A program made the position numbers and the translations under genes. The notes under the pieces were generated by a model. That model saw nothing but the letters and a program-made list of their open reading frames with translations, was not told where the DNA came from and did no database searches. From assembly GCA_002839355.1 (NCBI GenBank), contig PGXW01000012.1, positions 1 to 64,000 on the forward strand: DNA of 64,000 bases. Direction: 5' to 3'. Origin of the DNA: Spirochaetae bacterium HGW-Spirochaetae-2. Lineage in GTDB: Bacteria > Spirochaetota > Spirochaetia > Sphaerochaetales > Sphaerochaetaceae. Numbering within the stretch: position 1 is the stretch's first letter; each line of letters begins with the position of its first letter. Below are positions 1 to 64,000 of this stretch, in pieces.

Positions 1-1
1 G

Positions 2-304
2 TTCCGGGACATGAAGAATGTTCTGGAGATACGTCCTGTGTACCACAGGCTGGATGACAGGATCCGCTCGCACATCCTCATCTGCTGGATGGCGATGGTG
101 CTGGTCCGATACGCTGAGGAGAAAACAGGAAAGACCTGGTTCTCGATATCTCGGACACTCGATGATATTACCGCAGGACTGATTGAGACGAAGAGCTCGA
201 CGCTATGGTACACTTCGCAGATTTCTGATGAGGCGAAGAACCTGTTCTCGAAACTTGGATTGAAACTGCCCGGAAAAGTTCTGGAGGCTGAACCCAAGGT
301 GTAG
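2..304 (+). pseudogene. Transposase C-terminal fragment (IS1634/IS4-like), 5' end outside window
   Basis: The reading frame is open to the left edge and ends at TAG 302-304, leaving about 100 residues. The visible part reads like the tail of DDE transposases of the IS1634/IS4 group, with an RPVYHR-type motif followed by a helical segment. The first residues (FRDMKNVLEIRPVYHR) precede the first Met, so the Met at 11 is probably internal. Whether the upstream part is intact cannot be seen. The family call rests on motif recall and is moderate. Confidence 0.6.
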
Positions 305-401
305 TACAAATAGATTCTGGCTAAAACTGACCTAACTTATTTAAAAGTAATGATTAGATCAGATTTCTTGTACTACCAACTGTTCAACGCCAGTAAGTAA
401 G

Positions 402-497
402 CCCATCATAAAGTCACTTCATATGATGGGTGAACTACCTGAAGGAATCCTTACCGGATTATTAATATAATTCCTTGACACTAGGGGGAATTATATT
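402..497. repeat. Two inverted repeats between transposase end and amidohydrolase gene
   Basis: CCCATCATA (402-410) and TATGATGGG (422-430) form a perfect 9-bp inverted repeat around an 11-nt loop. AATATAATTCC (464-474) and GGAATTATATT (487-497) form a perfect 11-bp inverted repeat around 12 nt. Neither has a clear T-tract. They could be convergent transcription barriers or insertion-sequence debris. Nothing else is recognisable between 305 and 562. Confidence 0.5.
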
Positions 498-562
498 TGT
501 TTAAAACAGATTTGAATTATCAGCAGGGAGCCACATTCTAGCCATCACTAATTCTTTATAAA

Positions 563-2077
563 TCAAGAAATCACTCTTTTGATAAACATTCCATGAGACG
601 CCTCAGAGTTGAATAACCCATCCTTCACTAAGAATTCTCCACGTCTGATCGTTGATACAATTTTTCCTTTTGCTTCGAATTCTCTATAGATTGAATATTC
701 TAGTTCTTCTGGATAATGTAGGTCACTTCTTTCTAACCGAGAGACTTCCTCTGGATCGAAGATAGTTATATCCGCATCGCTACCAACAGAAATACAACCT
801 TTTTGCGGGTAACAACCAAAAATTTTCGCAGGATTTTCACACAATAGTTTAACAAATTGGTGTTCAGTAATCTTTTGTTGTTCAACAGCCCAACGCATTA
901 GGGTGAATCGTTCTTCAATTCCAGAAATCCCACTAATCGGTTTTCTAAAATCGTTGGGACCATTTCCCAGTGGAGCTTCTTTTTGTTTCCGTGTGAACGT
1001 ACAATTGTCTGAGCTTACCAAGCTTAATGTTCCATCATCTAGAGCTTTCCAAAGGGCTTGTTGATCTTCTTCACTTCTCAAAGGAGGGCTCATAAGATAT
1101 AGGATACCATCTTCACCGATATTATAGCTCTTGTTTAACATAAGATAATGGGAACAGGTTTCAGCGATTACATCCACACCGCGTTTTTGAGCTTGACGGA
1201 TAAATTCTACTGACTCTTTAGTGGAAATATGGAAGAAATAAACTGGAGCTTCGAGTAGTTCTGCATAATGCAATACTCGATTGACAGCTTCAGACTCGCA
1301 AAGGTTAGGTTTGTATTCAGGAAAATACTTCCAATCCAATTTGCCTTCTCTCGCGAAGATTTCCTCATTGTACTCTGCTATCGCATTGTTTTCTGCATGG
1401 AATCCACATCTGCCACCATTTTTCTTAACAGCATCAAGGACCTTAAGTAGATGGATATCGTCAATCATCACACTTGCTTTACGATACGTCATGAACAATT
1501 TAAAAGTAGGGATACCTTCGTTCTTAATAATCTTTGGAATTTCTTCTAATCTATCATTAATGGTTTTTTCTATGAGCGAATTAGCCTCCAGTACTTTTGC
1601 TTTGTCTTGGGGATCTTTCGATTGTGAGTACTTCCATTCTGCTATCATAGCTTCTGAAGCAAGTTCAGGTGTGATGAGACTGACAACCTTGCAGTGGCAG
1701 GAATAGTCTAGAAGGGACTTCTCCATCTCTGTTTTTCTTTCCTCGACTGATTGGAGAAGAGGAACTCCAGGAAGGGTGGAGGTGAAGTCAATAAACGTCG
1801 TCACCCCACCGAATGCTGCACATTTGCTTGCACTGTCAAAGTCGAGAATATCCACTGTACCACCAAGAGGAGCCTTGATATGCATATGTGGTTCGACTAA
1901 AGCTGGAATGATTCGCTTGCCCTTAGCATTATAAATTTCTGCTTTTGAAAGCTGGTTTTTATCCAGATATCCCTGATCGGCAATCTCTACAATCTTACCA
2001 TCTCTAATCGCAATATCTTTATATGATTTTGATGTAGAGTTTATTAATAATCCACCTACAATCGCTAGATCATACAT
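563..2077 (-). CDS. Cyclic amidohydrolase (dihydropyrimidinase / hydantoinase / allantoinase family)
   Basis: A 504-residue TIM-barrel amidohydrolase expected to hydrolyse a cyclic amide such as a dihydropyrimidine, hydantoin or allantoin. Metal-binding signatures are visible: an HMH pair near residue 66, the carbamylated-lysine region FKLFMTYR near residue 195, single His residues in GFHAENN and FFHIS, and an Asp in SSDNC. Length fits the family (about 450-500). The start has a strong GGAGGATT upstream. It is the last gene of a minus-strand run behind a BMP-type ABC transporter, which suggests that it processes the imported compound. The exact substrate cannot be told from sequence. Upstream 2078-2253 holds no clear gene. 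Confidence 0.85.
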   Translation of the reverse strand: MYDLAIVGGLLINSTSKSYKDIAIRDGKIVEIADQGYLDKNQLSKAEIYNAKGKRIIPALVEPHMHIKAPLGGTVDILDFDSASKCAAFGGVTTFIDFTSTLPGVPLLQSVEERKTEMEKSLLDYSCHCKVVSLITPELASEAMIAEWKYSQSKDPQDKAKVLEANSLIEKTINDRLEEIPKIIKNEGIPTFKLFMTYRKASVMIDDIHLLKVLDAVKKNGGRCGFHAENNAIAEYNEEIFAREGKLDWKYFPEYKPNLCESEAVNRVLHYAELLEAPVYFFHISTKESVEFIRQAQKRGVDVIAETCSHYLMLNKSYNIGEDGILYLMSPPLRSEEDQQALWKALDDGTLSLVSSDNCTFTRKQKEAPLGNGPNDFRKPISGISGIEERFTLMRWAVEQQKITEHQFVKLLCENPAKIFGCYPQKGCISVGSDADITIFDPEEVSRLERSDLHYPEELEYSIYREFEAKGKIVSTIRRGEFLVKDGLFNSEASHGMFIKRVIS

Positions 2078-2253
2078 AGGGTTAATCCTCCTTTCCTCTA
2101 TGTCGCCATATATTGACTAGAAAAAGCCGGTATATGCTCGGGTTACAATCTTATCCAGTATTGATATTTTAAACTGGATTCCCAATAGCAGAGAGGGGGC
2201 ATCGACAATTCCTAATCACAGCAAGCGCTGCTTGAAAAATCGTTATTGTAAAA

Positions 2254-3180
2254 TCAAGATCTTCGTCCATCGTATGCGGCTCCCCAAGTCTTTGGAACAC
2301 GTGATCTTTTTACCATGATTGTGAGAGCTACTACGGTGATTACATATGGCAACATTTGCAGGAACTGGGTAGGAATTATTGATTCTGTTGTCTGCAATCT
2401 CAGTTGGGCAGCGTCTGTTGCACCAAAAAGCATACAAGCGAACATTGTTCTCATTGGATCCCATCCACCAACAACTACAGCAGCTAGGACGATGAAGCCT
2501 CTTCCCCCTGTCATGCCCCCTGCAGCGAAGTATCCACTTGATGCGAGTGTAAGTATACCACCAGCAACGGATGCGGCAATACTACTCAAAATGAGTGTCT
2601 GGTATTTTAATTTGATAACAGACAGTCCGGCTGTAGCGGTCGCTTGGGGATTATCACCAACGGCTCTTACATTCAACCCCCATCTTGTTTTATATAAAAC
2701 AAATGAAGCAATGAAAGCGATAAATATTGCAATCCATGTCGTGAAAGGCTGTGCAAACAATACAGGTCCCACCAACGGAATCCTATGCATTGATTCGGGG
2801 AACAATGCTCCAAATGTAGTGGCTCTTTTGTGACGCATTACCGTTAGAACTGAGAAGATTACATTAGTAGCACCGATGGCGAGAAGATTTATCATTAAAC
2901 CTGTAACAACCTGATTTGTTCGCCGTGAAACCGTTAGGAATGCTACTATAAGTCCAAGAACCAAGCCCAAAATTGCACAGGCAAATAGTGCAACAGCCTG
3001 GCTTTGGGCGTAATATGAAACCGCTACTCCACAGAGCGCTCCACATAGCATTATTCCCTCTATTCCCATGTTTATAATGCCAGAGCGTTCTGCAAAAATT
3101 TCTCCCATTGCACAAATAATCAGAGGTGCCGACCATCTTAGACTAGCTTGAAGCCAATCGAGTATAATTTCGTATGTCAT
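2254..3180 (-). CDS. ABC transporter permease (BMP/nucleoside-type), second permease
   Basis: A 308-residue, strongly hydrophobic protein with about 8-9 membrane segments, matching the shorter of the two permeases in nucleoside-type transporters (YufQ/NupQ-like). The motif IFAERSGIINMGIEGIM near the N-terminus (about residues 28-44) is characteristic of this permease family. Its ATG overlaps the stop of the longer permease by 4 bases (ATGA), so the two are translationally coupled. It should form the membrane channel with the adjacent permease and the tandem ATPase. Confidence 0.88.
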   Translation of the reverse strand: MTYEIILDWLQASLRWSAPLIICAMGEIFAERSGIINMGIEGIMLCGALCGVAVSYYAQSQAVALFACAILGLVLGLIVAFLTVSRRTNQVVTGLMINLLAIGATNVIFSVLTVMRHKRATTFGALFPESMHRIPLVGPVLFAQPFTTWIAIFIAFIASFVLYKTRWGLNVRAVGDNPQATATAGLSVIKLKYQTLILSSIAASVAGGILTLASSGYFAAGGMTGGRGFIVLAAVVVGGWDPMRTMFACMLFGATDAAQLRLQTTESIIPTQFLQMLPYVITVVALTIMVKRSRVPKTWGAAYDGRRS

Positions 3181-4298
3181 TTTACAGCTTCCTCCATCTT
3201 AAAAGATAAAGTCTTTTTTCCAGGGTCTTTTTCGTCTCGCTTCTTTAGTCGTTTTGAGTCTGCAACGCCAACACCAATAACAAACAATACACACAGAGCA
3301 ATAATAATTGAAGCCATTGAAGAACTTACCCCGGTTTCAATCGACATTGTAGCGCCACCAACTTTTAAGATAGAGAAAAATAAGGCTGAGAGCATGACGC
3401 CGATCGGTTCTCCACCGGCCACTAGTGCAACTGCTACACTTTCATAACCTACTCCCGTAACAAATTCCATATATAATCTGTGTTTAAGGCCAAGTACCTC
3501 AATTGCACCTCCCAAACCCCCTAACATTGCACCAATTACCATAGTTATAACAATCTGTTTTTTAGAATTTATACCAGCATATTGTGCTGCGAATGGATTG
3601 TGACCAAGCATTCTGGTTCTGAAACCGAAAGGGGTATATTTTAGGATGATATGAAAAATTATACACATTAAAAGACCAATGAATGGACCAGGATGGAGAC
3701 TGGTTCCTTTCATCAATATTGAAAGAAGGGAAGATTTTGCAAACGGGAGGGACATTGGGAAATAAGCTCCTTCTTGCGCCAAAGGAGAACCAGAGACAAT
3801 CCAGTTTGTAAAATAGATCGCAACATAGCTCAACATTATTGTAGCAGTTACTTCATTGACCCCCTTATATGCACGAAGATAACCTGGAATTGCCCCCCAG
3901 AGACCCGCAAAAAGCATAGCGACAATAAAACACAATAGAATATGAATGATAGGAGGTAGTCCTAATTCGGGGATTGCCACTATAGTGGCGCCAATAGCGC
4001 CAATATACATGTATCCCTCAATTCCTGTATTCCACACCCCGGACTTAATACCTATAGCTACTCCGATACCTCCAAGCAACAGGGGGGAAGATCTAACAAG
4101 AACATTACTAAAAGACTGAAGACTATTAAATGCACCTCGAAACATTGATGCATAAGCAAGAAACGGATTAACTCCTGAAATTGCAATCAAGAGTCCGCCT
4201 GTAAATATTCCGAGTAGTATGCCTACTATTGTATGACCGCTGGAGTAGATAAGATCGCCAATAAATGGAACCTTTATGATTTTTTCCTTAGTTCTCAT
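3177..4298 (-). CDS. ABC transporter permease (BMP/nucleoside-type), first permease
   Basis: A 373-residue inner-membrane protein similar to YufP-type permeases. It has an N-terminal cytosolic stretch, then about 9-10 hydrophobic segments. The segment IKSGVWNTGIEGYMYIG (around residues 84-100) is the family motif. It overlaps the ATPase stop upstream and the second permease downstream by 4 bases each, which marks a tight operon. The C-terminus ends in a charged Lys/Glu-rich tail. Confidence 0.88.
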   Translation of the reverse strand: MRTKEKIIKVPFIGDLIYSSGHTIVGILLGIFTGGLLIAISGVNPFLAYASMFRGAFNSLQSFSNVLVRSSPLLLGGIGVAIGIKSGVWNTGIEGYMYIGAIGATIVAIPELGLPPIIHILLCFIVAMLFAGLWGAIPGYLRAYKGVNEVTATIMLSYVAIYFTNWIVSGSPLAQEGAYFPMSLPFAKSSLLSILMKGTSLHPGPFIGLLMCIIFHIILKYTPFGFRTRMLGHNPFAAQYAGINSKKQIVITMVIGAMLGGLGGAIEVLGLKHRLYMEFVTGVGYESVAVALVAGGEPIGVMLSALFFSILKVGGATMSIETGVSSSMASIIIALCVLFVIGVGVADSKRLKKRDEKDPGKKTLSFKMEEAVK

Positions 4299-5815
4299 TT
4301 TTTGGCCTCCGTTGTTTGTCCAAGCATCATTTGGCCAATCGTGAATTGGTCAGCAGTTTCACCATCAAGTTCACCCATTATTTGTCCACTATAAAGAACA
4401 ATAATACGATCACTTAGAGCAATTACTTCCTGAAGTTCAGCTGAAATAAATAGAACCGCTGCTCCTCTATTTCGTTCATTGAGAAGAATATCATGGACAT
4501 TTGAAACAGCGCCAAGATCCAAACCTCTCGTGGGGTGTGAAGCCACATCTAGAACAGGCTGAGCATCTAGCTCACGAGCTATAACAACTTTCTGTTGATT
4601 CCCTCCAGAAAGTGTTTTCACCTTGATGTCCCCTGAAGGAGATTTTATATTATATTTTTTAATCATATGTTCAGCGTGTTTTTTTATTTCGGAGTATTGA
4701 AGGAAACCATTTTTTACATATGGTTTTTCTTTGTAATCCTTGATGAGAAGATTCTCTGCAACGGTGAAGTCGAGGACAAGCCCGGTTTTTTGTCTATCTT
4801 CAGGAATAAAACCCACGAACGAAGGGTCTGCTATGACATTTGTGACTTGCTTGTCTTGGATAGTAATGCTTCCGCTTGAAGGCTTTCTTAGGCCGGCGAT
4901 ACACTCAGAAAGTTCACGTTGACCATTTCCATCAACACCTGCTACACCGACTATCTCACCTGCATGTACTGTCAAATTGAAATCTTTGAGCGCTTGGACT
5001 CCTCTATCGTCAAAAGCGTTTACATTTTTCATCACCAGGACAGCTGAATGCTCTTTTATTATTGGGCGAGCTTTACGTTCGATAGTAACTGGACGCCCCA
5101 CCATCATCTCTGCTAGTATCGATTGAGTCGCTTCTTTCGTATTGACGGTACCAATAACTTTACCATCTCTGATTACGGTTACTTTATCTGTTATCTCAAT
5201 GACCTCTCGTAGTTTATGGCTAATAAAAACTACACTACGTCCTTGTTCTGTTATTTTCCTAATAGCACGACACAATTGATCGCTTTCTGAGGGAGTCAAC
5301 ACTGCAGTTGGCTCATCAAGTACGAGAACTTTACAATCTCTGTATAGGGCTTTGAGGATTTCTACCCATTGTTGCTTTCCAACAGGAAGACGCCAAACTA
5401 TTTCTTCTGGATCAACAAAAAGTTCATACTCTTTGCAGAGTTTCTCTAATTTTTTCTTTGCGGGACCAAAGTCGAGAACAGCTTTGTTTGTAGGGATACC
5501 CAAAATTACGTTTTCTATTACTGAAAGGGTATCAACCAACTTGAAATGCTGATGAACCATACCGATTCCGTGGTTAATAGCTTCTGATGGAGAATTTATA
5601 ACTACTTGCTTTCCATCAACAAAGATTTTTCCTTGATCAGGTTGATAAAGACCATAAAGTATATTCATGAGGGTAGTCTTCCCCGCCCCGTTTTCACCGA
5701 GCAGTCCTAGCACATGGCCCTTTTCACATTCAATTGTAACATGGTCATTTGCAAGAACACCTGGGAAGCTTTTTGATATGTCCTGCATCTTGAGAAGGAT
5801 ACTATTTTCATTCAT
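4295..5815 (-). CDS. ABC transporter ATP-binding protein, two tandem domains (nucleoside/BMP type)
   Basis: About 506 residues with two nucleotide-binding domains, as in YufO/RbsA-like ATPases. Domain 1 has Walker A GENGAGKTT, an unusual signature LPVGKQQW and Walker B VLVLDEPTAVL. Domain 2 has a degenerate Walker A (GVDGNGQRE), a good LSGGNQQK signature and a degenerate Walker B (PVLDVASHPTRGLD). This asymmetry is normal for the family. The frame continues upstream to a TTG at 5854, but homology begins at MNENSILLKMQDISKSFPG, so the ATG at 5815 is preferred. It powers uptake with the two permeases and the binding protein encoded upstream. Confidence 0.88.
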   Translation of the reverse strand: MNENSILLKMQDISKSFPGVLANDHVTIECEKGHVLGLLGENGAGKTTLMNILYGLYQPDQGKIFVDGKQVVINSPSEAINHGIGMVHQHFKLVDTLSVIENVILGIPTNKAVLDFGPAKKKLEKLCKEYELFVDPEEIVWRLPVGKQQWVEILKALYRDCKVLVLDEPTAVLTPSESDQLCRAIRKITEQGRSVVFISHKLREVIEITDKVTVIRDGKVIGTVNTKEATQSILAEMMVGRPVTIERKARPIIKEHSAVLVMKNVNAFDDRGVQALKDFNLTVHAGEIVGVAGVDGNGQRELSECIAGLRKPSSGSITIQDKQVTNVIADPSFVGFIPEDRQKTGLVLDFTVAENLLIKDYKEKPYVKNGFLQYSEIKKHAEHMIKKYNIKSPSGDIKVKTLSGGNQQKVVIARELDAQPVLDVASHPTRGLDLGAVSNVHDILLNERNRGAAVLFISAELQEVIALSDRIIVLYSGQIMGELDGETADQFTIGQMMLGQTTEAKK

Positions 5816-5897
5816 ATAAAAATCCAACGGCTTTTTAAAATAAAACCTAATCAACTAGATTCGCTAATATAACGAACTCATGTATCGCCGAAGATTC

Positions 5898-5928
5898 TTC
5901 TGTATACCGCGAGAAGCGGTATACAGAA
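5898..5928 (-). promoter_or_regulatory. Perfect 13-bp hairpin between binding-protein and ATPase genes
   Basis: TTCTGTATACCGC (5898-5910) pairs exactly with GCGGTATACAGAA (5916-5928) around a 5-nt loop. No run of T follows in either direction. Its place just after the binding-protein gene suggests an mRNA-stabilising or partial-termination hairpin that keeps binding-protein expression above that of the membrane parts (inference). Confidence 0.6.
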
Positions 5929-5945
5929 ATTAAAATTATAAATTA

Positions 5946-6908
5946 TCAGTCTGGAATATTGATTTTTCCAGCTGAAAGGTCACTTTTTGCTTTCTCAACT
6001 GCAGCAACACCTTCACTTGAAAGATTATTATAAATAGCTGAGATACCATTTCCAGCCATTCCTACAACATGTGATTTACCATCTGTAAGTTCACCTGTGG
6101 CTTCAAGATATCCAAGTCCTTCCCAGTTAAAGGTAACACTTCCCATGGCGGATTTGCAGTCATATGTTTCTGCATAGTCTGCAACTGAACCAACAAGTAC
6201 AGCCTTGTTCTTGGAATCATCTGTTGCTGCGGCAACTCCAGCACCTGCGGCATCAAGACATGGGAAAAGAACGTCATAACCTTGTGCTATAAGCGCATTG
6301 GTTGCATTGTAAGCTTTATCTGTATCTGACCAGTCATTTGTTTCGATAGCTGTGAATTCGATTGAAGGATTCACATCATGTAATGCCTTCTTAAAACTAT
6401 CGCGCATCTGTGCTTGGTTTGCATAGAATACTCCAGTAATCATAGCTACTTTACCTGTCTTTGTTGAATGAGCAGCCATAATACCGCCAAGATATCCTGC
6501 TTCGCTGTAACTAACTGTCGCAGCCGACATGTTGGGAAGTCCATAAGTATCTTTACCTACTGAAAAAATAAAATGAGTATCAGGATATTCTTTTGCAACA
6601 GTCGCAAGGGAATCACCGAACTGGCCACCCTGCCCAATAATGATTTCGTAACCCTGTTGTGCTAACTGACGAATAACTTCAACCTGTTCTGCATCAGTAA
6701 CATTTTCCTTGTAAGCAGTTTTTATTCCCTTTTCAGATGCTGCTCTTAACATACCTTCATAGGTATATTGATTGAATGCTTGGTCAGTTTTCAAGCCCGA
6801 AAGAACCATGGCAACGCTACCAGTCATGTCTACTTGCTCTTTGGCACCTCCAGCAAAAACGCTGAACATTACAGCAAGACTCAAGAGAACGGTAATGATT
6901 TTTTTCAT
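5946..6908 (-). CDS. BMP-family ABC transporter substrate-binding protein
   Basis: A secreted protein of about 320 residues in the basic membrane protein (PnrA/Med) family, which binds nucleosides or related compounds. The start is set at ATG 6908 (MKKIITVLLSLAVMFSVFAGG) with GGAGAG 6-7 bases upstream; the open frame runs further upstream but lacks a signal there. The signal peptide ends AGGAKE without a lipobox Cys. Family features are GQGGQFGDSL, SYSEAGYLGGIMAA and NDWSDTDKAYNATNALIAQGYDVLFP. First gene of the minus-strand transport operon. Confidence 0.88.
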   Translation of the reverse strand: MKKIITVLLSLAVMFSVFAGGAKEQVDMTGSVAMVLSGLKTDQAFNQYTYEGMLRAASEKGIKTAYKENVTDAEQVEVIRQLAQQGYEIIIGQGGQFGDSLATVAKEYPDTHFIFSVGKDTYGLPNMSAATVSYSEAGYLGGIMAAHSTKTGKVAMITGVFYANQAQMRDSFKKALHDVNPSIEFTAIETNDWSDTDKAYNATNALIAQGYDVLFPCLDAAGAGVAAATDDSKNKAVLVGSVADYAETYDCKSAMGSVTFNWEGLGYLEATGELTDGKSHVVGMAGNGISAIYNNLSSEGVAAVEKAKSDLSAGKINIPD

Positions 6909-7089
6909 AGATATCTCTCCTTTTTGTGATATACATGCATCGTAATACAACAAACTGCAACAGTCAAAGATTTTTTCTTGATTTCGATAATTTAATTGCG
7001 ATATAAATTGCAATAGATTAATTGTTGTAACAATTCAATTCTTATTAAAGCCTTATAAATGCTCCTTTGGTACGTTTCTTAGTTGAGTT

Positions 7090-7711
7090 GCAATCTGCTC
7101 AGTACATTATGCACAACAGCCATAAGGAAATGTTCTTTCCTCCAGTATAATCGGTATCATCACGGATGATAAAATCGGCTTTCTTGGGACTCTTGGATGA
7201 ACCGCAAGAGGTCACTCGTTTGCATTACCTCGAAGAGTTGATAGAGCTTTTCGGTTCCTATTGCCCAATCGGCGTAGAGCGATCGAACCTGCAATCGTGG
7301 GATGGAAGTATTGGTCAATATGCCGGTTATTGCCTTCATCAACCGTAGATTGCCGTCGGTTATACTGGGAAGGAAAAATGGGATGTCACTATAGAGAGTT
7401 TTATCGAGAATGGAGAGCATTCGATCGTTGAAGTCACCTTCGCTATAAAAGGGACGTGTCCCAGTGCGCCTAGAGGTTCTGAAAGCAGAGAGTACATTGG
7501 GAGATGGTTGTAGGGGGAGTTTTTCCCTCGGATTGAATGGGTTATATACAGAATCCTTTCCTGCTAGGTCTCGAGAAGGTTTTAAGCATGATTGAGAAGA
7601 TAGGTTGTTTTCCCGACACCCCTTGGGCCGGTAAGCATGTAATGCGGCGTCAATTGTTCCTGAGTCAAGAACATTTGTTACCTTTTGTTTCTGGCATAGG
7701 AACAAATAGCT
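7090..7711 (-). pseudogene. Frameshifted AAA ATPase (DUF4143-type) remnant
   Basis: The gene is spread over more than one frame. Near 7638 the minus strand reads LTPHYMLTGPRGVGKTTYL, a Walker A of the AAA/DUF4143 ATPase group, and stops a few codons later. A second frame carries PFFLPSITDGNLRLMKAI and ASIPRL/SLYADWAIGTEKL-like text (about 7200-7380), typical of the distal part of that family. A third frame continues as KADFIIRDD near 7150-7180. A large central part appears missing. At least two frameshifts make it non-functional. Confidence 0.6.
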
Positions 7712-7846
7712 GATAATGTTCCTGCGATAGGAACAATTGAGTTGCGGTTGACCAGCATAGGCAATGATACTTTTGAAGTACCACCTACAATGAAACTTGT
7801 CAAATTAAATGAAACTTAATGCCAAAACAAAACTCCCTATGCTGTC

Positions 7847-8938
7847 TCACACACCTTCCGGTTTATGGGGCAGGCGGTACATGGTTGAACGACGTACGAC
7901 CAGGCGACTCTGGTATTCCACACGGGTGACGGCTCCGGCATCATGATCCCTTGATGCCGCATCATGACGGGATATCTTGTTGTAGATCAATCGAACGGCG
8001 CTCTTTCCCCGTTGAATTATCGAATGTTCCACGGTTGTGAGCCCCACTCCGGTGAAATTCGAAGGATAGATGTTGTCGAATCCACAGACGCTGTACTGTT
8101 CGGGAATCTGATGACCGCTATCCTTGATGGCATCTATGATGCCGTATGCGACCATGTCGTTGATGGCGACCAATGCCGTAACCTGTGGCTTTTCGGCAAG
8201 ACAGCGCAGTGCCAGCTTGTATCCTGTTCTATGTTCAATATCGACGGTGTGCAATTCGGTCTCTGCGGAAATCTCCTCGGTAAACAGGTGGAGTTTCACA
8301 TCATGCCGATGCGACTGCTTCAACGCAGCCTTGATTCCTTCATATCGACGTACCCGTGCGCTGTGCTCTGAATTCAGACTGGTGGTGATGTATGCGATAT
8401 GGGTGTGTCCCATTTCCAGCAGATGTTCTCCCACCAGCATTCCTGCCTTGAAGTTGTTCACATCCACCGTATCGATGCCCAGCTCGTTCTGCTTGTCCCC
8501 GACAGCCACGACCGGTATCGTCTCATGCAATTTCTGTACCAGCTGCGGTTGCTGTGGGATCATGGCGAACACGACACCGGCGACCAATGGATCCTTCGCG
8601 AATTCACAGACCCACCGCTCCCTTTCGGTATTCCAGTAGGTGGTGATCAGTATGGTCTGCAATCCACAGGCCTGCGCTTCTTGTTCCATCCCCTGGATGA
8701 TTGTGGCGAAATAGGGATTGATCACGGAAGGGCAGACCAGCAGCAGGATATTGTTGGTCCATTTCGCCCGTTTGTTCTCATAGCCGAGGCGTCGTGAAAT
8801 CGCGTAGACCGACTCGATCGTTTCCGGGGAGAATCGGTTCAGATGCTTGCCATTGAGTATCATCGAAATGCTCGCTGTCGACACATGGGCTTCCTTGGCG
8901 ATATCGTCGAGTGTGATTCGTTTCTTCATGTCCGTCAT
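7847..8938 (-). CDS. LacI-family transcriptional regulator
   Basis: A 363-residue repressor. The N-terminal helix-turn-helix (residues about 6-50: ITLDDIAKEAHVSTASIS then LN..FSPETIE) is followed by a periplasmic-binding-protein-like effector domain ending near residue 345 (VCGFDNIYPSN, LTTVEHSI). Start ATG 8938 has AGGA about 9 bases upstream; an in-frame ATG at 8929 is possible. It is divergent from the TRAP transporter genes and probably controls them in response to the transported sugar acid or a metabolite (inference). Confidence 0.88.
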   Translation of the reverse strand: MTDMKKRITLDDIAKEAHVSTASISMILNGKHLNRFSPETIESVYAISRRLGYENKRAKWTNNILLLVCPSVINPYFATIIQGMEQEAQACGLQTILITTYWNTERERWVCEFAKDPLVAGVVFAMIPQQPQLVQKLHETIPVVAVGDKQNELGIDTVDVNNFKAGMLVGEHLLEMGHTHIAYITTSLNSEHSARVRRYEGIKAALKQSHRHDVKLHLFTEEISAETELHTVDIEHRTGYKLALRCLAEKPQVTALVAINDMVAYGIIDAIKDSGHQIPEQYSVCGFDNIYPSNFTGVGLTTVEHSIIQRGKSAVRLIYNKISRHDAASRDHDAGAVTRVEYQSRLVVRRSTMYRLPHKPEGV

Positions 8939-9004
8939 GCTCTGCTTCCTTTGTCACCGTCTGGACTCTTCATATCTTTCGGTGCTGCCATGGTATGATA
9001 TAAT

Positions 9005-9058
9005 ATTAAGCACAATTAAGCAGATAATGCAATGTAAATAAATAAATAAATAAGCAAA
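9005..9058. repeat. AT-rich leader with ATTAAGCA direct repeats and TAAA tandem run
   Basis: Between the LacI gene and the TRAP promoter, ATTAAGCA occurs twice close together near 9005-9021, with related AATAAGCAA near 9050 and CTTAAGCAA near 9157. A short TAAA tandem run lies at about 9036-9052. These repeats may be operator half-sites, but no clear LacI-type palindrome was found. Confidence 0.35.
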
Positions 9059-9106
9059 AATTATTACTAATATGTATCTTTTCAAGTAATTACCAAATAA
9101 AAATGT

Positions 9107-9135
9107 TTGACATACGAATTGAACGGGTTTACTAT
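9107..9135 (+). promoter_or_regulatory. Sigma-70 promoter for the TRAP operon
   Basis: TTGACA (9107-9112) and TACTAT (9130-9135) are separated by exactly 17 bp, a near-consensus housekeeping promoter. The transcript would have about 75 bases of leader before the DctP start at 9219. Confidence 0.7.
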
Positions 9136-9218
9136 TCGCAGTACGGTGATCAACTTCTTAAGCAAAGCGGTTGTCATCGGGGTCAAGGTAATCACCAAAG
9201 AAAAGAGAGGTAATGTTC

Positions 9219-10235
9219 ATGAAGAGAAGAAGATTGATGCTTGTATTGGCATTGGTGTTGATTGCATCAATGGTTCTGTTCGCAGCGGGGAAAAAGGAAG
9301 CGGCTGCAGGAGATGGGTATAAACTGGTACTGAAACTCAGCCATGTGTTCAGTCCGGCTGAACAGCTTACAATATCCATGGATGAAGTTGCCGCGAGTAT
9401 CTATGAAAAGACAAATGGTGCCATCGAAATCCAGACGTTCCCGCAGGCACAGTTGCCGGCTTACAAGGAAGGGGTGGAGCAGGTGGTCCGTGGTGCGGAT
9501 TTCATCTCCGTCGAGGATCCTTCATTCATCGGTGACTATGTTCTCGATATCAAGGCACTCTATGCTCCAATGATGTACCAGAGTTTTGACGAATATGTAG
9601 ATCTCGTGAGACGTCCTGTTGTTCAGGACATGGTCGCAAAGGCTGAAGCGCAAGGAATCAAGATCCTGGCTCTCGACTACATCTATGGTTTCAGAAATCT
9701 TATCACCGACAAGGTGATCAGGACTCCAGCAGATCTGTCGGGCATGAAGATCAGGGTTCCCGGTACTGTGACCTACATCGACACCCTCACGGCCATGGGA
9801 GCCATTGCGACTCCGTTGCCTTGGGGCGAGACACTCTCTGCCGTGCAACAGGGTGTCATCGATGGACTCGAAGGATCGGAGTTCACCAACATCGGAACCC
9901 GCGTCTATGAAACCCGTGCGAAGAACGTCGCCACCACCCGTCACATCTTGGGGACCTGTGGTGTCTATATTTCAACAGACGTATGGGCGAAGATTCCTGA
10001 ACAGTACCAAACGATCATTCAGGAAGAATTCACCAAGGGTGCAGACCATATGGTCAACCTGCTCAAGTCCCAGCATGCTGGCGTAGTGAAAGAGCTGGAG
10101 TCCTATGGTGTGAAGTTCAACGACGTGGATGGAAATGCATTCAGAAAGGCCCTTGCGCCGTTGTACGTAGAAAAGGCCGGAATGACCCCCGGAGTGTTCC
10201 AGACAGTATTTGCAGAATTGGATTCCATGCGATAA
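9219..10235 (+). CDS. dctP: TRAP transporter solute-binding protein (DctP family)
   Basis: A 338-residue secreted binding protein for a TRAP system, which usually carries C4-dicarboxylates, sugar acids or similar organic acids. The start is ATG 9219 because GAGAGG lies 9 bases before it, while an ATG at 9213 is too close. The signal peptide ends VLFAAGKKE with no lipobox Cys. The conserved carboxylate-binding region is visible as IRVPGTVTYIDTLTAMGAIATPLPWGE, followed by GVIDGLEGSE. Followed by both membrane subunits. The GDPD gene downstream does not settle the substrate. Confidence 0.9.
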   Translation: MKRRRLMLVLALVLIASMVLFAAGKKEAAAGDGYKLVLKLSHVFSPAEQLTISMDEVAASIYEKTNGAIEIQTFPQAQLPAYKEGVEQVVRGADFISVEDPSFIGDYVLDIKALYAPMMYQSFDEYVDLVRRPVVQDMVAKAEAQGIKILALDYIYGFRNLITDKVIRTPADLSGMKIRVPGTVTYIDTLTAMGAIATPLPWGETLSAVQQGVIDGLEGSEFTNIGTRVYETRAKNVATTRHILGTCGVYISTDVWAKIPEQYQTIIQEEFTKGADHMVNLLKSQHAGVVKELESYGVKFNDVDGNAFRKALAPLYVEKAGMTPGVFQTVFAELDSMR

Positions 10236-10300
10236 CATGGAGTGACGGACGCACGGAACTGTTCGCTTCCGTGCGTCATCTTTCTTATCCGGGGAGTATT

Positions 10301-10804
10301 ATGGGCGCACTACTGAGCAGGTTGTACAAGAATTTTGAAGTGATACTGAGCGCATGTTTCCTATCCGTCACCGTTGGGGTAGTCATTCTCAACGTGATAC
10401 TCCGGTATGTGTTCGATGGTGGACTGTTCTGGATAGAAGAGGTTGCTACTACGGCATTCATCTGGAGTGTGTTTATCGGGTCGGCCGCTGCATACAAGCT
10501 CAAGATGCATATCGGTATCGATCTGATCACGAAGCTCTTTCCCGAGAAAATCCGTGAGATCATCTCGAGCGTCATCAATATACTGATGGCTGTAATCAAT
10601 GGATATGTCTGTTATCTGAGTATCCTCATGATCAATGCCAACAAGTTGAAACGGACCCCGGTCCTGGATGTTCCTGCGATGTATATCAATCTGGCGATTA
10701 CCGTGGGTTTCGGGCTGATGACCATCCACTCGATTCAGTTTCTCATTACAGAGGGGATTCTTCTTGCTCGGGGAAGTAAAGATTTGTCCCGCAAGTCTTC
10801 ATAA
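10301..10804 (+). CDS. dctQ: TRAP transporter small permease (DctQ family)
   Basis: A 167-residue membrane protein with four predicted helices, the normal DctQ topology. The motif WIEEVATTAFIWSVFIGSAAA in the second segment is characteristic. The start at ATG 10301 has GGGGAG five bases upstream. It bridges the binding protein and the large permease in a sodium-driven transporter. It is followed 10 bases later by dctM. Confidence 0.9.
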   Translation: MGALLSRLYKNFEVILSACFLSVTVGVVILNVILRYVFDGGLFWIEEVATTAFIWSVFIGSAAAYKLKMHIGIDLITKLFPEKIREIISSVINILMAVINGYVCYLSILMINANKLKRTPVLDVPAMYINLAITVGFGLMTIHSIQFLITEGILLARGSKDLSRKSS

Positions 10805-10814
10805 GGATACAGGT

Positions 10815-12095
10815 ATGACATTATTTCCGATCGTCATCGTCATGGTGCTCTACTTTTCCAGCATACCGATAGCGTTTGCACTCATCGCTGCCTCTCTGGC
10901 CTATTTCACCTTCGCCTCAACGGGAACTCCTCCCGATCTCATCCTGCAGCGATTCATCACCAGCGCATCGTCCTTTCCCCTCCTCGCCGTTCCGTTCTTT
11001 ATCATGGTCGGTGAAATCATGAACTACAGTGGAATCAGCGCCAGTCTCATGAAGATGGCCGATGTATTGACCGGTCACATGAAGGGTGGTCTCGCCCAGG
11101 TCAATGTGGTGTTGAGTACCCTGATGGGGGGTATTTCCGGGTCAGCCAATGCCGATGCCGCGATGCAGGCGAAAATATTGGTTCCGGAGATGGAGAAGCG
11201 GGGCTATGGTGCTGCCTTCTCGACCGCCATCACCGCCGCCTCATCTGCGATCGCACCGGTGATTCCTCCCGGGATCAATCTGATCATTTATGCACTGATC
11301 GCCCAGGTTTCCGTCGCCAAGATGTTCATCGGAGGATATGTTCCCGGCATACTCATGTGTGTGGCGCTCATGGTCGCGGTGAACATTATCTCAAGACGTC
11401 GCGGGTATGCACCCGTACGGGACAGGATGTCTTCACCGAAGGACATTTTCCTTCAGCTGAAGGAATCGATCTGGGCGTTGCTGCTGCCGTTCGGAATTAT
11501 CATGGGAATCAGATTCGGTGTGTTCACGCCCACCGAAGCTGGTGCTATCGCCGTGCTGTTCTGTACTGTAGTCGGCGTTTTCTTCTACAAACAACTTAAA
11601 TGGAAGCATATTCCTATCATTCTCAAGAATACGGTGTATTCAACCAGCGCGGTAATTCTCATAATCATAGCGGCCAATGTGTTCGGCCTCTATCTGAGCT
11701 GGGAACGGATTCCCCACAGTCTCACCCAGATACTGATGACCTTCTCGGCTTCTCCGTGGATGATGCTTGCACTGATCAATGTCTTTCTCCTTTTGATGGG
11801 AATGTTTCTGGAAGGTGGAGCCGTTCTGATCATCGTCGCTCCGCTGCTGGTTCCGGTCATGCGTATGATGGGCATGGACATGATTCATTTCGGTCTTATC
11901 CTCATAGTGAATATCATGATCGGTGGAATCACTCCTCCTTTCGGCTCGATGATGTTCACCACTTGTTCCATCACCAAGGTTCCCGTAGGGGATTTCATCC
12001 GGGAAGTGTGGCCATTCATCATAGCCCTGCTCGTCGTGCTGCTCGTCGTGACGTATATTCCATCCATCGTGTTGATATTGCCGAATCTGTTGTGA
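10815..12095 (+). CDS. dctM: TRAP transporter large permease (DctM family)
   Basis: A 426-residue protein with about 12 hydrophobic segments, typical of DctM. Diagnostic stretches include LLAVPFFIMVGEIM, the GGISGSANADAAMQ loop and IAPVIPPGINLIIYA. The start is ATG 10815 with AGGATACAGGT upstream; the frame is open further upstream but overlaps dctQ. It forms the cation-coupled substrate path of the transporter. Confidence 0.9.
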   Translation: MTLFPIVIVMVLYFSSIPIAFALIAASLAYFTFASTGTPPDLILQRFITSASSFPLLAVPFFIMVGEIMNYSGISASLMKMADVLTGHMKGGLAQVNVVLSTLMGGISGSANADAAMQAKILVPEMEKRGYGAAFSTAITAASSAIAPVIPPGINLIIYALIAQVSVAKMFIGGYVPGILMCVALMVAVNIISRRRGYAPVRDRMSSPKDIFLQLKESIWALLLPFGIIMGIRFGVFTPTEAGAIAVLFCTVVGVFFYKQLKWKHIPIILKNTVYSTSAVILIIIAANVFGLYLSWERIPHSLTQILMTFSASPWMMLALINVFLLLMGMFLEGGAVLIIVAPLLVPVMRMMGMDMIHFGLILIVNIMIGGITPPFGSMMFTTCSITKVPVGDFIREVWPFIIALLVVLLVVTYIPSIVLILPNLL

Positions 12096-12123
12096 TAGTT
12101 TTGCTTTCCCGGGAGGAGTGATG

Positions 12124-12849
12124 ATGGCGACGATGAAAGTGTATGCCCACAGAGGGCTCAGCGGACTGTACCCGGAAAATACCATGATCGCGTTTCAGCG
12201 TGCGGCGGAGGAGAAATTCGATGCCATCGAGCTTGATGTGCAGCTTACCCGTGACGGGCAGGTTGTCATTATCCACGACGAGGCCATTGACCGTACCACC
12301 AATGGCTCTGGTTTGGTCATGTCGTATTCGCTTGCCGATCTTCGTCGATTCGATGCATCCCGTGTTCGTCCGGAAGCGACCAGTGGTGCCGGTATCCCCA
12401 CCTTCGAGGAGTACTGCGAATGGGCCTCTTCGGATCCTTCGGTGCACACCAATATCGAGATCAAGTCATCGGTGATCTTTTATCCTGGACTGGAGGAGAA
12501 GACGTTTGCGATCATCCAAAAGTATCATCTGGAGGATCGGGTGTTCTTCTCCTCCTTCAACCACCTCTCACTGATACTCTTGCAGCAGATTGCTCCAGGT
12601 ATTCCTCTTGGCCTTCTGGTGGAGCAGCAAGGGCTGGTGCATGCGGGAAGCCTCTGCAGCCGATTCGGCTTCGATTACTTTCACCCGGCACTTCCTTCGG
12701 TTACTGCGGAAGGCGTTGCCGAATGTCACGACCATGGGGTCGGCGTGCAGGTCTGGACAGTGGATGCCCAGGTGGATTGGGACCGGATGGTCGCCGCAAA
12801 GGTCGATGCGGTGTTCTCGAACTTCCCCCGTCGACACGAGGCTGAATGA
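12124..12849 (+). CDS. ugpQ: Glycerophosphodiester phosphodiesterase
   Basis: About 241 residues in a TIM-barrel GDPD fold, cutting glycerophosphodiesters to glycerol-3-phosphate and an alcohol. Active-site landmarks are AHRG near the start, the ENTMIAF stretch, E-D pair in AIELDVQLTRDGQVV and the H of IIHDE. GTG 12118 and ATGs at 12121, 12124 and 12133 are all possible; GGAGGA at 12112-12117 best fits 12124. It follows dctM by 28 bases and is likely in the same operon. No signal peptide, so cytoplasmic. Confidence 0.88.
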   Translation: MATMKVYAHRGLSGLYPENTMIAFQRAAEEKFDAIELDVQLTRDGQVVIIHDEAIDRTTNGSGLVMSYSLADLRRFDASRVRPEATSGAGIPTFEEYCEWASSDPSVHTNIEIKSSVIFYPGLEEKTFAIIQKYHLEDRVFFSSFNHLSLILLQQIAPGIPLGLLVEQQGLVHAGSLCSRFGFDYFHPALPSVTAEGVAECHDHGVGVQVWTVDAQVDWDRMVAAKVDAVFSNFPRRHEAE

Positions 12850-13343
12850 CTTCGATCCACTTATCCATGCTCTTCAACTTTGCCAACATAATTCTTGAAT
12901 TATGTTGATGACATTCCTATTGCTCGTGCTGTTCTTCCAATCGTTTATTGGTCTTCAATTACGTTTTTTCTGTATTAATGATTTTTTGTTCAGTAAATTT
13001 CACAACATCCCCCTTATTAGATTTCGTTTCCAATAAAAGGGGTTCGTATCACATTCTTAAGCTTATTTACAGACGCAATATTCGGATTCTTGATTAACGT
13101 TAAAATCATTGCTTTGGTTTGGTGCATCTCAATTTTCCAAATCAACTTCTCAGGAATATAAAGATTTGGAATAGTCCTTGATTTCGGGAATAGCAATACC
13201 ACTATGATGACTCAAGGATATTTCTTCTAGAGCAGAATAGTGTAACTCATATACTGTTGCCAAAGGAGTTCTCAATTCATTACTAGCCATGAAAAATATT
13301 TTATTCTTTCAAAAAAAATGTGAATTTTACTGAAGGTTCTTTA
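12850..13343. other. Long intergenic region holding only a broken small ORF
   Basis: Between the GDPD gene and the DeoR gene nearly 500 bases contain no intact gene. The sequence is AT-rich. Two minus-strand fragments in different frames abut here (described separately). An inverted repeat (AATTCTTGAATTATG type, about 12890-12905) lies just after the GDPD gene and may help end transcription. Confidence 0.4.
13017..13290 (-). pseudogene. Frameshifted small gene of unknown family
   Basis: From ATG 13290 the minus strand reads about 46 residues (MASNELRTPLATVYELHYSA then SHHSGIAIPEIKD) and stops at 13150. A second frame continues through the same place with about 55 residues (TIPNLYIPEKLIWKIEMHQT, ending TPFIGNEI at 13017). 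Read together they resemble one gene of about 90-100 residues split by one frameshift. No family recognised and no good ribosome site. Confidence 0.35.
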
Positions 13344-14126
13344 CTATACCACGTAGACGTTGATATTCTTGCTCTTCAACTTGTCGATAATCTCCTTCGG
13401 TGTATCTGAATCAGTTATAATCGTGTTTACAGCGCTCAGATCAAAGGCAAGACAGAAGGCCTTTCTGTTGAACTTGCTACTATCAACAAGAAGTATACAT
13501 TCCCTTGAATGGGCAACTAACGTCCTTTTCATACTGGCTTCGCTTGGTATAGCCGTATAGCAACCTGCGTCTGGATCTAGTCCCGACACTCCCGTTATGC
13601 ATTTGTCAACGTAGTACTTTCTTATGTTGTCCTCGGCATCGGGTCCAATTGTCAGATGTGTATTACGTGTCAGCTCTCCACCTATCTGGATGATTCTGTT
13701 CTCATCGTTCTCCAGCAGAATATCTGCGATATCTGGCGAATTTGTAACGAAGAGCATGTTTCTGCGATCCTTAATCAGTGGAGCAAGTATCTGAGTTGTA
13801 CTTCCTCCATCAATAAAAAGGCTTTCGTTGTCTCCAATGAGGGTAGCTGCAAACTGGGCGATTCTGCTTTTCTGCTCCTTGTTTCTTTCCAGTCGGTTGT
13901 ATATTGACGATGTCTGCCAAACTGATTTCTTTTGCTCATTCCTGATTGCACCACCATGTGTTCTTATGAGCATCTTGGCTTTCTCAAGCTCAATTAAATC
14001 ACGTCTAATTGTTATTTCAGTAGAGTTGAAACGCTCTGAAAGCTCCTTGATGCCTGCCTTCTGTTTTTTTGTTATGTATTCTAGTATCTGCTTTCGTCGT
14101 TCCTGTATTAGTGCTCTCTGTGCCAT
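13344..14126 (-). CDS. DeoR-family transcriptional regulator
   Basis: A 260-residue repressor. The N-terminal winged helix (residues 6-60: RRKQILEYITKKQKAGIKEL, STEITIRRDLIELE) and a hinge ending RTHGGAI are typical DeoR features. The C-terminal domain has GDNESLFIDGGSTTQILA and IGGELTRNTHLTIGPDA, which resembles a sugar-phosphate isomerase fold and senses phosphorylated sugars. ATG 14126 is chosen because homology starts at MAQRALIQERRKQI; upstream in-frame sequence is Phe-rich and not part of the family. Divergent from the aldolase operon that it probably controls. Confidence 0.88.
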   Translation of the reverse strand: MAQRALIQERRKQILEYITKKQKAGIKELSERFNSTEITIRRDLIELEKAKMLIRTHGGAIRNEQKKSVWQTSSIYNRLERNKEQKSRIAQFAATLIGDNESLFIDGGSTTQILAPLIKDRRNMLFVTNSPDIADILLENDENRIIQIGGELTRNTHLTIGPDAEDNIRKYYVDKCITGVSGLDPDAGCYTAIPSEASMKRTLVAHSRECILLVDSSKFNRKAFCLAFDLSAVNTIITDSDTPKEIIDKLKSKNINVYVV

Positions 14127-14163
14127 GTAAAGATAATAATTTCTTTTGATTCTGATGTAAAGT

Positions 14164-14201
14164 AGTTTGCATAAAAAATGTAAAATAAGAAAAAAGTTTG
14201 C
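14164..14201. promoter_or_regulatory. Direct repeats AGTTTGC, candidate DeoR operator
   Basis: AGTTTGCATAAAAAA starts at 14164 and AGTTTGCAAAAAAG at 14195, 31 bp apart (about three helical turns), in the gap between the divergent DeoR gene and the aldolase gene. DeoR-type regulators often use spaced direct repeats, so this is a candidate operator. Confidence 0.4.
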
Positions 14202-14291
14202 AAAAAAGAGATAAAATACTATCAAAAAAATGATAAAAAATTTCTTTACTTCTGATCTTACGTATTGTAAGGTGGGATTCGGAGGGTATGT

Positions 14292-15158
14292 ATGAAGCTT
14301 GTTTCTGCAAAAGAAATGCTGGAGGATGCCGAAAAAGGGCATTATGCAATTGGACAATTTAATTTAAATAACATGGAGAGTGTCAGGGCATTCCTTCTTG
14401 CTGCACAGGAGACCAAATCCCCGATAATCCTCGGTTTGTCTGGTGGAACTGCCAAGTATATGGGTGGCTATCGTACTATTACTGATATGGTCCAGGGATT
14501 TGTCAATTTCCTTGGCATTACAGTTCCAGTCGCACTTCATGTAGACCATGGCAAATACTCAGAGGTTCTGGATGCAATTGAAAATGGATTCACATCTGTC
14601 ATGTTCGATGGTTCAGCTTATCCAATTGCCGTGAACATTGAGAGAACTAAGGAGATCGTCAAGCTTGCCCATGCCAAAGGAATTAGTGTAGAGGCTGAAG
14701 TCGGCGGAATCGGAGGGGAGGAGGATGGCCACATTGCTAGAGGTGAGTGTGCCGATCCTATCCAGTGTAGAATGATTGCAGACCTTGGGGTTGACTTCCT
14801 TGCCGCAGGTATTGGAAACATCCATGGCAAATATCCTACAGATTGGGAAGGGCTTCATTTTGACCTTCTTAGCGACATCAAGAACCAGATTGGAGATCTT
14901 CCATTAGTTCTTCACGGCGGATCTCTCATTCCTGCTGACCAGATTAGGGAGGCTATCAGACGTGGTGTCGCCAAGATAAACGTTAACACAGAGTGCCAGA
15001 TTGCATTCACAGAAGCAACAAGAAAGTACTTCGAGGAGAACAAGGATAAGGAAAGCAAAGGTTTCACACCAAGAGCTGTCCTTGCTTATGGTCTTGAGGC
15101 CACAAAAGCAATGTGCATAAAGAAGTTGGAGCTTTTCGGAAGCATAGGAAAGGCTTGA
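14292..15158 (+). CDS. Class II fructose/tagatose-bisphosphate aldolase family protein
   Basis: A 288-residue zinc aldolase that should split a ketose bisphosphate into dihydroxyacetone phosphate and an aldehyde. Motifs are HVDHGK (catalytic Asp and Zn His, near residue 83), VEAEVGGIGGEEDG, the Zn-binding IGNIHGKYP, VLHGGS and KINVNTECQ. GGAGGG precedes ATG 14292 by 5 bases. It opens a plus-strand operon with a transketolase fragment, a PfkB kinase and an ABC transporter, pointing to catabolism of a less common sugar or sugar alcohol. The substrate is not decided by sequence. Confidence 0.88.
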   Translation: MKLVSAKEMLEDAEKGHYAIGQFNLNNMESVRAFLLAAQETKSPIILGLSGGTAKYMGGYRTITDMVQGFVNFLGITVPVALHVDHGKYSEVLDAIENGFTSVMFDGSAYPIAVNIERTKEIVKLAHAKGISVEAEVGGIGGEEDGHIARGECADPIQCRMIADLGVDFLAAGIGNIHGKYPTDWEGLHFDLLSDIKNQIGDLPLVLHGGSLIPADQIREAIRRGVAKINVNTECQIAFTEATRKYFEENKDKESKGFTPRAVLAYGLEATKAMCIKKLELFGSIGKA

Positions 15159-15184
15159 CAGGTTTGATGTGACGGAGTAGCTCA

Positions 15185-15622
15185 ATGAGTGATTTTGATT
15201 TCGTTAAGGAAAAGGCAAGACAGTATAGAGGCGATACTTTGCATATGGTTCTTAAAGCGGGATCAGGCCATGTGGACGGTTCCTGTTCGATAGCTGAGCT
15301 GATCGCTCTTGAAAATGATAAGTTGGCTCTTGGGAAAGGCGCTGATGATCCGAATAGAGACAAGTTTATCCTCTCCAAGGGTTATGTGAGTACAATGTCC
15401 TATACATTTCTGATGGATATTGGATTTGCTCCAAAGGATAAGGTCAGACGTTATAGCATCCCATTTCAGGGGTATCTTGATTTAAAAAAACTTCCAAGTC
15501 TAGATTGTAGCAAAAATTCCCTTGGACAAGGTCTTGTTATTGCAACAGAAATAGCGTTGGGACTTAAGAAGCAGTGCCGTTCTGAGAAGGTCTGTTTCAT
15601 AACTGGCGATGGAGCTTTATAA
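15185..15622 (+). pseudogene. Truncated transketolase N-terminal subunit
   Basis: Only 145 residues, against about 270 for a split-transketolase N-terminal subunit. It keeps the SGHVDGS region and DPNRDKFILSKG, but the usual GHA after ILSKG is GYV. It ends at GDGAL, immediately after the first half of the thiamine-diphosphate motif GDG...NN, so the second half is absent. No C-terminal subunit gene follows. The PfkB gene begins 15 bases later, which suggests a deletion fused into the operon. A non-enzymatic role cannot be excluded. Confidence 0.65.
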
Positions 15623-15637
15623 GAGGTAGTTTCTAAG

Positions 15638-16576
15638 ATGTTTCAGATTGTAGGTGTCGGCTACAGCTGTGTGGATAAAATCTGCACGGTTGAGGACTTT
15701 CCTGTTGAGGACAGTTCTACTCACATAATTTCCAAGGTCACTCAGGGTGGAGGTGCAGTTGCCACTGCGCTAGTTGCAATATCAAGGCTTGGAGTCAGAT
15801 GTGCTTTCATAGGAAACATTGGCAATGACAAGGTCTCAGATGAAGTAATCCAGCTGTTTGAAGCTGACGGGGTATCAACTGAATACATGGTTAAAAGGGA
15901 TGACTGTCATGGTCTCGAGTCCTATGTCATGGTAAATCCTGCAAATGGTTCAAGAACGAAGTTTCCTGAACGCGATTACAATCCACCAATTGCTTGGGAC
16001 TCCAGGCTTGAGAACGCAATAAGGAAAGCCCAGATTCTACATCTGGATGGAACCCATTATGAAAATGCTCTAAATGCGGCAAAAATTGCCAAGAGTCATG
16101 GTGTGTTGATCTCCTTGGACGGTTGCTCAATGCAGAAGGACAATGAAAAGAATTGTGCCCTTGCATCCATGGCAGACATTTTGATCATGAACAGCAAGTA
16201 TCCGCTGAGAGTGAGTGAAAAGGATTCCTATGAAGAGGCTCTTCTTGAGATGTCAACTTGGGGACCACGAATTGTTGGGTGCACATTGGGTGAGGACGGA
16301 AGCCGTTTCGTCATCAATGGAAAGGTAAGATCTTTTCCTAGCTACAAGGCACAAAAGGTGGTTGATACCACTGGATGTGGAGATGTGTTCCACGGTGCAT
16401 TCCTAAACTCATATCTGTCAGGAATGGATCTGGAGCACTGTATAAGATTTGCCAGTATAACTGTAAGTATCAAATGCAATATGCCTGGAGGTAGAGCGGG
16501 AATCCCTAACAAGGAACAGGTCCTGAAGTTAATGGTTGAAAAACTACACAAGTGTAGAAAAGGAGATAAAAAATGA
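15638..16576 (+). CDS. PfkB-family carbohydrate kinase (ribokinase-like)
   Basis: A 312-residue sugar or nucleoside kinase. The N-terminal motif GGGAVATALVAISRLG and the C-terminal signature DTTGCGDVFHGAF, which includes the catalytic Asp and the anion hole, are both intact. It would phosphorylate a sugar that the aldolase encoded upstream then cleaves (inference). Its TGA overlaps the start of the next gene (ATGA at 16573-16576). Confidence 0.88.
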   Translation: MFQIVGVGYSCVDKICTVEDFPVEDSSTHIISKVTQGGGAVATALVAISRLGVRCAFIGNIGNDKVSDEVIQLFEADGVSTEYMVKRDDCHGLESYVMVNPANGSRTKFPERDYNPPIAWDSRLENAIRKAQILHLDGTHYENALNAAKIAKSHGVLISLDGCSMQKDNEKNCALASMADILIMNSKYPLRVSEKDSYEEALLEMSTWGPRIVGCTLGEDGSRFVINGKVRSFPSYKAQKVVDTTGCGDVFHGAFLNSYLSGMDLEHCIRFASITVSIKCNMPGGRAGIPNKEQVLKLMVEKLHKCRKGDKK

Positions 16577-17616
16577 AGAAAGGATTAAGTATCGTACTTA
16601 TCGCTTTGGCTGCTATCACGGCAGTTTTCGCACAAGGTACCTCTGAGGTAGCATCTAAAGGGGGGTCTGGAGAGCTCATTCTCTATACAACCGTCAAGGA
16701 TGCCCATTTTGACATCACAATCGAAAAGTTCAATGAGATTTATCCAAACATCAAAGTATACTCCACGTATGGTGGAGCAGGCGAGATGAAGACAAGAATC
16801 CAGTCTGAGTCAGCTAACCCACAAGCTGACGCAATGTTCGGCGGACTCCAATATGCTGATCTTGCTGCATATGGAGACTTTTTTGAGTCCTATGTCAGTG
16901 TCAATGATGCAAAGATGCAGGAGGGATATACAAATACATCTGGAAAGTTCACATTTCATGATATCCAGATTCCATGTCTCGTCGTAAATGATAAACTAGA
17001 GGCAGAACTTGGAATCAAAATTACTGGATGGAAATCACTTCTTGATCCGAAACTTTATGGCAAAGTTGTCACTGCTAACCCAACAGCTTCATCATCAGCA
17101 TGGAACAATCTCCAATGTCTGCTTACTGACTTCGGCGGTTGGGACAATGCTGCAGCTTGGGACTTCATAGCAAAACTTATGCAGAACGGGCTTGTTGTTG
17201 TCAGTTCATCCTCAATTCCTGCAAAATCAACTTTTGCAGGCGAGTATACTGTTGGCCTCACTTATGAACCACAGGCAGTAAAAATTATTGATGGTGGTGA
17301 TAGGTCTGCACACATGGTCTTCTGGGAAGAAGGAACAACAAGCGTTGGATTTGCCTCTGCAATCATCAAGGGTTCAAAGAACGTTGCTAACGCAAAGCTC
17401 TTTATGGACTTTCTCCAGTCAGATGCTGGACAGCAGACATATTTAGATGCAGCCGCAAGACCAGCTTCAACAACAAAGCTTGAGGGTGGTAGCGCAACAA
17501 TGGTTGATTTGAGTACGATCAATGTCAAGGTTGCGGATACAGAGGCTTTTGCTCAGAACAAGCAAGCTATTTGTGATAGATGGAACGAGTATTGGGCGAA
17601 GTACGGAAAGAACTAA
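16573..17616 (+). CDS. ABC transporter substrate-binding protein (Fe3+/aminoethylphosphonate-type fold)
   Basis: A 347-residue secreted protein of the type used by iron(III), phosphonate and some sugar-phosphate transporters. The signal peptide ends AVFAQGTSE without a lipobox Cys. Typical regions are GELILYTTVKD, then ADAMFGGLQYADLAAYG, and the hinge segment near EYTVGLTYE. The operon context (aldolase, PfkB kinase, DeoR regulator) argues for an organic substrate rather than iron. Start codon overlaps the kinase stop. Confidence 0.82.
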   Translation: MKKGLSIVLIALAAITAVFAQGTSEVASKGGSGELILYTTVKDAHFDITIEKFNEIYPNIKVYSTYGGAGEMKTRIQSESANPQADAMFGGLQYADLAAYGDFFESYVSVNDAKMQEGYTNTSGKFTFHDIQIPCLVVNDKLEAELGIKITGWKSLLDPKLYGKVVTANPTASSSAWNNLQCLLTDFGGWDNAAAWDFIAKLMQNGLVVVSSSSIPAKSTFAGEYTVGLTYEPQAVKIIDGGDRSAHMVFWEEGTTSVGFASAIIKGSKNVANAKLFMDFLQSDAGQQTYLDAAARPASTTKLEGGSATMVDLSTINVKVADTEAFAQNKQAICDRWNEYWAKYGKN

Positions 17617-17634
17617 ATTAATTTGAAATTTCTT

Positions 17635-17658
17635 ATAGCCCCATATGCTTGGGGCTAT
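17635..17658 (+). promoter_or_regulatory. 8-bp hairpin between binding-protein and ATPase genes
   Basis: ATAGCCCC (17635-17642) and GGGGCTAT (17651-17658) pair perfectly around an 8-nt loop. No T-tract follows. The placement equals that of the hairpin at 5898-5928, so it probably protects the upstream mRNA or dampens downstream transcription. Confidence 0.55.
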
Positions 17659-17717
17659 ATCATTCACTTGATCGGGAACAAGACAAATATTGCAAATAAT
17701 TTAGTGGAGTTGTAGAT

Positions 17718-18815
17718 ATGGATGTCAAAATCACAATAAGTGAAGCAGTTAAAAAATATGGCGATTTCGTTGCCATTCCAGATTTGTCTTTGGAAATCCA
17801 TCCAGGTGAGTTCTTCACTCTTTTGGGTCCTTCAGGTTGTGGAAAGACGACTCTGCTCAGAATGATTGCAGGATTCAATTCAATCGAAGGTGGAAAGTTC
17901 TATTTTGGTGATCGTCTGATAAACGACTTTAACCCAGCAAAGAGAAATATCGGGATGGTGTTCCAGAACTATGCAATCTTTCCACATCTTACAGTAAGAA
18001 AGAATGTTGCTTTTGGACTTAAGAACAAGAAGCTTCCAAAAGCCCAGGTGATGAGCAAGACAGAAGAGATGATGTCACTAATGAAAATTGGTGAGTATGC
18101 TGATCGTCTTCCCGAGAAACTTTCAGGTGGACAGCAGCAGCGTGTAGCCCTTGCTAGGGCACTGGCTATTGAACCAGAGGTTCTTCTAATGGATGAGCCG
18201 CTCTCGAACCTAGATGCAAAGCTTAGGGTTGAGATGCGTACCGTAATCAAGGAAATTCAGAATAGACTAGGAATCACTACAGTCTATGTCACCCATGACC
18301 AGGAAGAAGCAATGGCTGTATCTGACAGGATAGCAGTTATGAATCGTGGTGTAATTCTGCAGATAGGAACACCAAAGGTACTCTATCAGAGACCTGCGAA
18401 CAAATTCGTGGCTACCTTCATTGGAAGAACTAATCTCTTTAATGCAGTTATCAGAAAGCATGGCGATGGTATGCACATAGTCTTTGGTAACGGATACACC
18501 GTCCCTATGACAAATCTCATCAATGTTGAGGAAGGGCAGAATGTTATTGTCTCGGTTCGTCCTGAAGAACTTGTAATTGTTGGTAACAGTTCAGCTGACA
18601 AAACGAACTGCCTTGTAGGAATGGTTCTCTATAGCACATTCCTTGGTCTCAATACTCATTATGTTGTAGAGCTAGAAAACGGATTGAGGGTAGAAATCAT
18701 ACAAGAGTCCCAGATTGATGATATCATCGAGAACGGAACAAAAATCAGAATGGTCGTCAAGGTCGAGAAAATCAATGTCTTCACAGAAGACGGCAAAAAG
18801 ACCTTGGTCAAGTGA
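17718..18815 (+). CDS. ABC transporter ATP-binding protein (FbpC/PotA-like)
   Basis: A 365-residue ATPase. Walker A is GPSGCGKTT, the signature is LSGGQQQRVALARAL, Walker B is VLLMDEPLSNLDAKLR, and the switch is TVYVTHDQEEAM. A C-terminal TOBE-type domain (from about residue 240) is present. It energises the permease encoded next and the binding protein encoded upstream. It overlaps no neighbour; the permease begins 7 bases after its stop. Confidence 0.9.
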   Translation: MDVKITISEAVKKYGDFVAIPDLSLEIHPGEFFTLLGPSGCGKTTLLRMIAGFNSIEGGKFYFGDRLINDFNPAKRNIGMVFQNYAIFPHLTVRKNVAFGLKNKKLPKAQVMSKTEEMMSLMKIGEYADRLPEKLSGGQQQRVALARALAIEPEVLLMDEPLSNLDAKLRVEMRTVIKEIQNRLGITTVYVTHDQEEAMAVSDRIAVMNRGVILQIGTPKVLYQRPANKFVATFIGRTNLFNAVIRKHGDGMHIVFGNGYTVPMTNLINVEEGQNVIVSVRPEELVIVGNSSADKTNCLVGMVLYSTFLGLNTHYVVELENGLRVEIIQESQIDDIIENGTKIRMVVKVEKINVFTEDGKKTLVK

Positions 18816-18822
18816 GGATGGG

Positions 18823-20481
18823 ATGATTAAGAAAGTTAAAATCGATTTCTGGGTCATAACCACACTAATATTACTTGGGCTGTATTTACTTTTCATGGTA
18901 TATCCACTTTACAAGGTAGTAAACCAGTCGGTCATTGATGAGGAGACAGGAAGGCTGACCTTAAGATATTTCATAAAGTTTTTTGGACAGGCCTACTATT
19001 CAAGAACCTTGCTCAACAGTTTCAAGGTTGCAACTGCCACATGTACAATCTCTCTTATTCTTGGAGTGCCTCTTGCATATCTCTACAACATGTACGAAAT
19101 CAAAGGAAGAAAGCTTCTCCAGATGCTGATCATCCTTTCTTCCATGTCAGCTCCATTCATTGGAGCCTACGCATGGGTTAAGCTTCTTGGACGTGCTGGA
19201 GTAATTACAGTGGCTATCAAGGCCGTCACGGGGATAACGATTCCAAATATTTATGGTTTCAACGGAATCTTGCTTGTTCTGTCTCTCAAGTTATTTCCGT
19301 TAGTCTTCCTATACGTTTCAAGTGCAATGAAAAATTTGGACAACTCACTTCTTGAAGCTTCGGTAAACATGGGTGTTAGCGGAATGAAGAGATTCCTCAC
19401 AGTTGTACTTCCACTTTGCATGCCGTCGATTCTTGCGGCTGTCCTCATGGTCTTCATGAGAGCAATTGCAGATTTCGGAACTCCTTTGATGATTGGAGAA
19501 GGATACACGACATTCCCTGTGATCATCTACAATGAGTATGTAGGTGAGGTCGGAACCAATCATCATTTTGCAGCTGCAATTGCAGTTATCGCAATTCTGA
19601 TTACAATGTTGTTTTTCTTTGTCCAGCGGTATCTGACAAATAGGAACAGATTCTCAATGAGCGCAATGAATCATGTTGAGAGAAAGAAGAGCAAGCCTTT
19701 TGCAAGCTTCTTCATCCACCTTTATGGCTATGGGCTTGTTGCGATTGCACTTCTTCCTCAGGTATATCTCATTTATCTCTCATTTAGAAAAACAAATCCT
19801 GGGGGAGAGGTTTTCCAGAAAGGATTTTCCTTGGATAGTTATTACCATATTTTTGACAGAATGGGGAGCGCAATCTGGAACACAATTAGGATCTGTGGTT
19901 CTGCACTTGTTCTGATCATATTCCTGGCAATTCTCATCTCCTATCTCACAGTCAGGCGCAGAAATTTCCTGAATGCGACTATTGATACCCTTTCAATGGT
20001 ACCTTATGTCATTCCGGGTTCCGTTGTGGGTATCGCGCTGATTCTTGCTTTCAATAACAGGTATATTCCTCTTGTAGGAACTGCTACAATTATTATTGTC
20101 GCTATGTGCATTCGAAGAATCCCGTACACAATTAGGTCATCTGTTGCCATTCTCTCCCAGATACCATTGTCAATTGATGAGGCCGCCGAATCACTTGGAG
20201 CTGGGAAGTTCAAGACACTTGTGAAAGTCACTGTTCCGATGATGTTCAATGGTATCTTTGCAGGAGCCATCATGAGCTGGGTTACTCTCATTACAGAGCT
20301 GTCATCATCATTGCTACTCTACTCCTTTAGAACGAAGACCCTAAATATTGCAGTCTACCAGGCTGTAGGTAATGGTACTGACGGAAGAGCCAGTGCCCTC
20401 GCAGCGATTGTTACGGTATTTACAGTACTATCTTTGGTCTTGTTCAACAAAATATCCAAAGATGGAGAAATCATGATGTGA
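18823..20481 (+). CDS. ABC transporter permease, two fused membrane domains (FbpB-like)
   Basis: A 552-residue protein with about 12 membrane segments and two copies of the permease domain, as in FbpB/AfuB. Coupling-loop motifs are EASVNMGVSGMKRFLTVVLP in the first half and EAAESLGAGKFKTLVKVTVP in the second. The frame is open further upstream but overlaps the ATPase; ATG 18823 follows GAGGATGGG. It completes the three-gene transporter. Confidence 0.9.
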   Translation: MIKKVKIDFWVITTLILLGLYLLFMVYPLYKVVNQSVIDEETGRLTLRYFIKFFGQAYYSRTLLNSFKVATATCTISLILGVPLAYLYNMYEIKGRKLLQMLIILSSMSAPFIGAYAWVKLLGRAGVITVAIKAVTGITIPNIYGFNGILLVLSLKLFPLVFLYVSSAMKNLDNSLLEASVNMGVSGMKRFLTVVLPLCMPSILAAVLMVFMRAIADFGTPLMIGEGYTTFPVIIYNEYVGEVGTNHHFAAAIAVIAILITMLFFFVQRYLTNRNRFSMSAMNHVERKKSKPFASFFIHLYGYGLVAIALLPQVYLIYLSFRKTNPGGEVFQKGFSLDSYYHIFDRMGSAIWNTIRICGSALVLIIFLAILISYLTVRRRNFLNATIDTLSMVPYVIPGSVVGIALILAFNNRYIPLVGTATIIIVAMCIRRIPYTIRSSVAILSQIPLSIDEAAESLGAGKFKTLVKVTVPMMFNGIFAGAIMSWVTLITELSSSLLLYSFRTKTLNIAVYQAVGNGTDGRASALAAIVTVFTVLSLVLFNKISKDGEIMM

Positions 20482-20675
20482 TGATACTACCTGTAAGACC
20501 ATCGCATAATTCTATCGATTGGGGCCGTCACAAAATTAATTTATTTGATGAAATGTAATTGGCATATGCCAAGTATGTAAGTGATGACCACGACAGTGTG
20601 ATAAAAATCTGACGCGGGTTGCACTTCAACTTTATTTCTTTCTCCTATAGAGTGAGAGGCGTGGGGGAGATAGAT

Positions 20676-20876
20676 ATGGATGGTAAGATACGAGCTGATA
20701 TACACGCTGGACTGGAAGTGCTTATTGTCCTCAAGCAGGACCAAGCCACCGGTACTACCACCAAAGGTGTGGTCAAGGACATCCTGACAAACTCCAGCAT
20801 GCATCCGCACGGTATCAAGGTCCGTCTTGAGAGTGGTGAAGTAGGGCGGGTGAAGGAGATTCTATCACGGACATAA
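20676..20876 (+). CDS. YwbE family protein
   Basis: A 66-residue cytoplasmic protein of the YwbE family (function unknown). Family text is visible: [19 protein letters not shown] followed by [12 protein letters not shown] and [23 protein letters not shown] 20676 follows GGGGGAGA. The reading frame continues upstream but without family features. The gene overlaps the open frame of the VF530-like gene. Confidence 0.82.
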
Positions 20877-21121
20877 CCACTTCAACTACACAAAAGAACA
20901 ACCCCCTCCATGGCATAACGCTGGAGAAATTGCTTCTGCGCCTAGTCGATTACTACGGCTGGGAAGCGTTGTTCGACATGCTGCCGCTACAATGCTTCTA
21001 TAACGACCCCAGCATCAAATCCAGCTTGAAGTTCCTACGCAAGAACCTTTGGGCGCGGACAAAGCTGGAGAATATCTTCCTGGACCTTGAATTTACCCTG
21101 AACGAGGAATCGAGGCATTAG
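20864..21121 (+). CDS. VF530-family DNA-binding protein with unclear start codon
   Basis: A small protein of the VF530 family, recognised by [20 protein letters not shown] and [18 protein letters not shown]. The conserved N-terminus lies upstream of the only TTG (20930). In the open frame from 20840 to 20930 there is no ATG, GTG or TTG; ATC at 20864 lies 6 bases after AAGGAG and is the chosen start, with ATA 20873 and CTG 20921 as alternatives. A -1 frameshift from ywbE could also make a fusion. Confidence 0.7.
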
Positions 21122-21253
21122 TGGTACCGCAGCAGCGGTAGGCTGAAAAAGCTGGATATTTTTCTTTATATGCGAAGACTCAAGGATACACCCTTTGGTA
21201 CAGTTGCATTGCAGAACATAACCGATTAGCTTTCTGTGGATCCCAATAACAAC

Positions 21254-21279
21254 AAAACTCCCTGCATTGCAAGGAGTTT
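21254..21279 (-). terminator. Terminator of the tRNA(CAT) gene
   Basis: On the minus strand AAACTCC and GGAGTTT form a stem around about 10 bases and are followed by TTGTTGTT. It lies just downstream of the tRNA at 21286-21359. Confidence 0.6.
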
Positions 21280-21283
21280 CTGT

Positions 21284-21359
<76 letters not shown>

Positions 21360-21507
21360 GACTTTGGTGATAATACGGATAAAGTCCGATGCTGTCAACA
21401 TTCCGGGTGGTAGATAACGCATAATCCTCTACTCCCGTTGAGTATCGCGCACATAATACCTGCGTTCTTGTCAGGTCAAATAACCTAGTGGTGACAAGCC
21501 TGGAGTT

Positions 21508-22149
21508 TCATAAAAATGGGTTGGTGTCGCTTCGCAGCAGGACATCCTTGAACCCGAGGCTTTCCAGTATCTTCAAGCTCGACTCCTTCTCCCGTTCGGG
21601 GATCCAACGCAGCGAGAGACGTATCAGGGACTCCTGGGCAACCTCGACAGAGGGGCGGAACCCGATTGAATGGAACTTCTCGAAGAGCTGCAGGACTGTC
21701 TTGGTGTTGGAGAACGTTCCGAGTTGCACACGGTACCATCCGGTATCGCCAGGACGGTTGTACTTCGATTCGGGCACAGCCGGCTCGTACAGGATCTCCA
21801 GTTCCACTGGTATTATTCCCTTCTCGTACATATCGAGCGCCCGGGCAGCGGCAGGAGTCAGGTCAATGATGCGGCCATCGACAAACGGACCACGGTCGTT
21901 TATACGGACATCGACCGACAAACCGTTGTTCACATCGTGAACACGCACTATGGTACCGAATTTCAGGTTCTTATGGGCTGCGGTTAGGGCAGTCGGATCG
22001 AACTGCTCTCCATTGGCCGTCAAGGGCCCGTTCGGATCGCTGTCGTACCATGAGGCGATACCCTGTTCGCGGGGAGCCTCGGCAAAGAGGGAAATACCGG
22101 GAACCAGGAGGAACACCGCCAGGAGCACCATCGCCACAATCTGTTTCAT
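21508..22149 (-). CDS. rlpA: RlpA-like septal ring lytic transglycosylase with SPOR domain
   Basis: A 213-residue exported protein. A signal peptide (residues 1-23, ending SLFAEA) precedes a double-psi barrel domain with GIASWYDSDPNGPLTANGE and VRINDRGPFVDGRIIDLTPAAA, the RlpA hallmark with catalytic Asp region. A C-terminal SPOR-like domain (from about residue 135, GWYRVQLGTFSN) binds denuded peptidoglycan at division sites. Divergent from lysS, with only about 110 bases between them. Confidence 0.85.
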   Translation of the reverse strand: MKQIVAMVLLAVFLLVPGISLFAEAPREQGIASWYDSDPNGPLTANGEQFDPTALTAAHKNLKFGTIVRVHDVNNGLSVDVRINDRGPFVDGRIIDLTPAAARALDMYEKGIIPVELEILYEPAVPESKYNRPGDTGWYRVQLGTFSNTKTVLQLFEKFHSIGFRPSVEVAQESLIRLSLRWIPEREKESSLKILESLGFKDVLLRSDTNPFL

Positions 22150-22261
22150 ACGACAATTATATGCACATCTGGATGAAATGGAAAGGAAACGGGTAGGGAA
22201 TCGGCAGAAATTGTACCTCCAGTCTTGTCACCACTACACAGTACCCGCTATAATCGCCCCC

Positions 22262-23839
22262 ATGAACAATCAATCCATATCTTTACATTGGGCGGATATA
22301 TACGCCGACAAGATCATCCGCGAGAAAGGCCCGAAGGACCTCTACACCTGCGCCTCCGGCATAACCCCCTCGGGGACCGTACACATAGGAAACTTCCGCG
22401 AGATCATCTCCGTGGAACTCATCGTGCGCGCATTGCGCGACAAAGGCCAGAAGGTCCGCTTCATCTACTCCTGGGACGACTACGACGTATTCCGAAAAGT
22501 CCCCAAGAACATGCCGAACCCGGAATTGCTCGCTACCTTCCTGCGCAAGCCCATCACCCTCGTTCCCGACACGACCGGCGCCTACTCCAACTACGCCGAA
22601 GCGAACGAGAAGGCCGTCGAGCACCTGCTGCCCGTTGTCGGCATAGAACCCGAATACCTGTACCAGGCCAAGCGGTACCGCGCATCGGACTACGCACAAG
22701 GCATGCGAACCGCACTCGAACACAAGGACGAGATCAAAGCCCTTTTGGACAAGTACCGGACCTCCCCGCTACCCGACGACTGGTTCCCCATATCGGTCTT
22801 CAGCAACTTCACCGGCAAGGACACCACCACCATCCTCTCCTGGGACGGCGAGTGGGGCGTCACCTACCGGGACGACGAAACCGGCGAGACCGAAACCATC
22901 GACCTGCGCACCACCAGTGCCGCGAAACTCCCGTGGAGAATCGACTGGCCCATGCGTTGGGCCTATGAAGGCGTCGACTTCGAACCGGCGGGCAAGGACC
23001 ACCACAGCGAAGGCGGCTCGTTCGACACCTCCAAGCACATCGTCGAAGTCTTCGGTGCACAACCACCGGTCTCTTTCCAGTATGACTTCATCAGCATCAA
23101 GGGCCGCGGCGGCAAGATATCATCATCATCGGGAGAAGTCGTCAGCCTTCCCGACGTCCTCGAAGTCTACACCCCGGAAGTGACCCGCTACCTTTTCGTC
23201 GGCACACGGCCGAACACCGAGTTCGCCATCTCCTTCGACCTCGACGTGCTCAAGATATACGAAGACTACGACACCTCCGAACGCATCTATTTCGGCGTCC
23301 AGGAAGCCAACGAAAAGCGCAAGGCCAAGGAAAGCCGCATCTACGAACTGTCGCAGGTGAAGGATATCCCGACCGAGATCTCCTACCAGATACCCTTCCG
23401 CCACCTCTGCAACCTGTTGCAGATCAACAGCGGGGACATCGAAGCGGTCATAGCGAGCCTGCCCGACGTGACACCGGGACAGACCGAACGGCTCAGACAA
23501 CGCTGCGTCTGCGCATGGAGGTGGATATCGACCTTCTCGCCGGAGGAATTCCGTTGGGTGCTCCTCGGCGAAAACGATCCGCTCATGGAATTGGACGATA
23601 CCGCCAAGAAAGCCATTGCCGAACTGCACGAAGCGGTGACCCGCCTCGACGATTTCGACGAGAAGCAACTCAGCGAAGAAATCTATGCGATCGCGAACCG
23701 TTGCGAGATTGCGGCTCCCGAACTGTTCAAGGTGGCCTACGGCGTACTGATCGGTAAGGAACGCGGGCCGAAACTCGCCGGATTCATCAAGACCTGTGGA
23801 CAAAAAAAGGTACAGCCCATACTCGAGCGGTACCTGTAG
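22262..23839 (+). CDS. lysS: Class I lysyl-tRNA synthetase (archaeal type)
   Basis: A 525-residue synthetase that charges tRNA-Lys with lysine. It is the class I form found in archaea, spirochaetes and some alpha-proteobacteria. The HIGH-type motif lies in TPSGTVHIGNFRE (residues about 35-47) and the KMSKS-type loop in GGKISSSSGE. ATG 22262 is chosen because MNNQSISLHWADIYADKI starts the family alignment; the frame is open upstream but overlaps rlpA. This form supports a spirochaetal origin for the window. Confidence 0.92.
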   Translation: MNNQSISLHWADIYADKIIREKGPKDLYTCASGITPSGTVHIGNFREIISVELIVRALRDKGQKVRFIYSWDDYDVFRKVPKNMPNPELLATFLRKPITLVPDTTGAYSNYAEANEKAVEHLLPVVGIEPEYLYQAKRYRASDYAQGMRTALEHKDEIKALLDKYRTSPLPDDWFPISVFSNFTGKDTTTILSWDGEWGVTYRDDETGETETIDLRTTSAAKLPWRIDWPMRWAYEGVDFEPAGKDHHSEGGSFDTSKHIVEVFGAQPPVSFQYDFISIKGRGGKISSSSGEVVSLPDVLEVYTPEVTRYLFVGTRPNTEFAISFDLDVLKIYEDYDTSERIYFGVQEANEKRKAKESRIYELSQVKDIPTEISYQIPFRHLCNLLQINSGDIEAVIASLPDVTPGQTERLRQRCVCAWRWISTFSPEEFRWVLLGENDPLMELDDTAKKAIAELHEAVTRLDDFDEKQLSEEIYAIANRCEIAAPELFKVAYGVLIGKERGPKLAGFIKTCGQKKVQPILERYL

Positions 23840-23863
23840 GATTGAATAACTTGATTTGGTGAA

Positions 23864-24745
23864 CTAGGAAAGGATCCTATCCAAGACGATACGGTTCTTC
23901 CGCCATTTCGGTTGGGCCTTCACCCGGAGGTCCAACTGCACCTTCTTGCCGGGAAACAACTGCCGGATCTCCTTGAAGGAGGCCTGGCGGATTTTTTTTA
24001 TCCCCTCGCCACCGCGACCCACTACTATGCCCTTCTGGGTCTCGCGCTCCACGATGATGAATGCCCTGACCCATATCGACTCCGCCTCGGCGGCATACTC
24101 GAGGTCGGCGACCTCGACATAGATCGCATGGGGAATCTCATCGGTCACACTGGTGATCGCCTTCTCCCGGATGATCTCCGAGATGCGGAATTCCAGTGGC
24201 TGGTCGGTATAGGTATCCTCGGGGTAGAGCAATTCACCCTCGGGTGCGAGCTTGAACAATTCGATCAACACCTCGTCGACTCCGGTATCGTCCTTGGCGG
24301 ACAACTCCAGGATGGTCGCGGCGGGGAATGCCGCGCTGAGATAGGCCCTCGTTTCGGCAATCTCGGTCGGTTTGGCGATATCCTGCTTGTTGATGGCGAT
24401 GACCAACGGAATCTTCACCGTGAGCAACAGGTCGACTATGGACTGCTCCTCAGCCCCGGCGCTGCGCTTGGGATCGACAAGGTAGAGTATCGCATCGGAA
24501 TCCTGCAACGACGAACGGGTCGTCTCCTGCAGGCGCAAGTTCATTTTCTGTTCGCTCACATGGTAGCCCGGCGTGTCGGTGAGGATCAGTTGTCCTCTCT
24601 GGTCGGTGAAGATCGCACGTATCGCATTGCGTGTCGTCTGGGGAGTTGCGGCGGTGATGGATACCTTGCGTTCGCAAATGGTATTCACCAAAGTTGATTT
24701 TCCTGAGGATGGTCGGCCGATTATGGCAACTGTGGCACATTTCAT
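23864..24745 (-). CDS. era: GTPase Era
   Basis: A 293-residue essential GTPase for 30S ribosome maturation and 16S rRNA 3' end processing. G1 is GRPSSGKST, G3 is DTPGYH, G4 is NKQD. A C-terminal KH domain carries VVGRGGEGIKKIRQAS. The chosen start ATG 24745 (MKCATVAIIGRPSSGK) fits family length. The frame continues 66 bases upstream without homology. Convergent with lysS. Confidence 0.93.
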   Translation of the reverse strand: MKCATVAIIGRPSSGKSTLVNTICERKVSITAATPQTTRNAIRAIFTDQRGQLILTDTPGYHVSEQKMNLRLQETTRSSLQDSDAILYLVDPKRSAGAEEQSIVDLLLTVKIPLVIAINKQDIAKPTEIAETRAYLSAAFPAATILELSAKDDTGVDEVLIELFKLAPEGELLYPEDTYTDQPLEFRISEIIREKAITSVTDEIPHAIYVEVADLEYAAEAESIWVRAFIIVERETQKGIVVGRGGEGIKKIRQASFKEIRQLFPGKKVQLDLRVKAQPKWRKNRIVLDRILS

Positions 24746-24871
24746 ATAGAGAATATAGACTGCCCCCGATGAAGAGTAAACAGGTCGACAACCCATGCTA
24801 TGGCTTTTCATTTCCCCGATTGTTCCGTATACTTTACAACTCAGAGACTTACCGATGATTTGGAGATACCA

Positions 24872-25441
24872 ATGGCAGAAACCGAAAAGAAAGACAACGC
24901 CCCCGATATAGTATCGGACAAGTACTTGCAGACCCGCTCGATCATGTTGTCGGGAGAGATCGACAAGGAGAGCGCGGAGAAGGTCATCAAGCAGATGCTG
25001 ATCCTGGAAGCGGAGAACGACGAGCCCATCAAGATATTCATCAACTCCCCAGGTGGCGATGTGGAAGCCGGCTTCGCAATCTTCGACATGGCCAGATTCA
25101 TCAAGAACGATGTCTATATGATCGGTATGGGACTGGTTGCCAGCGCAGCCACCCTGGTCCTGCTCGCGGTTCCCGCCGAACGGCGGATCGCACTACCGAA
25201 CTCCAGCTATCTCATCCATCAGCCTATGAGCCGCATGGAAGGTGTCGCCACCGATATCGAGATCTATGCCAGGCAACTCGAGAAGACCCGCGACCGTTTG
25301 AACACGATCATAAGCAGCCAGACCGGACAATCGATAGACGTGGTGAAAGCCGATACCGACCGGGACCATTGGCTCGATGCCGACGAGGCGGTCGCATACG
25401 GCCTGGTCAGCAAGGTTGTGGAGAACAGAGGGGAGATCTGA
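24872..25441 (+). CDS. clpP: ATP-dependent Clp protease proteolytic subunit
   Basis: A 189-residue serine protease subunit that forms the ClpP tetradecamer. Catalytic residues are placed by GLVASAATLV (Ser), SSYLIHQPM (His) and a downstream Asp in ADTDRDHW. INSPGGDVEAGFAIFD is the conserved substrate-groove region. The usual GMAASMG is GLVASAA, so it is a somewhat diverged paralogue. ATG 24872 has GGAG about 9 bases upstream. No clpX is adjacent. Confidence 0.88.
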   Translation: MAETEKKDNAPDIVSDKYLQTRSIMLSGEIDKESAEKVIKQMLILEAENDEPIKIFINSPGGDVEAGFAIFDMARFIKNDVYMIGMGLVASAATLVLLAVPAERRIALPNSSYLIHQPMSRMEGVATDIEIYARQLEKTRDRLNTIISSQTGQSIDVVKADTDRDHWLDADEAVAYGLVSKVVENRGEI

Positions 25442-25499
25442 AAACCTCCCGCTCGCAGAGCTGCTGGTGCCGGCAGAAACTTGAGGTGGGATAGCGGTA

Positions 25500-27713
25500 A
25501 TGGTTCGGACAAAATATCTATCTGAAGCGGAGAAGAAGACGGGTCAAGTGAGACTGTACCATTCGGAAGTCTACAACGGCCTCGGCTTCAGCATGCTCGG
25601 AGATACCATCGTCTATATCCTTGCCGTACAGTTCGGGGCCGGCAACATTGCCTTGGGGTATATCGCCTCGGCCATGTATATCGTCGGCATGATCCTTCCG
25701 CTCATGTCCCGTGTCTTCCGTAACCGGAACGTGGTGAAGGTGCAGACCGTCACCTGGATCCTGCGGGGGCTGGTGTGCCTGCTGTACCTGCCGTTGCTGT
25801 GGGTCAAGGGCTCGGTCGCCGTTTTCCTGCTGCTGTTCGTGTACACCCTGTTCTGCTGCTTCCGCCTGCTTGGCGTAGTGCTTTACGACTACACGTTCAA
25901 GACCATCACCTCAAACCGCACGCGGGGACGGGTGATCGGAAACACCAATGTCGCCTTCCAGTCGTCCACCATCATCGCCAAGTTCCTCAACTTCATCGTG
26001 ACCTCCATCGAACGGCTGTCGGGTGTCATCGGACTGGTGGGACTACAGATGATCGGCGTGGTCACCAATACCATCGCCGCATACCACTTGTCCAAGATCC
26101 CTTGCCGCACCACTATCGAATACAAGAAGGGCCGCACCATCTTCGTCATCTTCAAGGAGGCCATGGCCGATCGCGATTCGCGCATCAGGTTGATGGTCTA
26201 CTGGACCTATATGACTGTTACGGTCGTGTTGGGCATGAGTGTGGCCTTCCTGACGAAGGAAGTCGGCCTGCAATCCAACATCATCTTCCTCTATACCACC
26301 GGAGTGAGCCTGGCGGTCGTCTTCTCGGGCAGCTTCTGCAAGTTCTTCAGCGACAAGCTGGGAAGCCGGCCGTTGATCATAGCCAACGGGTTCGGCCTGC
26401 TCGCCAGCATAGTCGGGTGGATCGCCGTTCCGCTCTCCGCCCAGATCCTATGGTTCTTTATTTTGGGATTCCTCACCAACTTCTTCCTGGGAGTCGTCAA
26501 TATCCTTATCCGACGCATGGTCGCAACGGTCATACCCGACGATGAAGGGGTGGGCTTCAACTCCATGGTCAACTTCGTCATCGCCTTCCTCGCCCTGTTC
26601 AGCGGACTTGCCGGTGGAGCCTTGGCGACCGAGGGGCTACGCATCCCCCATGAACTGCACCTGGGTGGAATCCGTTTGGGCAATTCCTACATATTGACGT
26701 TCCTGTTGGCACTGCTGCTATCGACCTTCGGTGTCATCTTCTCCGGAGCCTTGCGGGAAAAGGGTAGCTACTCCACCAAGGATGCGACGCAGATAATGTT
26801 CTCGTTGCACGGCATACGTGCATTCATCGACATCGATCGGCTGGATAAGGCCACCGATCCGATCAAACGCAAGTCGCTGCTCTTGAGCTTGGGGACCAAC
26901 CTGACAGGAGTCGCAACTGGTGAGATACGCAGCACGTTGGCATCGCCATTCTCCGACGACAAGGCGGAGGTGATCCGTGGGCTGTTCGACCGTCCGCGCC
27001 CTTCGTTGACCGACGACCTGATCAAGGATGCCTTCGATACCGACTCCTACACCCAGATCGAATCGATATTCGCCCTCGGTGCGCTCACCCACAATGAGAA
27101 GGCCGAGAAAGCCCTGGTCTACCTGCTCGAGCACGGGTCGAACCTGACCCGATCGACCGCGGCCAAATCGCTCGCCCGAGTGACGCGCAATGCCCGCTAC
27201 CTGTCCCGGGTCGAATCAATCAGTGACCTGGCGGTGAATATCCGCGAGGAGCTGAATTTCCTTGTGGCCAGGAACATCATGGACAAGGAGGGAAAATTCC
27301 TTGCCGAACTGTTCCTAGCGGCACGCAAGGGCATGGGACCCTCCTTCCGCCAGACCCGCTATGCCGTGTTGGCCCATTTCATGAAATTCTCCCCCTCGTT
27401 GGCCGAGCTGTATGAACAGAAGAATCTCGACAAGGACGATTACCTCTCCGAGTTCCTCGAAGAGGCGCGCGATGTCGTCGAGATCGACCAGCAGCGTTCC
27501 GCCATTGAGAGTGCGTTCGAACACCGCGAGTGGTCCCGTATCTGGGCCATGTGCTTTTCCATGACCCGCAACCTTGCTTTCCGCGATTCGCGCATGAAGT
27601 ACCTCTATCATGCGATGCTCGAGGCCCAGACCATGCCCCGTGCGCAGACCGACGGTGACGATGCCCTGGCGGCGCTCTATTTCTCCTACCAGCTGAAGAA
27701 GAATTGTGACTGA
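25500..27713 (+). CDS. MFS-like transporter fused to a soluble helical-repeat domain
   Basis: A 737-residue protein. Residues 1 to about 420 hold roughly 12 hydrophobic segments in MFS layout (GLGFSMLGDTIVYI at the start, LGSRPLIIANGFGLLASI mid-way). From about residue 430 to the end is a soluble, mostly helical domain with HEAT-like repeats (IESIFALGALTHNEKAEKA, LTRSTAAKSLARV). Function is unknown. Its start is close behind clpP. The soluble tail is cytoplasmic by topology and could sense or dock a partner. Confidence 0.72.
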   Translation: MVRTKYLSEAEKKTGQVRLYHSEVYNGLGFSMLGDTIVYILAVQFGAGNIALGYIASAMYIVGMILPLMSRVFRNRNVVKVQTVTWILRGLVCLLYLPLLWVKGSVAVFLLLFVYTLFCCFRLLGVVLYDYTFKTITSNRTRGRVIGNTNVAFQSSTIIAKFLNFIVTSIERLSGVIGLVGLQMIGVVTNTIAAYHLSKIPCRTTIEYKKGRTIFVIFKEAMADRDSRIRLMVYWTYMTVTVVLGMSVAFLTKEVGLQSNIIFLYTTGVSLAVVFSGSFCKFFSDKLGSRPLIIANGFGLLASIVGWIAVPLSAQILWFFILGFLTNFFLGVVNILIRRMVATVIPDDEGVGFNSMVNFVIAFLALFSGLAGGALATEGLRIPHELHLGGIRLGNSYILTFLLALLLSTFGVIFSGALREKGSYSTKDATQIMFSLHGIRAFIDIDRLDKATDPIKRKSLLLSLGTNLTGVATGEIRSTLASPFSDDKAEVIRGLFDRPRPSLTDDLIKDAFDTDSYTQIESIFALGALTHNEKAEKALVYLLEHGSNLTRSTAAKSLARVTRNARYLSRVESISDLAVNIREELNFLVARNIMDKEGKFLAELFLAARKGMGPSFRQTRYAVLAHFMKFSPSLAELYEQKNLDKDDYLSEFLEEARDVVEIDQQRSAIESAFEHREWSRIWAMCFSMTRNLAFRDSRMKYLYHAMLEAQTMPRAQTDGDDALAALYFSYQLKKNCD

Positions 27714-27806
27714 GAACTTCCTGAAAACAACCCCATGACCACACCACCTTGAAGCAGAACCCGGATTCCTGCGGTATGTCTTGCATATACCTGGAGGGAG
27801 GTCGGA

Positions 27807-28871
27807 GTGGATACGTGCTTGAAACTGTTTTGCGTGCGGTGCCTTGCCATACCCGTGGTGTTTTTCATGCTGTGCCTCTGTGGCTGCGGATGCGATCTCG
27901 GTGCTTCACCTGGCGGGTCCGATCGGCTCATGGTCATGACCTACAACGTCCAGAACCTGTTCGATGCCTATGTGACCGGCAACGAATATCCCGAGTATAC
28001 GCCGGAGGAGGGGTGGACGACCGATGCCTACCGGAAGCGTCTCGGACGGGTGGCCCAAGCCATTACCCAAGGCCACGCCATGGTTCCCGATATCGTGCTG
28101 TTGCAGGAAATCGAACATGCCAATGTCCTGCAGGACCTGTTGCACGAGCATCTGTCGTCCCGGGGCTTCCAGTGGTTCGCCGCAACAGCGGCCAAGGATT
28201 CGGCGATCCAGGTCGGCATCATCAGCCGCTTCCCCATCACCGACGCGCGGACCCATAGCGTCCAGGGAAACCGACCCGTGCTCGAATGCGAGATCGACCT
28301 CGGTTCCGAGAAGCTGGTGGTGTTCGTTGTCCACGCCAAATCGAGACGGGAAGGGGTGGCGGAAACGGAAGGACAACGCATCGCCACCTCCGGTGTCATT
28401 TCCCGGCGGACGGAGGAACTGCTTCGCAAGCACCCGTGGCGGCCTGTGCTGGTGGCCGGGGATTTCAACGGGAGTGCCGATTCCTATCTGCGTGAAGGAG
28501 CAACGTACCAGACGGCGTTGGTGCCATTCGATGTGCTGAAGGCTGACGACTATGCCCGCAATGGATCGCTGTTGGTCAGCGGAGGAGTTCCACCGCGTGG
28601 TATCTGGTACACCTGGTGGTTGGACCGCAGCCAATTGTTGCTCTCCCATGCCGACGGGTCGTACTGGTACCAGGGCATATGGGAGACCTTCGACCAGATC
28701 CTGCTCTCACCGGCATTCTTCGATTCCTATGGATTGGAATTCCATTCGGGACAGGTAGGGGTCGGGCAGCACCTGAGGGATGAAAAAGGACATCCCAATG
28801 CTTGGAATGTCCGTACGGAATCGGGGTACTCCGACCACCTGCCGGTGTATGTCGTGCTGACAGGCAGGTGA
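27807..28871 (+). CDS. Endonuclease/exonuclease/phosphatase-fold lipoprotein
   Basis: A 354-residue protein starting at GTG 27807 with GGAGGG upstream. The N-terminal hydrophobic segment ends in a Cys-rich lipobox-like stretch (MLCLCGCGC). The mature part belongs to the EEP fold: MTYNVQNLFDAY, DIVLLQEIEHANVL, VVFVVHAKSR, VAGDFNGS and the closing SGYSDHLPVYV. Metal-dependent cleavage of nucleic acid or a phosphoester at the cell surface is likely; the substrate is unknown. Confidence 0.82.
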   Translation: MDTCLKLFCVRCLAIPVVFFMLCLCGCGCDLGASPGGSDRLMVMTYNVQNLFDAYVTGNEYPEYTPEEGWTTDAYRKRLGRVAQAITQGHAMVPDIVLLQEIEHANVLQDLLHEHLSSRGFQWFAATAAKDSAIQVGIISRFPITDARTHSVQGNRPVLECEIDLGSEKLVVFVVHAKSRREGVAETEGQRIATSGVISRRTEELLRKHPWRPVLVAGDFNGSADSYLREGATYQTALVPFDVLKADDYARNGSLLVSGGVPPRGIWYTWWLDRSQLLLSHADGSYWYQGIWETFDQILLSPAFFDSYGLEFHSGQVGVGQHLRDEKGHPNAWNVRTESGYSDHLPVYVVLTGR

Positions 28872-28876
28872 GCCGA

Positions 28877-29515
28877 CTAATCCTTTTTCGGGAATTGCAG
28901 TTCGTAGAATATCTGCTCGAGTTCGAGGGCGATATTCATGTTGTGTACGATCGGGTGGGTACCGTCTTCCAGCTTGACCGGCTTGAGAGTGATCGGGCTG
29001 AAGTTCAACACGCCACGGATACCTGCGTTCATGAGCCGTTGGAAACTGTCCGACGTGGCCGATTCGGGAACGGTGACGATCGCGACCTTGACATCGAAGG
29101 CATTGGCCACCTCCTCGATACGGCTGACCGGATAGACCGGAACCGGGTGGGTGCTGTCGCTATAGACCAGCGGGTCGGAATCGAATCCGGCGACTATGCG
29201 GATACCGTCCGGCTCGAAGCCGTTGTAGTGCATGAGGGCCTTGCCGATACGCCCGCATCCCACGATGATCACATTCTGCGGTTCGTCGGTCTTTCCCAGG
29301 ATCCTTCCCAAATGGACCAGCAGATCGGGAATTTCGTAGCCACCTCTTTTCTGGCCATGGATTTCCAACAGGGAGAAGTCTTTTCTCACTACGGCGGCGG
29401 AAACACCAGCTGCATCGGCTAGATTATGTGCGAACACCTTTTCCAATCCAAGGGAGCGCAATCTATTGAGTATGCGGTAGTATCTGGTAATGCGTATGAT
29501 CATATCACTATTCAT
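28877..29515 (-). CDS. rex: Redox-sensing transcriptional repressor Rex
   Basis: A 212-residue repressor that binds DNA when NAD+ is high and lets go when NADH rises. The N-terminal winged helix (ITRYYRILNRLRSLG, ...VSAAVVRKDFSLL) precedes a Rossmann fold with IIVGCGRIGKAL. Start ATG 29515 has AAAGGGGATT upstream. Divergent from an NADH-linked hydrogenase operon, a natural Rex target for disposal of NADH electrons as H2. Confidence 0.92.
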   Translation of the reverse strand: MNSDMIIRITRYYRILNRLRSLGLEKVFAHNLADAAGVSAAVVRKDFSLLEIHGQKRGGYEIPDLLVHLGRILGKTDEPQNVIIVGCGRIGKALMHYNGFEPDGIRIVAGFDSDPLVYSDSTHPVPVYPVSRIEEVANAFDVKVAIVTVPESATSDSFQRLMNAGIRGVLNFSPITLKPVKLEDGTHPIVHNMNIALELEQIFYELQFPKKD

Positions 29516-29531
29516 GGTAAAATCCCCTTTT

Positions 29532-29549
29532 ATGTGAAGAAAGATACAA
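29532..29549. promoter_or_regulatory. Weak candidate Rex operator
   Basis: On the minus strand the site reads TTGTATCTTTCTTCACAT, matching 9 of 12 fixed positions of the general Rex pattern TTGTGA-N6-TCACAA. It lies between the divergent rex and hydrogenase genes, 17 bases from the rex start. Confidence 0.3.
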
Positions 29550-29689
29550 TAAATTACGTAAAATAACAATATCTGTAGTATTAAAATGGGGTATCAGGTA
29601 AAAATAATCAATCGATAAACAAATATATATTGTCATTTTCACGTTTACTCGATAGTATGGATAATCGAATACTGAGTACTGGAGGTTCC

Positions 29690-30166
29690 ATGTCTGCCAT
29701 GAAAGAAGAGAAGAGTTTCTCCCAAGGATTGATTGCGTTCATCGAGGAATGGAAGGATAAGCCGGGCAACCTGATCATGATCCTGCACAAGGTGCAGGAA
29801 GAGTTCGGATTCGTATCCCGAGAGTCGGCCGACACGGTCGCGCAGATGTTGGACATACCGTTGGCGACAATCTACGGTGTACTGTCCTTCTACCATTTCT
29901 TCAAAATGACCAAGCCTGGGGAACACAACATACAAGTCTGTTTGGGAACCGCCTGCTACCTCAAGGGTGGCGAGATGTTGATCGAGGAATTGACAGGACT
30001 GCTCGGTATCGAAATCGGCGCCGTCACCGAGGACGGCAAGTTCTCCCTGGAAGGGGTCCGATGCGTCGGCTGCTGTGGTCTTGCGCCTGTCATGACCGTG
30101 GGGGGAGAAGTGTTTGGCAAGGTGACCAAGGACCAGTTGCCGGGAATCATCGCCAAATTCAAGTGA
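29690..30166 (+). CDS. hydC: NuoE-like [2Fe-2S] subunit of electron-bifurcating hydrogenase (HydC/HndA)
   Basis: A 158-residue thioredoxin-fold iron-sulfur subunit. The [2Fe-2S] ligands appear as CLGTAC (C-x4-C) and CVGCC (C-x3-C), typical of NuoE. Start ATG 29690 follows TGGAGG by four bases. It passes electrons between NAD(H) bound at the NuoF-like subunit and the rest of the complex. First gene of the hydrogenase operon. Confidence 0.9.
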   Translation: MSAMKEEKSFSQGLIAFIEEWKDKPGNLIMILHKVQEEFGFVSRESADTVAQMLDIPLATIYGVLSFYHFFKMTKPGEHNIQVCLGTACYLKGGEMLIEELTGLLGIEIGAVTEDGKFSLEGVRCVGCCGLAPVMTVGGEVFGKVTKDQLPGIIAKFK

Positions 30167-30178
30167 AGAAAGGCCCGT

Positions 30179-30751
30179 ATGCACGCATCCCTGTGTGATT
30201 TCCTTTCCGACATAGTGCAGAATGCCATCGAATCCGGTGCATCGCTGATAACTGTGGACATGCGGGAGGACGAACGTTCGATTGCCTGCACGGTAACGGA
30301 CAATGGCAAGGGGATGAGTGGCGAGGTCCAACGGAAGGTCACCGATCCGTTCTATACGGACGGGATCAAGCACAAGGGGCGGACCGTTGGACTGGGTATT
30401 CCGTTTCTGATTCAGGCGGTCGATGCGGTGGACGGGGACTTTACCCTGAAGTCGCAGGAGGGAGAGGGAACGACGGTGGCATACCGGTTTCCCCTCCAGC
30501 ATATCGATTGCCCGCCGCTGGGAAATGTCGTCTCGACACTCGTGTCGATGCTTGCGTTTCCCGGAACGTACGATATGGTGGTGACCAGGAGTCTGGAGCT
30601 GCCTGCCGGGTGCGATGGCTACGAATTGGAGCGACATGTGCTGATTGAGCTGCTGGGGGATTTCGCATTGGGCGGGACACTCAACATGCTACGGACATAC
30701 GTGCAGTCCCAAGAGGCTGCTTTGGATGAAATTAGGAATCGTCGGACCTGA
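30179..30751 (+). CDS. HATPase_c (GHKL) ATP-binding protein of the hydrogenase operon
   Basis: A 190-residue protein with the ATP-binding half of histidine kinases: ELVQNAIESGA-like N box (SDIVQNAIESGA), VTDNGKGM G1 box and GLGIPFL G2 box. No dimerisation/phosphoacceptor domain is present. From about residue 105 the C-terminal part is different and unrecognised. Similar proteins sit in hydABC clusters of several anaerobes. It is co-transcribed with the hydrogenase and may regulate or assemble it. Confidence 0.78.
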   Translation: MHASLCDFLSDIVQNAIESGASLITVDMREDERSIACTVTDNGKGMSGEVQRKVTDPFYTDGIKHKGRTVGLGIPFLIQAVDAVDGDFTLKSQEGEGTTVAYRFPLQHIDCPPLGNVVSTLVSMLAFPGTYDMVVTRSLELPAGCDGYELERHVLIELLGDFALGGTLNMLRTYVQSQEAALDEIRNRRT

Positions 30752-30778
30752 TCGGAAGGTCCTTACTAGGAGGCTGGA

Positions 30779-31180
30779 ATGGCTAAGATGACGTTGGAGG
30801 AGTTGCGGAAGCTTCGGGACAGTAAGAAATCTGAAATCCAGAAGCGCGATATCGCTGGCAAGGACACCCAGATCATCATCGGAATGGGAACTTGCGGCAT
30901 AGCCGCTGGAGCGAAAGTTGTGCTCGATGCATTTCTACAGGAATTGGATGCACACGAACTCGAGCATGTCTCGGTGACACAGACCGGTTGCATGGGCCTG
31001 TGCTATGTCGAGCCCACGGTTGAGGTCCTCTCTCCGGGAATGCCTCCTGTCATCTATGGAAAAGTGGATGCTGCAGTGGCCAAGGCAATCATAGAAGACC
31101 ACGTCATGCGTGGAAAGATGGTCTCTGACCATGTGTTCGATCGTCCCTCTGCGGATATCATCAAGGATGGAGGCAAGTAA
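30779..31180 (+). CDS. [2Fe-2S] thioredoxin-like protein (HndB-like)
   Basis: A 133-residue thioredoxin-like ferredoxin with cluster ligands MGTCGIAAGA and TGCMGLCYVEP. It matches HndB of NADP-reducing hydrogenases in position and pattern. It probably serves as an extra electron carrier or structural subunit. Its stop overlaps the start of the NuoF-like gene (TAATGG at 31178-31182). Confidence 0.85.
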   Translation: MAKMTLEELRKLRDSKKSEIQKRDIAGKDTQIIIGMGTCGIAAGAKVVLDAFLQELDAHELEHVSVTQTGCMGLCYVEPTVEVLSPGMPPVIYGKVDAAVAKAIIEDHVMRGKMVSDHVFDRPSADIIKDGGK

Positions 31181-32967
31181 TGGCGTTTAGAAACTATATC
31201 TTGGTTTGCGGGGGAACCGCCTGCGAATCCAGCAAGGCAAATGCCATCTACGAGGCGTTGGTCTCGGAATGCAAGGCGCAGGGTGTTGCCGACGAGGTGC
31301 AGATCGTAAAGACCGGTTGTTTCGGTTTCTGCGAACAGGGCCCTATCGTCAAGATCCTACCCGAAGACTCCTTCTACGTGCAGGTCAAGCCTGAGGATGC
31401 GAAGGAGCTCGTCGCCGAACACATCGTGAAAGGTCGCGAAGTCAAGCGCCTGCTCTATGCCAAGGAAGGCAGCCGCAAGCATGCCAAGGTAGAGGATATC
31501 GAATTCTACCAGAAGCAATTCCGAATCGTATTGCGCAACTGCGGATTCATCGATCCGGAAAACATCAACGAATATATCGCCCGCGAGGGGTATGTGGCAC
31601 TTGAGAAGGTGCTCTTCGAAATGACTGCCGACGACGTGATTTCCGAATTGCGGACCGCTGGTCTCCGTGGCCGTGGTGGCGCGGGCTTTCCCACCTGGAT
31701 GAAGTGGAACTTCACCAAGCAGGCCGAGTCGGACCAGAAGTACATTGTCGTGAACGCCGACGAAGGGGATCCGGGTGCCTATATGGACCGTTCCACTTTG
31801 GAAGGGGATCCGCACTCGGTGCTCGAAGCCATGGCAATCGCCGGAAAGACCGTCGGGGCGAACCAAGGATACATCTATATCCGTGCCGAATATCCGTTGG
31901 CTATCAAACGCCTGGAGATCGCCATGGCCCAGGCCCGTGAATACGGATTGCTCGGAAAGGATATCCTCGGATCCGGTTTCGATTTCGATATCGAGATCAG
32001 GCTGGGTGCCGGAGCCTTCGTGTGTGGTGAAGAGACCGCACTGCTGGCTTCGATCGAAGGTAAGCGCGGCATGCCGGTTCCACGGCCTCCGTTCCCGGCG
32101 GTCAAGGGATTGTGGGGCAAGCCGACAGTCATCAACAACGTCGAGACCTGGGCGAATATCCCCATGATCATCATCAAGGGCGGAGACTGGTTCAGCCGGA
32201 TCGGAACTCCCGACAGCCATGGTACCAAGGTGTTCGCATTGACCGGTAAGATCCGCAACTCGGGTCTGGTCGAAGTTCCCATGGGCACCACGTTGCGTGA
32301 GATCATCTACGATATCGGTGGCGGTATCGCCAACGACAGGGAGTTCAAGGCAGTCCAGACCGGCGGTCCGTCGGGTGGAGTGATCACCAAGGAATTCCTC
32401 GACACACCAATCGACTTCGGTTCCTTGACCAAACTCGGTTCGATGATGGGTTCGGGTGGAATGATCGTAATGGACGAGGACGACTGTATTGTCGACGTCA
32501 CCAAATTCTATTTGAACTTCACGGTCGACGAGTCCTGTGGAAAGTGTTCGCCCTGCCGCATCGGCGGACGGTCGCTGGCCAACCTGCTCGACAAGATCAC
32601 CAAGGGAAAAGCCGAATTGGCGGATCTCGACCAGATGGTGGAAATCGGCGAAGCCATGAAAAAGGCCTCGTTGTGTGCCTTGGGACAAACGGCACCGAAC
32701 CCGATCCTCTCCACGTTGCACCACTTCCGTGACGAATACCTTGCCCATGTCGTGGACAAGCGCTGTCCGGCCGGGAAGTGCAAGAGTCTGATCAGCTATC
32801 ATATTCTTCCCGACAAGTGTATCGGTTGTACCGCTTGCGCCCGCAAGTGTCCGGTCGCGGCCATTTCGGGAGAGAGACGAGAGGTCCATGTCATCGACCA
32901 GGCAGCATGTATCAAGTGCGGTGTGTGTTACGAGACGTGTAAATTCGGAGCCATCGAAGTCCGTTAG
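31180..32967 (+). CDS. hydB: NuoF-like flavoprotein subunit of electron-bifurcating hydrogenase (HydB/HndC)
   Basis: A 595-residue subunit with FMN, NAD(H) and several Fe-S sites. Order: thioredoxin-like [2Fe-2S] domain (residues 1-110, GGTACES and TGCFGFCEQGP), then the NADH/FMN core (GRGGAGFPTWMKW, NADEGDPGAYMDR, GAGAFVCGEETALL), SLBB region, a 4Fe-4S site ESCGKCSPCRIG, and a C-terminal 2x[4Fe-4S] ferredoxin (CIGCTACARKCPV, CIKCGVCYETC). It oxidises or reduces NAD(H) for HydA. Confidence 0.93.
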   Translation: MAFRNYILVCGGTACESSKANAIYEALVSECKAQGVADEVQIVKTGCFGFCEQGPIVKILPEDSFYVQVKPEDAKELVAEHIVKGREVKRLLYAKEGSRKHAKVEDIEFYQKQFRIVLRNCGFIDPENINEYIAREGYVALEKVLFEMTADDVISELRTAGLRGRGGAGFPTWMKWNFTKQAESDQKYIVVNADEGDPGAYMDRSTLEGDPHSVLEAMAIAGKTVGANQGYIYIRAEYPLAIKRLEIAMAQAREYGLLGKDILGSGFDFDIEIRLGAGAFVCGEETALLASIEGKRGMPVPRPPFPAVKGLWGKPTVINNVETWANIPMIIIKGGDWFSRIGTPDSHGTKVFALTGKIRNSGLVEVPMGTTLREIIYDIGGGIANDREFKAVQTGGPSGGVITKEFLDTPIDFGSLTKLGSMMGSGGMIVMDEDDCIVDVTKFYLNFTVDESCGKCSPCRIGGRSLANLLDKITKGKAELADLDQMVEIGEAMKKASLCALGQTAPNPILSTLHHFRDEYLAHVVDKRCPAGKCKSLISYHILPDKCIGCTACARKCPVAAISGERREVHVIDQAACIKCGVCYETCKFGAIEVR

Positions 32968-32993
32968 GGCTTCGATCGTTGAGGAGGATACCA

Positions 32994-34745
32994 GTGAGTA
33001 CTGTTCATATGAAAATAAACGGCATGCCGGTGGAGATCGAGGCAGGGTCCAACATCCTAGCGGCTGCCAAGAAGGTAAATGTAAATATTCCCACCTTATG
33101 CTACCATCCCGACCTTCCGGCATGGGCCGCCTGCGGCTTGTGTATCGTGAAGCAGGAGAATTCTCCGAAGCTGTTGCGCGCCTGTGCGGCTCCGGTCCAG
33201 GAGAATCTGAGCGTGATCACCCACGATGCCGAATTGTACCAGGTGCGCAAGACGGTCATCGAGATGATCATGTCGACCCACCCGAATTCATGTTTGACCT
33301 GTGGCAGGAACGGCACCTGCGAATTGCAGCGGTTCGCCGCCGAATTCGGTGTCCGCGAACAGCCGTACGAAACCCGTCTGGTCGACCTGCCCCAGGACCG
33401 TTCCACCACGTCGATCGTCCTTGATCCGACCAAGTGTATCAAGTGTGGACGCTGTGTCCAGGTTTGCCAGCAACTGCAGGGTGTCTATGCGCTCGAGTTC
33501 ATCGGACGGGGAGACAACACCGTGGTCTCGCCGGCAGCCGATCTTCCCTTGAACGACAGCCCCTGCATCAAGTGCGGCCAGTGTTCGGCCCACTGTCCTG
33601 TCGGTGCGATATTCGAAAAGGACGAGACACGTGATCTGGTCCGTGCGATTTCCGATCCCGGCAAGCATGTGGTCGTGCAGATCGCTCCCGCGGTCCGTGT
33701 CGCCTTGGGCGAAGCCTTCAACTTGCCTGCGGGAACCATTACCACCGGCAGGATCTATTCGGCCTTGCGCCGCCTGGGTGTCGACAAAGTGTTCGATACC
33801 AACTTCAGTGCCGACCTCACCATCATGGAAGAGGGTACCGAACTGGTCAAACGCCTGACGACAGGAAAGGGAGCCATTCCTCAGATCACCAGTTGCTGTC
33901 CCGCGTGGACCGACTACATGGAAAAGTACTATCCCGATATGATTCCCAACTTCTCGACAGCCAAGAGTCCCATGATGATGCAAGGCGCTATCACCAAGAC
34001 CTACTATGCCGAGAATGCGAAGGTGGATCCAGCCACGATCTATTCGGTCGCGATCATGCCTTGTACAGCGAAGAAGTTCGAGATATCGCGTGACGAGAAC
34101 ATGTACGCCTCCGGTTTCGCCGACGTCGACCTGGTGCTGACCACACGGGAATTCGCCCGTTTGATCAAGGCCTCGGGAATCGACTTCACCAAGCTCGAGG
34201 ATGAACTCGCCGACAGCCCGATCGGGGCCTATGCCGGTGCCGGTACCATTTTCGGCAATACCGGTGGTGTCATGGAAGCCGCGCTGAGAACAGCCTACAA
34301 CCTGATCACCGGCGAAGAGCTTGCCAATGTGAATATCGAAGCGGTTCGTGGTATGGACGGTGTGCGCAGCGGCGAAGTCGATGTGAAGGGAACCACATTG
34401 CGGGTTGCCATTGCACACGGCATGGCGAATGTCAGCACCCTGTTGGATGAGATCCGTGAGGCGCGGGATACCGGTAAGGAACCACCGTACCACTTCATCG
34501 AGGTCATGGCGTGCCGTGGCGGATGTGTGGCCGGAGGTGGTCAGCCCTACGCGACTACCGACGAGGTACGTGCCCAGCGGATCGCGGGCCTGTATACGGA
34601 CGATGAGCAGAGCGCCATACGTTGTTCCCACCAGAATCCGGAGATCCAGCAGATCTACAAGGAGTACTTGGGCGCCCCTCTCAGCGAGAAGTCGCACCAC
34701 CTGCTCCACACTACGTACACCGAGCGCAAGATCTACAAGAAATAA
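32994..34745 (+). CDS. hydA: [FeFe]-hydrogenase catalytic subunit HydA (group A, NADH-linked)
   Basis: A 583-residue enzyme that makes or oxidises H2. N-terminus has a [2Fe-2S] domain (LCYHPDLPAWAACGLC), then a His/Cys cluster (HPNSCLTCGRNGTCELQ), two [4Fe-4S] sites (CIKCGRCVQVC, CIKCGQCSAHCP), and the H-cluster: L1 TSCCPAW, L2 MPCTAKKFE, L3 MACRGGCVAGGGQP. Start is GTG 32994 with GAGGAGG six bases upstream. Last gene of the operon. Confidence 0.93.
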   Translation: MSTVHMKINGMPVEIEAGSNILAAAKKVNVNIPTLCYHPDLPAWAACGLCIVKQENSPKLLRACAAPVQENLSVITHDAELYQVRKTVIEMIMSTHPNSCLTCGRNGTCELQRFAAEFGVREQPYETRLVDLPQDRSTTSIVLDPTKCIKCGRCVQVCQQLQGVYALEFIGRGDNTVVSPAADLPLNDSPCIKCGQCSAHCPVGAIFEKDETRDLVRAISDPGKHVVVQIAPAVRVALGEAFNLPAGTITTGRIYSALRRLGVDKVFDTNFSADLTIMEEGTELVKRLTTGKGAIPQITSCCPAWTDYMEKYYPDMIPNFSTAKSPMMMQGAITKTYYAENAKVDPATIYSVAIMPCTAKKFEISRDENMYASGFADVDLVLTTREFARLIKASGIDFTKLEDELADSPIGAYAGAGTIFGNTGGVMEAALRTAYNLITGEELANVNIEAVRGMDGVRSGEVDVKGTTLRVAIAHGMANVSTLLDEIREARDTGKEPPYHFIEVMACRGGCVAGGGQPYATTDEVRAQRIAGLYTDDEQSAIRCSHQNPEIQQIYKEYLGAPLSEKSHHLLHTTYTERKIYKK

Positions 34746-34771
34746 CATCGCTTCCGCGAGAATTATGCGTG

Positions 34772-34801
34772 GGTGCCGGATTCGTTCCGGCACCTTTTTT
34801 T
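34772..34801 (+). terminator. Rho-independent terminator after hydA
   Basis: GGTGCCGGA (34772-34780) pairs with TCCGGCACC (34786-34794) around a 5-nt loop, followed by a run of seven T. Classic intrinsic terminator, 26 bases after the hydA stop. Confidence 0.9.
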
Positions 34802-34815
34802 GTTGTCCGGGCGGA

Positions 34816-36126
34816 TTAGTCGATCGATTCCTCCAGCTCCTTGGCGGCCATGCTGGTCCTGAACGACTGCAGGCTTTGCGCCCCTTCCTGTTCATCGACC
34901 TTGGACAGCAGGATGCCTCCGATGATGAAGAGAATGATGATGGACAGGATGCCGTACCGGTTGCTTCCCGTGACCAAGGTGACCACACCGATGAGCACCG
35001 GTCCGATTATGGCGGCGAACTTGCCCAGCATGTTGAAGAAGCCAAAGAACTCCGCGGAAAATTCCGTGGGAATCAGGCGGGTGTAGTAGGACCGGCTCAA
35101 GGCTTGGATACCACCTTGGAACAACCCGATGATGCAGGCCAAGGCATAGAAGTGCCAGATCGCCGACATGAAGAATCCCAGTATGGCGATGAAACAATAG
35201 GCTATGATTGCAACCATCAATGCATTCTTTACCCCGATACGCTTTCCGAAGGTATTGTAGGCAATCGCCGAGGGAAATGCGACAAACTGTGTGATCAGCA
35301 GCGCGACGATCAGGGAGGATGCGGGAAACCCTATTGCCGTGCCGTAATCGACCGCCATCCGGATGATCGTATCGACCCCGTCGATATAGAACCAGTAGGC
35401 GAGGAGGAAGATACCGACGACCTTCAGGTCCCTAATCGCCTTGAAGGTGATGGCGAACTGCTTGAGCCCGTCACGAACCGCTCTCGTCGACCGCTTCGCA
35501 TGTGCTTCTCGAGGTTCCTTCACGAACACGATCAGCGGTATGGAGAAGACAGCCCACCAGATCGCCACCGAGACGAACGCGGCCCGCACAGCCGCAACCT
35601 CGTTTGCAAAACCGAACCACGAGGGATTCAGGTACATGAGCACGTTGACCAGGAAGAGGAGACCGCCCCCGATATATCCCAGGCTGTATCCCAACGAAGA
35701 GACGAAGTCGACCTTCTTCGGTGAAGCCACGGCCGGTAGCAGGGCGTCGTAGAATATCAGGGAACCGGAGAAACCCACCGTCGCAAGGATGTAGAACAGT
35801 ACAGCGAGTTGCCACATGCCCGCCTGCACGAACCACAAGCCGCTCGTCATGACGCACCCGAGGAAGGTGAAGAATATGAGGAACCGTTTCTTGAAGCTGC
35901 CCTTGTCGGCTATGGAACCGAGGATCGGTGCCAGTATAGCAACCAGAACAGCCTCCAAGGAGTTGGCGAGACCCAGGTAGAAGGTACTGACTTGGGCTGA
36001 ATTGGCGGTCGACCAGTAGGAACTGAAGAAGATGGGGAAGAAGCCGGCCATGACGGTGGTTGCGAATGCGCTGTTTGCCCAATCGTAGAGGGACCAGGAG
36101 ATGATCTCCTTGCGTGAATCCTGCAT
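34816..36126 (-). CDS. MFS transporter, UMF1/Atg22-like family
   Basis: A 436-residue membrane protein with about 12 hydrophobic segments. WSLYDWANSAFATTVMAGFFP at the N-terminus is the hallmark of UMF1-type MFS proteins. ATG 36126 follows GGAGG; the frame continues upstream without homology. Role in amino-acid or metabolite efflux is possible but not shown. Convergent with the hydrogenase operon. Confidence 0.82.
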   Translation of the reverse strand: MQDSRKEIISWSLYDWANSAFATTVMAGFFPIFFSSYWSTANSAQVSTFYLGLANSLEAVLVAILAPILGSIADKGSFKKRFLIFFTFLGCVMTSGLWFVQAGMWQLAVLFYILATVGFSGSLIFYDALLPAVASPKKVDFVSSLGYSLGYIGGGLLFLVNVLMYLNPSWFGFANEVAAVRAAFVSVAIWWAVFSIPLIVFVKEPREAHAKRSTRAVRDGLKQFAITFKAIRDLKVVGIFLLAYWFYIDGVDTIIRMAVDYGTAIGFPASSLIVALLITQFVAFPSAIAYNTFGKRIGVKNALMVAIIAYCFIAILGFFMSAIWHFYALACIIGLFQGGIQALSRSYYTRLIPTEFSAEFFGFFNMLGKFAAIIGPVLIGVVTLVTGSNRYGILSIIILFIIGGILLSKVDEQEGAQSLQSFRTSMAAKELEESID

Positions 36127-36176
36127 AGGGAAGCCTCCAATGGATTCATCATACTGCAGTTTTAACAATTCACGTA

Positions 36177-36209
36177 CAAAAAAAGGGGCCCGGTTTGCAG
36201 CCAGGCCCC
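36177..36209 (-). terminator. Rho-independent terminator after the ugpC-type ATPase gene
   Basis: On the minus strand GGGGCC and GGCCCC (36185-36190 and 36204-36209) form the stem, followed by a run of T (complement of the A run at 36177-36184). Confidence 0.8.
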
Positions 36210-36244
36210 ATGTTCGTATTCGTGCTGTCTTACAGCGGTTCTGA

Positions 36245-37339
36245 TCAGCGGATAGCCAGCTCTGTCTCGTTGTCGAAGAACTTCACCTTCTTGAGGTCGG
36301 GAATCAGACTGATATTCTGTTCGACCTTGAGGATGATATGCGGTTCGATCTTTCCGATGAACTGGTGTTTTCCTGCCGCGACATAGATGTGTGTTTCCGA
36401 ACCGAGTGGTTCGACGACGCTCACTTGACCGTTGATGGTGATGTCGGCGATCGCATCGTCGGAGAACTTGACGTCCTCGGGGCGGATACCGAAGGTGACC
36501 CTCTTTCCGGCATACGAGGCGAGTAGCTTGTTGTGCTCTTCGGTAAGCTTGATCCTAAACGATCCTTCCTCGGCAAAGAGTTGCTTGCCTTCGGCCACGA
36601 TGTCGACAGACATGAAGTTCATGGGAGGAGAACCGATGAAGCCCGCAACGAACTTGTTGTTCGGGTTGTTGTACAAATCGAGTGGTCCACCGATCTGCTG
36701 GATGATTCCCAGCTTCATGACGACAATCTTGTCGGCCATGGTCAGTGCCTCGACCTGGTCGTGGGTGACGTAGATCATGGTGGCTTTGAGCCTGTTGTGC
36801 AGCGACGAGATCTCGGCGCGCATCTGGACACGGAGTTTCGCATCCAAGTTGGACAACGGCTCATCGAAGAGGAATACCTTGGGTTTGCGCACAATCGCAC
36901 GACCAACCGCGACACGCTGGCGTTGTCCACCGGAAAGGGCCTTCGGTTTCCTGTCGAGCAATTGTTCGATATCCAGGATTTTGGCGGCTTCGCGTACCCG
37001 CTGGTCGATCTCTTCCTTCGGGAACTTGCGGATCTTGAGTCCGAACGCCATATTGTCGTATACGCTCATATGCGGATACAGGGCGTAGTTCTGGAAGACC
37101 ATGGCGATATCCCTGTCTTTGGGTGGGACGTCGTTCACCATCTTGCCATCGATATACAACTCACCGGATGAAATGTCCTCGAGTCCGGCGACCATTCTGA
37201 GTGTGGTGGACTTTCCGCAACCGGAAGGACCTACGAGCACCACGAATTCCCTGTCCAGAATGTCGATGTTCACATTGTCGACTGCCTTGACATTGCCGTC
37301 ATACACCTTTGAGATGTTTTTCAATTCTACTGTGGCCAT
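36245..37339 (-). CDS. ugpC: Orphan sugar ABC transporter ATPase (UgpC/MsmK/MalK type)
   Basis: A 364-residue ATPase with GPSGCGKST Walker A, LSGGQRQRVAVGRA signature, VFLFDEPLSNLDAKLR Walker B and TMIYVTHDQVEAL switch. The C-terminal half has the regulatory OB fold of MalK-like proteins (VTFGIRPEDV, VVEPLGSETH). It has its own terminator and no adjacent permease, so it may serve several sugar transporters as MsmK does (inference). ATG 37339 begins MATVELKNISKVYDG. Confidence 0.88.
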   Translation of the reverse strand: MATVELKNISKVYDGNVKAVDNVNIDILDREFVVLVGPSGCGKSTTLRMVAGLEDISSGELYIDGKMVNDVPPKDRDIAMVFQNYALYPHMSVYDNMAFGLKIRKFPKEEIDQRVREAAKILDIEQLLDRKPKALSGGQRQRVAVGRAIVRKPKVFLFDEPLSNLDAKLRVQMRAEISSLHNRLKATMIYVTHDQVEALTMADKIVVMKLGIIQQIGGPLDLYNNPNNKFVAGFIGSPPMNFMSVDIVAEGKQLFAEEGSFRIKLTEEHNKLLASYAGKRVTFGIRPEDVKFSDDAIADITINGQVSVVEPLGSETHIYVAAGKHQFIGKIEPHIILKVEQNISLIPDLKKVKFFDNETELAIR

Positions 37340-37400
37340 AAAAACCCCCTAACTTATCTTATTGTATGCAAGTGTAGCCCCCATATCCCCAGTTGTCAAT

Positions 37401-37427
37401 AAAAACTCCCCGAGGAATCGGGGAGTT
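37401..37427 (-). terminator. Rho-independent terminator of the Fe3+-type ABC operon
   Basis: On the minus strand ACTCCCCGA pairs with TCGGGGAGT across a 4-nt loop and is followed by TTTTTATT. It sits about 24 bases after the ATPase stop at 37451. Confidence 0.8.
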
Positions 37428-37450
37428 CGGGGGATGGAAAAAAGGTGGAT

Positions 37451-38551
37451 CTATTCTTCGTCTTCGGCCAGTATCCGCACACGGTCGGGACTGAACCCGA
37501 TCGAGACGTCGGCGCCTTCCTTGTAGACTTTCTTCGAATGCGGGTCGTCGATCTGCACCAGAACCTCGCCGAACGGTGTCTGTACGAACGATTCCATGCT
37601 GTTTCCGAGATAGACGTTCATGCGGACCTTTCCGTCGATATGTCCTTTTCCCTTCTCTTCCAGGCGCAAGGATTCGGGACGGGCCATGAGCACGGCACTA
37701 TCACCTTTCTTCACATTCGGTGCAATCTGGGCGACCTTCACCTCTTTGCCACCGAGTTCACAGGACCACAGATCCTGCACCATTTCCCCGATGGTAACCG
37801 GAAAGAAGGCTGCTTTTCCGACAAAGCCGGCGACAAAACGCGAGTCGGGCTTCTCATAGATTTCATCGGGAGCACCGATCTGTCTGATGAACCCGTTCTT
37901 CATGACGATGACACGGTCGGACAAGCTCATGGCCTCGACCCGGTCGTGGGTCACATAGATGGCGGTTATGCCGAGGGTTTTCTGGATGCGTTTGATCTCC
38001 ACACGCATCTGCTCCCGCAGCAATGCATCCAGGTTGGAAAGCGGCTCGTCGAGCAACAGCACCGATGGGGTGACGATAAGCGAGCGGGCCAATGCGACCC
38101 GTTGCTGCTGTCCACCCGAAAGTTTGCTGGGCGCACGGTCGCCATAGCTGGCCAACCCGACCAGGTCCAGCGATTCGTTGACCCGTTTCTTGATATCGTC
38201 GACAGGAATCTTGCGGAGTTTCAGACCGTAGGCGACATTGTCGAATACGCTCATATGGGGGAACAAGCCATAACTTTGGAACATGGTAGCGGTGTCGCGT
38301 TTGTTCGGTGGCAACATGGTCACATCGGTATCGCCGATAAGTATCTTTCCCTCGGTGGGAAGCTCGAAACCCGCGACCATGCGCAATGTCGTGGTCTTTC
38401 CGCAACCCGAAGGGCCGAGGAGGGTAACCAGTTCACCCGGTTCCACCACGAAGTCGGCCGCGTTCACGGCTATGACATCGGCTTTCCCCTTCACGTCCTT
38501 GAATTTCTTGGTGACGTCTTGCAATGTAACAGAAACACTTTTCTTTTCCAT
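37451..38551 (-). CDS. ABC transporter ATP-binding protein (FbpC/PotA-like)
   Basis: A 366-residue ATPase with GPSGCGKTT Walker A, KLSGGQQQRVALARSL signature, VLLLDEPLSNLDALLR Walker B and TAIYVTHDRVEAM switch. The usual Q of the switch (HDQ) is R here (HDRVEAM). A C-terminal TOBE-like region follows from about residue 245. It is the last gene after the binding protein and fused permease, 10 bases after the permease stop. Confidence 0.9.
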   Translation of the reverse strand: MEKKSVSVTLQDVTKKFKDVKGKADVIAVNAADFVVEPGELVTLLGPSGCGKTTTLRMVAGFELPTEGKILIGDTDVTMLPPNKRDTATMFQSYGLFPHMSVFDNVAYGLKLRKIPVDDIKKRVNESLDLVGLASYGDRAPSKLSGGQQQRVALARSLIVTPSVLLLDEPLSNLDALLREQMRVEIKRIQKTLGITAIYVTHDRVEAMSLSDRVIVMKNGFIRQIGAPDEIYEKPDSRFVAGFVGKAAFFPVTIGEMVQDLWSCELGGKEVKVAQIAPNVKKGDSAVLMARPESLRLEEKGKGHIDGKVRMNVYLGNSMESFVQTPFGEVLVQIDDPHSKKVYKEGADVSIGFSPDRVRILAEDEE

Positions 38552-38561
38552 ATCGGTCCCT

Positions 38562-40778
38562 TTATCGCGTTGAAATGGTCTTCTGGGTCAATTTGTCGTC
38601 TTTCACCAACACCTGCATGAGGCCAAACACGCCAAGTACAATCACAATGAGTACCGTACAGAGAACACTCGCCAGACCAAAGCGGAGGTTTTCCGAGTAG
38701 CTGAGGATCTTGATCGTCAAGTGGTACCACTTGGCCGAGACGAGGAAGATGATGGCGCTAACAGCCGTCATCGCCCTGACGAAGGTGTAGGACATGCTCG
38801 AGATGAATGCCGGCCGTACCAGCGGCAGGACGATTGTCTTGAATACCGTTGGCATGTCGGCACCCAGGTCCTGGGCCGCCTCTTCGATCGACGGATCGAT
38901 CTGATGCAATGCGGTGATACCGTTCTCCAGCCCGACAGGCAATTCGCGGATCACATAGTTGATGACGATGATCGCGCCGGTACCCACCAGCAGCAGCGGT
39001 TGTTTGTTGAAAGCGATGACATACGCGATACCAATCAAGGTTCCAGGTATGGCATAGGGAGTCATCATGAGGACTTCAAGCAGCCGTTTGCCCGGGAATT
39101 TCTTACGCACGATCAGCATTGCCGCCATCATCGCGATGAAACCGGCAACCGGGGCCGAGATCAATGCGAGCAGGACGGTCGACGTGAGCGAGTCCCAACT
39201 GTCAGGAATAGCCTTCCAGTTGTCCCAGGTGAACGTGTAGTCGATACCCCAGTTGCGCACGAAGCATCCGGCAATGATTGTGAGGTACAGCATGAGGATG
39301 AACCCCAGCACAGCCCAAGTGGCGATTGCCATGGCTCGTCTGACTGGAGTCGTCGTCAGTTCTGTCAACGTGGTCGAAGGCTTGCCGGTAACCGTTACGA
39401 AGCTCTTCCTGCTTACCCAGAAGCGTTGCACCATGAAAGCCGACACCGTGGGCAACAACAACAGGAATGAAAGCACGGCGCCTCCACCCAAGTCGTTCAT
39501 CCGTCCGGTGACCATCATGTAGGCTTCGGTCGAGAGGACCCGCAGGTTTCCCGAGAGGAGCAACGGGTTGGCGAAGTCGGCGAGCGAATTGGTGAAGACC
39601 AACATCCATGCCGACAATATGCCGGGAACGGTAAGCGGGAAGGTGATCGACTTGAACGTCTGCCACCGCGTGGCGGACAGGTCGAGCGAAGCGTCTTCCA
39701 CTGTCGAGTCGATTTGCCGCAGTACGCCGCTTATGGTCAAAAAGGCGATCGGGAACATGCTGATCGTCTGCACAATCGTGAGACCACCGAGGCCATAGAT
39801 CGAAGTATTGGTCAAATTGAGCAGTTGCTTGCTGATCAGTCCGTTGTTGCCGAAAAGCAGGATGACCGACAACGAGAGGGAGAAGGGGGGCGAGATGACC
39901 GGCATGGTCGCCAGGGTCGATATGAGCTTCTTCTGCTTGAAGGAAGTCCGTTCGACCAGGAATGCGATCATGAAGCCCAATATCGTGGATATGGTTGCCG
40001 TCGATACCCCGAGACGCAACGAACCCCACAAGGCCACGATGTAGGAGGGGGACAATGCCATCTTCCACGCGTCGAAGGAGAAGTGTCCTTGCCTGAGGAA
40101 CGAGAGCCTGACCGCCTCGAACAGAGGATAGGCCACAAAAATGGCGACTATGATGAATAGTGCCAGGACCATGAAGCCGGTGACCGGGTCCCGTGTGAAC
40201 GTGATGACCCAAGCGATGGCGAAGAACGCGATTGCGGCTCCGATGGCCAGGATCTGCAGCAGCCGCGCAAACCCCGATGCACTTGTTGTCGGCACGAGGA
40301 TCATGACGGCGCCAGTGGCCTCGTAGCCATTTTCCGCGATAGTCGGTGCGAAGAATATCCGTACCGATGTCCGTTCACCATCGATGTTGGCTATATAGGT
40401 CGACGGCAATTGCATCGACTCGAGATAATAGGCGCTCTCCAATGCCGTGGCAAATTCGGGCTTCGATCTATTCGCCAGCCAAACCTGTCCGGCAACCTCG
40501 GAGCCGTCGGAGGTCGGAATGAAATTGAATTTCGATTCATCGTAGGCGAAATACAGGGCCTGGGAGTCGGGTATGATTGTCGAGACTCCTGCCAGCCATG
40601 CAGCCATGTCCGCCTGGTCTTCAGGCGCCGTCTGTACAAACAACCCGACCTCGTTGTAGTTCCGTTGTTCGACATACGATGCGAACGAGGTGCTGAGGGA
40701 GTTGTACATCCAAATGTCTGCGGCGATGAAAACCATCGCCGCAAGACAAAATTGCAAAATTCTTTTTTTTGTAAACAT
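38562..40778 (-). CDS. ABC transporter permease, two fused domains plus N-terminal extracytoplasmic domain
   Basis: A 738-residue membrane protein. After a first membrane anchor (residues 7-30) comes a soluble stretch of about 140 residues, probably outside the membrane, then two permease domains. Coupling loops read EDASLDLSATRWQTFKSI and EEAAQDLGADMPTVFKTIV. The 12-segment core is FbpB-like; the extra N-terminal domain is unusual and its role is unknown. Members are about 550 residues without it. Confidence 0.85.
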   Translation of the reverse strand: MFTKKRILQFCLAAMVFIAADIWMYNSLSTSFASYVEQRNYNEVGLFVQTAPEDQADMAAWLAGVSTIIPDSQALYFAYDESKFNFIPTSDGSEVAGQVWLANRSKPEFATALESAYYLESMQLPSTYIANIDGERTSVRIFFAPTIAENGYEATGAVMILVPTTSASGFARLLQILAIGAAIAFFAIAWVITFTRDPVTGFMVLALFIIVAIFVAYPLFEAVRLSFLRQGHFSFDAWKMALSPSYIVALWGSLRLGVSTATISTILGFMIAFLVERTSFKQKKLISTLATMPVISPPFSLSLSVILLFGNNGLISKQLLNLTNTSIYGLGGLTIVQTISMFPIAFLTISGVLRQIDSTVEDASLDLSATRWQTFKSITFPLTVPGILSAWMLVFTNSLADFANPLLLSGNLRVLSTEAYMMVTGRMNDLGGGAVLSFLLLLPTVSAFMVQRFWVSRKSFVTVTGKPSTTLTELTTTPVRRAMAIATWAVLGFILMLYLTIIAGCFVRNWGIDYTFTWDNWKAIPDSWDSLTSTVLLALISAPVAGFIAMMAAMLIVRKKFPGKRLLEVLMMTPYAIPGTLIGIAYVIAFNKQPLLLVGTGAIIVINYVIRELPVGLENGITALHQIDPSIEEAAQDLGADMPTVFKTIVLPLVRPAFISSMSYTFVRAMTAVSAIIFLVSAKWYHLTIKILSYSENLRFGLASVLCTVLIVIVLGVFGLMQVLVKDDKLTQKTISTR

Positions 40779-40815
40779 CAGGTACCCATATGTTCAGCCC
40801 AAGGCTGTAGTGTGT

Positions 40816-41898
40816 TTACCGATACCGACCGATTTCATTGGACCATCTGTCAAGCAGACGAGTCTTGTTGACTTTGTCTCCGTCCCATGCGAAATCCTGG
40901 TCGACTGTCTTGATCTCGTTGATTGAAAGGGCCTGCGGGTGCTTGGCTGCTCCGTTGGCTACCAACACGACATACCATTCGGTGAACTTCTGCTGTGCAA
41001 CTGGGGAAGAGAGGACCCAATCGTAGAGTTTCTTGGCGTTGACCGCATCCTTGCCACCCTTGACCAAGGACATGGAAGCCAATTCGAACCCGGTTCCTTC
41101 GGAAGGAGCGGCGATTTTGATATTGGCGCCGGCATCCTTGAGCTTGACCTGGTCGTGGGCATACCCGAGCGCTACGGGAATCTCGCCGATGGCGACACTC
41201 TTTCCGGGAGCCGAGCCGCTCTTGGTGTACTGGTCGATGTTCTTGTCGAGTTTTTTCATATAGTCCATCATCGCATCCTCACTACCGAGGACGTAGCGCA
41301 TGGTGGTCAGCACATTGTAGGCGGTTCCGGAGGAGTTCGGGTCGGCCATGCGGATGAGTCCCTTGTATTCGGGTTTCACCAGGTCTGCCCAGCTGGTGGG
41401 GGCGGTGATTCCAAGTTCCTTGGCACGGTCGAGGTTCGTCACGATGGTGAGCGGTCCGACATAGAGGCCGATCCAGAAGTTTTCCGGGTCGCGGTACATT
41501 GACGGGGTATTGCTCGCATAGCGGGATACATATGGAGTGGTCAAGCCCTTGGACTTTGCGGTGATGTGGTCGAGACCAACACCTCCAACCCAAATGGAGA
41601 CCTGGGGATTGCCGGATTCGGCTTCGAGTCTGGCAATGGCTTCTCCGCCGGACAGGCGCACGAAATTGACTTTGATACCTGTTTCCTTCTCGAACAGGTC
41701 GAACAAGGCGGCAGCAAGGGGTTCTTCCAGTGTGGTATAGGCTCCGACACTACCGGCTGCGGCTGCAGGGGCGGCGGGTGCTGCGGCGGGGGCCGCTGGT
41801 GCGGCTGGTGCGGCTGGTGCGGCTTCCTGCCCACCCTGGGCGAAAGCAGCTGGCACGAGCAGTGCCAAAAGCAACAAGACAACTAACAGTTTCTTCAT
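40816..41898 (-). CDS. ABC transporter substrate-binding protein with Ala/Pro linker
   Basis: A 360-residue exported protein of the iron(III)/phosphonate type. The signal peptide ends AFAQGGQE without a lipobox Cys. A low-complexity run of Ala and Pro (about residues 27-50) follows, then the mature domain with YTTLEEPLAAALFDLFEKET and GGVGLDHITAKSKGL. ATG 41898 follows AGGAGG by six bases; the frame is open farther upstream but lacks a signal. First gene of the operon with the fused permease and ATPase. Confidence 0.85.
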   Translation of the reverse strand: MKKLLVVLLLLALLVPAAFAQGGQEAAPAAPAAPAAPAAAPAAPAAAAGSVGAYTTLEEPLAAALFDLFEKETGIKVNFVRLSGGEAIARLEAESGNPQVSIWVGGVGLDHITAKSKGLTTPYVSRYASNTPSMYRDPENFWIGLYVGPLTIVTNLDRAKELGITAPTSWADLVKPEYKGLIRMADPNSSGTAYNVLTTMRYVLGSEDAMMDYMKKLDKNIDQYTKSGSAPGKSVAIGEIPVALGYAHDQVKLKDAGANIKIAAPSEGTGFELASMSLVKGGKDAVNAKKLYDWVLSSPVAQQKFTEWYVVLVANGAAKHPQALSINEIKTVDQDFAWDGDKVNKTRLLDRWSNEIGRYR

Positions 41899-42197
41899 AC
41901 AGTTCCTCCTGGTGAAATGTAATACACTACTATCATTTTCCCTTTGTTGGACTGTTCCCGCAATGGAACATTTTTTCCATTGTTGGGACAAAGTCAACAT
42001 TGACCCTTGTGGAAACTGTAACGGGGTTGAAGTGGCGTTGTCAAGAAAATTGACGAATAGTGGTGGCGAACCGATTTTGCCATCCGGGTTGTTTTCCACT
42101 AAACTGGCTGGTGGTGGGGTAACATGTGACAAAGGTAGTATATATGACCGATTATACTTGAAAGTGTGCTGTGTTTTGGATATGATTCCTTACACGC
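41899..42197. other. Intergenic region before tRNA-Gly; no gene seen
   Basis: Between the binding-protein start and the tRNA. It should contain the promoter of the minus-strand ABC operon. No strong repeat, RNA element or ORF with a ribosome site was found. Confidence 0.4.
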
Positions 42198-42269
42198 GCG
42201 TCTGTCGTATAACGGCTATTACCCGAGCTTCCCAAGCTCGTGACGAGGGTTCGACTCCCTTCAGACGCT
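42198..42269 (+). tRNA. tRNA-Gly (anticodon CCC), probable prophage attachment site
   Basis: A 72-nt cloverleaf: acceptor GCGTCTG pairs with CAGACGC, anticodon stem GAGCT/AGCTC with loop TCCCAAG-like CCC anticodon, T-arm GAGGG-TTCGACT-CCCTT. CCA is not encoded. The integrase gene starts 114 bases downstream and all genes beyond it are phage-like, so the 3' half of this tRNA (42245-42269) is the likely att core. Confidence 0.9.
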
Positions 42270-42322
42270 TCCTTTTTAAGTTATACAGGGGAAGGAATTG
42301 TTAGGACTTGTCTAGACATCTG

Positions 42323-42364
42323 ACTGGTACCAAATTTGGTTGTTGGTACCAATTTGGTACCAGT
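42323..42364. promoter_or_regulatory. GGTACCAA inverted repeat upstream of integrase
   Basis: ACTGGTACCAAATTTGGT (42323-42340) and ACCAATTTGGTACCAGT (42348-42364) are near-perfect inverted copies (one extra T). GGTACC occurs three times within 40 bp. It lies between the att tRNA and the integrase start, as expected for an operator or integrase arm/Xis sites. A related GGTACCAATTGG is at 48204-48215. Confidence 0.55.
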
Positions 42365-42383
42365 CTATTCTAAGGAGGAGTCC

Positions 42384-43547
42384 ATGACTACCAGTTACCC
42401 CACACCCTTTCTCATCGGAAAAACCTATTATTTCAGATACACCGACCGTGCCGGCATGCGGTACAAGCGGTCCACCGGTTGTACGCGCAAATCCGATGCC
42501 CAGCGATTCGTGCATTCCTTCATCGACCGGATGAGGACAGGGATCGCCACCGATGTCACCATCAGGACAATGCTGAAGCTCTACCAGGATCCCGAGACCA
42601 ATCCCAAAAGGAACCAGGCGTCGGTGACTGCGACCAGCTATTCCGACCGGTATGCGTTGCATACCGCCAGGCATGCGCTTGATCTCGAGGATCTCATGGA
42701 CAAGAAAATGAGGAAGTTGCTTGATAAGCCGATGTGCGAGGTCATCAGGCTTGAGCTCAAGGATGCAGCGATAGTCATCGCAAAGAAACATGGTACGTGC
42801 AACAAGAGTGTGAAGATGTACAAGCTGTTGAAATCGATATTTGGACAAGCTGCGGATGATGGAATCATCGGCGTAAGTCCTGCCCAGGGGCTGCCGGATA
42901 TCAAGTACACCGCCAAGTCCAAGCTGTCGCTTCCCGCAGCGGATATCCAGCTTGTGCTCCAACATCCGGAGATATTCCCCAATAATCAGGCAATGCGTCT
43001 GTTTACGATCATGGCCACCACCGGACTCCGAAGGGGTGAGGTCCTGGCTCTCAGTCCGGAACAACTCAAGGATGACGTCCTCATTGTTGACCGTGCTTAC
43101 AAGGACGATTCTTTGAAGGTCATTGGTACCCCGAAATGGGGGAAGGTTCGTGTGATCCCACTGTGCGATATGGCATTGAAGGCGGTCAAGGACGCCTTTG
43201 CGGCAGGAGTAGGGGAAGAGCCTGTCAGGGTAAATAGCAGGACGTTGTCCATTTGGTTCAATACTATTCGGACCCATGCATTAAAACTGGATCTTGAACG
43301 GCCCGAAGCATGGAAAGAACTGACTCCCCATGTGCTGAGACATTCGCTCAATACCAATCTTCGACTTTCAGGGGTTTCTGATATTCTGGTGGCCGAGTAT
43401 ATGAGTTGGGAACATCAGGGGGAGAATGCCGTCCAGGAAGGGTATACCAATGTATATGCGGAGAATCTCAGACCTGTTGCAGATTGTATTCAGACGATGT
43501 ATGGGCAGGACAATTTGAAGATACTAAAATTCCACCGGAAGGCATGA
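42384..43547 (+). CDS. int: Tyrosine recombinase / phage integrase
   Basis: A 387-residue site-specific recombinase. Catalytic residues are visible: R in TGLRRGEVLAL, K in PKWGKVRVIPL, HxxR in HVLRHS, a Trp-His in MSWEHQGE and the nucleophilic Tyr in EGYTNVYAENL. The N-terminal SAM-like core-binding domain spans about residues 80-190. Start ATG 42384 follows AAGGAGGAG. Placed next to tRNA-Gly, it defines the left end of the prophage. Confidence 0.92.
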   Translation: MTTSYPTPFLIGKTYYFRYTDRAGMRYKRSTGCTRKSDAQRFVHSFIDRMRTGIATDVTIRTMLKLYQDPETNPKRNQASVTATSYSDRYALHTARHALDLEDLMDKKMRKLLDKPMCEVIRLELKDAAIVIAKKHGTCNKSVKMYKLLKSIFGQAADDGIIGVSPAQGLPDIKYTAKSKLSLPAADIQLVLQHPEIFPNNQAMRLFTIMATTGLRRGEVLALSPEQLKDDVLIVDRAYKDDSLKVIGTPKWGKVRVIPLCDMALKAVKDAFAAGVGEEPVRVNSRTLSIWFNTIRTHALKLDLERPEAWKELTPHVLRHSLNTNLRLSGVSDILVAEYMSWEHQGENAVQEGYTNVYAENLRPVADCIQTMYGQDNLKILKFHRKA

Positions 43548-43565
43548 GGGAGAAGACATTGTTGT

Positions 43566-44339
43566 TTATATCTCAACATGTTTGGCCAAAACTTTCTTGA
43601 TGCTCTCTTTCCATTCGACCTTGGGATTGTTCTTATATTTTTCCCATATGGCAATGATTTTTTCGTCGCATTGAGCTGCGATGAGCGCCTTGACATGATT
43701 TGGAACAATTCCGCTCGTTGCATTCATTTTCACTCTGCGATCGGGAAAATTCATCTTTCCAACCCAAATGGATCCCGTCACGAACGGGGATACTTTTTCA
43801 TAAAGGTCATCGAGCTTTTCGTCAAGCAACGGTTCCGCGGAGATGGTCGTCTCATAACCTTTTCCGTAGGCATACTTGAGTGCGTCGAGGCGTTCGGGAA
43901 ATCCGGACGCCCCAGGTTCCCAAAGCTTAAGCGTTGTTGTTGATGAGGATCCAATGGTGAATCTAAATTGTATTTTCGCTCGATATTGAAGAAGTTCATC
44001 AACGAGCCGTTCGATGCAGGCTAAGTTTGGTTTGGTCACCACCAGCAACTCGTTGCCACTCTTCAAGAGCCTTGAGATCACGTCCATCGCCAGATCGATA
44101 TTACCGGGAGTGATGTCGTGCGACGATGGGATCATGATTCTTCCATTACGTTTGCCGAAAGATTTCCCCTCCAGGGACACCGCTTCCTCATTCTTCCAAG
44201 AATCTGCGGTCTTCCTCTTGAAGCGGATGGCCATTTCCTTCGCATAGCAATAGGTGCAATCATTGGAACATCCCTTCATGAAATTGAAGTTGTGGGGAGC
44301 CCATTCTTTCGTTCCGAAAAGGATATCTTCCTTATCCAT
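43566..44339 (-). CDS. Radical-SAM-like three-Cys-motif protein (DUF5131 / Gp37-Gp68 family)
   Basis: A 257-residue protein with GCSNDCTYCYAKEMA near residue 24, a CxxxCxxC cluster motif as in radical-SAM enzymes, followed by IMIPSSHDITPGN and TTISAEPLLDE. This is the family typically encoded beside TcmP, and here the TcmP gene lies 31 bases upstream on the same strand. GGAGGAGAAC precedes ATG 44339. The reaction is unknown. Confidence 0.8.
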   Translation of the reverse strand: MDKEDILFGTKEWAPHNFNFMKGCSNDCTYCYAKEMAIRFKRKTADSWKNEEAVSLEGKSFGKRNGRIMIPSSHDITPGNIDLAMDVISRLLKSGNELLVVTKPNLACIERLVDELLQYRAKIQFRFTIGSSSTTTLKLWEPGASGFPERLDALKYAYGKGYETTISAEPLLDEKLDDLYEKVSPFVTGSIWVGKMNFPDRRVKMNATSGIVPNHVKALIAAQCDEKIIAIWEKYKNNPKVEWKESIKKVLAKHVEI

Positions 44340-44370
44340 GTTCTCCTCCTTTTATGTATACAACAGTACA

Positions 44371-45642
44371 CTACTTTATGAGTTTGATAAACAACTTGTG
44401 ACTCTGGTCCTCCTTTAAAAATTTGCTGGGGCGATTGGTCTTGGTGGTTGGAGGATTTCTCCTGATGGAGATTCTTCCTTGCTCTTCCAGGATTCGAAGG
44501 GTCTCACCCAGACGGGATGTCAGGAAATACCGGTCATAGAATTTCGCATAAAATATCGTCCCACCGATTTCACCCTTGGCTTCCAAAAACTCGAGCACAC
44601 AATCTTCGATACAAGATTCTTGGCTGAAGTCCTCCAAGTCGAACAAATCCTTGCATCCGTTTCTTGTAATGGAATATTGGTCGAAGAGGTAGTGTTGCCG
44701 TTGGTGCATTATATCTCCCATAACCATTGCTCCGTCCTCATGGTTGGTCGCATAGATCATCCGATATTTGGGGTGGAACGAATCGTTGATTCGTATCGGG
44801 ATGCTCAGGACATACTCGAATCCGAGTCGTCGTTTGAGTTGCTTTCGATGGAGACCCGCTATAAGCCTTTCGGCTTGATATCCGTTAAGTCGGCTATCAT
44901 TGTACGAATCGATCACTCTTCTCCATGATCGGCTTCCAATAATCTCATCGAAGATTGCGAGACGATCCCTTGCTCCTTCCCTTTTAGTCATCGGACTCCG
45001 CTCGAGTATCTCTCCTGGATCCCTGAGTTCTTGTTCTCGTATTGCGATGTTGGATGCTCCGCATGCATACCTGAAGAACCCGAATGAATTGAAATTGATA
45101 AGGAGTTCAAAACTGTTCAGTTCATAATTATTGAGCTCTTCAAGGTATTTCAATTTCAAATCCTTAACTCCAAATGGGTCGAGATAGCACAGTAGGTTTG
45201 GTTTCCCATATTGTCTCAGGATTTCGGATATGGCCACATGGATCTGTTCCTGGTAGTTCCCATCCATGATTCTGTAATTAGCACCTGAGAATTGCGAATT
45301 TTGAAGCGTGGTATGTAATTTATCGCAGTATTCCTTTTCTATGAAATATGCAGTGTACTTTGGGTTGAGTGATTTCGTGTTATACAAGGACCTTTGGATT
45401 TCCTTCAGGGCTATCAAAGGGGATCCATACGAAACAGGAACCTGATCATCGGTAATATTGACGTGGTCGACTTCCTGGTTCCCAAACTTGCCAGCACCGG
45501 CAAAACAGTCGATAAATACATTCATTCTTCCGGAGTGGAATAGTTTGTTCATGTACGGACGCAAGTAACATCTGAGAAGATCGTCTTTGGCAATAGACCA
45601 ATCTTTCTTCGCATCGAAAAACGTTTTTGTTGTATCTCCCAT
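44371..45642 (-). CDS. tcmP: Three-Cys-motif partner protein TcmP
   Basis: A 423-residue protein of the TcmP family. Near the N-terminus it has FIDCFAGAGKFG, a nucleotide/SAM-binding-like loop, followed by GSPLIALKEI and FIEKEYC, and LLCYLDPFGVKDLKL, which look like methyltransferase-fold motifs. C-terminal part contains a winged-helix-like region. ATG 45642 is preferred (AGGGAG upstream); the frame is open for 17 more codons. It pairs with the DUF5131 protein, likely as one module. Confidence 0.8.
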   Translation of the reverse strand: MGDTTKTFFDAKKDWSIAKDDLLRCYLRPYMNKLFHSGRMNVFIDCFAGAGKFGNQEVDHVNITDDQVPVSYGSPLIALKEIQRSLYNTKSLNPKYTAYFIEKEYCDKLHTTLQNSQFSGANYRIMDGNYQEQIHVAISEILRQYGKPNLLCYLDPFGVKDLKLKYLEELNNYELNSFELLINFNSFGFFRYACGASNIAIREQELRDPGEILERSPMTKREGARDRLAIFDEIIGSRSWRRVIDSYNDSRLNGYQAERLIAGLHRKQLKRRLGFEYVLSIPIRINDSFHPKYRMIYATNHEDGAMVMGDIMHQRQHYLFDQYSITRNGCKDLFDLEDFSQESCIEDCVLEFLEAKGEIGGTIFYAKFYDRYFLTSRLGETLRILEEQGRISIRRNPPTTKTNRPSKFLKEDQSHKLFIKLIK

Positions 45643-45871
45643 GTATTGGCTCCCTAATATGATTGATCCTGTATGCAGGTTTCTGTAATACATTGATCGT
45701 TATATTTAGCACCCCATACAGGGTAGCGTGTACTTATAAAATCCTTTGTAGGATTAGAGTTATTTGTATTGTTGCAATAGATAGGAAATTGCTTTTAAAG
45801 TTCCTTGTAAGGTATACTTCTTTAAATTATGATGCTGGCATTAGGGTAAGGACCCAATAGACAATTAGAGT
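45643..45871. other. AT-rich gap; no gene seen
   Basis: Between the TcmP gene and the small zinc-ribbon gene. AT-rich, with no ORF having a ribosome site and no clear terminator. It should hold the promoter for TcmP and DUF5131. Confidence 0.3.
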
Positions 45872-46036
45872 TTACTTCTTACAATCTCCGTTTTTATCTT
45901 TTGATTTACACTCATCACACAGTTCCCCAGATGAGGGTTTTGAGTATTGAGAATCGTAATCGACAGTTGGCCATTTTGAACAATTCTTACAATAGTGCCA
46001 TGTATCACTACCTTTTTTCTTTCTATATTCTGCCAT
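45872..46036 (-). CDS. 54-residue zinc-ribbon protein
   Basis: Starts at ATG 46036 with a clear AAAGGAGG upstream. The sequence begins MAEYRKKKGSDTWHYC and has two CxxC pairs, YCKNC (Cys 16 and 19) and LCDEC (Cys 40 and 43), giving a small zinc ribbon with a Lys-rich tail ending CKK. Small proteins of this kind recur in mobile elements, but no function is known to me. Confidence 0.75.
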   Translation of the reverse strand: MAEYRKKKGSDTWHYCKNCSKWPTVDYDSQYSKPSSGELCDECKSKDKNGDCKK

Positions 46037-46123
46037 GAACATCGCCTCCTTTCTGAGTCCTTACCCAATATCTAAAAAATAATTAACAGGAAAATACTAT
46101 ACGCCTTTTTTTTGCATGTATAA

Positions 46124-46732
46124 TTATTTTTCCTCTTCAAATTGTTTTAATAACTGCTGATATTCTTCAACATTCTGTCCTGCTGCAACTTCCTTAATAA
46201 CACCGAGAATTAATGCTTCATTACTAAATACATCCCCTGGATTATATTCTCCAAGTCTCTCAATATTTTCTGCAGGTGATGTTGGAATTTCTACTTCATT
46301 AATCCACCAGCGATCAAGTTGTGTATAAATTCTTACAATATCACCCAATAAATCATAATCCTCTTTTCTGGGGCCGTCTAGAAGGAACCGATCAATATGG
46401 TGGGTAATTTCATTTCTTCTATCCAGTGCATTCTTAATACATTTTAGGTCGTCCGCACAAATAGCGTGATTGTTAACATACCATTGAAAAACAGCATCAT
46501 ATTTTTTCTTTTGCAAAGGTAATACTTCCTGTTTAAATTTATCAGATTCATACGTTGAATAGTCCAGTTCTAACAAATTCGCACCATCATCTATATAAAG
46601 ATAAGATAGGTTTTGTTTTGCTGTATGTCTCATTCTCTCAAAATAGGCAATGAAGATTCCAATAAATGCAAAATTGTTCATCAAATTTTCACGATTAATA
46701 ATTCTTTTAACCCAGTCATTATCATTATTCAT
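46124..46732 (-). CDS. HEPN-like protein of unknown function
   Basis: A 202-residue protein, all helical by eye. It carries RRNEITHHID near residue 107, which fits the R-x4-6-H motif of HEPN domains, and a following Trp-rich helix (LDRWWINEVEIP). ATG 46732 with GGGAGAG upstream is chosen over ATGs further upstream. AT-rich composition unlike the phage core. It may be an RNA-cutting toxin or defence effector; the motif is short, so this remains uncertain. Confidence 0.5.
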   Translation of the reverse strand: MNNDNDWVKRIINRENLMNNFAFIGIFIAYFERMRHTAKQNLSYLYIDDGANLLELDYSTYESDKFKQEVLPLQKKKYDAVFQWYVNNHAICADDLKCIKNALDRRNEITHHIDRFLLDGPRKEDYDLLGDIVRIYTQLDRWWINEVEIPTSPAENIERLGEYNPGDVFSNEALILGVIKEVAAGQNVEEYQQLLKQFEEEK

Positions 46733-46942
46733 TTTATTTAACTCTCCCATTACAAGCACTTGCATATAGCTCAAGGTATAATTATTTATATATCGGGGTT
46801 ATATTTAGTTCTTTCCCATGGTACAAAGTTCTCACAATATCTTCTCATTGGGTTCAGCTCCTCAAATTGGAAACAATTCGCTACCAACTTTTGTAAAACA
46901 AATTATTTCTATATCCAAAAGGTGGCCCTGTTTTGTAGCTCA

Positions 46943-47242
46943 TCATTTTCTCGTTCTCAACTTAAATTTATTCGAAAAGTATCTGACTTCTAATGTTTCA
47001 AATTCTGAATGGTAGATAGAACCACTCCCAAGACCTTTCGGTATCTGGATTAAACCAAGAATCTCGAGATTACCAACATTTTCATATGTTACATTAATAT
47101 TTTTTGATAAATCGTAATCGAAATCAAAAAGAACTATATGATTCTTGCCCTCGATACAAAAACAAGAGGAACCGAGCAATGATAAAATATTCGCATTTGC
47201 AGGTTCAATTAAATCCAGAATAACAGGGGGTAAATTATTCAA
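46943..47242 (-). CDS. Hypothetical protein, 99 residues
   Basis: Starts at TTG 47242, 16 bases after the stop of the upstream gene, with no clear ribosome site; translational coupling is possible. The sequence (PPVILDLIEPANANILSLLG, CFCIEGKNHIVLFDFD) shows no family I recognise. AT-rich. It lies in the same minus-strand cargo block. Confidence 0.5.
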   Translation of the reverse strand: MNNLPPVILDLIEPANANILSLLGSSCFCIEGKNHIVLFDFDYDLSKNINVTYENVGNLEILGLIQIPKGLGSGSIYHSEFETLEVRYFSNKFKLRTRK

Positions 47243-47258
47243 ATATCTTGATTGATAT

Positions 47259-47558
47259 TTAATTATCTATTTGATTAATTATCCATGGTTTTGAAAATTC
47301 TTTTTTTTGACCAAGCTTATTCACTTGAGTCATGGCTTGGCTCATTTCTTGCGTAATATCTGAAGATGCCCAGATTACTTCAAATTCATTACTTTGTTCG
47401 TCAATTGCTCGACACATACTTACCTCGCCAAGTTCCTTTCCTCCCTTGATGTAAGCTCGAATATTTGATTCGATACTCTCTGTTAATGCATATATTCTAT
47501 CCTCGTACCGGAAGAAACCGAATTCATCCATCATCTTTTCAAACTCATCTTTTTGCAT
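47259..47558 (-). CDS. Hypothetical acidic protein, 99 residues
   Basis: ATG 47558 follows GGAGGA by six bases. The protein (MQKDEFEKMMDEFGFFRYED at the start) is acidic and mixed alpha/beta, with no recognised family. An immunity or antitoxin role would fit its size and the two-gene arrangement with the next ORF, but nothing in the sequence proves it. Confidence 0.6.
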   Translation of the reverse strand: MQKDEFEKMMDEFGFFRYEDRIYALTESIESNIRAYIKGGKELGEVSMCRAIDEQSNEFEVIWASSDITQEMSQAMTQVNKLGQKKEFSKPWIINQIDN

Positions 47559-47691
47559 AAAAAGTCCTCCGTAATACTTTGTAAACGCTTCCACTCGACT
47601 GAGTGTGTAATATATAGTGAAAGAATTACTTGCGTTTTGATTGCAATAGCACCTTTTTCAAACCTTAAGTTCATTATTAAAAATCCTCAAA

Positions 47692-48117
47692 CTAAGAAAT
47701 CATGCTAAGAAGGTTTTTCGCCTGATGTAAGTTATCTCCTTCCTCATCATTTTTTAGAGAGGAATAGAATTTCCTTATCCAAATCAATTCTGTTTTTCTT
47801 TCCTCTGCGAAATTAGTTAATACATCTCTCGTGCTGCCATAGGTTTTCGTGGCGGTGAACATAACATCACAATCATATTTCCTGAAGAAATCACAATTTT
47901 CTTTGAGCGTGGCTTCATAATCTCCCCCGGTAGTGATACCGATTATCTGATTATGATATCTAAAGATAGCTTTGCAATCGATTTCATTATTCTCATTTCC
48001 ATCATAATAGATGCAAACCGATCCTGATTCTTTCGCTTGAAATAGTTTAATCAACAAGTTCAGCGTTGTGGTTTTCCCACTGTTACCAGCTCCATACAAC
48101 CCAACGATCATCTTCAT
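47692..48117 (-). CDS. Small P-loop NTPase
   Basis: About 141 residues. Walker A is GLYGAGNSGKTTTLN at the very N-terminus. A hydrophobic strand (CDVMFTATKTYGS) follows with an RDVLTNFAEERKTELIWIRK stretch. Starts ATG 48117 (or 48123) with GAGGGA upstream. Too small for a full ABC ATPase. It could be a P-loop kinase or GTP-binding-type regulator. Function unknown. Confidence 0.65.
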   Translation of the reverse strand: MKMIVGLYGAGNSGKTTTLNLLIKLFQAKESGSVCIYYDGNENNEIDCKAIFRYHNQIIGITTGGDYEATLKENCDFFRKYDCDVMFTATKTYGSTRDVLTNFAEERKTELIWIRKFYSSLKNDEEGDNLHQAKNLLSMIS

Positions 48118-48159
48118 ATTCATTCCCTCTTCAAGATAGCTTGAGTCTAATCCTAGCAC

Positions 48160-48418
48160 TTACTTGTAGATATGCAAGACTGAGGCAAATAGGTTACGCA
48201 AACGGTACCAATTGGAACATCTTCTCTCAACCCACCTCTCCACTTGGAAACTTGTAGATTACGCAAGAATCGCGCCTCTGTTCAGGCCTTCCCCCGGCAT
48301 CCGATCCATCCTCCAGGTGTCCAGAGAATAGTCCAAACATTTGATATATCACCAAACTTGTTGACATGTTTTCGAAGACTAGCAATTTATATAAGATCGC
48401 CTGAAAGGAAATCAAATA
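48160..48418. other. Intergenic region with GGTACCAATTGG and TTACGCAA repeats
   Basis: Holds a partial copy of the integrase-upstream motif (GGTACCAATTGG, 48204-48215) and two TTACGCAA copies (about 48194 and 48258). No gene or tRNA is apparent. It may be the promoter region of the minus-strand cargo block. Confidence 0.4.
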
Positions 48419-48850
48419 TTAAGCAAGAGCTTTGGTGTGTCCACTACCTCCACCGCCATAAGTGGAATCCTCCCTTCCTTTTGATTTTGGAGCAAACCCC
48501 CACGACTGAATCATAGATTCAAGTGCAGATAATTGTTCACTATTCAGTGAGGGAAGAATCTTCGCAATTTCAGTCTGGCGTCGACTCTTATAAATGGCGG
48601 TATACGCCTCTTCAAGATCCGCGTCAACTTCCTTCTCCTCAACACCGTATAAAAGATATTGGACCGACACACCTAACGCGGCCGCGACCTTCAGTGCGTT
48701 ATCGAGTAACGGCATTGTGTCGAGCAAGATTCCTTTTGAGATGGTTCGTTGATCAACCCCAGACAGTCTCATGAGGTCTGCTTTTCTCATGTTCTTGTCC
48801 TTAAGTAGTTGGTCAACACGATTCCAAAAACCAGCACTCTTTTCGTTCAA
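48419..48850 (-). CDS. XRE-family phage repressor
   Basis: A 143-residue repressor with an N-terminal helix-turn-helix (MRKADLMRLSGVDQRTISKG, residues 22-41). It starts at TTG 48850 with GAGGAG about eight bases upstream. The C-terminal half is coiled/charged, with no LexA-type peptidase motif. Divergent from the small gene at 48965, in the layout of a lysogeny switch. Confidence 0.8.
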   Translation of the reverse strand: MNEKSAGFWNRVDQLLKDKNMRKADLMRLSGVDQRTISKGILLDTMPLLDNALKVAAALGVSVQYLLYGVEEKEVDADLEEAYTAIYKSRRQTEIAKILPSLNSEQLSALESMIQSWGFAPKSKGREDSTYGGGGSGHTKALA

Positions 48851-48928
48851 AATCTTAACTCCTCAATCAGAGTCTACCACTACTTTCGTAGAAATAAATG
48901 GAAAAGTGGAAGAAATGACAGAATTAAC

Positions 48929-48957
48929 TTGACTAAATACGAATTTAGTCGTAATAA
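48929..48957 (+). promoter_or_regulatory. Promoter overlapped by a perfect 8+4+8 palindrome (operator)
   Basis: TTGACT (48929-48934) and TAATAA (48952-48957) are 17 bp apart. GACTAAAT-ACGA-ATTTAGTC (48931-48950) is a perfect palindrome that overlaps the -35 and spacer, so a bound dimer would block RNA polymerase. The predicted start of transcription is about 48964-48965, at the first base of the next gene's ATG. Confidence 0.75.
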
Positions 48958-48964
48958 TCGACTT

Positions 48965-49189
48965 ATGAGTAAGAATACAATCGTAAAACAGTATAGATTC
49001 CCTGGTACCCCAGACGAAGATATTTTTTTTGCTGCCAAAGCTGCAGCAGCAGCATCAAAGGAGGGGTTTGGGGAATTTGTAATCAAAGCAGTCATTGAGA
49101 GAACGCAGCGTGTGAAAGCCTTTGTTTCTGAAGACAAGAGCCAATTCATCCGTATGCATTCAGAGATAAGTGAGGAGGATACCAAATGA
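48965..49189 (+). CDS. Small phage early protein with probable leaderless mRNA
   Basis: A 74-residue protein (MSKNTIVKQYRFPGTPDEDI..., with an Ala-rich helix AAKAAAAASKEGFGEFVIKA). No ribosome site precedes ATG 48965, but the promoter places transcription start on or next to the ATG. Possibly Cro-like in position, without a clear helix-turn-helix. Its stop overlaps the excisionase-like start (ATGA). Confidence 0.65.
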   Translation: MSKNTIVKQYRFPGTPDEDIFFAAKAAAAASKEGFGEFVIKAVIERTQRVKAFVSEDKSQFIRMHSEISEEDTK

Positions 49190-49494
49190 GGAACAATACG
49201 ATCGTCTTGGATAGGTCAGCCTTCGAGCGAATGGTTTTCGCAGCGACTGCCTATCAGACGGCGGTTAATGAAGTGTTAGCCACAATTACAACAGAGCAGC
49301 CATCCAAAAAGGACGAATGGATCAACACCAAAGAAGCTCAGCAGATCACTGGAATTTCCAAAGAGAAGCTTTCCCGAATGGCTCGACTTGGAGAATGCGA
49401 AGCCAGGCGGGTCGGTTCCGATTGGAGGTTCCCACGATCCAAAGTTGAGGACATGTCTTTCATCCATGTGAACAACACGGCAGAAAGCCGTTGA
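49186..49494 (+). CDS. Excisionase-like helix-turn-helix protein
   Basis: A 102-residue protein with a C-terminal excisionase-family DNA-binding domain (WINTKEAQQITGISKEKLSR, then RRVGSDWRFPRSKVEDM, residues about 46-92). It overlaps the preceding gene by 4 bases. Likely directs excision or acts as a transcription regulator of the early phage genes. Confidence 0.75.
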   Translation: MRNNTIVLDRSAFERMVFAATAYQTAVNEVLATITTEQPSKKDEWINTKEAQQITGISKEKLSRMARLGECEARRVGSDWRFPRSKVEDMSFIHVNNTAESR

Positions 49495-49925
49495 TTTTTG
49501 TCAGGCAAGCAAACCTTGCACCAACCCCTGTGTAACAACTCTTTCCGGAGAGTCGTCCGGAACAACCGTCGGCCCGTATGGGTGGCGTACTCCAAATGTA
49601 CATCGTTATACACATCAAAGTCGGACGGGGTTACGTCAAACCTTCATTGGCCGGAGTGGCACACCGGGAGATCCGCGAAACGTGCTGCATTTTGGGATCG
49701 TGGCGAAACTTGGTAATCGCGCGCAGACGCAGGAGCGTGCCTTTGTGAAAGCTAGACCAGTATCGAAGGCTTGCAGGTTCAAATCCTGCCGATCCCATTG
49801 CACACCCGGTCCGTATGGATGGGTGAAATTACTTCATACAGCAGTACTGTGGCTGCCATCCGTTGGATTGCAGACGAGCGCTGGCCCGGCGTCCTACAGA
49901 AACGGGCACCTTTAAGGGGGAGGTC
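49495..49925 (+). other. Structured non-coding stretch of about 430 bases
   Basis: No convincing protein gene. It holds a tRNA-like element (49694-49797, separate entry), hairpins such as ACTCT/AGAGT near 49545 and GGATGG/CCATCC (49817-49822 and 49856-49861), and two copies of a CGG[CT]CCGTATGG[GA]TGG motif (49570-49584 and 49808-49822), one on each side of the tRNA-like element. Confidence 0.5.
49694..49797 (+). ncRNA. tRNA-like element with abnormal anticodon region
   Basis: GGGATCG (49694-49700) pairs with CGATCCC (49790-49796) plus discriminator A; D-stem GCG/CGC with loop GGTAAT; T-arm GCAGG-TTCAAAT-CCTGC (49773-49789) is canonical. Between D and T arms are 52 bases folding as a GC-rich hairpin (ACGC-AGGA-GCGT) and a 7-bp stem GCCTTTG/CGAAGGC with an 18-base loop. 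No normal 7-base anticodon loop is found, so it may not decode. Confidence 0.6.
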
Positions 49926-50426
49926 ATGAAATTTAGAAAGAAGCCGGTTGTCATCGAAGCAATCCAATACACCGGGGAGAATCAGGGTGAAGTTGCATCC
50001 TTCGTAGGGAAGAATCTACCGGTAAAGATTCACGATTTAGGTGGGGGCACCCAAGGAGGAGTTCCTTGTCTTGAGATAGAAACACTTGAAGGCACCATGC
50101 TGGCGATTCCCAAGGATTGGATCATCAGGGGTGTCTCTGGCGAGTTCTACCCATGCAAGCCGGATATTTTCGATAAGACCTACGAATCCTCTACTACCGC
50201 CAGGATCCACAACGAGGATATCGAGAAACGATTCACCCATAGCAGACGACGTGAAAGACAACCGGAAGCCTATACCGAGATCCGGGAAGTGGCAAAGCAA
50301 ACGGCATATAGGCTTATCTCAATTGTTCCCGATACCCAAGAACGATCTCTTGCTCTCACGACGCTTGAGGAGTTCGTCTATTGGGCAGATGAGGGAATAG
50401 CGAAAGGCAACAAGGAGCGCATATGA
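49926..50426 (+). CDS. PGDYG-type phage protein fused to an Acb2/Tad1-like hairpin domain
   Basis: A 166-residue protein. Residues 1-90 match a common phage domain (MKFRKKPVVIEAIQYTG, then KDWIIRGVSGEFYPCKPDIF). Residues about 98-162 match the helical hairpin of the anti-CBASS/anti-Thoeris sponge families Acb2 and Tad1: EKRFTH, RYxxIR-like AYTEIREVAK, LISIVPDTQERSLALTTLEE and WADEGIAKGN. Such sponges sequester cyclic nucleotide signals. The fusion suggests an early anti-defence gene. ATG 49926 follows AAGGGGGAGG. Confidence 0.75.
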   Translation: MKFRKKPVVIEAIQYTGENQGEVASFVGKNLPVKIHDLGGGTQGGVPCLEIETLEGTMLAIPKDWIIRGVSGEFYPCKPDIFDKTYESSTTARIHNEDIEKRFTHSRRRERQPEAYTEIREVAKQTAYRLISIVPDTQERSLALTTLEEFVYWADEGIAKGNKERI

Positions 50427-50566
50427 CAGTCTTCATTATCAAAGTGGTGGTCGGATTGTTCCTGGTAATCCTCGCTTTGGGGATATACCAGGCGGTTCGG
50501 ATCGGTGCCATGAGCGATAGCGACCGGGAATCCTACGGCCACGGTCCGAAGGGTCAGGGACGATAA
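50423..50566 (+). CDS. 47-residue single-pass membrane protein
   Basis: ATG 50423 follows AAGGAG and overlaps the stop of the Acb2-like gene (ATGA). A hydrophobic stretch (residues 3-22, VFIIKVVVGLFLVILALGIY-like) precedes a short, Gly/charged tail. Function unknown; too small for a typical holin but a small membrane effector is possible. Confidence 0.65.
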   Translation: MTVFIIKVVVGLFLVILALGIYQAVRIGAMSDSDRESYGHGPKGQGR

Positions 50567-50614
50567 CAGCGGCCGCCCGTAGAGGTGCCGCATCCAAGGG
50601 AAGGGAGAAGACGT

Positions 50615-50959
50615 ATGGGATTGAAAGACATCAGCAGCCTTCATGATTTCAACCAGGGCGTCGTCCGGGAACAGTTCGGTCGGGAATGGCCGAAGATCCT
50701 GGCGAACATCGCGGATCCGAGCACGGATCCGAAAACGAAGCGGAAGCTCACCATCGAGGTCGAGGTGGTGCCGTCGGAGGACCGTTCGAGCGCGAAGGTC
50801 ATGGTGAAGTCGAGGTCGGCCTTGGCTCCGGTCAAGTCGGACGAGAGCGTGATCTTCATGGAACTCACCAACGATGGTGTGGTGGCCATGTCCAGGGAAA
50901 AGGAAGTCCAGCCTGAACTGGACAACGTGTTGCCGATGAAGAACGGCAAGGAGGCATGA
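50615..50959 (+). CDS. Conserved phage hypothetical protein, 114 residues
   Basis: Starts ATG 50615 (MGLKDISSLHDFNQGVV) with AAGGGAG upstream. Mixed charged protein with a beta-rich region KRKLTIEVEVVPSEDRSSAK. It is paired with the next gene, and such pairs occur in early regions of other phages. I do not recognise a function. Confidence 0.65.
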   Translation: MGLKDISSLHDFNQGVVREQFGREWPKILANIADPSTDPKTKRKLTIEVEVVPSEDRSSAKVMVKSRSALAPVKSDESVIFMELTNDGVVAMSREKEVQPELDNVLPMKNGKEA

Positions 50960-50962
50960 ATC

Positions 50963-51688
50963 ATGGATGGAAGCGCGGTAAAGGCAATCCAGGAATTGGC
51001 ACTGAAGAACTGTGTCATCGATTTCGAGGGGGGCAAGTTCGTTCCCCAACACTATCAAGAACTCCGGTTCAAGGTCGACAGGCCACAATGCCTGCAGTTC
51101 AACACCTTGAAGTCATTGGTGGAATTCGTGAAGGGAAACCCGAACGACATCGAATTCGCCGGTGCGATTGTGGTGATCAACAAGGACCTGTCGGTGGACC
51201 TCTATTCCGATATCGATGAGACCGATACGCAGAGGACACTCCTGGCCACCTCTTCGATAGACATCGAATCCTTCCCGTTCGACCGGTTCATGCCGTCGGA
51301 GGCATTCAACATCTATTTGCAGACCCGGTTCCTCTATGACGAGTCGGCCATGGACCTTTTCAAGACCACCAGCCGGTTGAGGATCGACGAGGGTGTGACC
51401 CTATCCGATGACGGCATGAGCGCTAAGGTGACGGTCCAGCGGGGAGTGTCCGCTGCCTCGGCGGAAGCTGCGAGTGTACCGACCCGGGTGCTGCTGAAGC
51501 CTTTCCGGATATTCCCCGAATGCGACCAGCCAGCATCCCAATTCATTGTCCGGTTGAGGGAGGGAGAGGAGAAGACTGCCCAGATCGGATTGTGGGAGAC
51601 GGATGGCGGGTTCTGGCGGGTGGCTGCGAAGCAGATCATCCAGCGGAAGTTGGAGGAATACGGCTTGTCCTTGCCGGTCTACGCATAA
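50963..51688 (+). CDS. Conserved phage protein, 241 residues, early region
   Basis: Starts ATG 50963 with AAGGAGG upstream, just after the previous gene. Residues about 25-60 contain QELRFKVDRPQCLQFNTLKS, and 140-210 contain VSAASAEAASVPTRVLLKPF and FIVRLREGEEKTAQIGLWE. Length and position suggest a role in replication or recombination, but no domain is identified. Confidence 0.65.
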   Translation: MDGSAVKAIQELALKNCVIDFEGGKFVPQHYQELRFKVDRPQCLQFNTLKSLVEFVKGNPNDIEFAGAIVVINKDLSVDLYSDIDETDTQRTLLATSSIDIESFPFDRFMPSEAFNIYLQTRFLYDESAMDLFKTTSRLRIDEGVTLSDDGMSAKVTVQRGVSAASAEAASVPTRVLLKPFRIFPECDQPASQFIVRLREGEEKTAQIGLWETDGGFWRVAAKQIIQRKLEEYGLSLPVYA

Positions 51689-51746
51689 AGGGGGCGTCCT
51701 GTGAGGACGTAAATATCACGATACAGCCCGGTGACACGGGCATTTC

Positions 51747-51813
51747 GGGACCGTAGCTCAACTGGCAGAGCACTAGGAACAAGAGGATGCGGGTTCGAAC
51801 CCTGCCGGTCCAA
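51747..51813 (+). ncRNA. tRNA-like element with shortened anticodon/variable region
   Basis: GGGACCG (51747-51753) pairs at six positions with CGGTCCA (51806-51812). D-arm GCTC/GAGC and T-arm GCGGG-TTCGAAC-CCTGC are well formed. Only 17 bases (51772-51788) separate the D and T arms, with no credible anticodon stem and no U33. About 67 nt long, so shorter than a normal tRNA. Likely a tRNA relic or a structural RNA. Confidence 0.55.
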
Positions 51814-51840
51814 TTTCCTGAAAAGACAAAGGAGAGATTT

Positions 51841-52128
51841 ATGATTACCATTCCGTCGTTCGACAATCTACAGAAGGCAGTTCCTGAAACGAGCATCACG
51901 GCATTGCATGCAAACTTCAATGGGTTTTGCGAATTGAAGATCGAACTACCCACTGAAATCAACGAGTACTTCAAGACCTTTCTCGCAAAGGCTCGGGAAC
52001 ATACAGATGGAACCCAATGTATGATCAGGTTGAATCCTGATGAGAACCTTAACGCTGTCCTTGTAATTCCGAACCGACGCTATCAGATTACTTCCGATTC
52101 TCCTGATCGACAGGAAGAACACCGATGA
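51841..52128 (+). CDS. Hypothetical phage protein, 95 residues
   Basis: ATG 51841 follows AAAGGAGAGATTT. The protein begins MITIPSFDNLQKAVPETSI and is mixed alpha/beta. No family recognised. Its 3' end overlaps the convergent zinc-ribbon gene. Confidence 0.55.
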   Translation: MITIPSFDNLQKAVPETSITALHANFNGFCELKIELPTEINEYFKTFLAKAREHTDGTQCMIRLNPDENLNAVLVIPNRRYQITSDSPDRQEEHR

Positions 52129-52309
52129 CAGTATCACACTTGCAGCAAGTGACAATCGATAAGTCCCGGTATTCATCTGTTCTCATTGGTCCTCTTGTTT
52201 CCTTGTTCAATGCTGCAACTTGGGCTGACAGATTGATAATGATCGGTTCAAAGGGTTCACCACATTTAGGGCATGAAAATTGATCGTAGAAAGCTGGGTA
52301 TTTTAGCAT
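52088..52309 (-). CDS. Zinc-ribbon protein on the opposite strand
   Basis: A 73-residue protein with FSCPKCGEPFEP and TCCKCDTVIG, two CxxC pairs of a zinc ribbon. ATG 52309 has a strong GGAGGT upstream. It faces and overlaps the end of the 95-residue gene (52088-52128). It is the only clear minus-strand gene within the early plus-strand block. Confidence 0.7.
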   Translation of the reverse strand: MLKYPAFYDQFSCPKCGEPFEPIIINLSAQVAALNKETRGPMRTDEYRDLSIVTCCKCDTVIGVLPVDQENRK

Positions 52310-52437
52310 CTATACCTCCTGATTGGTTTGGTGATCTTGGTTATATCAGCATACACCCTGACGGAGGATTTCAAAAGGTACCCAAGAAAAGTGGGTATCA
52401 GCGACGTAATGCGGGCATTGCCCGTATTGGAGGCAAC

Positions 52438-52764
52438 ATGAAAGACCTGTATCTTACCGGTCCGATCACACACAACAAACAGGCTAAGGATCAATTCGGT
52501 AAAGTATCCGAGATCCTCAGGTCGGCGGGGTACACCGTGGTGAATCCCTTCGAATTGGACCATCCGGCGGAAGCTTCATGGGAAACCCATATGGCGATCG
52601 ATATCAAGGCGATGATGGACGTCCTCCTCTTCAAGGGGGAGCTTGCCATGGTCGATACCCATCTGCCTTCGAAGGGCATGGGTTTGGAGATATCCATAGC
52701 GGTATCGCTGGGAGTTCCGGTCAAGCCGTGGTTCGATTACCTCGAGGAAGCGCTACGGCCATGA
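52438..52764 (+). CDS. DUF4406-type nucleoside 2-deoxyribosyltransferase-like protein
   Basis: A 108-residue Rossmann-like protein: MKDLYLTGPIT at the start, GYTVVNPFELDHPAE, and LPSKGMGLEISIAVSLGVPV. These match DUF4406, a family related to nucleoside deoxyribosyltransferases common in phages. It may act on nucleotides or ADP-ribose-like molecules. The start is placed at ATG 52438 with GGAGG upstream; the frame is open earlier without homology. Confidence 0.75.
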   Translation: MKDLYLTGPITHNKQAKDQFGKVSEILRSAGYTVVNPFELDHPAEASWETHMAIDIKAMMDVLLFKGELAMVDTHLPSKGMGLEISIAVSLGVPVKPWFDYLEEALRP

Positions 52765-53033
52765 AGAAACGGAAGAAGCGGGGTATCTGCAGGCGCTGCG
52801 GGAAGTACGGATCCACCGAATGGCACCACGTCTTCGGCGGGTGTTTCCGGAAGATTTCCGAGCGGGAAGACTTTGTGATGGAGCTTTGCCACGATTGCCA
52901 TATGGAATTGCACGACACACCCGGTATCGGCCGGGTGTACAAGGAACGGCTTCAGAGGGAATGGGAAGGCAAGCCTGGTCGAAACCGCAACGGATGGATG
53001 AGTTTGATGGGCAAGAGCTGGTTGGTGGACTGA
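52761..53033 (+). CDS. Phage HNH-like zinc-finger protein
   Basis: A 90-residue protein with CRRCGKYGSTEWHHVFGG and ELCHDCHMELHD. The pair of CxxC motifs and the WHH then H pattern fit a small HNH nuclease or recombination nuclease. ATG 52761 overlaps the preceding stop. Position next to replication genes fits a recombination or nicking role. Confidence 0.7.
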   Translation: MKKRKKRGICRRCGKYGSTEWHHVFGGCFRKISEREDFVMELCHDCHMELHDTPGIGRVYKERLQREWEGKPGRNRNGWMSLMGKSWLVD

Positions 53034-53416
53034 TGCAGCGGTATGGAATCGATCTGGAGAAGATGCCCAAGGCGGTCAGGGAAAAGATGGGGAAGGCCGT
53101 GCTCAGGCTGGAAGCTGTGGGGAAACAGGCCAATCGGGTTGCTCCCGACAGCTTCGTCCATCTTGGGTTGGAAGATCGGACTGTGGCCGCTGAAGCGAAG
53201 GAGCTCGGACTCATGCGGGTATTCCGCTGGGCCGGTCCATTGTTGCCACCACGGCACCTGGAAGCCTTCGTGAGCTCCGTTGGAAGGAATGTCTGCGGAA
53301 TATTGCTCAACATGCGGTGTGACCAGTGTCCTGCGAAACTGTATTGGAACGACAACAACGAGATTTGCCAGCGGGCATTGGGATACTGGTGCCTGAAGGA
53401 ATCTGGAAGGGAGTGA
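53033..53416 (+). CDS. Unknown phage protein, 127 residues, Cys-containing C-terminus
   Basis: ATG 53033 overlaps the stop of the HNH gene (TGATG). A helical N-terminal half (residues 1-70) is followed by MRCDQCPAKLYW and ICQRALGYWC, four Cys that may bind a metal. I do not recognise a family. It lies directly before the replication protein and might assist it. Confidence 0.55.
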   Translation: MQRYGIDLEKMPKAVREKMGKAVLRLEAVGKQANRVAPDSFVHLGLEDRTVAAEAKELGLMRVFRWAGPLLPPRHLEAFVSSVGRNVCGILLNMRCDQCPAKLYWNDNNEICQRALGYWCLKESGRE

Positions 53417-53420
53417 CGGC

Positions 53421-54320
53421 ATGAAATACACGGTATTGGGATTTTCCCAACAACGGTTGATGGAGCTGGGGTTGGGGATGGATGAGGCGATGATACTCAG
53501 GTGGTTCATCGATTACCAGGCGACCGGGAAGATGCGCAAGATGACCATCGACGGGGTTGGCTGGGTATGGGTCAACTATGCGGGGGTCCTTGGCGATATC
53601 CCGATTGTCGGCGGATCCGCAAAGACGATATCGCGCCGCTTCGAGAAGCTGCAGGCCTCTGGTGTGATGGAGCATACCACCCTCAGGGAAGGGGGAACAT
53701 TCAGCTGCTACCGTATCAACGAGGCTGTATATGCCACCCTGATCGACGATGCCTGGATCCGGACAGAACCGGCGGACGAAGACCTTGATTCCGAGCTGGA
53801 ATATGGCGGAAAGGGTCGGACAGAATTGTCCGAGGGTGGGACACTTTTGGGTGAGGGGGTCGGACAGATTTGTACCAGGGGGTCGGACAAAAGTGTCCGA
53901 CCAAAAGACTCTTCTACTAGAAAGACTCTTCTACAAGATAAGAAACATATACCCCCCTTACCCCCCGAGGGGCAACGCGGGGTTACCGAGCTCCAATCCC
54001 AGCAATACCGGTTCGACCAGTTCTGGAGCCTGTATCCGAAGAGGCGGGCAAAAGGGGATGCCGAGAAGGCTTGGAGGAAGCTCGCGCCTTCCCGGGAACT
54101 TTTCGAGACGATCCTGGCAGCGATCGCCACGCAATCGCAGAGTCCCGATTGGCAGAAGGACGGCGGGCAATTCATCCCGTATCCCGCGACCTGGCTTCGC
54201 CGGAAGGGTTGGGAGGATGTGGTAGTCCTGGATCCGCAACGCAGCAGCGAACAGCTGTTCCGTGCTGGGCGGTTCAACGATGCCTGGGCGGGAAAGACCA
54301 CCCGGGAAGTCGAGTTGTAG
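53421..54320 (+). CDS. Phage replication initiator with origin iterons in its coding sequence
   Basis: A 299-residue protein. Residues 1-110 look like a winged-helix DNA-binding domain (MGFSQQRLMELGLGMDEA-like, GGSAKTISRRFEKLQASGVM). Residues about 130-185 form a low-complexity linker and the C-terminal part (FDQFWSLYPKRRAKGDAEKA) resembles replisome-organiser tails. The linker DNA carries the iteron array. This is the arrangement of lambda O and related initiators. A DnaC-like gene follows. Confidence 0.78.
   Translation: MKYTVLGFSQQRLMELGLGMDEAMILRWFIDYQATGKMRKMTIDGVGWVWVNYAGVLGDIPIVGGSAKTISRRFEKLQASGVMEHTTLREGGTFSCYRINEAVYATLIDDAWIRTEPADEDLDSELEYGGKGRTELSEGGTLLGEGVGQICTRGSDKSVRPKDSSTRKTLLQDKKHIPPLPPEGQRGVTELQSQQYRFDQFWSLYPKRRAKGDAEKAWRKLAPSRELFETILAAIATQSQSPDWQKDGGQFIPYPATWLRRKGWEDVVVLDPQRSSEQLFRAGRFNDAWAGKTTREVEL
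53815..53934 (+). other. Probable phage replication origin: four iterons plus AT-rich direct repeats
   Basis: Iteron 1 GTCGGACA-GAAT-TGTCCGAG (53815-53834), degenerate iteron 2 GTGGGACA-CTTT-... (53836-53855), iteron 3 GTCGGACA-GATT-TGTACCAG (53859-53878), iteron 4 GTCGGACA-AAAG-TGTCCGAC (53882-53901, perfect palindrome). Starts are 21-23 bp apart, two helical turns. They are followed by AAAGACTCTTCTAC twice (53904-53917, 53921-53934), 17 bp apart, in AT-richer DNA. Confidence 0.75.
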
Positions 54321-54331
54321 GAGGAATGACC

Positions 54332-55138
54332 ATGGATAGGCCTTTGACGAACGCAGCGCAGCATATCGGGAACACGACATTCGGCACCAAGCTCCGCAGG
54401 ATAATCATCCAGTGTCCGAAGCATGGACCAGTGGGGGTGTTCGCGACAACCGACCAGTTCGGAGTCGAGTATGTCGGCAAGTGCCTGAGGTGCGTGGAGG
54501 AGGAGTCGGCTGCCGAAGCCACCGAATTCAAGCGGAGGCGGGAGGATCCCGCACTGCAATTGCGCAACCGGATGATCGATGCGGGGATTCCCGACGATTA
54601 CCTGGACGAATCCTTCTCAACGTACACCTTCGACGGGTGGGAAGATCCCCACCGGGGTTTCTTCGAGTATTCCCGGCTGTTTGTGGAGAACAGGGACAGG
54701 ACCATGGTCGTCCTTGGTAATCCGGGGGTTGGGAAAACGCACGTCGCCTGCTCGATGCTGCGGGAAATGATCGTCCGTGGATTCAGCGCCTTGTATGTGA
54801 CCGAGGGAGCCCTGCTCAGGCAGATCCGATCGACCTTTTCCAAGAAAGGCGGACCAACCGAGGAGGAGGTGTTCAGGCGCTACACCTCCTGCGATGTGCT
54901 GGTGATGGACGAGATGGGTATCGCCCCCTGGAGCGAATACAGCGTGCAGTCGTTGGCCGACATCATCGATACCAGGGTGAGCCGGAAGAAGAAGACCGTC
55001 TTTTTGGGCAACATGGATCTGGGCACCTTCAAGAAGCACCTGTCCGATGCGAGCATTTCCCGGATATCGATGGGAAAGACCTTCGAGGTCACAGGGGACG
55101 ATTACCGGAAGCTGAAGAAGCGGCAGGGGCGGGTATGA
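54332..55138 (+). CDS. dnaC: DnaC-like replicative helicase loader (AAA+ ATPase)
   Basis: A 268-residue helicase loader. Residues 1-85 form an N-terminal region with a Cys-rich segment (IQCPKHGPVG, YVGKCLRCVEE), possibly zinc-binding. Walker A is LGNPGVGKTHVAC and Walker B is DVLVMDEMG. It delivers the DnaB-type helicase to the origin formed by the preceding gene. Start ATG 54332 follows AGGAGG; an ATG at 54326 is also possible. Confidence 0.85.
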   Translation: MDRPLTNAAQHIGNTTFGTKLRRIIIQCPKHGPVGVFATTDQFGVEYVGKCLRCVEEESAAEATEFKRRREDPALQLRNRMIDAGIPDDYLDESFSTYTFDGWEDPHRGFFEYSRLFVENRDRTMVVLGNPGVGKTHVACSMLREMIVRGFSALYVTEGALLRQIRSTFSKKGGPTEEEVFRRYTSCDVLVMDEMGIAPWSEYSVQSLADIIDTRVSRKKKTVFLGNMDLGTFKKHLSDASISRISMGKTFEVTGDDYRKLKKRQGRV

Positions 55139-55767
55139 CCGTACCGAAGCAGCTGGAAGGCATGCGGGAATTAGCCAAGAGCGTGGTCTCGGTGTCCCTG
55201 AAAGACCTGGATCCGAAGCGTCCGTACGCCAAGCGGCAGGAAGCCGTGCTGTTCTTCGAATCCGGGCGCCATTTCAGCCTCATGTGCAACCTTGGGGATC
55301 TGGACGAATCGGACGTGCTCAAGAAGTACCATGCCATCGTCGACGACCATCCGTTGGAGGAACCGGAAGCAAAGGCGAAACCCAAGCCGGAGATCGTGGT
55401 CCCCGAGTGGTACCGCAAGGGTCTGATCGGCATATTCCGGGAAAAGCAGATGTTGAAGGCGACCAGGACGGTCAAGGAAGCCGCGGAATTCACCGGATTG
55501 TCCTCGCAGAGTGTCTATTCGTCGCTGAAGACGGGAAAAGAGGTCGGCGGATACCGGTTCGACCGGAAGAGCCAGCCGAGGATGGACATGCATATCGAAA
55601 GGTCCGTCCAGGTGTACCTGAATGGACGGAAGGTCGGCAAACTCAAGTCTCCCACCGAAGCGGCGGCCATGTGCGGGCTCTCCTGGCAGACGGTGCTCAC
55701 CTACATCAGTTCGGGAAGGACAACCAAGCGGGGATATCGGTTCAAGCGGATTGGGGAGAAGGCATGA
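55135..55767 (+). CDS. Protein with two NUMOD1-like DNA-binding repeats
   Basis: A 210-residue protein. Two copies of a helix-turn-helix-like motif occur near 120-150 (TVKEAAEFTGLSSQSVYSSL) and 175-205 (SPTEAAAMCGLSWQTVLTYI), each ending in GYRF. This is the NUMOD1/IENR1 type of modular DNA-binding repeat seen in homing endonucleases. No nuclease domain is visible. The N-terminal half (1-110) is unknown. Overlaps dnaC by 4 bases. Confidence 0.68.
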   Translation: MTVPKQLEGMRELAKSVVSVSLKDLDPKRPYAKRQEAVLFFESGRHFSLMCNLGDLDESDVLKKYHAIVDDHPLEEPEAKAKPKPEIVVPEWYRKGLIGIFREKQMLKATRTVKEAAEFTGLSSQSVYSSLKTGKEVGGYRFDRKSQPRMDMHIERSVQVYLNGRKVGKLKSPTEAAAMCGLSWQTVLTYISSGRTTKRGYRFKRIGEKA

Positions 55768-55976
55768 CTGGAAGCAGGACTCCTGTGGTCGCCAACTGGT
55801 GGATAGACGAACAGAATCACGGGTGCGAGAGCTATGAGAGCATCGCTGCTGCGGCCGAGGCGGCGGAAGTGGACAGTGTCGAGATCTATCGTGCAATCAA
55901 ATCGGGTGATCCTATCGGAAACGTCTACTTCGACTACGAGTTCAATGTCACCCACCTGAAGGGGAAACGGAAATGA
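55764..55976 (+). CDS. Small NUMOD-like protein, 70 residues
   Basis: ATG 55764 overlaps the preceding stop. One copy of a motif like the NUMOD repeat (SYESIAAAAEAAEVDSVEIY, then GDPIGNVYFDYEF). It may be a DNA-binding partner or a duplication product of the preceding gene. Confidence 0.55.
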   Translation: MTGSRTPVVANWWIDEQNHGCESYESIAAAAEAAEVDSVEIYRAIKSGDPIGNVYFDYEFNVTHLKGKRK

Positions 55977-56257
55977 GAGGATACGCATGTGCGGGCACCC
56001 GGGTGAATTCACGGACCTATGTTCCGGAGAAGCATTACCAGCGTCCGGAGTTGTCGGAGTTGAACACCGGGTTGCTCGAGGCAATACCCTATTGGCCGGA
56101 AACGGTGGACCTGCTGGACCTGGCGAAACGGTTCAGGATCACCCCGAAATCTGTGGACAGGCGGTTGGGGACGCTGCAGGAGGATTACCTGATTTTCCAG
56201 GATGGCAACGAGTGCTCCCGTTTCCGAACCGACCTGTCGAATATGGAAGCGAGGTAA
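55973..56257 (+). CDS. Unknown phage protein, 94 residues
   Basis: ATG 55973 overlaps the previous stop. The sequence (YACAGTRVNSRTYVPEKHYQ, then LLDLAKRFRITPKSVDRRLG) contains a possible helix-turn-helix in the second part. Position fits a late-early regulator or small DNA-binding protein. No family recognised. Confidence 0.55.
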   Translation: MRGYACAGTRVNSRTYVPEKHYQRPELSELNTGLLEAIPYWPETVDLLDLAKRFRITPKSVDRRLGTLQEDYLIFQDGNECSRFRTDLSNMEAR

Positions 56258-56260
56258 CGC

Positions 56261-56620
56261 ATGGCGAAACGAAATACCGTAACCTGGTGCGCGGTGAAAC
56301 GGAGGATCTGCGATCCGGCTTCCCCTGCCTGCCGACAGTGCGAGAAGCGCGTGTTCCGACCCAAGCGGGAATCTCCGAGTGCGCGGGGATATGGCGGCAC
56401 CTGGCGGAAGATCCGTGAGGAGGTGCTGCAGGGTTCCGGGATTCCCCGGCACCTGTGGCCCGAATACGATGTGGACCACAATCCTCCGTACAATCCGGAA
56501 ATAGAGCCTGACCACCGCAAGTATGCACTGGTTCCCCGGCTCCGTTCTGAGCATTCACACAAGACGGCGACAGAGGATAACAAGCGCGACTTCAAGGGCC
56601 GATTCATGAAAAAGAGGTAA
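56261..56620 (+). CDS. HNH endonuclease-like phage protein
   Basis: A 119-residue protein with a Cys pair CDPASPACRQC at the start and YDVDHNPPYNPEIEP plus LVPRLRSEHSHK, an HNH-like core. HNH proteins of this kind commonly sit directly before the terminase in HK97-type phages. Here the terminase is 3.7 kb further on, separated by the AT-rich cargo island, which suggests the island was inserted. Confidence 0.7.
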   Translation: MAKRNTVTWCAVKRRICDPASPACRQCEKRVFRPKRESPSARGYGGTWRKIREEVLQGSGIPRHLWPEYDVDHNPPYNPEIEPDHRKYALVPRLRSEHSHKTATEDNKRDFKGRFMKKR

Positions 56621-56682
56621 TTCAATTTTATGGGAGGTTGTTATTTTATGTCTAGAATGTATACTGTCAGCGAGGAGGGCTT

Positions 56683-57603
56683 ATGTATTATCGCAGAAAA
56701 TTATTCTTGTCCCTTCTAAAAAAACTAGATAAGCCTGTGAATTTTGTTGAGCTCCAAAAATTCCTATTTTTGATATCTTTAAGGCAAGACAAACCTAGAA
56801 CATATGATTTTGTGCCAAATAAGTATGGTTGTTATTCTTTTACGGTACATACTGATCAAAAGATTCTCGAGAGCCAGGGGTTTATTTCATTCATTCCGGA
56901 CAAGAACAATAAGATTTTTTCGAAGGTGATCCTAAATAATTCAGCTCTTGATAATCTGGACATTGTGTTGAAGGGAGATGATTCGGCAATTGTCTCATCG
57001 GTAGTGCGTAAATACGGGAATCTCACCACACCAGAATTGGTCAACATTGCATATAAAGAGCGTCCTTTCTATACGATTTATAGTGAATGGATTGAGCGGA
57101 TGGGAACTGACGAAGAATTTCAACGTAATCTTAAAAAATCAACAGATATTATCAAATCGGCACCACGCGCGCTCTATACAATTGGATATGAAGGCCTGAA
57201 TATTGAAAGTTTCATCCTAAAATTGATAGGTAAAAATATCAAAATGGTAATTGATGTCAGGAAAAACCCCATCAGTATGAAAAAGGATTTCTCCAAATCT
57301 CGATTGAGAAAATATTTAGGTGAGGTTAATATCGAATATACTCATATTCCCAAAGTCGGTATCCCGACCGAAATTAGAAACGAATATCTACCAACAGGCC
57401 GAAGGATGGAGTTGTTTAAGTGGTATGAGGATAATATCTTGCCTTTGAATACGGAATCTATTGATGAGATCATAAAGAGCACTGCAACCCAGAATGTTGC
57501 ACTTCTTTGCTTCGAAAAGAATCCTTTAGAATGTCACCGTACACACTTGGCATATTTCTGCAATCAATTCAATAATGAAATACCGGTTCAACATATCCTA
57601 TGA
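56683..57603 (+). CDS. DUF488-domain protein with N-terminal partner domain
   Basis: A 306-residue protein in AT-rich DNA. Residues about 1-160 are an unrecognised domain with helical stretches (LFLSLLKKLDKPVNFVELQK). Residues about 165-300 are a DUF488 domain: YTIGYEGLNIESFI, VIDVRKNPIS, IEYTHIPKVGIP and LLCFEKNPLECHRTHLA. DUF488 proteins are widespread, and their activity is not settled. GAGGAGGG precedes ATG 56683. First gene of the second cargo island. Confidence 0.75.
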   Translation: MYYRRKLFLSLLKKLDKPVNFVELQKFLFLISLRQDKPRTYDFVPNKYGCYSFTVHTDQKILESQGFISFIPDKNNKIFSKVILNNSALDNLDIVLKGDDSAIVSSVVRKYGNLTTPELVNIAYKERPFYTIYSEWIERMGTDEEFQRNLKKSTDIIKSAPRALYTIGYEGLNIESFILKLIGKNIKMVIDVRKNPISMKKDFSKSRLRKYLGEVNIEYTHIPKVGIPTEIRNEYLPTGRRMELFKWYEDNILPLNTESIDEIIKSTATQNVALLCFEKNPLECHRTHLAYFCNQFNNEIPVQHIL

Positions 57604-57613
57604 TGGAGCATGA

Positions 57614-58447
57614 ATGGAGAAAAAAAAGATACTGATAACAGTCAAGACATACCCGATTCCTGCGAACAAATATATTGAGACTGTTTGTACTGCTGGGATA
57701 ACTGAAGATGGAGATTGGATTAGGATATACCCAATAAAGTTCAGGATGCTTGAGCAGGAAAAACAATTCAAAAAGTATGAATGGATAGAAGTCGAGGTTG
57801 AAAAGCGATCAGGTAAATTGGATAGAAGACCGGAATCATATCGATGCAACATTGATAGTCTGAAGATTGTTGGAAAAGTTGAAACCGGTGGAGTTCATTG
57901 GCCATTTCGAAGAGATCTCTGTTTGAAGAATGTATATAAAAGCATGAAATTGCTATTGGTAGATGCTGATCCTAAAGGTACTTGTACTTCCTTGGCTGTA
58001 TTCAAACCAAAAAAAATCAAAGAATTCACTATTAGCTCCATAGACACCAAGAAGCTTGATTCAAAAAAAGAAGCAATTTTGGAAAGATTGAGTCTCCAAC
58101 AGGATTTGTTTTCTAATGATATCCCTGCATATTGGAAGATGGCACGATCGATACCATATCGATTTGGCTATAAATTCCTAGATGAAGAAGACAATGAATA
58201 CGATCTCATGATTGAAGATTGGGAAATAGCAACCTTGTTTTTAAGATATGCGAGTAGTCCTACAGTTGCTCTCGAAAAAGTTCGACAGAAGTATTTTGAT
58301 GATTTTGCAAAAAAGAAGGATGTATATTTTTTTGTTGGAACCAGAATGGAACACCATCTGAAAGGATATCCAAATTTCTTTTCAATTATTGGGGTCTTTC
58401 CTCCCGCACCTTTGTTAATTAATCCACAATTGTCATTTGAACTCTGA
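57614..58447 (+). CDS. Unknown partner of the DUF488 protein, 277 residues
   Basis: ATG 57614 lies 10 bases after the DUF488 stop, so the pair is likely co-transcribed. The protein is lysine-rich and begins MEKKKILITVKTYPIPANKY, with RIYPIKFR, GVHWPFRRDL and DVYFFVGTRMEHH. No family recognised by eye. Aromatic strands suggest a nucleic-acid-binding fold. AT-rich base use separates it from the phage core genes. Confidence 0.65.
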   Translation: MEKKKILITVKTYPIPANKYIETVCTAGITEDGDWIRIYPIKFRMLEQEKQFKKYEWIEVEVEKRSGKLDRRPESYRCNIDSLKIVGKVETGGVHWPFRRDLCLKNVYKSMKLLLVDADPKGTCTSLAVFKPKKIKEFTISSIDTKKLDSKKEAILERLSLQQDLFSNDIPAYWKMARSIPYRFGYKFLDEEDNEYDLMIEDWEIATLFLRYASSPTVALEKVRQKYFDDFAKKKDVYFFVGTRMEHHLKGYPNFFSIIGVFPPAPLLINPQLSFEL

Positions 58448-58560
58448 TATCTGAATATGAATTCTGGCTTAAAGTCATAAATATCCAGCTACCTACTAGA
58501 GCATGGATTTCATCATTTGGGTGCTTATTCTGACGGGAAAATGCAGTGGGAGGAGTAATA

Positions 58561-59376
58561 GTGGGGAAATGCATTTTTTGTAATTCTGAAGGACCTTTCA
58601 CCACAATTGAACATATCATTCCAGAATCTTTAGGTAATACAGATGATATTCTAGAAAGAGATGGTGTATGTGATTCTTGTCAAAAATATTTCGGAAAAGA
58701 AATTGAACAATATGTTCTCTCAAAATCTTGTTTAGGTTTTTATAGGGTATTGCTAAATATTAAAACAAAAAAAAATCGTGAACCCATTTTCGATCTATCC
58801 CGTCCAGAAAAAAATTCTGGTAAAATTCCATCATATCATCCAAGAAGTGATTATGGGCTGAAATTTTTCCCCTATAATGGCGATGATGCAAATAGAATAG
58901 AAGTGGAGATAGTTGAGGACGAAAGATTCAACAAAATGCTTGCAGATAATAAAATTGAAATTGTGATGACTCCGTATATGGTTGTAAATATTGGTAGATT
59001 CCTTGGCAAGATTGCTCTTGAATTACTTTTTAAAGGTATAGGAGACGGTGTATTTGATGAACAATATGAGGCGTTAAGGAGATATTCAAGATATGGAACA
59101 TCCAACGAAATTTGGCCACTACTTCATGGAGTGCTCAAGGATCCCATTCATAACTGGGAGGCTGATGGAGGTGACACGGAATCCAGACTAATTTACAGGT
59201 ATTCAATTTTTGAATTGAAGCGTTATCAAAATCTAGTAATTTTCCTATTTGATATTGGGTCTGAACGTTATGGTATTGTATGTAATCAAAAATTCCCTAA
59301 TCCCCGAGTTGTAGATCAGCTCATAGATGTGGATGGAAATAAGGTTCAATTTATATGGTACCCAAATTTTCGATAA
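58561..59376 (+). CDS. HNH endonuclease-type protein of the cargo island
   Basis: A 271-residue protein starting at GTG 58561 (GGGAGGAG upstream). N-terminus: KCIFCNSEGPFTTIEHIIPESLG then CDSCQKYFG, a zinc-binding HNH layout (CxxC ... IEH-IPE ... CxxC). The C-terminal 180 residues are of unknown fold. Placed after the DUF488 pair; a nuclease in an AT-rich cargo island is often an anti-phage effector (inference). Confidence 0.7.
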   Translation: MGKCIFCNSEGPFTTIEHIIPESLGNTDDILERDGVCDSCQKYFGKEIEQYVLSKSCLGFYRVLLNIKTKKNREPIFDLSRPEKNSGKIPSYHPRSDYGLKFFPYNGDDANRIEVEIVEDERFNKMLADNKIEIVMTPYMVVNIGRFLGKIALELLFKGIGDGVFDEQYEALRRYSRYGTSNEIWPLLHGVLKDPIHNWEADGGDTESRLIYRYSIFELKRYQNLVIFLFDIGSERYGIVCNQKFPNPRVVDQLIDVDGNKVQFIWYPNFR

Positions 59377-59393
59377 TAGGTCTTCTGTAGATA

Positions 59394-60125
59394 TTATTTT
59401 TTTAAGCCATAAGATAAATAAAATTGGTTTAGCTTTTTATTTCTCTTGATTGGATCGGGGTTTTTATTGATTTGCGTTAATATGTCATCCAATCCTAAGA
59501 TGGAAACGAACTTAGTTTGGATATCTTCGCTTTCAGACCTAGAAATCAAATAGCTATCCAAACACCTGATCACCTGTATTGAAACAACTGAAAAAGATGA
59601 TGCCTCTTTTAGTGTTGGTCTATTCTGCTCATAATCAGATAATAATATTTCAATATCTAGATTACAATATTCTGCGAGGATGATTTCTCTATCCACTTTC
59701 AATTGTTCCTTCTCGGCCTTGTATAGCTGCACATTAGATCCATGGACGATTTTATTACGCCAAAGAAGCAAGAGTTTAACTAGTAAATACTTGTGTTGAT
59801 CAATGTAAGAGCATCCTAAGGTAAAGGCTTGATCAAGTCGCTCAGCTTTAGATTCTTTACAATTAATATTCAAAATTTTAAGAAAATCTTCAACATAGGT
59901 GTTGAGGCTTTCTGCTAAAAAAACCATTGACGATTTTATTAAGAAAATTCGCGCTTGTCTTGTCGATGCAGAAATATCATCTGTATGCCAAGAAATATTC
60001 ATGTCTTCTGGTAGCTTGGGGGATTTTATAGTTTCAAGTGTACTTAAGCTAACACATGCAGTGTTCAACGAATGAATAACGTGACCGAGTGATTTTAAAT
60101 AACGTTTAAGAAGTATAGTCTCCAT
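59394..60125 (-). CDS. HEPN-motif protein, 243 residues, opposite strand
   Basis: A helical protein with WRNKIVHGSN near residue 130, the R-x4-H core of HEPN ribonuclease domains, preceded by long helices. ATG 60125 has GGGGGA upstream. It is convergent with the HNH gene of the island. HEPN proteins often act as RNases in defence or toxin systems; whether it is active is not shown. Confidence 0.65.
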   Translation of the reverse strand: METILLKRYLKSLGHVIHSLNTACVSLSTLETIKSPKLPEDMNISWHTDDISASTRQARIFLIKSSMVFLAESLNTYVEDFLKILNINCKESKAERLDQAFTLGCSYIDQHKYLLVKLLLLWRNKIVHGSNVQLYKAEKEQLKVDREIILAEYCNLDIEILLSDYEQNRPTLKEASSFSVVSIQVIRCLDSYLISRSESEDIQTKFVSILGLDDILTQINKNPDPIKRNKKLNQFYLSYGLKK

Positions 60126-60137
60126 AGTCCCCCAAAA

Positions 60138-60221
60138 TGATGTCGGTAGGGCTCGAACCTACATCACCGGCTTTAAAATAATTTATTATCGGCCGGCACT
60201 TACCAATTAGTCGACAACATC
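60138..60221 (-). ncRNA. tRNA-like element with 20-base anticodon-arm loop
   Basis: On the minus strand GATGTTG pairs with CGACATC (discriminator A, 60138); D-arm ACT/AGT around AATTGGTA; T-arm GTAGG-TTCGAGC-CCTAC is canonical. The anticodon arm has a GC-rich stem CCGGC/GCCGG but a loop of 20 bases (AT-rich, with ATAAT-AA-ATTAT inside), far from the normal 7. If a 13-base insert were removed an anticodon could be read, but no splicing signal is visible. Confidence 0.6.
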
Positions 60222-60370
60222 ACTTCGCAGGATAAATCTGATAATTTGTGTTGTCAATTATAAAAATTTGATTGAAATACTTTTCTCAGTCTTTCCCCGG
60301 GGGGTGGGTAGAATACCTGCAACCTGACGGTTTTATACCGTGGGTGAACCTGGCTGTGCACAGGTGCAAA

Positions 60371-60835
60371 ATGGGAATTTTCATAAAATGGCTACCCTCC
60401 CGGAACCCGGTGAGGGAGCCGGAGCCGGCACCTCCGGTCGACACGAAAATCAAGCCGCCGGCCAGCCTCAACAAATGGGCCAAATCTTTTTGGAACGAAT
60501 ACATAGAGGAGCTCATGCAGACCGGAGTCCTCACCAGCGTGGACCTCTCCTCCTTCGAGGTGACCGCAGCCACCTACGGCCAGTGGAAGGAAGCCGAGTA
60601 CATCGTCAACCACGATGAGTTCAAGCGCAAAAGGACGCTAGAAAAATACATGAAATCGCGTGGTTTTGAGCGGAAAAACATGCCCGAGCTGATCGTGATG
60701 GAAAAGGCCCGCTCCGATTTCCTCCGCTACTCCACCCAGTTCGGTTTGAATCCGGCCTCCCGGAACCGCATCGACGTGTCGGATGGCAAGAAGGAGGTCG
60801 ACCCGATGGAGGAGCTGTTGTCGGAACATGCCTAG
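60371..60835 (+). CDS. terS: Phage terminase small subunit (P27-like)
   Basis: A 154-residue protein. The family core is IKPPASLNKWAKSFWNEYIEEL, then TGVLTSVDLSSFEVTAATYGQWKEAE and EKARSDFLRYSTQFGLNP, matching P27-type TerS that binds DNA at the pac/cos site. The true start is unclear: ATG 60371 is chosen, with TTG 60272 and GTG in between. Overlaps the large subunit by 8 bases. Confidence 0.82.
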   Translation: MGIFIKWLPSRNPVREPEPAPPVDTKIKPPASLNKWAKSFWNEYIEELMQTGVLTSVDLSSFEVTAATYGQWKEAEYIVNHDEFKRKRTLEKYMKSRGFERKNMPELIVMEKARSDFLRYSTQFGLNPASRNRIDVSDGKKEVDPMEELLSEHA

Positions 60836-62537
60836 AAAACCGGTAGTGGGAGACGACCACAGGGGCCAGCAATATATCGACGACATACTTCGTGGAAGGA
60901 TTCCCTCCTGCCTGTTTGTCCGGCAGGCGGTCCAACGGCATGTCAGGGACCTGGAGCGTTCGAAGGATCCCTCCTTTCCCTACCGTTTCGATGAAGGCAA
61001 GGCCCTCAAGTCCATCCGGTTCGCCCAGCTGCTGAAACACTCGAAGGGGATATGGGCGAAGCGCAACGAGAATATACGGCTGGAAGGTTGGCAGCAGTTC
61101 ATAAAATGGTGCCTGCACGGATGGATCCGCAAGGACAACGGATGCCGGCGGTTCAGGAAATCCTACATCGAAGTCCCCAGGAAGAATGGAAAGACCACCA
61201 TGGCCGCTACCGAGGCATCGGACGTGTTCTTCCTCGATGGGGAGGCGGGTGCGGAGATCTATTGCGCCGCCACAAAACGCGACCAAGCCAAGATATGCTG
61301 GAACGAAGTGCGTGCGCAGATCATGAAGCAACCCTCGTTACGGAAGCGGGTGGACATCTACAAGACGTTCTCCACCATCAAGCAGAAGGGCGGAGATTCC
61401 ATCATCAGGGCATTGGGAGCCGAGTCCGATACCGAGGACGGTCTCAATCCGCTGCTGGCGATCATCGACGAATACCACGCGCACAAGACGGCCGACATGG
61501 TGAACGTGCTTGAAAGCGGCATGGGTGCCAGGGAGGAGCCGCTGCTGTATATCATCACCACCGCCGGATCCAACCGCAACGGCCCGTGCTTCCAGGAGGA
61601 GCGTGAACTGGCGGTGCGCACGTTGGCCGGGGATGGTCCGGACGATTTCTTCTGCATCATCTACACGCTGGACGAGGGGGACGAATGGGACGATCCCGAG
61701 GTGTGGATCAAGGCAAACCCGAACCTCGGTGTCTCGGTGAAGTACGAGTACCTGAGCTCGAGGGTAAAGCAGGCGTTGGCATCACCCAGGAAGCAGAACG
61801 ACGTGAAGACGAAGAACTTCAACGTCTGGTGCGATTCCCAGACGGCATGGATCGGCTCCGAGGTATGGGACGCGTGCGGGGGTGCGGTCGATCCCGAGGC
61901 GTTGGCCGGCAGGAACTGTTTTGTCGGAATGGACCTTGCGAACACCGACGACCTGTCCTCTGTCGTCGCGGTGTTTCCTCCGGTGGATCTGGAGACTGAC
62001 TATCAGATCCTCGCAAGGTTCTACATGCCGGAGGATGCGATCGACGAGAAAAGTAAAAAAGACAAGGTCCCCTATGCCTTGTGGCGGGACCAGGGATATC
62101 TGACAGCCACTCCGGGAAACATCATAGACCAGGACTTCATCGAGGCGGACCTCCGCAGTCTTGCCGATACATATCACGTCGTGGCAACGGGATACGATCC
62201 CTGGAATGCGAGCCAGATCGTGACGCACATGAAGTCCGAGGGGATGGTGATGGCGGCGGTGAGGCAAGGCTTCGCGACCATGAGTCCCATGTCGAAGTTC
62301 TTTGAAACGCTTTTCACCGGAAAGCGGCTCCGGCATGGTAAGAATCCAGTATTGGCATGGAATGCCGCTTGCGTGGAGGTCGAACAGGATTCCGCGGGGA
62401 ACATCAAGCCGGTGAAACCCGACAGGCGCAAGACCGGCAGACGGATCGATGGGATCGTGGCGACGATCATGGCCTTGGGCCTGTCGATGCAGGACGAGGG
62501 AGAAGAGGAGGACGATGGCAGCCTGTGGGTAGTCTGA
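60828..62537 (+). CDS. terL: Phage terminase large subunit
   Basis: A 569-residue packaging motor. Walker A-like VPRKNGKTTMAA (about residue 120), Walker B LLAIIDEYH (about 212), and the nuclease part with FVGMDLANTDDL and GYDPWNASQI. Length is typical of Terminase_1 proteins. Start ATG 60828 overlaps TerS. It drives DNA into the prohead through the portal encoded next. Confidence 0.9.
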   Translation: MPRKPVVGDDHRGQQYIDDILRGRIPSCLFVRQAVQRHVRDLERSKDPSFPYRFDEGKALKSIRFAQLLKHSKGIWAKRNENIRLEGWQQFIKWCLHGWIRKDNGCRRFRKSYIEVPRKNGKTTMAATEASDVFFLDGEAGAEIYCAATKRDQAKICWNEVRAQIMKQPSLRKRVDIYKTFSTIKQKGGDSIIRALGAESDTEDGLNPLLAIIDEYHAHKTADMVNVLESGMGAREEPLLYIITTAGSNRNGPCFQEERELAVRTLAGDGPDDFFCIIYTLDEGDEWDDPEVWIKANPNLGVSVKYEYLSSRVKQALASPRKQNDVKTKNFNVWCDSQTAWIGSEVWDACGGAVDPEALAGRNCFVGMDLANTDDLSSVVAVFPPVDLETDYQILARFYMPEDAIDEKSKKDKVPYALWRDQGYLTATPGNIIDQDFIEADLRSLADTYHVVATGYDPWNASQIVTHMKSEGMVMAAVRQGFATMSPMSKFFETLFTGKRLRHGKNPVLAWNAACVEVEQDSAGNIKPVKPDRRKTGRRIDGIVATIMALGLSMQDEGEEEDDGSLWVV

Positions 62538-63685
62538 GGGGATTTGTTACCAGAAAACTGTTCGGACTCATGGATATCGGGGAACTTGCGGCCAGCCTCC
62601 GTGAAAGCGGGTACGTCACCATGAGCGGCGAGCAGGTGAGCGTGGAAAGCGCCCAGCGGCTGTTCGCAGTGTATGCATGTGTGAACGTCCTGGCCGAGAC
62701 GATCGCCACCCTACCGCTGAAACTGTACCGGACCGACCGGGACGGGAACCGCGAGGTGGTCAAGGACCATGCCTTCGCGAAGACGCTGAAGAAGCCGAAT
62801 CCCACCGACACCCCGTTCGAGTTCTTCGAGCGGGTGATCTGGCACCTCGCCCTCAGGGGGAAGTTCTTCGCCATCAAGGTGCGCGTGTTCGGCGAGGTCC
62901 ACGACCTTCTTCCGGTGTCGAATCCGGACCTGGTGACCGTGGTCGACACCGCGGACCATGGGTACGAGTTCATCATCGACGGAAAGCGGTACTCTCAGGA
63001 CGAGGTCCTCTACCTGATCGTGCATGACGGGAAATCGGTGATCCGCTACCAGGCGGACACGCTGGGAAAGAACCAGGCGATCAACCGCTACGGATCCGCA
63101 TTCTTCCGCAACGGGGCCATGCCGGGGCTGGTGATCAGGAATCCGAACAAGTTCAAGGACGAAGGGGCATTCAAGCAGTTCAAGAAGCGGTGGGAAGACA
63201 CCTACGGTTCGGCCAGGAACGGGAATAAGGTCGCCATCCTCGACGATGGGAAGACCATCGAGAAGATCTCGCTGACCAACGAGGACAGCCAGTTCCTTGA
63301 CACGAACAAATACTCGGACTCGCAGATCGCGGGGTTGTTCCGGGTTCCGGTGTACATGATCGGGAACTATGACAAGGCGACGTTCAGCAACATCGAGAAC
63401 CTCGGACAGCAGTTCGCCAGGTTCACGATCGCTCCCTGGTGCCGCCGGATCGAGAGCGCCGTCACCCTGCAATGCCTGCAGGATCCTTCTCTGTACGGTG
63501 AATTCCTGATCGATTCGCTGGAGCGGGGAAACCTGCTCTCCCGATACCAGGCGTACAAGGTGGGTCGCGACTCGGGATTCCTCTCGGCGAACGAGATCCG
63601 GAGGAAGGAGAACATGAATCCGTATGAAGGCGGGGACGAGTTCCTCAAGCCGATGAACAACGAGACCGCCGGGACAGGAGACTGA
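62525..63685 (+). CDS. Phage portal protein (HK97 family)
   Basis: About 386 residues. FAVYACVNVLAETIATLPLKLYR near the N-terminus and the long helix/beta region through MIGNYDKATFSNIENLGQQF are typical of HK97-family portals. Start is probably GTG 62525 (GAGGAGG upstream) or ATG 62570; the upstream open frame overlaps terL. Forms the dodecameric channel of the head. Confidence 0.88.
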   Translation: MGSLRGFVTRKLFGLMDIGELAASLRESGYVTMSGEQVSVESAQRLFAVYACVNVLAETIATLPLKLYRTDRDGNREVVKDHAFAKTLKKPNPTDTPFEFFERVIWHLALRGKFFAIKVRVFGEVHDLLPVSNPDLVTVVDTADHGYEFIIDGKRYSQDEVLYLIVHDGKSVIRYQADTLGKNQAINRYGSAFFRNGAMPGLVIRNPNKFKDEGAFKQFKKRWEDTYGSARNGNKVAILDDGKTIEKISLTNEDSQFLDTNKYSDSQIAGLFRVPVYMIGNYDKATFSNIENLGQQFARFTIAPWCRRIESAVTLQCLQDPSLYGEFLIDSLERGNLLSRYQAYKVGRDSGFLSANEIRRKENMNPYEGGDEFLKPMNNETAGTGD

Positions 63686-63686
63686 T

Positions 63687-64000
63687 ATGGGCAAATGGTA
63701 TCGGATCGTGGCGAAAGCCGAATCCGCCGACATCTACATCTATGATGAGATCGGCATGTGGGGAGTCACTGCCCAGGCGTTCACCAACGCGCTGCAGGCG
63801 GTGAGGGACAAGTCGTCGCTGAACCTGTATCTGAACAGTCCCGGTGGGGACGTATTCGAGGGTATGGCCATCTACAATGCGCTCTATCCCCTGAAAGACA
63901 AGATCACGGTCCATGTGATGGGATTGGCCGCATCGATGGCAAGTGTTGTGATGCTCGCCGCCTCGCACCGGATCGTATACACGGGAGCGATGGTCATGAT
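63687..64000 (+). CDS. ClpP-like prohead protease (S14), 3' end outside window
   Basis: ATG 63687 follows ACAGGAGACTG. It begins MGKWYRIVAKAES and has the ClpP-like NSPGGDVFEGMAIYNAL and the catalytic Ser in GLAASMASVVMLAAS, so this is an S14-type head maturation protease. The frame is open to the right edge, about 104 residues visible. Confidence 0.88.
   Translation, partial: MGKWYRIVAKAESADIYIYDEIGMWGVTAQAFTNALQAVRDKSSLNLYLNSPGGDVFEGMAIYNALYPLKDKITVHVMGLAASMASVVMLAASHRIVYTGAMVM

Follow-up and report, generated by a model that had tools for sequence, protein, structure and literature searches.

Where does replication of this prophage begin, and do the repeats inside its replication initiator gene mark the place? 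We analyzed a 64-kb stretch of DNA (hereafter the window), part of a 3.6-Mb genome, in which a prophage, possibly a defective one, encodes repressor, replication, and terminase functions. The first-pass annotation had read the repeats as an origin built on the logic of lambda O and ori-lambda, with a different motif, and every prediction of that proposal that can be tested at the sequence level holds. With a probability of about 0.88, we consider the region 53.8-53.95 kb to be the iteron-based theta origin of the prophage, nested in the linker-coding part of the initiator gene and working like ori-lambda and the pSK41 RepA_N origin. The genes and domains concerned, together with the relatives L030 and L039 described below, are as follows.

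53421..54320, + strand: replication initiator gene (299 aa) with a phrog_428-type N-domain, an origin-coded linker, and a phrog_270/9327/9474-type C-domain (PHROGs)
53421..53750, + strand: coding region of the winged-helix DNA-binding N-domain (aa 1-110), the predicted iteron reader (AlphaFold pLDDT 92.3; structural matches)
53982..54260, + strand: coding region of the exchangeable C-domain, the predicted recruiter of the helicase loader (swapped in L030 and L039)
54332..55138, + strand: gene of a DnaC-like AAA+ helicase loader, in function the equivalent of lambda P (phrog_50, E 6.2e-49; IstB_IS21, E 4.1e-19), the next gene 3' of the initiator ORF 53421-54320

Four 20-bp iterons, each composed of a half-site, an A/T-rich 4-bp core, and a second half-site, were located in the linker-coding DNA.

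53815..53834, unstranded: iteron 1, GTCGGACAGAATTGTCCGAG (15/16 of GTCGGACA-N4-TGTCCGAC)
53836..53855, unstranded: iteron 2, GTGGGACACTTTTGGGTGAG, degenerate and essentially one half-site (11/16; a better copy is aligned in relative L039)
53859..53878, unstranded: iteron 3, GTCGGACAGATTTGTACCAG, with one good half-site (13/16)
53882..53901, unstranded: iteron 4, GTCGGACAAAAGTGTCCGAC, a perfect inverted repeat GTCGGACA-AAAG-TGTCCGAC (16/16)

They are spaced by 21, 23, and 23 bp. The number of copies, their place in the linker-coding part, and the 21-23 bp spacing had been correctly described from the start, but their quality as palindromes had been overestimated, since two of the four are near-perfect inverted repeats and the other two are degenerate. 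The fourth copy, announced as a perfect 20-bp palindrome, is actually a perfect inverted repeat around AAAG: its 8-bp arms are perfect (9 bp with the flanking G/C), its core is non-palindromic, and 16 of its 20 positions are self-complementary. In 1000 synonymous-codon shuffles of the initiator gene, a single 8-mer, counted on both strands, reached at most three copies within 120 bp and never four, so the clustering is not due to chance. The exact 20-mer of iteron 4 occurs only once in the 3.6-Mb genome, where the next best site is the neighbouring iteron, and it was found in nine stretches of IMG/VR, two of which are this gene (in the window's own phage and in L039) and the rest isolated sites in unrelated DNA. 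Uniqueness of the palindrome was rejected as evidence, because one palindrome alone tells little and most IMG/VR copies lie in unrelated DNA.

The AT-richer direct repeats that had been noted after the iterons are indeed present, as two 17-bp repeats (53904-53937) in a stretch of 70% AT. The repeats, AAAGACTCTTCTACTAG at 53904-53920 and AAAGACTCTTCTACAAG at 53921-53937, are identical at 16 of 17 positions.

53904..53950, unstranded: 70% AT stretch adjoining the iterons, candidate duplex-unwinding region (base composition)
53902..53937, + strand: conserved post-iteron element, made up of CAAAAGACTCTTCTACTAG and the second of the 17-bp repeats, AAAGACTCTTCTACAAG, and a candidate for the unwinding element (EM motif search of 61 relatives; 17-bp repeats)

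The 47 bp past the last iteron reach 70% AT, while the part that codes for the N-domain has 44%. Across 50-56 kb, just 0.05% of the 47-bp windows are equally AT-rich, and 53904-53950 is the most AT-rich segment of the surrounding 6 kb.

Comparison with a relative, L030 (PGXU01000023), showed that this block of DNA is frozen. At third codon positions, 22 of 113 sites changed in the N-domain, the protein sequence of which is almost the same, as against none of 40 in the block formed by the iterons and the 17-bp repeats, where all 121 bases are identical (Fisher p=3.7e-5 over all sites). The linker directly upstream of the repeats has diverged (39 of 52 bases identical), and beyond the block the C-domain of L030 has been replaced relative to that of the window. 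A recent transfer of the block alone is a possible alternative to conservation, and is what an origin cassette would do. The more distant L039/L060, with 65% N-domain identity to the window, carry the window's inverted repeat in five copies, joined to a C-domain of a third type. The same N-domain and iterons occur as natural chimeras with three C-domains, namely phrog_270/9327 in the window (53960-54260), an O-like phrog_678 in L030 (5500-5880), and phrog_15768 in L039 (4592-4867), with breakpoints just past the 17-bp repeats.

A family was then assembled by scanning IMG/VR with ten N-domains as a start, which gave 70 relatives, or 61 non-redundant genes. A repeat-rich linker was found in 57 of these 61 genes, whereas control segments were rarely repeat-rich (N-domain, 5/61; C-terminal, 2/27; upstream, 5/58; downstream, 1/61). 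The spacing was 21-24 bp in 87 of 103 cases. The linker protein looks repetitive in several relatives (e.g., L054, L049), as would be expected if the selected feature were a repetitive, flexible peptide linker and the DNA repeats only its by-product. Nevertheless, the linker repeats exceeded those of synonymous shuffles, under which they are lost, in 55 of the 61 genes (p<=0.01), and most of the 103 spacings are 22 or 23 bp and 71 are not multiples of three, placing successive copies in different reading frames, so these are not peptide repeats. In addition, the protein encoded upstream in the linker diverges while the DNA block stays frozen. We thus regard a peptide-level origin of the repeats as barely credible.

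The repeats might also act in RNA, as GC-rich mRNA hairpins that terminate or attenuate transcription or translation, and the region does fold better than its shuffles (z=-3.2), with iteron 4 able to form a 9-bp GC-rich stem. This hairpin strength is, however, a by-product of the inverted repeats; no U-tract follows iteron 4, and terminator-like matches amount to one weak instance (53827-53843), no more than chance would give. Moreover, the repeats of many relatives are poor as inverted repeats and are still spaced by 21-24 bp, an indication of the DNA helix rather than of RNA. A role in RNA is therefore highly improbable.

The iteron units themselves vary widely, being common to close relatives and different in distant ones. 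Their similarity tracks N-domain identity, with 18 of 20 bases matched above 60% identity and a baseline of 11 of 20 below 40%. Such co-divergence would be the pattern expected of a co-evolving reader and its sites.

Several lines of evidence bear on the putative reader. The whole 299-aa initiator matched phrog_270 (E 1.3e-26), and its N-domain matched phrog_428 (E 4.8e-7), as did 35 of 52 family N-domains. Full-domain structural matches included the RepA_N N-terminal domains 4pt7, 4pql, and 5kbj and the DnaD N-terminal domain 2vn2, with Z of about 8. The Z scores of 8.2-8.4 over 106 residues against 4pt7/4pql/5kbj come with an rmsd of 5 A, and unrelated winged helices tie with them. A Foldseek search of the N-domain against solved structures gave weak matches, none with E <0.001, and the RepA_N Pfam model (PF06970) matched neither the window initiator nor any of the 52 family N-domains. 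Because unrelated winged helices score alike, Foldseek E-values are weak, and the Pfam model is unmatched, we assign the N-domain by fold class alone, as a winged helix predicted with high confidence, and claim no RepA_N membership. Homology to lambda O was not found when a profile of the 52 N-domains was aligned to it with hhalign (probability 0.2%). The structure model of the C-domain is modest (pLDDT 77), and a search by sequence for a solved relative of this domain found none; relatives of the C-domain exist that carry other N-domains.

Many repressors are among the structural neighbours of the N-domain, and inverted repeats with 8-bp arms are typical operators of winged-helix proteins. 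The repeats could accordingly be operator sites, bound by the initiator or a repressor and serving only to control the transcription of the replication genes by autoregulation, with the origin elsewhere. Against this, the sites lie about 400 bp inside the gene, no promoter-like sequence was found in 53.0-55.2 kb, and in nearly all of the family an AT-rich element comes after the phased arrays, something that an operator could do without. In lambda and pSK41, furthermore, this arrangement has been proven to be an origin (PMC5043065, PMC5703833). We consider a purely regulatory role very improbable.

The origin reading is supported by the presence of DNA-level repeats between a winged helix and a swappable C-domain, by the loader gene that comes next, by the adjoining AT-rich DNA, and by the recurrence of this layout in nearly all relatives. 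In lambda (gene O), as in P22 (gene 18) and HK97 (gp54), the origin likewise sits in the linker of the initiator gene. Ori-lambda also has four inverted-repeat iterons with A-tract cores spaced by 20-24 bp, and its AT-rich unwinding stretch is on the promoter-distal side, as in the window. Lambda, P22, and HK97 share one layout with spacings of 20, 24, and 23 bp, and other O genes show it too. As with lambda P, the neighbouring gene encodes a protein that would act on the helicase, or the helicase itself. In contrast, the half-site differs from that of ori-lambda, the loader is DnaC-like and not a P protein, and the initiator N-domain is without sequence similarity to lambda O. These comparisons support the view that the window initiator would work like the ori-lambda system without being a lambda O gene.

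The architecture is also comparable to that of pSK41 RepA: a winged helix of about 120 N-terminal residues (predicted in the window), four in-gene sites, an origin-coded linker, and an exchangeable N-domain plus origin are features it has in common with the window. The N-domain of pSK41 RepA binds four sites in its own gene, its origin-coded linker is dispensable as protein, and in the pPR9 chimera a phage-like N-domain and origin have supplanted the resident ones (PMC5703833). In RepA_N iterons, a poly-A tract separates the two arms of an inverted repeat (PMC7145576), and several of the RepA_N genes that we screened have in-gene repeats spaced by 23 bp, like the family. A further counterpart is orf60 of Tetrasphaera phage TJE1 (phrog_428), with an N-domain about 37-39% identical, in-gene repeats, and a post-iteron element; its iteron sequence and C-domain differ from those of the window, and the TJE1 record annotates no origin there.

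The DNA itself shows the anatomy, its conservation at the DNA level, its divergence in step with the N-domain, and the exchange of modules; that the initiator binds and bends the array, that the DNA opens, and that the helicase is loaded there is inferred from lambda O and pSK41 RepA. Dimers of lambda O bind and bend inverted-repeat iterons and open an adjoining 40-bp AT-rich region on supercoiled DNA; the minimal unwinding unit is two iterons plus the AT-rich region, and O proteins also have affinity for single strands that are AT-rich (PMC5043065, PMC7466680). By analogy, the winged-helix N-domain, probably as dimers, would bind the four iterons, which would all lie on one face of the DNA because they are two helical turns apart. 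The bent array would then strain the adjoining 70%-AT stretch, where the conserved CAAAAGACTCTTCTACTA repeats would open and be held as single strands. Finally, the C-domain would hand over the DnaC-like loader encoded by the next gene, and the loader would place DnaB, the helicase of the host, on the strand thus opened.

An unbiased EM motif search over ORF positions 330-720 of the 61 relatives recovered a motif just past the array, CAAAAGATtCTTCTAyTA (family form CAAAAGAYtCTTCTAyTA), with a log-likelihood of 369, while synonymous shuffles gave 136-161. Of the best sites in the 61 genes, about half fall -3 to +4 bp from the end of the last iteron, and CTTCTAYTA is present in 17 of 61 genes when 2.3 are expected. 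Of the 55 sites that score above 8 bits, 46 are in one reading frame and 9 in another, an observation that is supportive, not decisive, of an element acting at the DNA level. Lambda was absent from the training set of the motif. In its 2.2-kb O-P region, where CAAAAGACACTATTACAAAAGA adjoins iteron 4, the top match to the family profile is CAAAAGACACTATTACAA, 3 bp past iteron 4, with 14.4 bits, and the next reaches 4.0. Since a lambda-O scan of IMG/VR gave only 99-100% identical copies, diverse O genes were drawn from a phage collection. AAAAGA starts 3-5 bp past the last iteron in seven of nine lambda-type O genes; P22, HK97, and two other O genes score low with the full 18-bp profile and have just its AAAAGA half in common with the family. 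Most O genes translate the element in a single frame, as TK(D/E), and protein constraint is possible there.

The CAAAAGA element was not found at that spot in the screened RepA_N genes with in-gene iterons, and it is thus not a trivial companion of any in-gene origin. Several RepA_N genes (L459-L488) have short ATCTATC/CCATC-type repeats 43-46 bp past the last 23-bp-phased repeat, a candidate for a different unwinding element. Taken alone, neither the element nor the 16-mer AAAGAYTCTTCTAYTA is diagnostic, as only five of 120 sampled IMG/VR matches of the 16-mer were in such genes; these five all lie at nt 402-447, and the reversed control gave 0/120.

In bacterial oriC, initiator boxes are followed by DnaA-trio trinucleotides (3'-[GA]AT-5'), which unwinding requires (PMC8287927), and DnaD recognises TnnT steps opposite the DnaA-trios (PMC10201434). 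On its complementary strand, going away from the array, the post-iteron element has 3'-GAA-GAT-GAT-5' at about 11 bp past the array's end, a pattern conserved in the family, and its top strand holds TnnT steps. The order of boxes and then trio-like trinucleotides at about 11 bp thus resembles that of oriC. Unlike in oriC, the boxes here are phage iterons and not DnaA-boxes, and no TTATCCACA-like site with <=1 mismatch was found within 53.0-54.6 kb. The likeness of the element to the trio system is put forward as a hypothesis. The dnaA-dnaN intergenic region of the host has DnaA-boxes but no clear trios; it speaks neither for nor against the likeness, and gives no basis for proposing that the phage mimics the host origin.

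We tentatively propose, with doubts that outweigh our confidence, that temperate phages of several bacterial phyla and lambda use a two-part in-gene origin code. One part would be an iteron array that changes with the DNA-binding domain, and the other a single-strand element that hardly varies (CAAAAGAYtCTTCTAyTA, frequently as a tandem pair) 0-4 bp past the last iteron, serving as a trio-like signal for unwinding or helicase loading and as the phage counterpart of the DnaA-trio/DnaD-recognition element. Repeats in the unwinding region of lambda were already known (PMC10797057). A literature search, with coverage of subscription papers mostly missing, found no paper describing a post-iteron element in phages, and the element is possibly new.

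Other features of the prophage were recorded. An uncharacterised set of proteins is encoded at 58546-60125, between the replication and packaging genes. The GC content falls to 0.33-0.34 at 46000-48000 and 58000-60000, as compared with about 0.55 inside the prophage, which suggests recently acquired cargo. A small ORF (50585-50956), 2.5 kb upstream of the origin, matches phrog_997, annotated as a replication terminator-like protein, and an operator-like site at 42322-42365 has perfect 15-bp inverted arms (GACTGGTACCAAATT/AATTTGGTACCAGTC) with a 12-bp repeat inside (TGGTACCA core). The 40.9-kb viral contig IMGVR_UViG_3300038336_000152 (L005/L043) encodes an initiator 100% identical in protein sequence to that of the window, and the element thus exists as a separate viral record.

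Origins of this kind are already known from lambda and RepA_N plasmids; what deserves attention is the co-divergence of reader and sites across phyla and the constant post-iteron element. To our knowledge, phage replication in spirochaetes is little studied, and the locus offers a concrete, transplantable origin for spirochaete phages. The lambda logic becomes a rule that can be tested across hosts, in which the array goes with the N-domain and C-domains can be exchanged freely. If the post-iteron element is real, the sequence information that directs opening of the lambda AT region and helicase loading would become testable across many independent origins, as would a link to the chromosomal DnaA-trio mechanism.
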